In this document: positions 1 through 20,757 of the stretch, in pieces
Position numbering within the stretch: position 1 is the first letter of the stretch
How the letters are laid out: each line of letters starts with the position of its first letter
The notes under the pieces: generated by a model
Seen by the model: only the letters and a program-made list of their open reading frames with translations
Database searches by the model: none
What the model was told of the DNA's origin: nothing
IMG/VR virus record: IMGVR_UViG_3300017776_000271
Coordinates: 1 to 20,757 of that record
Source: a virus
Strand: one strand, 5' to 3'
Length of the DNA: 20,757 nt
Position numbers and translations under genes: made by a program

Positions 1-170
1 TCCCATGATACTCCTTCTTTCAAATCTTCAATATGGTTAGAATTAAACCTATAATCTCTTCCATATCTTACGCACTTAATAATACCCTCATTTACTCTCT
101 TATACAAGGTTGGGCGTGAAATATTTAATTCTTGGCATACTTGGGTTGCTGTCATTAATGCTCTATTCAT
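1..170 (-). CDS. Excisionase/AlpA-like HTH protein (partial, cut by window edge)
   Basis: The first 56 residues are visible and the gene runs off the left edge. Residues 6-50 read TATQVCQELNISRPTLYKRV followed by a short wing with VRYGRDYRFN, the usual layout of HTH_17 (MerR/excisionase-type) DNA-binding domains: a helix-turn-helix, then a beta wing that places Arg and Tyr on DNA. Proteins of this family act as phage excisionases, AlpA-type activators or small repressors. The ATG at 170 follows AAAGGAATTTAT, a good ribosome-binding site, and lies 8 bp inside the end of the upstream gene, so it is the last visible gene of the leftward operon. Whether it is a true Xis depends on an integrase lying beyond the edge, which cannot be seen. 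The family call is fairly safe; the excision role is inference. Confidence 0.7.
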   Translation of the reverse strand, partial: MNRALMTATQVCQELNISRPTLYKRVNEGIIKCVRYGRDYRFNSNHIEDLKEGVSW

Positions 171-423
171 ATAAATTCCTTTGATTTATGTCCTCTGTTA
201 ATGGTTTCCAGGTAATATTAACTAATTGGTATGTTCCTTTAAATTGTGATTGTATAGGCTGTCCTGATGGCTTTAAATGGCTTAATTCATCTGTATTTAA
301 TTCCATTGACTTGCCTTTATGAATTATTTTCAAGCCACCTTGTCTAATAGCAGATCGTATTTCATAATCTCTTACAGACACATACTTGCCTTGCCACAAT
401 TTTTTAACTGGTTTTGTTTTCAT
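163..423 (-). CDS. Unknown small phage protein, 86 aa
   Basis: An 86-residue basic protein (N-terminus MKTKPVKKLWQGKYVSVRDY) with no domain I recognise. It has no signal peptide, membrane segment or cysteine pair. The middle is rich in Lys and Gln with short beta-like stretches (KGTYQLVNITW), so a small mixed alpha/beta fold is possible. It overlaps the preceding gene by 20 bp and the following HTH gene by 8 bp, so it is translationally coupled inside the leftward early operon. Its position next to the excisionase-like gene and downstream of nuclease genes suggests an early regulatory or DNA-handling role, but nothing in the sequence fixes one. Confidence 0.6.
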   Translation of the reverse strand: MKTKPVKKLWQGKYVSVRDYEIRSAIRQGGLKIIHKGKSMELNTDELSHLKPSGQPIQSQFKGTYQLVNITWKPLTEDINQRNLYE

Positions 424-703
424 TTTCTACCTTAAATTCATTTCCTTCTAATTCTGGTTTATCTTTGTTAAACCATTCTGTTACAGGGCCAAATTCAGTA
501 TCAGAGTCATACAAAAGACGAACTATTTTTTCATAACTCGTTTTACTAAATACTTCTTCTGTTGCTTTTTCTAAAGTTTCAGCACTATACGTTCTGCAAA
601 TAATTATATCTTCTTTGACTTTGCTCGTAACAACATTGCCATAATATGTTTGCGATATTTGTTCTGCTAATGCTTGACTAATTCTTTGCGTATAAATTTT
701 CAT
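404..703 (-). CDS. Unknown small phage protein, 99 aa
   Basis: A 99-residue protein beginning MKIYTQRISQALAEQI, with a charged, mostly helical first half and an acidic C-terminal tail (NKDKPELEGNEFKVENENK). No catalytic motif, zinc site or membrane helix is visible. The ATG lies 26 bp inside the end of the HNH nuclease gene, and its own end overlaps the next gene by 20 bp, which is typical of coupled early phage genes. The gene is believable because of its length, packing and amino-acid composition. The function is unknown. Confidence 0.6.
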   Translation of the reverse strand: MKIYTQRISQALAEQISQTYYGNVVTSKVKEDIIICRTYSAETLEKATEEVFSKTSYEKIVRLLYDSDTEFGPVTEWFNKDKPELEGNEFKVENENKTS

Positions 704-983
704 ATTCTATCCAATAATACTTCGCTATTTCGTGTGGGTTTTGATTTTTCATTTTCCAATACTTCTTCTCTCCAACTCGGTGCAGTTCGAAAAGGTGGCA
801 CTTTTGACATAAAGGTATCAAATTCGATTGGTCTTTTACTTTCTGTCCCATGCCCCTCTTGTTTATGTATTTCTCTTGTAAGGTTATGTGATGTGCTTGT
901 GAACGAGGTGGGGATTGACACATGCAGCACTCTTGACTTCGAATGTAGTTGCGATATTTCTCTATCTTTCTTGATTGTTTCAT
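678..983 (-). CDS. HNH endonuclease of the Ref/DUF968 type
   Basis: A 101-residue protein with the signature of Ref/DUF968-like HNH nucleases: RKIEKYRNYIRSQECCMC at residues 5-22, HHI at 31-33, then PLCQKCHLFELHR at 57-69. The pairs Cys19/Cys22 and Cys59/Cys62 should hold a structural zinc. His31, His32 and His63 are the likely beta-beta-alpha-metal catalytic residues. Relatives include phage P1 Ref (a RecA-dependent nuclease) and DUF968 proteins of lambdoid phages, which act in phage recombination. I chose the ATG at 983 because AAAAAGGA lies 6 nt upstream; a TTG at 986 is the only other start. It sits in one operon with a PD-(D/E)XK nuclease and a probable OB-fold protein, consistent with a recombination module. 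A longer open frame (700-1080) covers the whole gene in another frame. Confidence 0.82.
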   Translation of the reverse strand: MKQSRKIEKYRNYIRSQECCMCQSPPRSQAHHITLQEKYINKRGMGQKVKDQSNLIPLCQKCHLFELHRVGEKKYWKMKNQNPHEIAKYYWIEYENLYAKN

Positions 984-1080
984 CAATATCCTTTTTCATA
1001 CTTGGCCACGAATACTTCATTTCTTTACAAATATTGTAAAGGTGCATAGACAACTCTTCATCGTCCATTACGCATTTCAT
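700..1080 (-). CDS. Possible small gene whose 3' part is overprinted by the HNH gene (doubtful)
   Basis: This open frame could encode 126 residues, but only the first 35-40 (MDDEELSMHLYNICKEMKYS and the next stretch, ending about KKDIDETIKK) look like ordinary protein. Beyond that the sequence becomes rich in Ser, Thr and Pro without pattern, which is what a shifted reading of the HNH gene would give. It starts 23 bp inside the end of the OB-fold-like gene, so a ribosome could enter by coupling; ATGs at 1080 and 1068 are both possible. The likely reading is a short gene of about 35-40 codons that lost its stop and now runs through the HNH gene. A remnant N-terminal domain of the HNH protein separated by a frameshift is also possible. 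Confidence 0.3.
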   Translation of the reverse strand: MKCVMDDEELSMHLYNICKEMKYSWPSMKKDIDETIKKDREISQLHSKSRVLHVSIPTSFTSTSHNLTREIHKQEGHGTESKRPIEFDTFMSKVPPFRTAPSWREEVLENEKSKPTRNSEVLLDRI

Positions 1081-1522
1081 TGATCACAGCACTAATAGCT
1101 ATGGCTCTTTTGTTTTCTTGGTCTAAATCTTTTAAGTTATTAATTTCATCAATCGCTAACATTGCTTGGGAAATTTCTAAAAGATAATCTTTATATTTGT
1201 TTTCTGATACAGTTCTTACTTCATCAACTCTGTTTTCTACATTAGCGCCATGATCAAAACTTGTATCTTCTTGGGAACCATGTCCACCTTGTATTGTGCA
1301 TTGTGTAATAGTTGTTCCATAATCAGTTTTTTCAAACTTAAATTCTACCTTATCGCCAACTTGAAAAACATTTAAACCTAACGTAGCTCCAAAAGTTCCA
1401 TCATATCCTTTAATTGGATATTTAAAACTAGGGTTATCACAATCTATAATAAGACCATGTTTACCTTTTCCTGTTTGGTATTTTTCTTTAACTGTACCTG
1501 TTAAGGGTGCGTAATCATTCAT
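1058..1522 (-). CDS. Probable OB-fold (ssDNA-binding-like) early protein, 154 aa
   Basis: A 154-residue protein in two parts. Residues 5-76 have the rhythm of a small beta-barrel: TGTVKEKYQTGKGKHGLIID, a glycine-rich loop, then VFQVGDKVEFKFEKTDYGT. That resembles OB folds such as cold-shock or ssDNA-binding proteins, in which GxV..GDxVxF strands pack into a barrel. After a linker rich in Gly, His and Asp (about 79-100), residues 105-154 are helical and charged. It overlaps the exonuclease gene by 4 bp, and such pairs (exonuclease plus ssDNA-binding or annealing protein) are common in phage recombination modules. The OB-fold assignment rests on pattern only, so a single-strand-binding role is inference. 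Confidence 0.5.
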   Translation of the reverse strand: MNDYAPLTGTVKEKYQTGKGKHGLIIDCDNPSFKYPIKGYDGTFGATLGLNVFQVGDKVEFKFEKTDYGTTITQCTIQGGHGSQEDTSFDHGANVENRVDEVRTVSENKYKDYLLEISQAMLAIDEINNLKDLDQENKRAIAISAVINEMRNGR

Positions 1523-2163
1523 TCTGTCTCCTTAAATATTTTTTCTATTTCAAATTTATTACTCCACGCTTGGCGAAACAATTTGAATTGTTTAAATCCT
1601 AACTTTAAATCTTTTTCCGTGTAAAATTTAAAATCAACATCATCATTAGTCTTCGGAAGTCTTACAATTGCAGAGTGTAATACTCGTTCATGTAAATTTT
1701 CTTCAATGAGATTTTTATATGCTCCCATTTGAATTATTGTATCTGGGTAAATTCTTTTTCCAGTTTTAAAATCTATTAGCCAACATTTACCATTTGTTTT
1801 CTGACGTACATATAGATCTGGGCAACCTCCATACTCATACTTTTCAGAAACCATTTGTTTTTCTGTCCAAACAACTTCAAAATCGTTTTTCTCCCACCAT
1901 TCTTTAAATTTATTAAATGCACGTAAAACAATTTCATCTTTAGGTAGTTCATAAAGTTTTCCTAAAATGTGACATTCAGCTAGATCATGTATGTTTGTGC
2001 CACGTTCAGCAGCTTTATCTCTTGTTTTACGATAATCTCTACCTGCTTTACCTTCTTGCCAAGCCCAATGAACCAAACCACCACTATCTTTAAATGCACC
2101 CATAATAGTTGTAGTGCCAGGAACAGCTTGACCATTTTGTAATTTATAATCTCCTGTTGGCAT
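1519..2163 (-). CDS. PD-(D/E)XK exonuclease, RecB/Cas4-like
   Basis: A 214-residue protein with the motifs of the Cas4/RecB-type PD-(D/E)XK nucleases in order. RGTNIHDLAE at about 54-63 contains the conserved His of motif I. EKYEYGGCPDLYV follows, with Asp116 as metal ligand. WLIDFKTGK has Asp131 and Lys133 as the D-x-K pair, and QMGAYK at 145-150 is the Gln-x-x-x-Tyr motif. It most likely degrades or processes DNA ends for phage recombination or replication. The length suits a stand-alone phage enzyme. I see no 4Fe-4S cysteine cluster of the Cas4 type; only single cysteines are present. The ATG overlaps the previous stop as TAATG, and the next gene starts 4 bp inside its end. The family call is strong; the exact substrate is not visible. 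Confidence 0.85.
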   Translation of the reverse strand: MPTGDYKLQNGQAVPGTTTIMGAFKDSGGLVHWAWQEGKAGRDYRKTRDKAAERGTNIHDLAECHILGKLYELPKDEIVLRAFNKFKEWWEKNDFEVVWTEKQMVSEKYEYGGCPDLYVRQKTNGKCWLIDFKTGKRIYPDTIIQMGAYKNLIEENLHERVLHSAIVRLPKTNDDVDFKFYTEKDLKLGFKQFKLFRQAWSNKFEIEKIFKETE

Positions 2164-2339
2164 TATTCGCCTTTTAACTTTTTCATTAACTTGTTAACTT
2201 TTTTATCAGGATTATTTTTAACTAATTCTTCTAATTGTCTGTATCGTTCTCTTAATTCTGAAATTTCATTTTTTAATTCTTTATACATTTGTTTATTCAG
2301 TTGTTCGTCTTTGTTACTGCCAATGTTAATCAGTTTCAT
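2163..2339 (-). CDS. Small coiled-coil protein, 58 aa
   Basis: A 58-residue protein (MKLINIGSNKDEQLNKQMYK then ELKNEISELRERYRQLEELV). Residues 12-43 are a continuous heptad-like helix with Leu/Ile/Tyr at core positions, and the C-terminus is lysine-rich (KKVNKLMKKLKGE). It has no catalytic motif. The start follows AAGGA at a normal distance and lies 14 bp inside the previous gene. Its stop overlaps the exonuclease start in TAATG, so the two are translated as a coupled pair. That pairing makes an accessory or partner role for the nuclease possible, though this is inference. Confidence 0.6.
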   Translation of the reverse strand: MKLINIGSNKDEQLNKQMYKELKNEISELRERYRQLEELVKNNPDKKVNKLMKKLKGE

Positions 2340-2538
2340 TTTTTTCCTTATCTTTTAAAAATAAACGTAGAGGAACTTGTTCCCCTTCCCAACGCAGCAT
2401 TTTTTCTTCATCAATGTATTCTTGCATTTGGTGGTCAATGTATCGTTCATAATATTCATGGTCTTCTTCTGTGTTCAAAATTGTGGATTTCGTCTGTGTT
2501 GGAAAGAGCCAACGCAATATATTTTTCACTACCGACAT
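2326..2538 (-). CDS. Unknown acidic early protein, 70 aa
   Basis: A 70-residue protein with a short hydrophobic start (MSVVKNILRWLFPTQTK) and an acidic middle (EEDHEYYERYIDHQMQEYID). The N-terminal 12 residues could form an amphipathic helix but are too short to cross a membrane. AAAAGG about 8 nt upstream of the ATG gives a fair ribosome-binding site. It is the first or second gene of the leftward operon, and an alternative 56-residue frame overlaps its first 83 bp. I do not recognise the family. Its early position and small size suit a host-takeover or control protein, but that is only position-based. Confidence 0.55.
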   Translation of the reverse strand: MSVVKNILRWLFPTQTKSTILNTEEDHEYYERYIDHQMQEYIDEEKMLRWEGEQVPLRLFLKDKEKNETD

Positions 2539-2626
2539 CTTCTAACCTTTTCTTTTTTCGAAATAGGAAGCGAAGAAACAAACAAAGGAAAACTCCACTT
2601 CCTATTAATAAAACTGTCTTAAACAT
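2456..2626 (-). CDS. Possible one-pass membrane peptide, 56 aa, overlapping the next gene out of frame
   Basis: The frame from ATG 2626 to TGA 2456 encodes 56 residues: a hydrophobic segment at about 3-22 (TVLLIGSGVFLCLFLRFLF), a basic cluster RKKKR at 23-27, then a hydrophilic tail. The positive-inside rule would place the N-terminus outside and the tail in the cytoplasm. GCAGAGGT just upstream can serve as ribosome-binding site. It overlaps the 70-residue gene by 83 bp in another frame. That makes it either a real nested membrane peptide (superinfection-exclusion and lysis-control peptides have this shape) or a chance frame in AT-rich DNA. The clear membrane segment plus basic flank favours a real gene modestly. 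Confidence 0.4.
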   Translation of the reverse strand: MFKTVLLIGSGVFLCLFLRFLFRKKKRLEDVGSEKYIALALSNTDEIHNFEHRRRP

Positions 2627-2658
2627 GTGACCTCTGCCTTTTTTTTATAGGAGAAAAT

Positions 2659-2691
2659 ATGACATCAAAGGGGGCCAATAGGCCCCCATAG
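2659..2691 (+). other. Ten-codon leader-like ORF that forms a strong hairpin
   Basis: TATAGGAG lies 5 nt upstream of an ATG that opens a ten-codon frame (MTSKGANRPP, then TAG). The initiation context is among the best in the region, yet the frame is tiny and its last codons form the GGGGGCC/GGCCCCC stem. It could be a leader peptide or chance. No plus-strand promoter for it was identified. Confidence 0.2.
2670..2687. terminator. G+C-rich hairpin in the divergent control region (attenuator or terminator candidate)
   Basis: Perfect 7-bp stem GGGGGCC/GGCCCCC with an AATA loop, in otherwise very AT-rich DNA. On the plus strand it is followed by ATAGTTTTT, on the minus strand by TTTGATG, so the U-tract is weak in both directions. 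It lies between the proposed leftward promoter (2780-2807) and the first leftward gene (2626), where it would sit in the mRNA leader and could act as an attenuator. A second stem of the same bases follows the capsid gene. Confidence 0.5.
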
Positions 2692-2779
2692 TTTTTAGAA
2701 GTCCTTGTTGAAGACAACATGAACTTAATTTGCGTATTTTTTTTGTTAGTTTTTATACAAATTTTGTTCATAATTTTAC

Positions 2780-2807
2780 TTTGTAAAGATTTTTATATGT
2801 TTGTCAA
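2780..2807 (-). promoter_or_regulatory. Leftward early promoter candidate
   Basis: On the minus strand, TTGACA (2807-2802, a perfect -35) is followed after 16 bp by TACAAA (2785-2780, 4/6 match to TATAAT). Transcription would start near 2773 and read the early/recombination operon. The -10 box overlaps the octamer TTGTAAAG at 2781-2788, so a protein bound there would block the promoter. Confidence 0.5.
2781..2788 (+). promoter_or_regulatory. Operator candidate 1 (TTGTAAAG)
   Basis: TTGTAAAG, with TTTAC 2775-2779 making a short dyad TTTAC-TTT-GTAAA. It lies over the -10 of the leftward promoter candidate and exactly 40 bp from the second copy, close to four helical turns, so both copies would face the same side of the DNA. 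Confidence 0.45.
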
Positions 2808-2820
2808 ATATTAGTTGCAA

Positions 2821-2846
2821 TTGTAAAGTTTTACATTTATTTACAA
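2821..2846 (+). promoter_or_regulatory. Operator candidate 2, dyads around TTGTAAAG upstream of the repressor gene
   Basis: TTGTAAAG at 2821-2828 is part of a perfect dyad TGTAAA-GT-TTTACA (2822-2835). A further TTTACAA at 2840-2846 is the complement of TTGTAAA. The cluster lies 46-71 bp upstream of the repressor start, where the gene's own promoter must lie, so it is suited to autoregulation. A -35-like TTGCAA is at 2815-2820, but I cannot pick one -10 with confidence in this AT-rich stretch. Confidence 0.5.
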
Positions 2847-2891
2847 TAATTAATAAATATTGATAAAAAATTATAAAAAGGTTAAAAAATT

Positions 2892-3617
2892 ATGCAAATG
2901 AAACTTTTAGATCAAAAAAAATATTTAACTAGATTAAATAGTTTAGTTAAAGAAAAAGGACATCACCCATCTGGAAGAACATTATCTGTAATTACTGCTG
3001 ATGAACCTATGGGTTATGGTTCAATGTCTCATCAAACTATTGCATCAATTTTAAAAGGTTCCGATGTAAAGTTTTCACAGCTTCAAGAATTAGCTAGAGT
3101 TTTAGAAGTTAAAATAAATCAAATTATCAGTGATAATATTGTCAAAGCAGAAATTATTGAAAAGTTTGATTATACAAAATCTCATTTTGTGCCTAGAAAT
3201 TATGATGAACCAATAGAAGTTATTTATTTTTTAAATAATGCGTATTTAAAACCAACACAAAAAGCATTTTTTTGGGGTGAATATGAGGGTAATCACATTC
3301 CTGCATTTTCTCTTATAGATTTTGATCATAAAAATTGGATTAATGATAAAGAATTAAAAGAAAGATTAATTAATGTTGATGTATTTCTTCAAAGAAAAGC
3401 AAATAATATGTTTTATTATGGTCAAGTTTTAGAATTTAACAAAGATGGCACTTGCGTTTTTCAATGGTGGCAAAGTAAACAACAAAGCAAAATAGATGGT
3501 AAATGGAGTGATATTACAACTTTGACAAAAGATTGTGAATTTACAGCTATTTATCCACGAATAACTACAGCTACCCTATTTGACGAAGATTATAAAATCG
3601 AACAAATCTCCATATAG
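2892..3617 (+). CDS. Phage repressor-like protein with N-terminal HTH, 241 aa
   Basis: A 241-residue protein. Residues about 46-80 (SHQTIASILKGSDVKFSQLQ, then ELARVLEVKINQII) match the second half of a XRE/Cro-type helix-turn-helix, including the usual ELARVLEV helix after the recognition helix. The long C-terminal part (about 95-241) is aromatic and beta-like (FFWGEYEGNHIPAFSLIDFD, FQWWQSKQQ). I see no Ser-Lys dyad or Ala-Gly cleavage site of LexA/CI (S24) repressors, so it may not be inactivated by RecA-driven self-cleavage. It stands alone on the plus strand between divergent and downstream operons, with matching octamers on both sides, the typical place of a lysogeny or early-gene repressor. 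ATG 2892 follows AAAAAGG at 10 nt; ATG 2898 is an alternative. Role by context, HTH by motif. Confidence 0.65.
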   Translation: MQMKLLDQKKYLTRLNSLVKEKGHHPSGRTLSVITADEPMGYGSMSHQTIASILKGSDVKFSQLQELARVLEVKINQIISDNIVKAEIIEKFDYTKSHFVPRNYDEPIEVIYFLNNAYLKPTQKAFFWGEYEGNHIPAFSLIDFDHKNWINDKELKERLINVDVFLQRKANNMFYYGQVLEFNKDGTCVFQWWQSKQQSKIDGKWSDITTLTKDCEFTAIYPRITTATLFDEDYKIEQISI

Positions 3618-3625
3618 CTTTACAA
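3618..3625 (-). promoter_or_regulatory. Operator candidate 3 (CTTTACAA, complement of TTGTAAAG)
   Basis: An exact reverse complement of the octamer found twice upstream of the repressor gene. It lies directly after the repressor stop codon and 12 bp upstream of the -35 box of the rightward promoter candidate, where a bound repressor could control the replication operon. Confidence 0.45.
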
Positions 3626-3637
3626 TGTCATAATATC

Positions 3638-3665
3638 TTGACAAAATTTTATAAATCAATATTTT
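3638..3665 (+). promoter_or_regulatory. Rightward early promoter candidate
   Basis: A perfect -35 TTGACA (3638-3643), a 16-bp spacer and TATTTT (3660-3665, 4/6 match to TATAAT). It would start a leader of about 100 nt that contains AGAGC/GCTCT and the larger G/C hairpin before the LexA-like gene. The 16-bp spacing is the same as in the leftward candidate. Confidence 0.45.
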
Positions 3666-3734
3666 TTGTATTAGAGCAATAAGGCTCTTCCAAATTAAGT
3701 AGGTCAAACTTTTTTTGGTGCTTCTTCGGAATGA

Positions 3735-3760
3735 GGGGGGTTTTAATAATTGTACCCCCC
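3735..3760 (+). promoter_or_regulatory. Hairpin in the leader of the LexA-like gene
   Basis: GGGGGGT (3735-3741) pairs perfectly with ACCCCCC (3754-3760) around a 12-nt AT-rich loop. The stem ends 10 nt before the ATG at 3771, and no Shine-Dalgarno sequence is visible in the gap. It may control translation start or act as an attenuator; no U-run follows, so it is a poor terminator. Confidence 0.45.
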
Positions 3761-3770
3761 TTAATAAAAT

Positions 3771-3995
3771 ATGAAACCAATACCATTAACACCTGTTCAA
3801 CTTCATATGTATAAAGAAATATATCGTAGGTATAATGAAAATAAAATATCTCCAACAGTAAGAGAGTTACAAGATTTTTTAAATTACAATTCAACTGGTT
3901 CTATTTGGAACATGTTAAGAGTTTTAAAATTTAAAGGGTATTTACAAATTACTGATTACAAAGCTAGAGCTTACGTTCCTTTGGTGGACCTATGA
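3771..3995 (+). CDS. Stand-alone LexA-type winged-helix DNA-binding protein, 74 aa
   Basis: Residues 7-68 follow the LexA N-terminal DNA-binding domain closely: LTPVQLHMYKEIYRRY, then NKISPTVRELQDFLNYNSTG with the PTVREL recognition pattern, a third helix (SIWNMLRVLKFKGYLQ) and a wing ending KARAYVPL. In LexA this domain binds operator DNA, and an S24 autoprotease domain would follow; here the protein ends at 74 residues. It is therefore either a constitutive small regulator or a competitor for host LexA boxes. It is the first gene of the rightward operon, and its stop overlaps the replication gene start (ATGA). The start has no ribosome-binding site and sits 10 nt after a hairpin. Domain call strong, biological target unknown. 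Confidence 0.8.
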   Translation: MKPIPLTPVQLHMYKEIYRRYNENKISPTVRELQDFLNYNSTGSIWNMLRVLKFKGYLQITDYKARAYVPLVDL

Positions 3996-4759
3996 CAGAA
4001 AAAATTTTTTCTATGCCTGTAAGGGTAAATGATTTTGTTGCTAATACAGTACATTTAAAAAATGAAGATCTTGGTATTTATTGGCGATTACTTTTATTTG
4101 CTTGGGAAAATAAAGCGCAGCTCACAAGAGACATGGAAGAGGTTTATGAAATATGCAAAGCATATGACAGAGAGACACAAAAAAAAGTTGATAAAATATT
4201 AATTAAATTTTTTTCATACAACGAAATATCAAATTGTTTTGAGCAAAAGGCCCAAGTTGAGGAGTGGTTAAGAGTAAGTAAAAATCATTTTGTTAAATCA
4301 GAAAATGGTAAACTAGGAGGGAGACCTAAAGCTAATGGAAAGCTAAACGAAAGCAAAGACAAAGCACTTATACTTACACCTATACTTAATAAAAATAAAT
4401 ATAGTGACGAATTTGAAAAGGTATGGAAAGAATTAACTGTAAGAGTAGGAAGTAAAAAGAAAGCATTTGTTTCATACAATAAATTAAATGAAGACGATAA
4501 AACTAGAGTAGTTGAAAACTATAATTTTTTATTATCAACTGTTAATGACCCTAAATTTTACCCTCACTTTTCCTCCTGGTTAAATGGAGATAGAATTGAC
4601 GAAGACATACAGCTTGGGGAACAGCAAATCAGAAGTTTAAACGACTTAGGTAAAGATCACAAATACAATGGGTTTATAGATGGCAAACATCAATTTATTT
4701 ATGACATGGGTTTTGCAAAAGATCTTGTTTGCTACGATAAAAAAGGGAAAAAAATTTGA
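3992..4759 (+). CDS. Phage replication protein with DUF1376 (YdaU-like) domain
   Basis: A 255-residue protein whose first about 95 residues fit DUF1376: a start like MPVRVNDFVANTVHLKNEDL, followed by GIYWRLLLFAWEN, the usual spacing of the aromatic and Leu-rich helices. A basic, glycine-rich linker GKLGGRPK at 106-113 is typical of this family. The C-terminal part (about 135-215) holds a second helical domain (EFEKVWKELTVRVGSKKKAF, PHFSSWLNGDRI), as seen in the C-terminal domains of phage O-like replication proteins. DUF1376 proteins are found in phage replication modules, where they are thought to act at initiation. It overlaps both neighbours by 4 bp. No helicase gene is seen next to it in this window. 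Confidence 0.75.
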   Translation: MTEKIFSMPVRVNDFVANTVHLKNEDLGIYWRLLLFAWENKAQLTRDMEEVYEICKAYDRETQKKVDKILIKFFSYNEISNCFEQKAQVEEWLRVSKNHFVKSENGKLGGRPKANGKLNESKDKALILTPILNKNKYSDEFEKVWKELTVRVGSKKKAFVSYNKLNEDDKTRVVENYNFLLSTVNDPKFYPHFSSWLNGDRIDEDIQLGEQQIRSLNDLGKDHKYNGFIDGKHQFIYDMGFAKDLVCYDKKGKKI

Positions 4760-5253
4760 AAAAACACACGCAAGTTGATTATGGCGCAGCCAAATTAAGA
4801 GAATTAGATAAAGGTTTGCTTGAAAGACTTGCTGACAATTGTTTAATGAAACTTGAACCAATTGGTAAAGGTCCAAGAGTTTTACAAAAATTATATAAAT
4901 CAGAACTAGATAGATTGTATCAAAAAGAGCAACTATGCCCTTGGAACAAGGATAAAAACTTGGTTTTGTTTGCAGCAGGTCAAAAATTAGCTGTGTTTCA
5001 TTCCATTGGACAAGGCAATCCTAACATTACAAGCACAATTAATGACATTGTTAATTCTATGGGCCATCACGATAACAGAATGTTATACCTACATTTTAAA
5101 GATTTATACTTAAAAGCTCTACAATCTTGTCGAAACAATGCAAAAGAAGTGAGAAGAGTTATACTTGATGATGAAAAAGTTGTAAATTTAAGTAGATTAC
5201 AAGAAGGTTTGCAAGATTTAGATGATTTTTGGAACCCTAAAAGAAAAAAATAA
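4756..5253 (+). CDS. Unknown early protein, 165 aa, TTG start
   Basis: A 165-residue, mostly helical, basic protein with no domain I can name. It starts with TTG at 4756, overlapping the TGA of the replication gene; AAAGGG 9-10 nt upstream serves as ribosome-binding site, and no ATG lies near. Features include GPRVLQKLYKSELDRLYQKE, WNKDKNLVLFAAGQKLAVFH and a His-Asn stretch MGHHDNRMLYLHFKDLYLKA. Position directly after the DUF1376 gene suggests a replication partner, for example a loader or a DNA-binding accessory, but that rests on synteny alone. No nucleotide-binding loop or zinc site is seen. Confidence 0.65.
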   Translation: MKKHTQVDYGAAKLRELDKGLLERLADNCLMKLEPIGKGPRVLQKLYKSELDRLYQKEQLCPWNKDKNLVLFAAGQKLAVFHSIGQGNPNITSTINDIVNSMGHHDNRMLYLHFKDLYLKALQSCRNNAKEVRRVILDDEKVVNLSRLQEGLQDLDDFWNPKRKK

Positions 5254-5272
5254 TGTTCTAGTTTTGTTCTTA

Positions 5273-5300
5273 TTGCGATAGATTTGATAAAATATATTAT
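5273..5300 (+). promoter_or_regulatory. Internal promoter candidate before the 97-aa gene
   Basis: TTGCGA (5273-5278, 4/6) and TATTAT (5295-5300, 5/6) with a 16-bp spacer. The expected start near 5307 would place the following hairpin at the extreme 5' end of the mRNA. Confidence 0.3.
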
Positions 5301-5308
5301 TCTAACAA

Positions 5309-5337
5309 CCGATAGAAGTGTTTTGACACAATATCGG
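5309..5337 (+). promoter_or_regulatory. Inverted repeat just before the 97-aa gene
   Basis: CCGATA (5309-5314) pairs with TATCGG (5332-5337), and inside it GTGT (5318-5321) pairs with ACAC (5326-5329), giving a two-part stem with a TTTG loop. The structure ends 2 nt before the ATG at 5340, and no Shine-Dalgarno sequence is present. It could be an operator, a 5' mRNA hairpin or a translation control element. Confidence 0.45.
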
Positions 5338-5339
5338 AT

Positions 5340-5633
5340 ATGTACGATCTCAAAGAATTAGTAGAACAAACACCCTTAGATAGATTAATTTATTTATACA
5401 GAGCCACACTTCATAGAGCTTTGTGTGACGCTTTGGGTATTTTAGACCAAACAGAAAAAGTAAAAAAAAATTTTATTGAAGACGCACAAAAATATATTGG
5501 AAGTCCTGATTTCTACGAAGTTTGTTTTTTAGCGCGTAGCAATCCAATTGAAATTATTAATTTGTATGAAAAACTTAAAAAAGAAAACATTAAAACCAGA
5601 AAATCTATTGCAAAGAGATTACAGACTAACTGA
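5340..5633 (+). CDS. Unknown early protein, 97 aa
   Basis: A 97-residue helical, charged protein beginning MYDLKELVEQTPLDRLIYLY and ending in a lysine-rich stretch (EKLKKENIKTRKSIAKRLQ). No motif identifies a family. The ATG follows a hairpin and lacks a ribosome-binding site, and the reading frame continues upstream through two amber codons into a CxxC-containing stretch, so the true start is uncertain. The next gene starts within its last 86 bp in another frame. It lies after the replication genes, at the end of the rightward early operon. Confidence 0.55.
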   Translation: MYDLKELVEQTPLDRLIYLYRATLHRALCDALGILDQTEKVKKNFIEDAQKYIGSPDFYEVCFLARSNPIEIINLYEKLKKENIKTRKSIAKRLQTN

Positions 5634-5799
5634 CGAATTAGTTCTCCAAGCAAAAGAAATAAAATATTCTGGGGGGTTATCTTTAGTTATGACTATATCA
5701 GGATTTGAGAGTAGGGAAGACATTGCAAGATTTGCTGATCTTTACTTAGGCAACGAATATGATAATTCGCTGCCAATAATAAATGAAACAATACATTAA
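5548..5799 (+). CDS. Unknown early protein, 83 aa or shorter
   Basis: The open frame gives 83 residues from ATG 5548, but the first 20 overlap the previous gene and look like a shadow (many Lys/Leu). A TTG at 5608 would give about 63 residues starting near QRDYRLTDELVLQAKEIKYS, which looks more natural. The C-terminal part (ISGFESREDIARFADLYLGN) is an acidic helix. I see no family motif. Its stop overlaps the stop of the convergent minus-strand gene within TTAA, so the two operons meet with no spacer and no evident terminator. Confidence 0.5.
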   Translation: MKLLICMKNLKKKTLKPENLLQRDYRLTDELVLQAKEIKYSGGLSLVMTISGFESREDIARFADLYLGNEYDNSLPIINETIH

Positions 5800-5951
5800 T
5801 AATATTTTTTAAAATCTTTTAAACTTAATTTAAAAAATTCTTTAAATATTGTGTTAATTACTTTTCTATATTCTTCTTGATTACCTTTAAATTGGCTAAT
5901 CATCAAAGAACCTACAATTTCATTTAATCTAAATATTTCTTTTTTACTCAT
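5796..5951 (-). CDS. Unknown tiny protein, 51 aa, last gene of the small-gene operon
   Basis: A 51-residue lysine- and phenylalanine-rich helical protein (MSKKEIFRLNEIVGSLMISQ, then FKGNQEEYRKVINTIF). AAAAAAGG lies about 10 nt before the ATG, which is 8 bp inside the end of the upstream gene. The stop overlaps the convergent plus-strand gene by 4 bp. The frame is open and the composition protein-like, but no function can be read. Confidence 0.5.
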   Translation of the reverse strand: MSKKEIFRLNEIVGSLMISQFKGNQEEYRKVINTIFKEFFKLSLKDFKKYY

Positions 5952-6147
5952 TATCACTTTCCTTTTTTAAATTGTTTAATTGTGATTGTAGGGACCTAAT
6001 TTTCTTTTCGTTCCTTGTTATTATTTCTATCATTTCTAGTAATACTCGACTAAGCACACTAGAAGACACTCGGTTATTGTTATCTATCTCTAAACACAGA
6101 TAGTTAATATCTTTTATCAATTCATGTTGGGGGTGTACTTCAATCAT
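5944..6147 (-). CDS. Small coiled-coil protein, 67 aa
   Basis: A 67-residue protein. The first half is mixed (MIEVHPQHELIKDINYLCLE), and residues about 33-62 form a heptad-type helix (VLLEMIEIITRNEKKIRSLQ, then SQLNNLKKE) suited to a dimeric coiled coil. It starts in TAATG with the stop of the upstream gene and overlaps the next gene by 8 bp, so it is firmly part of the coupled operon. Function unknown; such small helical proteins in phage early clusters often bind a host protein, which here is inference only. Confidence 0.55.
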   Translation of the reverse strand: MIEVHPQHELIKDINYLCLEIDNNNRVSSSVLSRVLLEMIEIITRNEKKIRSLQSQLNNLKKESDNE

Positions 6148-6287
6148 TATTTACCTTCACAATTTTTAATTATTTCTTTAACTTTTTCTTTAACAAGATC
6201 TTTAAACCAATCTGAGTCAGTTATTATATCTATATGATGAGATACAACTTCATCTAATGCTTCAGTTAATTTATTTTTAGTAGTCAT
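6147..6287 (-). CDS. Unknown tiny protein, 46 aa
   Basis: A 46-residue protein beginning MTTKNKLTEALDEVVSHHID and ending in a Lys-rich helix (KDLVKEKVKEIIKNCEGK). The GAAGGTAAATAATG at its end carries the ribosome-binding site of the next gene within its own last codons. Start and stop both overlap neighbours in TAATG junctions, which supports it as a real gene despite the size. No family recognised. Confidence 0.5.
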   Translation of the reverse strand: MTTKNKLTEALDEVVSHHIDIITDSDWFKDLVKEKVKEIIKNCEGK

Positions 6288-6514
6288 TATTTACCTCTCT
6301 TAATTTTCATTAAAGTAACTTCTGCTTCTGCATAAAAAATAGTATTATCAGGCATACAAATTGAAGTACCTTCTGCATAATCACAATCATAACAATATTC
6401 AGATGGTTTACTCTTTGTATGTTTAATCTGATTATTTTCTATGTTTGCACTTCCACAACTGGCGCAAACTTCAATCCCATTTTCAAGAATATCTCTGTAA
6501 GAATAACTACTCAT
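6287..6514 (-). CDS. Small zinc-ribbon protein, 75 aa
   Basis: A 75-residue protein with two cysteine pairs, VCASCGSA at residues 16-23 and YCYDCDYA at 44-51, spaced 24 residues apart. That is the classic four-cysteine zinc ribbon. Between them is a basic segment (NQIKHTKSKPS) that could touch nucleic acid or protein. The C-terminal 25 residues are beta-like (NTIFYAEAEVTLMKIK). I prefer the ATG at 6514, which has GGAGGG upstream and overlaps the previous stop in TAATG, over the in-frame ATG at 6526. Small phage zinc ribbons often bind RNA polymerase or other host enzymes; that role is inferred, the zinc site is seen. Confidence 0.65.
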   Translation of the reverse strand: MSSYSYRDILENGIEVCASCGSANIENNQIKHTKSKPSEYCYDCDYAEGTSICMPDNTIFYAEAEVTLMKIKRGK

Positions 6515-6840
6515 TATGCCCTCCAATAATATTCTGAATTATCAAAGTCTATCATGCTATAATCCATAGCCATTGACTCTGCCCAATCTTTCCAATCTAT
6601 GTGAAAGTGTAAAGGGTTATTATCATCTTGACGATCTAAATAACCACAATCATAAGCAAAGTCTTCACAATACTCTATCCAATAACTTTTGTGAATAAAT
6701 GCAATTCCCATTTCAAAATCTTCTTCTCCAACTTCTTCAATGAGGTTATTTATTTCTTTTATTCTATCTTCGTCATATTCTTTGTCTAAAGTTTTTAATT
6801 CTTCTAACAAATCTCGACTATCAATAATTTCCCAACTCAT
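6514..6840 (-). CDS. Highly acidic protein, 108 aa, possible DNA mimic/anti-restriction
   Basis: By count this 108-residue protein has 31 Asp/Glu against 9 Lys/Arg. Acidic residues are spread through the whole length, with aromatic residues among them (KSYWIEYCEDFAYDCGYLDR, IDWKDWAESMAMDYSMIDFD). The C-terminal pattern FAYDCGYLDR...IDWKDWAESMAMDYSMIDF resembles the conserved tail of ArdA-like anti-restriction proteins and related phage proteins, in which an alpha-helix plus aromatic and acidic surface copies the shape of B-DNA. Length is shorter than typical ArdA (about 165 aa). GGGAGG 4 nt upstream is a strong ribosome-binding site. It sits in an operon of small accessory genes, a usual place for counter-defence genes. 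The role is inference. Confidence 0.6.
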   Translation of the reverse strand: MSWEIIDSRDLLEELKTLDKEYDEDRIKEINNLIEEVGEEDFEMGIAFIHKSYWIEYCEDFAYDCGYLDRQDDNNPLHFHIDWKDWAESMAMDYSMIDFDNSEYYWRA

Positions 6841-6850
6841 TTAACCTCCC

Positions 6851-7117
6851 TTACAATCTACTGTTAATTTGTTTGGCTAATCTTTTATTAACCATGTTAT
6901 GTAAAATATCTTTAACAAGATAATCTCTCGCTAGTCCCATGTAGTAAGGCATATGACCTTGACTTTCATGCTCTCTCATAATTTCTATTGCTTGTTTCTT
7001 TTGTAATTCTCTACCAAAGTTTACAGCTATCAAGACAGCATTTTCACTATGACAATTTTTGTCTGTGTTTTGTTCAATGGTTTTTAAAAAAGAAGTGTAA
7101 TCAGTATTCTTTATCAT
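6851..7117 (-). CDS. Unknown small protein, 88 aa
   Basis: An 88-residue protein, mostly helical, with no recognised motif. It carries a His/Glu-rich stretch (REHESQGHMPYYMGLARDYL) and a basic C-terminus (NMVNKRLAKQINSRL). AAGGAGATAAATA before the ATG at 7117 is a strong ribosome-binding site formed by the end of the upstream gene. A 10-bp gap containing GGGAGG separates it from the next gene. It is a firm member of the small-gene operon, function not visible. Confidence 0.6.
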   Translation of the reverse strand: MIKNTDYTSFLKTIEQNTDKNCHSENAVLIAVNFGRELQKKQAIEIMREHESQGHMPYYMGLARDYLVKDILHNMVNKRLAKQINSRL

Positions 7118-7120
7118 TAT

Positions 7121-7294
7121 TTATCTCCTTTTTTTTATATTTAATTTTTTAAGATCATTTTCATTTATTCTTTTTGCACTAATTAGTTTTAATGATCTAA
7201 CAACTGCATTAAATTGATCTACTGGGATTTTAGTCAACCAATAATCAACTTCGTCCTTCCAAACTTCGTATTTTTCAAGATTATTAAAATTCAT
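7121..7294 (-). CDS. Unknown tiny protein, 57 aa
   Basis: A 57-residue protein (MNFNNLEKYEVWKDEVDYWL...) with an acidic-aromatic first half and a strongly basic end (RINENDLKKLNIKKRR). The final codons AAAAGGAGATAA double as the ribosome-binding site of the next gene. The start overlaps the previous stop in TAATG. It is too short for the usual ORF cut-off but well supported by the coupled junctions on both sides. Confidence 0.5.
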   Translation of the reverse strand: MNFNNLEKYEVWKDEVDYWLTKIPVDQFNAVVRSLKLISAKRINENDLKKLNIKKRR

Positions 7295-7407
7295 TATTTA
7301 TCTCCCTCAAAGTAATAGATTAAAAACATAACTAGGCTCACAAATCCAAGCCCAGTTATGCTAAATACTAAAGCGCCAATTAATAAGTTAAAAATATAAA
7401 GGTCCAT
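7294..7407 (-). CDS. One-pass membrane peptide, 37 aa
   Basis: A 37-residue peptide whose residues about 5-32 are a single hydrophobic helix (IFNLLIGALVFSITGLGFVS, then LVMFLIYYF), ending EGDK. The ATG at 7407 has GAGGG 5 nt upstream, and the stop overlaps the next ATG in TAATG, with GAGGGAG of the last codons acting as its ribosome-binding site. Tiny membrane proteins of this kind occur in phages as superinfection-exclusion factors or lysis regulators. Which, if either, applies here is unknown. Confidence 0.55.
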   Translation of the reverse strand: MDLYIFNLLIGALVFSITGLGFVSLVMFLIYYFEGDK

Positions 7408-7582
7408 TTAACCCTCTAAGTTTACTCATTACTGAAAGCACTTCTTTAGAAGTCATAAACATTAATCGACTAACTGCTTCGTGCTGCTCTTTATCGTTTA
7501 AATTAGGTTTCAATAGTTCAAATAATTCTTTGTGCTTATCTGATCTAAACAAGTCTATTTTTATTTTTCTTACTTTATCCAT
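7388..7582 (-). CDS. Unknown small protein, 64 aa, first gene of the small-gene operon
   Basis: A 64-residue protein with a basic N-terminus (MDKVRKIKIDLFRSDKHKEL) and helical remainder (NDKEQHEAVSRLMFMTSKEV). GGGAGA before the ATG is a strong ribosome-binding site. Its end overlaps the membrane-peptide gene by 20 bp. It is the promoter-proximal gene of the leftward small-gene operon, facing the AGTAAGT repeat region, and is thus likely the best expressed. No family recognised. Confidence 0.55.
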   Translation of the reverse strand: MDKVRKIKIDLFRSDKHKELFELLKPNLNDKEQHEAVSRLMFMTSKEVLSVMSKLRGLNGPLYF

Positions 7583-7606
7583 ATTTTCTCCCTTGTTTAA
7601 TATGTT

Positions 7607-7665
7607 AGTAAGTCAGTAATTGAGTAAGTAAGTAATGTCAATTAATAATTGCGTAAGTGAGTAAT
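7607..7665 (+). repeat. Three AGTAAGTnAGTAAT-type repeats in a divergent control region
   Basis: Three 14-bp units: AGTAAGTCAGTAAT (7607-7620), AGTAAGTAAGTAAT (7623-7636) and CGTAAGTGAGTAAT (7652-7665), each one mismatch from the second except the third, which has two. They lie between the leftward operon start (7582) and the ribbon-helix-helix gene (7686). A further GTAAGTAAAT occurs over the stop codon of that gene. They are good operator candidates; replication iterons are the alternative. Confidence 0.7.
7620..7649 (+). promoter_or_regulatory. Promoter candidate for the ribbon-helix-helix gene
   Basis: TTGAGT (7620-7625) and AATAAT (7644-7649, 5/6 to TATAAT) with an 18-bp spacer. Repeat 2 lies between the boxes and repeat 3 over the expected start, so a protein bound to the repeats would block it. 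A minus-strand TTGACA at 7641-7636 could serve the opposite direction but has no clear -10. Confidence 0.35.
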
Positions 7666-7685
7666 AAAGTTTAAAGACGATCAGA

Positions 7686-7865
7686 ATGAATAAGCCACAA
7701 TCAAAACCTCATCGTTTACAATTCAATACTGATGATAAGAACAAAGATAGAATAGAAAACTATCGCTTTAATAATAGAATAGGTTCACAATCTACTGCAA
7801 TTGAACAGTTGGTACGTATGGCATTAGATCAGTTGGATAAAAGTACAGATAAAAAAGGTAAGTAA
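7686..7865 (+). CDS. Arc/MetJ-like ribbon-helix-helix regulator, 59 aa
   Basis: A 59-residue protein. PHRLQFNTDD near residues 8-17 suits the DNA-contacting beta-strand, KDRIENYRFNNRIG (20-33) the first helix, and SQSTAIEQLVRMALDQLDK (34-52) the second helix, with the usual small residue and Ser/Thr at its start. Members bind DNA as dimers of dimers on short direct or inverted half-sites and often repress their own gene. The three AGTAAGT-type repeats just upstream are matching targets. Upstream, a ribosome-binding site is weak (AAAGACGATCAG before the ATG). It is divergent from the small-gene operon and precedes the packaging region, so it may set the balance between them. The fold is probable; the target is inferred. 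Confidence 0.6.
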   Translation: MNKPQSKPHRLQFNTDDKNKDRIENYRFNNRIGSQSTAIEQLVRMALDQLDKSTDKKGK

Positions 7866-7917
7866 ATAGTCAAGATAGGTGGGTTTACTGTTCTTATGCC
7901 CTGAAACTCGTACAGAG

Positions 7918-7927
7918 CCTATATAGG
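7918..7927. repeat. Perfect palindrome CCTATATAGG
   Basis: A 10-bp self-complementary site, extended on one side by GC. Nearby GCCCT (7898) and AGGGC (7925-7929) add a wider dyad. A partial match, TATATAG, recurs at about 8128 in CTTATATAGCCC. Confidence 0.5.
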
Positions 7928-8005
7928 GCGTAATTGTACTGCAAAAGTATCGCAAAAAGTATCACACAAGCACAAACAACAACAAAAAACATAATAAAAC
8001 TGCCA

Positions 8006-8055
8006 CATATGTAACCACGCTAACCTAGTTCGTAACTAGGTGTACGTAGCATATG
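8006..8055. repeat. Nested dyad: CCTAGTT-CGT-AACTAGG flanked by CATATG hexamers
   Basis: A perfect 7-bp inverted repeat with a 3-bp centre (8024-8040) is flanked by CATATG at 8006-8011 and 8050-8055, 12 and 9 bp away. The layered symmetry in non-coding DNA just upstream of the terminase genes is suited to a terminase or regulator binding site. Confidence 0.6.
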
Positions 8056-8188
8056 GTAGCAATAGGGCCACCCCCACAGACCTTACCCATAATGTAGGGG
8101 ACCCACACACATTCAAGACCCACCCCTTATATAGCCCTTATCGGCTCATATTTGACCATAGGGGAACAAAAGAGGAACGAAGGTACTT

Positions 8189-8371
8189 ATGACTAAAAAA
8201 ACTAAAAAGAAAAAAACTGATTCATTTATGGACGAATTTAAGGCTTTGGTTGAAGATATAAATAAACCAACTCCTGTTCATAATGAGTCTGGCCAAGGAG
8301 TAGTTAAATCTGACGATGTAGATGCAATGTATCGACACCTTGATAATGCCAAAAATAATAATTCCGTATAA
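8189..8371 (+). CDS. Small lysine-rich protein at the head of the packaging operon, 60 aa
   Basis: A 60-residue protein with a very basic start (MTKKTKKKKTDSFMDEFKAL) and an acidic, hydrophilic rest (SDDVDAMYRHLDNAKNN). GAGGAACGAAGGT before the ATG gives the ribosome-binding site. It overlaps the start of the large terminase gene by 26 bp. The position, immediately before TerL and after the possible packaging site, would suit a DNA-binding packaging helper, but the true small terminase appears to be the gene after TerL. No family recognised. Confidence 0.55.
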   Translation: MTKKTKKKKTDSFMDEFKALVEDINKPTPVHNESGQGVVKSDDVDAMYRHLDNAKNNNSV

Positions 8372-9602
8372 ACCACGTAAACATCAACTTACTGTTCATA
8401 AGAACTTAAAGCGATGGAATGTGCTAGTCGCACATCGTAGGTTTGGTAAGACATGCTTAGTCCTAAATGAGATATTAAAAAAATGTATGCTGAATACATT
8501 ACCAAGTCCTAAGTATGGATATATCGCCCCTACGTACCGAATGGCAAAACAAGCAGCGTGGCAATACTGCATAGACTACACCGAAAAAATTCCAGGTGTG
8601 CAATACCACACCACCGAGCTTCGTGTTACCTTACCAGGTAACAGAACAATACAAATGTTTGGTGCTGACTCTTACGACAATCTTCGTGGACAACGATTTG
8701 ACGGAATAGTTGTAGATGAAATTGCAATGATGCCCCCTGATATATGGACAGTATTACGTCCTGCCTTATCGGATAGGAAAGGGTGGCTTATAGCCATAGG
8801 TACTCCTGCAGGTCATAACGCATTTTTCGATTTGTATGACAATGCTGTTAACAATCCTGATGAATGGTATTCGGCTGTGTTTAAAGCAAGTGAAACAGGA
8901 ATTATAGATAAAGATGAATTAGAAGCTGCTCGTAAGATGATGAGTGAAGAACAATTTGAACAAGAATTTGAAGTGTCTTTTGATGCAGGTGTTTTGGGAG
9001 GTATCTACACTAGATCTTTAACAAAAGCACAAGACGAAGGTCGTATCACACAAATAGATTACGATGAAAATTACAAAGTAGATACTGTTTGGGATTTGGG
9101 TGTTGGAGACTCCACAGCAATATGGTTCTTCCAACGTGTGGGCAATAGAATACATCTGATAGATTATTATGAAAATACCTCAATGGGGTTAGATCATTAC
9201 GTCAAAGTATTAGCGAATAAAGATTATCAATATGCAAATCATTACGGACCACATGATTTACGACAACGTGAACTCTCTAGTGGTAAGTCACGATACGAGA
9301 TTGCAAATAATTTAGGATTGTTTTTTACTATTGTTCCAAAGCTCTCAATAGAAGATGGCATTAATGCAACACGTATGATTTTTTCTCGTATGTGGTTTGA
9401 TAGAGATAAATGTAAACAAGGTATTGAAGCATTGCGTCAGTACCAATGGGAAAGAAACGATAGAACAGGACAACTGTTAAATAAACCAAAACATTCGTGG
9501 GCATCACATGCCTGTGATGCGTTACGATATTTGGCAGTTGGAATGAATGAAACAACAGATTTTAAAAGTAAAATTAATTATGGAAATATGGGAATAGTAT
9601 AA
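8346..9602 (+). CDS. terL: Terminase large subunit (packaging ATPase/nuclease)
   Basis: A 418-residue protein with both enzyme parts of a viral packaging motor. The N-terminal start IPYKPRKHQLTVHKNLKRWN leads to a deviant Walker A AHRRFGKT (residues 29-36), and VVDE at 122-125 is Walker B with its catalytic Glu. The C-terminal RNase H-like nuclease shows WDLGVGDST (Asp250 and Asp255), and the late Asp of SHACDALRYLAVG (Asp391) completes the metal site. It pumps DNA into proheads at the portal and cuts it. I prefer ATG 8346 (MPKIIIPYKP, matching the family start) over ATG 8322, which adds eight unlikely residues; neither has a clear ribosome-binding site, so coupling to the upstream gene is likely. 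The stop overlaps the next ATG. Confidence 0.93.
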   Translation: MPKIIIPYKPRKHQLTVHKNLKRWNVLVAHRRFGKTCLVLNEILKKCMLNTLPSPKYGYIAPTYRMAKQAAWQYCIDYTEKIPGVQYHTTELRVTLPGNRTIQMFGADSYDNLRGQRFDGIVVDEIAMMPPDIWTVLRPALSDRKGWLIAIGTPAGHNAFFDLYDNAVNNPDEWYSAVFKASETGIIDKDELEAARKMMSEEQFEQEFEVSFDAGVLGGIYTRSLTKAQDEGRITQIDYDENYKVDTVWDLGVGDSTAIWFFQRVGNRIHLIDYYENTSMGLDHYVKVLANKDYQYANHYGPHDLRQRELSSGKSRYEIANNLGLFFTIVPKLSIEDGINATRMIFSRMWFDRDKCKQGIEALRQYQWERNDRTGQLLNKPKHSWASHACDALRYLAVGMNETTDFKSKINYGNMGIV

Positions 9603-10012
9603 TGGTAATGCCAACAAAATATAGTAAGCAAATGGTTAAGGATATTTGCGATAGATTAGCTAATGGCGAGTCTATTCGTTCAATATGCCGAGACAAAGAT
9701 ATGCCTGATTGGGAAACTATACGTACATGGCTTAGAAAAAAAGAAGGATTTCAAGAAGAGTACAATAGAAGTAAACAAGAAGGTATCGAATATATGCTTG
9801 GAGACAACAGAGCTAAAGCCTTAGAGACATTAGAACGTGCAAAACAAGGTAAAGGCAAAGTTGGATTAGAAGAAGCTCATGTATTAAAGTTGTTAATGCA
9901 CGATACACATTGGACAGCATCAAAATTAGTGCCAAAAGTGTATGGCGATAAGACACAACAACAAATTACAGGCGCAGATGATGGGCCATTGCAAATAAAA
10001 TGGGAAGATTAA
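9602..10012 (+). CDS. terS: Terminase small subunit
   Basis: A 136-residue protein of the small-terminase type found in many phages with P22-like portals. Residues 5-50 form a helix-turn-helix (YSKQMVKDICDRLANGESIR, SICRDKDMPDWETIRTWLRK), and the second half is helical with the family ending HWTASKLVPKVYGDKTQQQI. It recognises the packaging start on the DNA and hands it to the large subunit. The order TerL then TerS is the reverse of the common one, but the overlap TAATG shows they are coupled. An in-frame ATG at 9608 is an alternative start. The gene ends directly at the portal gene start. Confidence 0.8.
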   Translation: MVMPTKYSKQMVKDICDRLANGESIRSICRDKDMPDWETIRTWLRKKEGFQEEYNRSKQEGIEYMLGDNRAKALETLERAKQGKGKVGLEEAHVLKLLMHDTHWTASKLVPKVYGDKTQQQITGADDGPLQIKWED

Positions 10013-12004
10013 ATGGCTAAAATGCGAAATTCAGAGTTGCTATCTTTATTAGGGCAACAATTAGAAAATTCTATAGGGTTTTATGAAGGAACTATTGGTT
10101 CAGAACGTAGAACTGCTTTTAAATATTATTTAGGAAAACCTTATGGTAACGAAATTGAAGGTCGTTCCCAGGTAGTAACGCAAGATGTGTTGGAAGTTGT
10201 TGAAAATATTCTTCCTTCCTTGCTTCGTATTTTCACAGCAGGAGAACAAATTGTAAAATTTGACCCACAAGGTCCTGAAGATCAACAAATGGCCGAACAA
10301 TGTACGGATTATGTCAATTATATTTTTATGAAAGACAATCCAGGCTTTATGATTTTATATACAATGTTCAAAGACGCATTGTTGCAAAAAAATGGTTTTG
10401 TAAAACACTACTATAAAGAGATAGAAAAAAATACAACAGAAGAATACGCTAATTTAACAGACGTAGAATATAATTCATTATTAATTGATGAGACAGTTAC
10501 AGTAGATGAACACGATGTTATAGATAATAATATTGAAATTTTACATAATGTAAAAATAACACGAACAAAAAAAGAAGGTCGTATTTGTGTAGAGAATGTA
10601 GCGCCAGAAGAAATGTTTTGTTCTAAAAATGCAAAAAGTTTAACTGATGCACAATTTCTTGCACAGCGAGTTATTAAAACAAGAGCAGAAGTTATTGAAA
10701 TGGGTTTTGATAAAAAGCTCGTAGATAAACTTCCTAGTTATAATAATGGTATGTATAATGAAGAGCATACAGAAAGAGAACTTTATCAAACAGAGTCGCC
10801 TGATACAGAATATCAAAGCATTGATAAGACTACAGACTTTGTTGAAATTATAGAATGTTATACAAAAATTGATTACGATAAAAAAGGAAAGCCAACATTA
10901 AGAAAAATTACAATGGGGGCCAACGAGTCTGTTATCTTAGATAACGAAGAAATAGATTACATACCTTTCTCTATGGTAACACCTATTCCTATGCCACATC
11001 TTTTCTACGGAATGAGTGTTGCAGATTTAGTAATGGATTTACAATTAATGAAGTCAACTGTCCTACGTCAAACAATGGACAACATGTACTTGCAAAACAA
11101 TGCAAGACATTTAGTTATTGATGGGCAAGTACAATTAGATGATCTTATTACTTCACGCCCTGGTGGTATTGTTAGAACTAAAGGACCAGGTGCAGTAACC
11201 CCATTAGCTACGCCATCATTTTTAAATGAAGGTCTAGCAATGTTAGAAAAAATAGACCAACTTAAAGAAGCAAGAACAGGTATTTCTCGTTCACAAATGG
11301 GAGCAGACCCTAATACAATACAAAAATCACACACAACAGCAACAAGTGTTAATGCGTTAGTTAATGCAGCAACACAGCGAATAGAACTTATTGCTCGTAT
11401 TTTTGCAGAGACAGGTGTGAAAGATTTGTTCCGTTGCATTATGCAATTGGCAACAAAGTATCAAGATCAACCACGTATAATTCGTTTACGCAATCAGTTT
11501 GTAGAAATGAACCCTTCCGATTGGGCCGATAAAGAAATGGACGTATCTATACAAGTTGGTTTAGGTACAGGTAATACAGATCAACGTGTAAATTTATTAT
11601 CACAAATTTTAAACATACAACAAATGCTTGTAAAGAATGGTGGCTTTGGACGTTTAGTAAACGAACAAAACATATACAACACATTAGAAAAGTTAGTTGT
11701 CAATGCAGGGTTTAAATCGGCAGAACCTTTCTTCTTAGACCCTACAACAGCACCACCTCCACAACCTCCACAGCCTAATCCAGTTATTCAAGCTGCTATG
11801 GCAGAGTTGGAAGTAGAAAAACAAAAAACAATGGCAACGCTAGAACAAAAGCGTGAAGAAATGATTTTTGATATGCAAAAGAAAATTTTAGAATTGGAAA
11901 CAAAATTAAAAATTGAAGCAGAAAAAATTAATTCAGAAAAATTACGTAAGGCTGCTGAAATAGAAGTAGATTTAATTAAAACAAATGGACAAATGAATGG
12001 CTAA
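10013..12004 (+). CDS. Portal protein, P22/podovirus type
   Basis: A 663-residue protein with the usual start of the P22-like portal family: a short helical lead, ERRTAFKYYLGKPYGNEIEG, RSQVVTQDVLEVVENILPSL, then PQGPEDQQMAEQCTDYVNYI and KDALLQKNGFVKHYYKE. The core of the crown-wing-clip-stem domains follows. After residue about 570, a proline run (TAPPPQPPQPNP) leads to a long charged coiled coil to the end, probably the barrel or an internal tail. Twelve copies would form the channel for DNA and the head-tail joint. It starts directly after the small terminase stop and its end overlaps the next gene by 8 bp. Length is typical for podovirus portals. High confidence in family. Confidence 0.9.
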   Translation: MAKMRNSELLSLLGQQLENSIGFYEGTIGSERRTAFKYYLGKPYGNEIEGRSQVVTQDVLEVVENILPSLLRIFTAGEQIVKFDPQGPEDQQMAEQCTDYVNYIFMKDNPGFMILYTMFKDALLQKNGFVKHYYKEIEKNTTEEYANLTDVEYNSLLIDETVTVDEHDVIDNNIEILHNVKITRTKKEGRICVENVAPEEMFCSKNAKSLTDAQFLAQRVIKTRAEVIEMGFDKKLVDKLPSYNNGMYNEEHTERELYQTESPDTEYQSIDKTTDFVEIIECYTKIDYDKKGKPTLRKITMGANESVILDNEEIDYIPFSMVTPIPMPHLFYGMSVADLVMDLQLMKSTVLRQTMDNMYLQNNARHLVIDGQVQLDDLITSRPGGIVRTKGPGAVTPLATPSFLNEGLAMLEKIDQLKEARTGISRSQMGADPNTIQKSHTTATSVNALVNAATQRIELIARIFAETGVKDLFRCIMQLATKYQDQPRIIRLRNQFVEMNPSDWADKEMDVSIQVGLGTGNTDQRVNLLSQILNIQQMLVKNGGFGRLVNEQNIYNTLEKLVVNAGFKSAEPFFLDPTTAPPPQPPQPNPVIQAAMAELEVEKQKTMATLEQKREEMIFDMQKKILELETKLKIEAEKINSEKLRKAAEIEVDLIKTNGQMNG

Positions 12005-13286
12005 TGAACAGATAGCAAACTTATTAGGAATACAACCAGGTGGAATGGGTTTGTATAATTACAATTATACTTTACCTAATTACAATACGTTATTAGCAAG
12101 TGGTTTAAATGAAGCACAAATTGCTAACCTAGACCCTAATTTTGCTACCTTCAATCAATTTCCATACAAAGCAAAACCAAATCCACAACAAAATTTTGCA
12201 CAATATGAAGTTGTTCCACAAGTAGGTGGGTCAACTCCTAGTAACGATCAAGAAGATACGGAAGTTACAATTGATTATAACAATCAATCCGATACGAATA
12301 ATACAAACAATGAAGTTATTTCAACACGATACGGAGATATTCGTGCAGATGATAAATTTAATACTGAAACATTAAATCTTGCTAGTGTTCCTTTGTCACA
12401 AATGAGTGAAGAAGAGATAATAAAATTTGGTCAAAGCAAAGGTTATATAGATGAAAATATGCGTGTTGTTGGTCCACAAGTAGCAGGACAAGGTATGAAC
12501 TTTGCTTCTCCTATGATGGCTCTTGGTGCTAAAATGTTTGAAGCACCAATGCAAATGCTAAACGATAGACAATATAATAATTACATTAATGCTTTAACAA
12601 AAAAAGGAATGTATTCACAAGGTGGTCCAGGAGAAGTAGGGTTAGCTAATTTTTCAAGACGTTATCAAATGATGAAACAAAAAGCTGATTTTTATAACAA
12701 TACTATTAATCAAATAAATCCAAACATTATTGGTTCGTCAAAAATAAAAATACCTGGAACAGCGAAATTTGTAAACTCTTTAGTTAATCAATACTCTCCT
12801 CATGGTCAACAAAGTGATGTTGTGTATCATACACAATCTGGTGGTTATTATGAACCAAGTACAGGTAAGTTTATGACTGGTTATGGTCAAACTGTAGCTC
12901 ATGGTTCTTTGCAAGATGCAGTTGATACTATTATGGCAGCAGCAGCTACAGGAAATGTTTCTACTGTTCCTGATAAATTCTTAACAGATAAATACAAAGA
13001 TACAATTAAAGCATTAATCAAACGTGGAGACTTTACACAAGATCAAGGTAATGAAATTATTACAGCAATTAATACAATAAAAACTGATAATAAACCTAAA
13101 AAAGAAATTAATAAAAAGAAAGATTACGAACCTAAATATAATACAGGTGGTAATGATGGAATGTCACAATCAGATAATCAACAGAATAATGTATATGTTC
13201 CATATTCAAGTAGCAGTAATCTTTATCGAGGAAATACAAGTTACGGAGACGCAGATGATTATACTGATGATAGTTCAGGAGTATAA
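11997..13286 (+). CDS. Unknown 429-aa protein between portal and scaffold
   Basis: A 429-residue protein, very rich in Asn, Gln, Tyr and Gly, with no family I recognise. The N-terminal 90 residues are a low-complexity, possibly flexible part (PGGMGLYNYNYTLPNYNTLL). The central part (about 130-345) is more regular (RYQMMKQKADFYNNTINQIN, VVYHTQSGGYYEPSTGKFMT, DAVDTIMAAAATGNVSTVPD). A lysine-rich hinge (KPKKEINKKKDYEPK) and a Ser/Asn/Asp tail finish it. It overlaps the portal gene by 8 bp. The position suggests an internal head or ejection protein, but this is inference; phages with this gene order often have no protein here. The stop is followed 4 nt later by the next gene. Confidence 0.65.
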   Translation: MANEQIANLLGIQPGGMGLYNYNYTLPNYNTLLASGLNEAQIANLDPNFATFNQFPYKAKPNPQQNFAQYEVVPQVGGSTPSNDQEDTEVTIDYNNQSDTNNTNNEVISTRYGDIRADDKFNTETLNLASVPLSQMSEEEIIKFGQSKGYIDENMRVVGPQVAGQGMNFASPMMALGAKMFEAPMQMLNDRQYNNYINALTKKGMYSQGGPGEVGLANFSRRYQMMKQKADFYNNTINQINPNIIGSSKIKIPGTAKFVNSLVNQYSPHGQQSDVVYHTQSGGYYEPSTGKFMTGYGQTVAHGSLQDAVDTIMAAAATGNVSTVPDKFLTDKYKDTIKALIKRGDFTQDQGNEIITAINTIKTDNKPKKEINKKKDYEPKYNTGGNDGMSQSDNQQNNVYVPYSSSSNLYRGNTSYGDADDYTDDSSGV

Positions 13287-13289
13287 AAT

Positions 13290-13538
13290 ATGTCAAAAGA
13301 AATTCATCTAGGAAATCAAGCAAAGAGAATACTAGAAGACGAAATTTTTACTGATGCAGTAAAAAAGATCGAAGATAGATTAAACCAAGAATGGTTAGCA
13401 TCTCCTCTTCGAGATACCGAAGCAAGAGAAAAAATATTTCTCATGCGTAAAATGTTAGAAACGATTATCAACGAAATTACTTCTGTGATGGACACAGGAA
13501 AATTGGCGAATAAAAAACTTTCTGACATTCATCAATAA
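13290..13538 (+). CDS. Small conserved head-module protein, 82 aa
   Basis: An 82-residue helical protein (MSKEIHLGNQAKRILEDEIF, then RLNQEWLASPLRDTEAREKI) of the sort often found between portal and scaffold in short-tailed phages. The whole is one or two long helices with regular hydrophobic positions. CAGGAG in the last codons of the previous gene forms its ribosome-binding site. Function unknown; an assembly or head-joining role is likely from position. No membrane helix or zinc site. Confidence 0.65.
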   Translation: MSKEIHLGNQAKRILEDEIFTDAVKKIEDRLNQEWLASPLRDTEAREKIFLMRKMLETIINEITSVMDTGKLANKKLSDIHQ

Positions 13539-13563
13539 TTTTATATAAAATTAAGGAGATAAA

Positions 13564-14586
13564 ATGGCAGATCAACCTGTAAAGGAATCTGTTGAGCTAT
13601 CACAGCACACAGCAGAAAACGAAATCATCAACCTTTTAAATACTTCGCAAGAAGATATTGCCACAGATACAAGGAATGAGGACGAACCACAAGAGACGAA
13701 AGTAGAACAACCTACTAAAGTTGAAAGTGAAGAGCAGGAATTAACCCCTGACGATTTGGAATTAGCATCGGAAGACACCACAACGGAAACTGACGAGCAA
13801 CTTTATGAAGTCAAAGTCAATGGCGAGACAATTAAAGTTACTTTAGATGAATTACAAAGTGGTTACGCTAAAGATTCTGATTACCGACAAAAAACATCTA
13901 AGTTAAGTGAAGAACGTAAAACTCTTGAAGTAGAACGTCAAAAGATCTTAGATGAAATGAACGTGGCTAATCAAAAAAAATCCGAATACGTTAAACGACT
14001 TGAAGAAGTTGTTAGCAATTTTGATAAACCTAGTATGTCTGAATCTGATTTGGAAAAACTCTATGAAGAAGATCCAACAGAATATGTAAAAGTACAAGCT
14101 AGATTAACAAAAGAACGTGAACATCAAAATAGATTACGAGCTGAACTGGAAAAAGAACAGCAAGAACAAAAAGCAGAATATCAAACTAAGTTACAAACTC
14201 TTTTAAAACAAGAGCAACAAAAACTTGTTGAAAAACTGCCTGTATTTGCTGACCCAGATAAAGCTCCTAAAATCCAAAATGATATTAAAAACTTTTTAAT
14301 AACACAAGGATTTACAGAAACGGAATTACAAAATTTAACTGATCATAGAACAGTTTTGGTAGCGTACAACGCAATGCAATTAGATAATTTAAAAAAAGCA
14401 AAACTAGATAAAAAGAAAGTTAAACGAGTTCCTAAAGTAACTACCTCTGGTTCACAGCCAACATCTTCGGAAGAGACGTCTGCTATTCAAAAAGCAATGG
14501 CTTCTTTAAAAAGCAATCCCAATAAGGGGAATGATAAAAAAGCAAAAGATGCTTTTCTTGCTTGGACAGAAGCTCAACAACTTTAG
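13564..14586 (+). CDS. Scaffold protein
   Basis: A 340-residue protein with the composition of podovirus scaffolds. The first about 80 residues are acidic and unstructured. Next comes a segment YEVKVNGETIKVTLDELQSG, YAKDSDYRQKTSKLSEERKT, which recurs in this family, then a long charged coiled coil (about 110-225) and a basic C-terminus (KKAKLDKKKVKRVPK) that would bind the capsid protein. It guides prohead building and leaves or is degraded before DNA fills the head. AAGGAG 7 nt before the ATG is a strong ribosome-binding site. It ends in TAG 12 nt before the capsid gene, with TTTAGGAGA supplying the capsid ribosome-binding site. Well supported by pattern and position. Confidence 0.85.
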   Translation: MADQPVKESVELSQHTAENEIINLLNTSQEDIATDTRNEDEPQETKVEQPTKVESEEQELTPDDLELASEDTTTETDEQLYEVKVNGETIKVTLDELQSGYAKDSDYRQKTSKLSEERKTLEVERQKILDEMNVANQKKSEYVKRLEEVVSNFDKPSMSESDLEKLYEEDPTEYVKVQARLTKEREHQNRLRAELEKEQQEQKAEYQTKLQTLLKQEQQKLVEKLPVFADPDKAPKIQNDIKNFLITQGFTETELQNLTDHRTVLVAYNAMQLDNLKKAKLDKKKVKRVPKVTTSGSQPTSSEETSAIQKAMASLKSNPNKGNDKKAKDAFLAWTEAQQL

Positions 14587-14598
14587 GAGAAAATTATC

Positions 14599-15555
14599 AT
14601 GGCACAGCCAGGAAATACTTTTGATACCTATGATATGAAAGGCATCAGGGAGCAGCTAGAGGACATTATATATTCAATAAGTCCAACAGATACCCCAATG
14701 TTTTCTAGCATGGGTAAAGGCAAAGCTACTAACACACAGTTTAAGTGGCTTACAGACTCTTTAGCAGCAGCAAGTGCATCAAACTTTCAAGTAGAAGGAG
14801 ACGACTACGCAGCAACGGCACAGGTGGCTACAAAAGAACTTCACAACTACACGCAAATCTATGCAAAAAACTTTATCATTACTGGTACAGACGATGCAGT
14901 AGATGCTGCTGGACGCAGCACTCAATTAGCATATAGCCTCGCAAAAAATAGCAAGGAGCTGAAAAGAGACGTCGAAGCAGGTATTTGCCAAGCTAACGTA
15001 ATCCCAACTGTAGGTGCATCAAATGCAGCTAGAAAAACAGCAGGGTTAAGAACTTGGATAAATACAAACTCTTCTTTAGGTGCAGGTGGAGCAGTTGCAG
15101 CACATACTAATGGTGTTCCAACTGGTACTGCAACTGATGGTACTCAAAGAGCTTTCGCAGAGTCTATGTTAAAAGAAGTAATCAGAGAATGTTATGTTGC
15201 AGGTGGAAACCCAGACACTATTATGGTGGGTCCATTTAATAAACAAGCTATCTCTGGTTTTACAGGTGGCTCTACTGCTATTAGAGAAGTACCTGCACAA
15301 ACTATTGTAGCAAGTGTAGATGTATATCAATCTGATTTCGGTACTTTAACAGTTAAACCTAACAGATTCCAAAGAGACAGAGATTGTTTCGTATTAGATT
15401 CTGAATTTTGGGGTTTCAATGTTTTAAGACCTTTTGAAAATACTCAACTAGCAAAAACAGGCGATAACACTCACATGTTATTGTTAATGGAAGGTGGCGT
15501 TGTTTCAAGAAACGAAGGCGCATCAGGTATAGTTGCAGATTTAACTACTTCTTAA
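14599..15555 (+). CDS. Major capsid protein, SU10/DUF5309-like
   Basis: A 318-residue protein that reads like the SU10/DUF5309 capsid family. It starts with FDTYDMKGIREQLEDIIYSI and SPTDTPMFSSMGKGKA, then FKWLTDSLAAASASNFQVEG. A central DVEAGICQANVIPTVGASNA follows, then MVGPFNKQAISGFTGGS and the C-terminal VDVYQSDFGTLTVKPNRFQR, LLMEGGVVSRNEGA. These proteins build the icosahedral shell with an HK97 fold. TAGGAGA just upstream is a strong ribosome-binding site, as expected for the most abundant virion protein. A G/C-rich hairpin follows the gene and may lower readthrough to downstream genes, which need less protein. High confidence. Confidence 0.92.
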   Translation: MAQPGNTFDTYDMKGIREQLEDIIYSISPTDTPMFSSMGKGKATNTQFKWLTDSLAAASASNFQVEGDDYAATAQVATKELHNYTQIYAKNFIITGTDDAVDAAGRSTQLAYSLAKNSKELKRDVEAGICQANVIPTVGASNAARKTAGLRTWINTNSSLGAGGAVAAHTNGVPTGTATDGTQRAFAESMLKEVIRECYVAGGNPDTIMVGPFNKQAISGFTGGSTAIREVPAQTIVASVDVYQSDFGTLTVKPNRFQRDRDCFVLDSEFWGFNVLRPFENTQLAKTGDNTHMLLLMEGGVVSRNEGASGIVADLTTS

Positions 15556-15577
15556 TTTTAGGTTAAGTTAAGAATTT

Positions 15578-15600
15578 AAGGGGGCCTTTATAGGCCCCTT
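15578..15600 (+). terminator. Hairpin after the capsid gene, partial terminator candidate
   Basis: AAGGGGGCC pairs with GGCCCCTT around TTTATA, with one extra G. No U-run follows, so a leaky terminator or mRNA 3'-end stabiliser fits better than a full stop. The stem bases match those of the hairpin at 2670-2687. Confidence 0.55.
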
Positions 15601-15638
15601 ATATTGAAGAGTATTACTCGGAACAATAAGAGGAAAAA

Positions 15639-15986
15639 ATGAGAACTTTAAATGATTATTTTATTATGGGTGGCAATATGACTGCTATACAAACAGCAGA
15701 TAATGCAAGTCCTGTATGTGTAATTCCTGATAGGGGAAAAATTAAAGATATTATTATGAACGTACATACTGTCATAGATGCAGATACAACTTTTGACATT
15801 TTGAAAAATGGTGCAGACACAGGTGTTGATGCAACTCTTCCAGATGCAACAGCAGATGAAAGTGGAGTAGCATTATCAATTGGTAGCGAAATATTAGTAG
15901 AAGAAGGAGACGCTATTAATATTCGTAGTAATGGTGAACAAACTGCTTCTTGTACTGCTGACATAAGTTACGTCATTAGAAGATAG
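15639..15986 (+). CDS. Small beta-rich head-associated protein, 115 aa
   Basis: A 115-residue protein from ATG 15639, with AGAGG 6 nt upstream; an ATG at 15666 is an alternative. The sequence alternates strands and turns (VCVIPDRGKIKDIIMNVHTV, DTTFDILKNGADTG, SGVALSIGSEILVEEGDAIN) in the manner of a small jelly-roll or Ig-like virion protein. It lies directly after the capsid gene, where decoration or head-completion proteins are common in short-tailed phages. There is no signal peptide or membrane helix. Role by position and fold impression only. Confidence 0.6.
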   Translation: MRTLNDYFIMGGNMTAIQTADNASPVCVIPDRGKIKDIIMNVHTVIDADTTFDILKNGADTGVDATLPDATADESGVALSIGSEILVEEGDAINIRSNGEQTASCTADISYVIRR

Positions 15987-15993
15987 GAATATT

Positions 15994-16269
15994 ATGGCAC
16001 ACACATATCAATACAGACCGATCAAATATACAGTACAAGATCATTCAGGTGCAGGAGTTTTAGCAACAGCTATATCTGCTGATGTATATTTGGTTCATGT
16101 GTCAACAACAGTTGATGCTTATATTAAATTAGAAGGAACTGCTGCTAACAAAGATGGATTGTTATTGAGTGCCAATGATTCAATAACTGTAAAAACAAGT
16201 CCATCTGATAGTGTATCTGCATACGCAACAGCAGCAGGGCAAATTTCAGTAACTGAGCTATCATCATAA
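15994..16269 (+). CDS. Small beta-rich virion-like protein, 91 aa
   Basis: A 91-residue protein with alternating hydrophobic and polar residues (YKYTV-type strands such as IKYTVQDHSGAGVLATAISA and VYLVHVSTTVDAYIKLE), ending in VTELSS. It resembles the preceding gene in its strand-turn style and may be a second decoration or adhesion protein. TAGGAA upstream gives the ribosome-binding site; the stop overlaps the next ATG in TAATG. No family recognised. Confidence 0.55.
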   Translation: MAHTYQYRPIKYTVQDHSGAGVLATAISADVYLVHVSTTVDAYIKLEGTAANKDGLLLSANDSITVKTSPSDSVSAYATAAGQISVTELSS

Positions 16270-16592
16270 TGTCAAAGAAATTACCTATTTCAAAAGATAT
16301 TGTTGATACTAATTTTATTGCCGATGAAAGTGAAGGTAAATTTCACATTGAAAGAACGCAAGATGTTACCCCTGTTATTGAAGAAAATAAAATTAAACAA
16401 AGCCTGGGGGAAGGAAAAAGTAAAACAGGAGAATTAAATCATGTTGCTTCTATCCCCTTGGTTATTGTTGAGCAATTAGCAAAACAAAAAATTATGTCTC
16501 CTAATGGAGATATATTAGATCATGTTCGTTTTAAAAGATGGTTGAACGATAGTGATAATAGAGCATTTCGAGTATGGACAGGAAGAGTTTAA
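16269..16592 (+). CDS. Conserved small head-module protein, 107 aa
   Basis: A 107-residue protein. The N-terminus is polar and probably flexible, and the C-terminal half has the pattern VASIPLVIVEQLAKQKIM...HVRFKRWLNDSDNRAFRVWTGRV. This ending, a helix, then KRWLND and FRVWTGR, recurs in marine and Bcep22-like short-tailed phages directly before the adaptor gene. The function is not known to me; head-tail joining is probable from position. Coupled to both neighbours (TAATG at the start; adaptor ATG directly after the stop). Confidence 0.6.
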   Translation: MSKKLPISKDIVDTNFIADESEGKFHIERTQDVTPVIEENKIKQSLGEGKSKTGELNHVASIPLVIVEQLAKQKIMSPNGDILDHVRFKRWLNDSDNRAFRVWTGRV

Positions 16593-17240
16593 ATGGCATT
16601 AGATACTTATTCAAATTTAAAAACGGAGATTGCAAGTTATCTTAATAGAGACGATCTAACAACGAATATAGATACGTTTATTGATTTAGCAGAGTCACGT
16701 CATGCAAAAGATTTACGCTTACGTGAAATGGCTGTTAATACAACAACAGACACAGTTGCAGGTACTAAGTATATTTCAATTCCAACAGGATTTTTAGAAT
16801 TTATTTCAATACAAAATACTTCTGCAAGTCCTCAAACAGAATTGCAATTTATGGCTCCTAATGAATTGAATAGAGTATATATTGATGCAGGAAATAGTCT
16901 TCCTGTTTATTACTCCATTATTGGAGATAAAATTTATTTTGGTCCAACGCCAGATAATGCTTACACGATTAACATGTATTACTACAAACGTATAACAGGG
17001 TTATCTGACTCTAATACAACAAATGATATTTTAACAAACTATCCTGAATTATATTTGTATGGTTCTTTGTTAGAAGCAACTCCTTTTATACAAAATGATG
17101 AAAGACTTCCTGTCTGGGCTAATCTTTTTAATGAAGCAGTACAAAAAGCTAATATAAGTGATGATAAAGGAAAACACTCTTCAACACCTTTGCAAATGAC
17201 ATCAACACAATTTGCTCCTAAGAGAAGAGTTTACCGATGA
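16593..17240 (+). CDS. Head-tail adaptor protein
   Basis: A 215-residue protein with the shape of podovirus adaptor (gp4/SU10-adaptor-like) proteins. An N-terminal helix begins TYSNLKTEIASYLNRDDLTT, NIDTFIDLAESRHAKDLRLR, typical of the helical domain that docks on the portal. A beta part follows (YISIPTGFLEFISIQNTS, LPVYYSIIGDKIYFGPTPDN, YTINMYYYKRITGLSD), and then the family-like ending in NYPELYLYGSLLEATPFIQN. It makes the ring between portal and tail nozzle. AGGAAGAG of the previous gene's end is the ribosome-binding site. The stop overlaps the next start in ATGA. High confidence in the family, from pattern and order. Confidence 0.82.
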   Translation: MALDTYSNLKTEIASYLNRDDLTTNIDTFIDLAESRHAKDLRLREMAVNTTTDTVAGTKYISIPTGFLEFISIQNTSASPQTELQFMAPNELNRVYIDAGNSLPVYYSIIGDKIYFGPTPDNAYTINMYYYKRITGLSDSNTTNDILTNYPELYLYGSLLEATPFIQNDERLPVWANLFNEAVQKANISDDKGKHSSTPLQMTSTQFAPKRRVYR

Positions 17241-18724
17241 TACCTTTTGGCGAGTTACAAGCTGATTTGCCTACGTTTCAAAACACAGGCGCATTGAAAG
17301 CTGATAATGTTTTACCTTTAAAAGTTGGTTATAAATCCTTGCCTGGTTTTCAAGAGTTAAGCACGACAGCATTAACAGGAAATGCTGTAGGTTTATTTAC
17401 TTCTTTTTCTGGTGGTGGAACAACAAACTATGCAGGAGACGCTACTAAATTATACCAAATGAATAACTCTGGGGAGTTTATTGATAAAAGCAAAGCAGGT
17501 GGGTATTCTAACTCAACTACAGAAAATGCCAGAGACTTTTGGGCGTTTACTCAATTTGGTTCTAATATAATTGCAGCTAATAACGCTGATAATATACAAA
17601 AGTTTGAAGAAGGGGTTGATACTGCTTTTAGTGATTTAGTTTCTTTAAAAGCAAAATACTTAGCAGTTATAAGAGATTTTGTTGTAGCAGGTTATACTAC
17701 AGAGTCAGGTACATCATATAACCAACGAGTTAAATGGTCTGGGTTAAATAATTCAACACAATGGACACCAAGTCAAACAACACAATCTGGTTATCAAGAT
17801 GTTGTTGGAACGCATGGTAACGTACAAGCAATCGTAGGTGGAGAAAGTTTTGGAATTATTTTTTTTGAACGTGCTATTTATCGTATGTCATATGTGGGAA
17901 CTCCACTTATTTTTACATTCGATAAAATTGCAGACAACATAGGAGCCTTTTCGCCAAGAAGTGTTGTATCATTTGGTAATATGATATTCTTCTTAGCACA
18001 AGATGGATTTTATAAACTAACTGGTGGTCAACAATTAACACCAATTGGTAATGGTAAAGTAGATAATTTTTTCTTTGATGATCTATCTTCTAACCTTGAT
18101 GGTATTTGTGCTGCTGTGGACCCTAACAATAGTATTGTTGCTTGGTCTTATCGTGGTGGTGCTACAGGTTCTACATCATCAGATATAAATAATAAATTAT
18201 TAATCTATAATTATTCAGTAGATAAATGGAGTACAGGGTCAGATTTATCTATTCAATATTTAGCAAGTGCATCGCAAGAAGCATTTAACTCATTAGAAGA
18301 TTTAGATAAACTTGGAACATTAGATACATTACCTAAATCACTAGACTCGTATTATTATGGAGAAGGTATAGTAGGGTTAGCAGGATTTAGTGGCGATAAA
18401 AAATTTGGAAAGTTTATTGCAACAAGTTTAACAGCAACAGTAGATACAACTGAATTTGAAGGTGCAAAAGGAAGACGTTCAACATTAATTAGTGTCATGC
18501 CTATTGTTGATGGTGTTGGAGGGACAACTGTTACAGTAACCCCATTATCTCGTTCTTCACAGTTAGATACTGTTACCGAAGGTACAGCAGTTTCAACACA
18601 AAATAATGGTACGTGTCCTATGCGTAGCACAACTCGTTTTCATCGTGTTCGTGTGAATGTAACAGGAAACTTTACAACAATGTCTGGTGTTGAAATAGAA
18701 GCTAGGGCAGAGGGCAAAAGATAA
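17237..18724 (+). CDS. Tail nozzle/hub protein, beta-propeller type (P22 gp10-like role)
   Basis: A 495-residue protein starting MIPFGELQADLPTFQNTGAL, KADNVLPLKVGYKSLPGFQE, a start common in short-tailed-phage tail hub or nozzle proteins. The body has repeated strand-turn units with Gly, Trp and Asp (VKWSGLNNSTQWTP, FGIIFFERAIYRMSYVGTPL, VSFGNMIFFLAQDGFYKLTG), suited to a beta-propeller. The C-terminal part from about 400 is a beta-sandwich-like region ending GVEIEARAEGKR. In P22 the equivalent seals the DNA-filled head and joins the needle and spikes. It overlaps the adaptor by 4 bp and the next gene by 1 bp. Family certain enough; the exact ring position is inferred. Confidence 0.75.
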   Translation: MIPFGELQADLPTFQNTGALKADNVLPLKVGYKSLPGFQELSTTALTGNAVGLFTSFSGGGTTNYAGDATKLYQMNNSGEFIDKSKAGGYSNSTTENARDFWAFTQFGSNIIAANNADNIQKFEEGVDTAFSDLVSLKAKYLAVIRDFVVAGYTTESGTSYNQRVKWSGLNNSTQWTPSQTTQSGYQDVVGTHGNVQAIVGGESFGIIFFERAIYRMSYVGTPLIFTFDKIADNIGAFSPRSVVSFGNMIFFLAQDGFYKLTGGQQLTPIGNGKVDNFFFDDLSSNLDGICAAVDPNNSIVAWSYRGGATGSTSSDINNKLLIYNYSVDKWSTGSDLSIQYLASASQEAFNSLEDLDKLGTLDTLPKSLDSYYYGEGIVGLAGFSGDKKFGKFIATSLTATVDTTEFEGAKGRRSTLISVMPIVDGVGGTTVTVTPLSRSSQLDTVTEGTAVSTQNNGTCPMRSTTRFHRVRVNVTGNFTTMSGVEIEARAEGKR

Positions 18725-19053
18725 TGGCACAAAATCAATTTTTAAAAGTACCTTTATCTATGCCAGACCAAGGTCAACATTTACGTTTAGTATCTGGTGC
18801 TTTAAACAATACAATAGACGGAAAACTAAATTCCACAGGAAGTATAACTTTGACAGCCAATCAAACTTCATCAACTTTAACTGATGCAAGAGTAGGGGCA
18901 AACTCAATCATATTGTTTATGCCTACAACAGCTAATGCTAATACAGCAAAAGCTAACTTGTATGTATCGGCTAGAGCAAATGGTACAGCAACATTAACAC
19001 ATGCAAGTTCAGGAAACACAGATCAAACATTCGGTTACGCAATCTTCGGATAA
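18724..19053 (+). CDS. Small virion protein with repeated beta-strand pattern, 109 aa
   Basis: A 109-residue protein with the widely seen phage pattern LTANQTSSTLTDARVGANSI followed by ILFMPTTANANTAKANLYVS and ANGTATLTHASSGNTDQTFG ending YAIFG. Proteins of this kind are found next to nozzle and tail genes of marine and soil short-tailed phages and may form part of a tail fibre or head surface. The N-terminus is a short polar lead (LSMPDQGQHLRLVSG). TAATG couples it to the nozzle gene; the next gene begins 53 bp before its end in another frame. Confidence 0.6.
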   Translation: MAQNQFLKVPLSMPDQGQHLRLVSGALNNTIDGKLNSTGSITLTANQTSSTLTDARVGANSIILFMPTTANANTAKANLYVSARANGTATLTHASSGNTDQTFGYAIFG

Positions 19054-19471
19054 TCAAATAAGTTACGTTCCTCCCCAAGAAGTGGGTTTAATTTGGAAAC
19101 AAATCGAACCCCTTCTTAACAAACCATTAGAGATAGATGGTTATGCTTATAAACCTAAAGATGTCTTTGACAGCCTTTTAATACAAAAGATGCAGTTATG
19201 GATTTCGTGGAATACAAAAACAAACATTGTGGAAGCAGCTATTATTACAGAAATAATAGAATATCCTCAATTACGATCTTGCCGATATTTTTTGGCAGGA
19301 GGTACTAATATGAAAGTCTGGTTCAATCCTATGAAGGAACAAATTGAACAATGGGCTAAACAAAACAATTGCCAACGGATTGAGCTAGTTGGACGTAAAG
19401 GTTGGGTAAAATGGTTAAAAGACTACAAACAAAAACACATAATATTAATGAAGGAATTAAAAAATGAGTAA
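19001..19471 (+). CDS. GNAT-like conserved phage protein, 156 aa (start uncertain)
   Basis: A 156-residue protein whose core (EAAIITEIIEYPQLRSCRYF, LAGGTNMKVWFNPMKEQIEQ, WAKQNNCQRIELVGRKGWVK) has the alpha/beta layout and the ending GRKGWVKWLKDY seen in GNAT-type acetyltransferase-like phage proteins. I do not see a clear acetyl-CoA loop (R/Q-x-x-G-x-G/A), so enzymatic activity is doubtful. The ATG at 19001 lies 53 bp inside the previous gene with no ribosome-binding site, and the first 16 residues look like shadow; a GTG near 19082 is the only later alternative. Its end overlaps the next gene by 8 bp. It is embedded in the tail module, so a virion or assembly role is likely. Confidence 0.55.
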   Translation: MQVQETQIKHSVTQSSDNQISYVPPQEVGLIWKQIEPLLNKPLEIDGYAYKPKDVFDSLLIQKMQLWISWNTKTNIVEAAIITEIIEYPQLRSCRYFLAGGTNMKVWFNPMKEQIEQWAKQNNCQRIELVGRKGWVKWLKDYKQKHIILMKELKNE

Positions 19472-20273
19472 AGGAGCAGGTACAGCTAAAACAGTTACAA
19501 ATACAGAACCACCTGCGTTTCAATTACCTTATTTAACAAAAGGTATGGAACGTGCAGAGGATTTGTATAATGCAACAGGTCCAAATTATTTTCCTGGTCA
19601 AACATACGTGGATTTTTCGCCACAAACAAATGCAGCATTAACAGCAGCAGAAAATAGAGCATTAACTGGTTCGCCTTTATTACAGCAATCTCAAAATGAA
19701 TTATTAAAACAAGCGCAAGGACAATACCTAACACCAACATCTAATCCATTTATTCAAGATTTATACAATCAAATGGCAGGAGACGTTACAGCAGGAGTTC
19801 AATCTCAATTTTCGAAAGCAGGACGTTTAGGTAGTGGTGCTAACCAAGAAGTGTTAGCAGGTGCTTTAGGAGATTTAGCAACACAAGTCTATGCGCCTAA
19901 TTATCAAATGGAACGTCAAAATATGCAAAACGCATTAATGGCAGCTCCACAAATGGCTCAAACAGATTACGATGATATTTATAGATTACGTCAAGTAGGA
20001 GCAGAGAGAGAAGGTTTACAAGAAGCAGCTTTGGCTGATGCAATGAATAGGTATCAATACCAACAAATGCTTCCATATGAAAAGTTAAGAAATTATCAAG
20101 CTGCAACAGGTGGTTCGTATGGTCAAACTTCTACAACAATGCAACCATTACAACGTAACTTAGCAGCAGGATTACTCTCTGGTGGTTTAGCAGGTGCAGA
20201 AATAGGAAGTATGTTAAATATGACAAACCCTGCCTTTGCTATTGGTGGAGGATTATTAGGAGCATTAATGTAA
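19464..20273 (+). CDS. Probable internal/ejection protein, 269 aa
   Basis: A 269-residue protein. The first 60 residues hold PPAFQLPYLTKGMERAEDLY and NYFPGQTYVDFSPQTNAAL, a start repeated in many podovirus DNA-transfer or internal virion proteins. The middle is helical and Gln/Ala-rich (QFSKAGRLGSGANQEVLAGA, LGDLATQVYAPNYQMERQNM). The last 40 residues are hydrophobic and Gly-rich (LAAGLLSGGLAGAEIGSMLN, AFAIGGGLLGALM), a glycine-zipper-like membrane-active tail. Such proteins leave the head with the DNA and form a channel through the cell envelope. GAAGGA in the previous gene gives the ribosome-binding site; the stop overlaps the next start in TAATG. Role inferred from shape and position. Confidence 0.65.
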   Translation: MSKGAGTAKTVTNTEPPAFQLPYLTKGMERAEDLYNATGPNYFPGQTYVDFSPQTNAALTAAENRALTGSPLLQQSQNELLKQAQGQYLTPTSNPFIQDLYNQMAGDVTAGVQSQFSKAGRLGSGANQEVLAGALGDLATQVYAPNYQMERQNMQNALMAAPQMAQTDYDDIYRLRQVGAEREGLQEAALADAMNRYQYQQMLPYEKLRNYQAATGGSYGQTSTTMQPLQRNLAAGLLSGGLAGAEIGSMLNMTNPAFAIGGGLLGALM

Positions 20274-20757
20274 TGGGTATTTTAGACATGTTAATGAGTG
20301 CAGACCCTATGGTATCTGCAAGACGTAGAGGTATTTTAGAAATGTTAGCTCCTTTGACAGGTAAGCAACCTATTGCGCCTACAATGGGCCAAATAGCAGG
20401 AGCAGTATCGGCAGGTTCTAGGCAAGGTAAAAAGAATTTTATGGCTGATCAAATGACAGAGTTTCAATATAAAAAAGCAACGTCTCCTAATGTATCATTT
20501 CAAAAAGGTGCAGATAATAGTTTGATTGCAATAAAAACACCTCAATTATTTGACGATGGTAAACCATTAAGTGAACAAGTAGAATTTGAAACAATATCAA
20601 AAGGTAAAACTTCACAATCATTTATTATTGGAAATGAAAAAGATGAAGAAGCATTACTAAAAGTAAAACCTGGTTTTAATAGTAATTTGTATAGAGAAGG
20701 TACAGTAGTCACAATAGATAAAAATAACAAATTAAGTTTTAGTGAACCATCTAAAAA
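20273..20757 (+). CDS. Unknown late protein, N-terminal 161 aa, cut by the right edge
   Basis: The open frame from ATG 20273 runs to the window end. It begins MGILDMLMSADPMVSARRRG, ILEMLAPLTGKQPIAP, then GQIAGAVSAGSRQGKKNFMA, a short amphipathic and Ala/Gly-rich lead, and later a charged, beta-like part (DGKPLSEQVEFETISKGKTS). The start overlaps the previous stop in TAATG, so it is coupled to the ejection-like gene. Its position and helical start make a second internal/ejection protein the best guess. The complete length and end are unknown. Confidence 0.55.
   Translation, partial: MGILDMLMSADPMVSARRRGILEMLAPLTGKQPIAPTMGQIAGAVSAGSRQGKKNFMADQMTEFQYKKATSPNVSFQKGADNSLIAIKTPQLFDDGKPLSEQVEFETISKGKTSQSFIIGNEKDEEALLKVKPGFNSNLYREGTVVTIDKNNKLSFSEPSK

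Follow-up and report, generated by a model that had tools for sequence, protein, structure and literature searches.

Phages shuffle genes precisely at their edges, and how they do so is an old open question. The T4-type phages have mobile regulatory cassettes, in which small genes are shuffled together with their expression signals. The closest precedents for the junctions described here are of two other kinds: the boundary sequences of lambdoid phages and the start-associated sequences (SAS) of the Cluster K mycobacteriophages. Lambdoid mosaicism, in the account cited in PMC3029335 (Clark 2001; Susskind and Botstein 1978), arises from homologous recombination at short conserved intergenic sequences that mark the boundaries. 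The SAS and ESAS, in the sections of PMC3203893 that concern them, are short, asymmetric, SD-containing repeats placed directly upstream of unrelated gene starts, sometimes together with the upstream stop; they are presented there as likely translation signals, and a role in exchange is not the one proposed. A single-gene event is on record for the Cluster I mycobacteriophages: gene 68 of Island3 is an indel bracketed by ~50-bp tail repeats, as part of PMC3029335 relates.

The locus considered below lies in a window that is the whole of a 20,757-base IMG/VR virus record, and it resembles each of these systems in part. The shuffling of small genes with their expression signals seen in T4-type cassettes is paralleled, but the operon shows no promoter-like excess (12 sigma-70-like sites against 14.4 expected from shuffles). 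As with SAS, small genes with no relation to one another share a repeat where their SD lies; unlike SAS as characterized in the relevant part of PMC3203893, the junction word also belongs to the coding tail of the upstream gene, occurs in three registers and is linked with gene loss, and the 13-bp SAS consensus, GGGATAGGAGCCC, has no match here at up to 2 mismatches. The lambdoid boundaries, to the extent that PMC3029335 sets them out, differ in that the boundary word here is an SD plus a stop-start overlap and stands between single tiny genes; by analogy, the window junctions may be said to fit the lambdoid boundary idea at a finer scale, with a ribosome relay as the boundary word. Like Island3 gene 68, single small genes are gained or lost between repeats that encode the matching C-terminal tails of the neighbours, but where PMC3029335 describes one event at ~50 bp, the repeats here are of 11-14 nt and occupy several slots. 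A literature search that left subscription papers mostly outside returned no description of this junction. For integron-like and transposon readings, a supporting gene was not found among the proteins scanned: as to integron-type traits, the early proteins that were scanned include no integrase, and there is one hairpin, inside g2 only.

The phage and its small-gene operon

The plus strand of the window carries terminase subunits, portal and capsid-region genes; on the left of the window lie two genes that resemble an exonuclease and a replication initiator. Identity of the terminase to its counterparts in the 15 phages listed, most of them HTVC010P-type pelagiphages, is 44-47%, and the portal is 44% identical to that of HTVC106P. 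The source is an uncultured marine phage, distant kin of the HTVC010P-type pelagiphages. Searches of INPHARED with the operon DNA, of Rfam, and by tblastn with g6 gave no match. The nine head-to-tail minus-strand genes of 37-108 aa that had been proposed for 5796-7582 are all found, at that place and on that strand:

7686-7865, plus strand: divergent gene for a putative repressor of 59 aa (PHROG 4738, transcriptional repressor, is matched weakly, E 0.0023)
7592-7673, minus strand: leader, conserved, with AGTAAGT-like repeats phased mainly at 8 nt
7388-7582, minus strand: g1, 64 aa, opens the operon; in all four distinct genomes (see below)
7294-7407, minus strand: g2, 37-aa hydrophobic peptide (GRAVY 1.38), last of the constant block
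7121-7294, minus strand: g3, 57-aa cassette
6851-7117, minus strand: g4, 88 aa, weak sub-cutoff match to Pfam NARF
6514-6840, minus strand: g5, 108 aa, very acidic (pI 4.1, net charge -22), PHROG 25535 (function unknown)
6287-6514, minus strand: g6, 75 aa, zinc-ribbon-like
6147-6287, minus strand: g7, 46-aa cassette
5944-6147, minus strand: g8, 67 aa, probable coiled coil, judged by eye
5796-5951, minus strand: g9, 51 aa, closes the operon

The gaps between neighbours, from g1 to g9, are -20, -1, +3, +10, -1, -1, -1 and -8, and the nine genes likely form one transcription unit, which is probably expressed early. The leader separates the start of the operon from the divergent 59-aa gene and is probably the operator/promoter region. 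The traits originally ascribed to single products hold for zinc-ribbon-like g6, hydrophobic g2 and acidic g5; the coiled coil of g8 is probable by eye. Four cysteines of g6 are invariant across 20 homologues, and the structure predicted from the 20-sequence alignment has a mean pLDDT of 52; relatives of g6 are encoded at 27 IMG/VR loci, many of them in runs of small genes. A 53-aa form of g9 starting at GTG is less likely, because the match to relatives begins with the ATG at 5951; the g9 protein is 100% identical in contigs L005, L006, L007 and L023.

A repeated stop-start junction

At four of the eight internal junctions TAAATAATG follows a GG/SD word, which bears out the original observation of four junctions of common form; the motif is absent from the remaining four. 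The four copies come as two pairs, GGAGATAAATAATG at g2/g3 and g3/g4 and GGTAAATAATG at g6/g7 and g7/g8:

7292-7305, minus strand: junction copy 1, GGAGATAAATAATG, g2/g3, stop-start overlap of 1 nt
7115-7128, minus strand: junction copy 2, GGAGATAAATAATG, g3/g4, identical DNA with the stop in a different register (gap +3)
6285-6295, minus strand: junction copy 3, GGTAAATAATG, g6/g7
6145-6155, minus strand: junction copy 4, GGTAAATAATG, g7/g8

Five copies of TAAATAATG occur in the window against 0.98 expected, a count that 0/100 shuffles reach, and four of the five are cassette starts. The longer junction words are in stronger excess: GGTAAATAATG occurs twice against 0.04 expected, and GGAGATAAATAATG twice against 0.00. 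A near-identical joint, GG[AGA/T]-TAAATAATG, stands in several slots, and the g2 tail codons double as the SD of the gene that follows.

Three registers occur in the reading of the junction DNA: -1 (tails EGDK, KRGK and CEGK), +3 (the KKRR tail in the window, and also L031) and -8 (tails EVNNE in L006 and EINNE in L023). Since the same word closes upstream genes in all three, it is DNA that recurs here and not a common protein tail. TAAATAATG itself stops two frames, and the third closes shortly downstream.

One can think of all this as the work of selection only: exchange would strike random sites with little or no homology, and the joins that survive would be those that leave genes whole and supply a stop and a functional SD, with SD, AT-rich spacer and stop-start overlap leaving few sequence choices. 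The four junctions that lack the motif speak for such an account, as does the usual reading of phage mosaicism as illegitimate recombination near gene boundaries (so given in the part of PMC3029335 that deals with it). One 14-nt word in different registers speaks against it, codon-level convergence not being expected to favour that outcome. We regard selection only as possible but on the doubtful side.

The complementary question, whether the junctions amount to anything beyond a general ribosome-binding site, had been posed in advance: their similarity might have vanished on correction for such a site. It does not vanish, though it is weakened. When the operon starts are set against the other 21 SD-bearing starts of the window, near-identical pairs (at least 11/15) stand at 4/9, with 71/10,000 in the label shuffle; a position-specific Markov null on all 40 window starts gives P 0.013 at 11/15 or more and 0.037 at 12/15 or more. 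The excess of near-identical junctions is thus genuine but modest within the window alone, and the within-genome comparison of operon starts with the rest does not reach significance in L005, L006, L007 or L023. Across ten genomes with small-gene runs, and leaving out homologous genes, pairs of at least 12/15 number 17/371 within genomes and 9/3053 between them (0/10,000 label shuffles): near-identical junctions are genome-specific, which is a second point against selection only. The Markov statistic recovers the known SAS of Angelica (11 pairs with 12/15 or more, against 0.56); it takes high values in Methylophilales phage Venkman, HTVC106P and T7 as well, and junction repeats are not significant by it in the right part of lambda or in L061 and L062.

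The same observations admit a start-associated regulatory element, that is, a word kept for expression (translation rate, or binding of a phage protein or RNA), with swapping incidental. The word does lie where SD and start are; in the window, L005, L006, L010 and L023 every TAAATAATG of the cassette strand falls at a called gene start; and SAS, in PMC3203893 as far as it treats them, likewise precede small-gene starts and are proposed translation signals. Half of the junctions are nevertheless without the word, and an element of this kind would not lead one to expect the association of gene loss with repeats that is set out below; we consider it unlikely.

Gain, loss and replacement of genes among relatives

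Relatives were retrieved by way of the terminase and the small genes, and all the close ones are uncultured contigs. After removal of near-duplicates there are four distinct operon genomes: the window, L005 (close to L023), L006 (equivalent to L007) and L010, whose operon is cut by the end of the contig. Their large terminases are ~94% identical to that of the window, and they retain g1, g2, g6, g8 and g9 as far as the contigs reach. Six slots differ by whole genes:

Before g1: a 57-aa gene that L006 alone has
After g2: g3 in the window, empty in L005/L023, an unrelated 54-aa gene in L010; in L006, 119-aa and 58-aa genes replace g3-g5
After g4: g5, or an 87-aa gene in L010
After g6: g7 in the window, an unrelated 52-aa gene in L005/L023, empty in L006/L007
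After g8: empty, or a 54-aa gene in L023 (one base short in L005)
After g9: empty, or a 232-aa gene in L005

The gene set, then, is not the invariant one that would have spoken against cassettes. Gain and loss of cassettes as units is supported by these alignments, in four distinct genomes and with base precision; the other half of the original suggestion, counter-defence or host takeover, is unsupported. The four distinct genomes (five aligned contigs) run together from g2 through GAGGGAGATAAATAA and then enter four different next genes, and GGTAAATAATG after g6 leads into three different genes. The operon position of L003, L004 and L014 (terminase ~94-95% identical) is taken up by different genes, of which several are considerably larger; GGTAAATAATG starts are still present in L004 and L014.

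Could the apparent swaps be assembly chimeras of metagenomic contigs? All the close relatives being uncultured contigs, the thought is natural, but two of the arrangements each occur in two separately assembled contigs (L005/L023, 98.8% identical; L006/L007, 99.96%), and the boundaries fall at gene ends rather than randomly. Chimerism is highly improbable.

Alleles may move as well as genes. Synonymous differences between the window and L005 number 82/370 in the terminase and 2/49 in g9, 1/35 in g2, 2/58 in g1 and 3/65 in g6; g8 is a divergent allele (14/39) between near-identical g6 and g9 (g8 against g9, P 0.00015). Discordant divergence of neighbours means that single-gene alleles have probably been exchanged too. 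A constraint at the RNA or DNA level could contribute to the low synonymous divergence of g2.

Boundaries and junction repeats

Boundaries were compared pairwise, and the comparisons are accordingly non-independent. In 16/19 comparisons of group A, homology with the upstream gene gives out between +0 and +6 of the next start, and in the other three, which represent one event, at the g4 stop codon; in 19/20 comparisons of group C (phages with g6 in common) it does so between +3 and +7. Group E offers just 4 comparisons. Pairwise events among the HTVC010P-type isolates (31) have ends scattered from -46 to +17, these phages being too diverged (tails 70% alike) for precision to be judged.

Among the seven internal genes g2-g8, only g3 (14 nt) and g7 (12 nt) have long common suffixes at their two flanks, and the same two are the only internal window genes with clean empty sites in relatives (L005/L023 and L006/L007, respectively). 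Joining the window flanks at the repeat predicts these empty sites at 90/94 bases in L005 and 80/91 in L006, and the joint itself is exact. On alignment, then, the g3 and g7 empty sites are the joint that would be expected from recombination between junction copies: two gene losses, exact to the base, fall at a short DNA word that can be identified. Two empty sites that fit recombination between 11-14 nt repeats are a further point against selection only.

Over five groups of genomes, flanking suffixes of at least 8 nt accompany 6/18 genes with an empty-site relative and 8/113 others (P 0.0044), so that shared sequence of the boundary type on both sides of exchanged genes, as at g3 and g7, is a property of only some genes. 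The P value is 0.018 for at least 9 or 10 nt and 0.06 for at least 12 nt (4/18 against 8/113); longest-common-substring versions of the test give P 0.03-0.13. The mean match of flanking junctions is 9.2/17 for empty-site genes and 7.7/17 for the others (P ~0.03), and this greater likeness around mobile genes is again not what selection only would lead one to expect. On the other side of the ledger, exchange is also seen in slots where the junction is not a repeated one (leader/g1, g4/g5, g8/g9 and after g9), 8/113 genes without an empty-site relative are also repeat-flanked, and boundaries at stop and start codons, as selection only would have it, occur also where junctions differ.

A by-eye hint that the C-terminal tail of g6 homologues tracks the host operon and not the protein family was discarded (P 0.34 when set against g6 homologues elsewhere, and 0.014 when set against any junction elsewhere).

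A proposed recombination joint

The reading that we favour, at somewhat better than even confidence, is that of a variable operon of plug-compatible one-gene cassettes in which stop-SD-start junction repeats of 11-14 nt serve as the recombination joint. Each cassette would run from its own ATG through a tail whose last codons mostly form the SD of the next gene, and its stop would overlap or abut the following ATG, so that an inserted cassette should be translated by coupling and hand the ribosome on, provided that translational coupling operates as drawn. As TAAATAATG stops two frames and the third closes soon after, genes ending in any frame would be joinable. The homology for exchange would be supplied by the junction repeats, presumably through phage annealing or exonuclease-driven recombination, and the cargo may be accessory host-interaction genes controlled by the divergent repressor. 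More tentatively, and with appreciably less confidence, one may generalize to a lineage-specific, frame-tolerant stop-SD-start adaptor of small-gene operons, ribosome relay and recombination joint in one, by which accessory genes are swapped singly yet translated and exchange is limited to matching partners. The prediction is that exchange depends on matching ribosome-relay sequences.

As to machinery, the only recombination-type gene identified in the window is the PD-(D/E)XK exonuclease-like gene at 1519-2163, an annealing protein not being among the products identified. The 154-aa product of 1058-1522 was rejected as a candidate: it matches no family at its cut-off and no phage protein, and has no similarity to the HTVC034P annealing protein. 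The homology regions on which phage annealing proteins are tested in the experiments drawn from PMC3945230 are of 300-980 bp, far longer than 11-14 nt, and the sufficiency of short words is therefore not demonstrated there.

Cargo and one-gene segments

Scanned against Pfam, PHROGs and NCBIfam, the cassettes yield no named function, the matches being sub-cutoff or to families of unknown function, and no known anti-defence protein is matched in the operon. A counter-defence role is possible; position, size and variability are the whole basis of the island reading.

One-gene segments between identical stop-SD-start words would help in finding swappable genes that fall below size cut-offs. A scan for two GGTAAATAATG copies 130-160 nt apart gave 21 stretches (counts that stand without a chance expectation), of which 17 enclose one small ORF and four do not: 14 of these ORFs end in the +1 register, two at -3, and one ends 14 nt before the second copy. 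By eye, the 17 ORFs are of seven unrelated kinds.

Candidate regulatory elements of the operon

Two features of the small-gene operon and its leader are candidates for control of its expression:

7325-7362, minus strand: hairpin with a 16-bp stem followed by a run of T, terminator-like, inside g2 (the gene of the 37-aa hydrophobic peptide)
7592-7673: repeats with a phase of mainly 8 nt, between the operon and the divergent small putative repressor gene

The hairpin's folding z-score is -2.64 (1 of 200 shuffled sequences folded equally well), and the DNA of g2 is almost unchanged in five contigs. Lying immediately ahead of the operon's most variable slot, the hairpin may be an attenuator. The phasing of the leader repeats is that expected of a tandem-box operator, and we regard them as a putative operator.

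Variation at the locus

The 54-aa cassette between g8 and g9 is intact in L023; the copy in its close relative L005 is one base shorter and hence out of frame, reflecting either decay or a sequencing error. Three contigs whose terminases are ~94-95% identical to the window's (L003, L004 and L014) encode at the operon's locus, on the minus strand upstream of terminase, a protein of 441-498 aa (PHROG 16683 in L004). L004 and L014 add two further proteins: one is class-II glutamine-amidotransferase-like (a sub-cutoff match), and the other is a gamma-glutamylcyclotransferase, which in L004 matches Pfam GGACT at 2.8e-14.

Repeated junctions and starts in other phages

The 46/47-aa genes at L093 535-689 and L091 3243-3396 are homologous, their C-termini differing apparently through a frameshift; despite this difference, the junction GGTAAATAATG closes both. 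Among the early minus-strand genes of phage Venkman (MT375522), a strong start-associated repeat, GGRGTGTTTAAAC, precedes several small genes; genome-wide, 18 near-identical pairs of starts were found there vs 2.5 expected.
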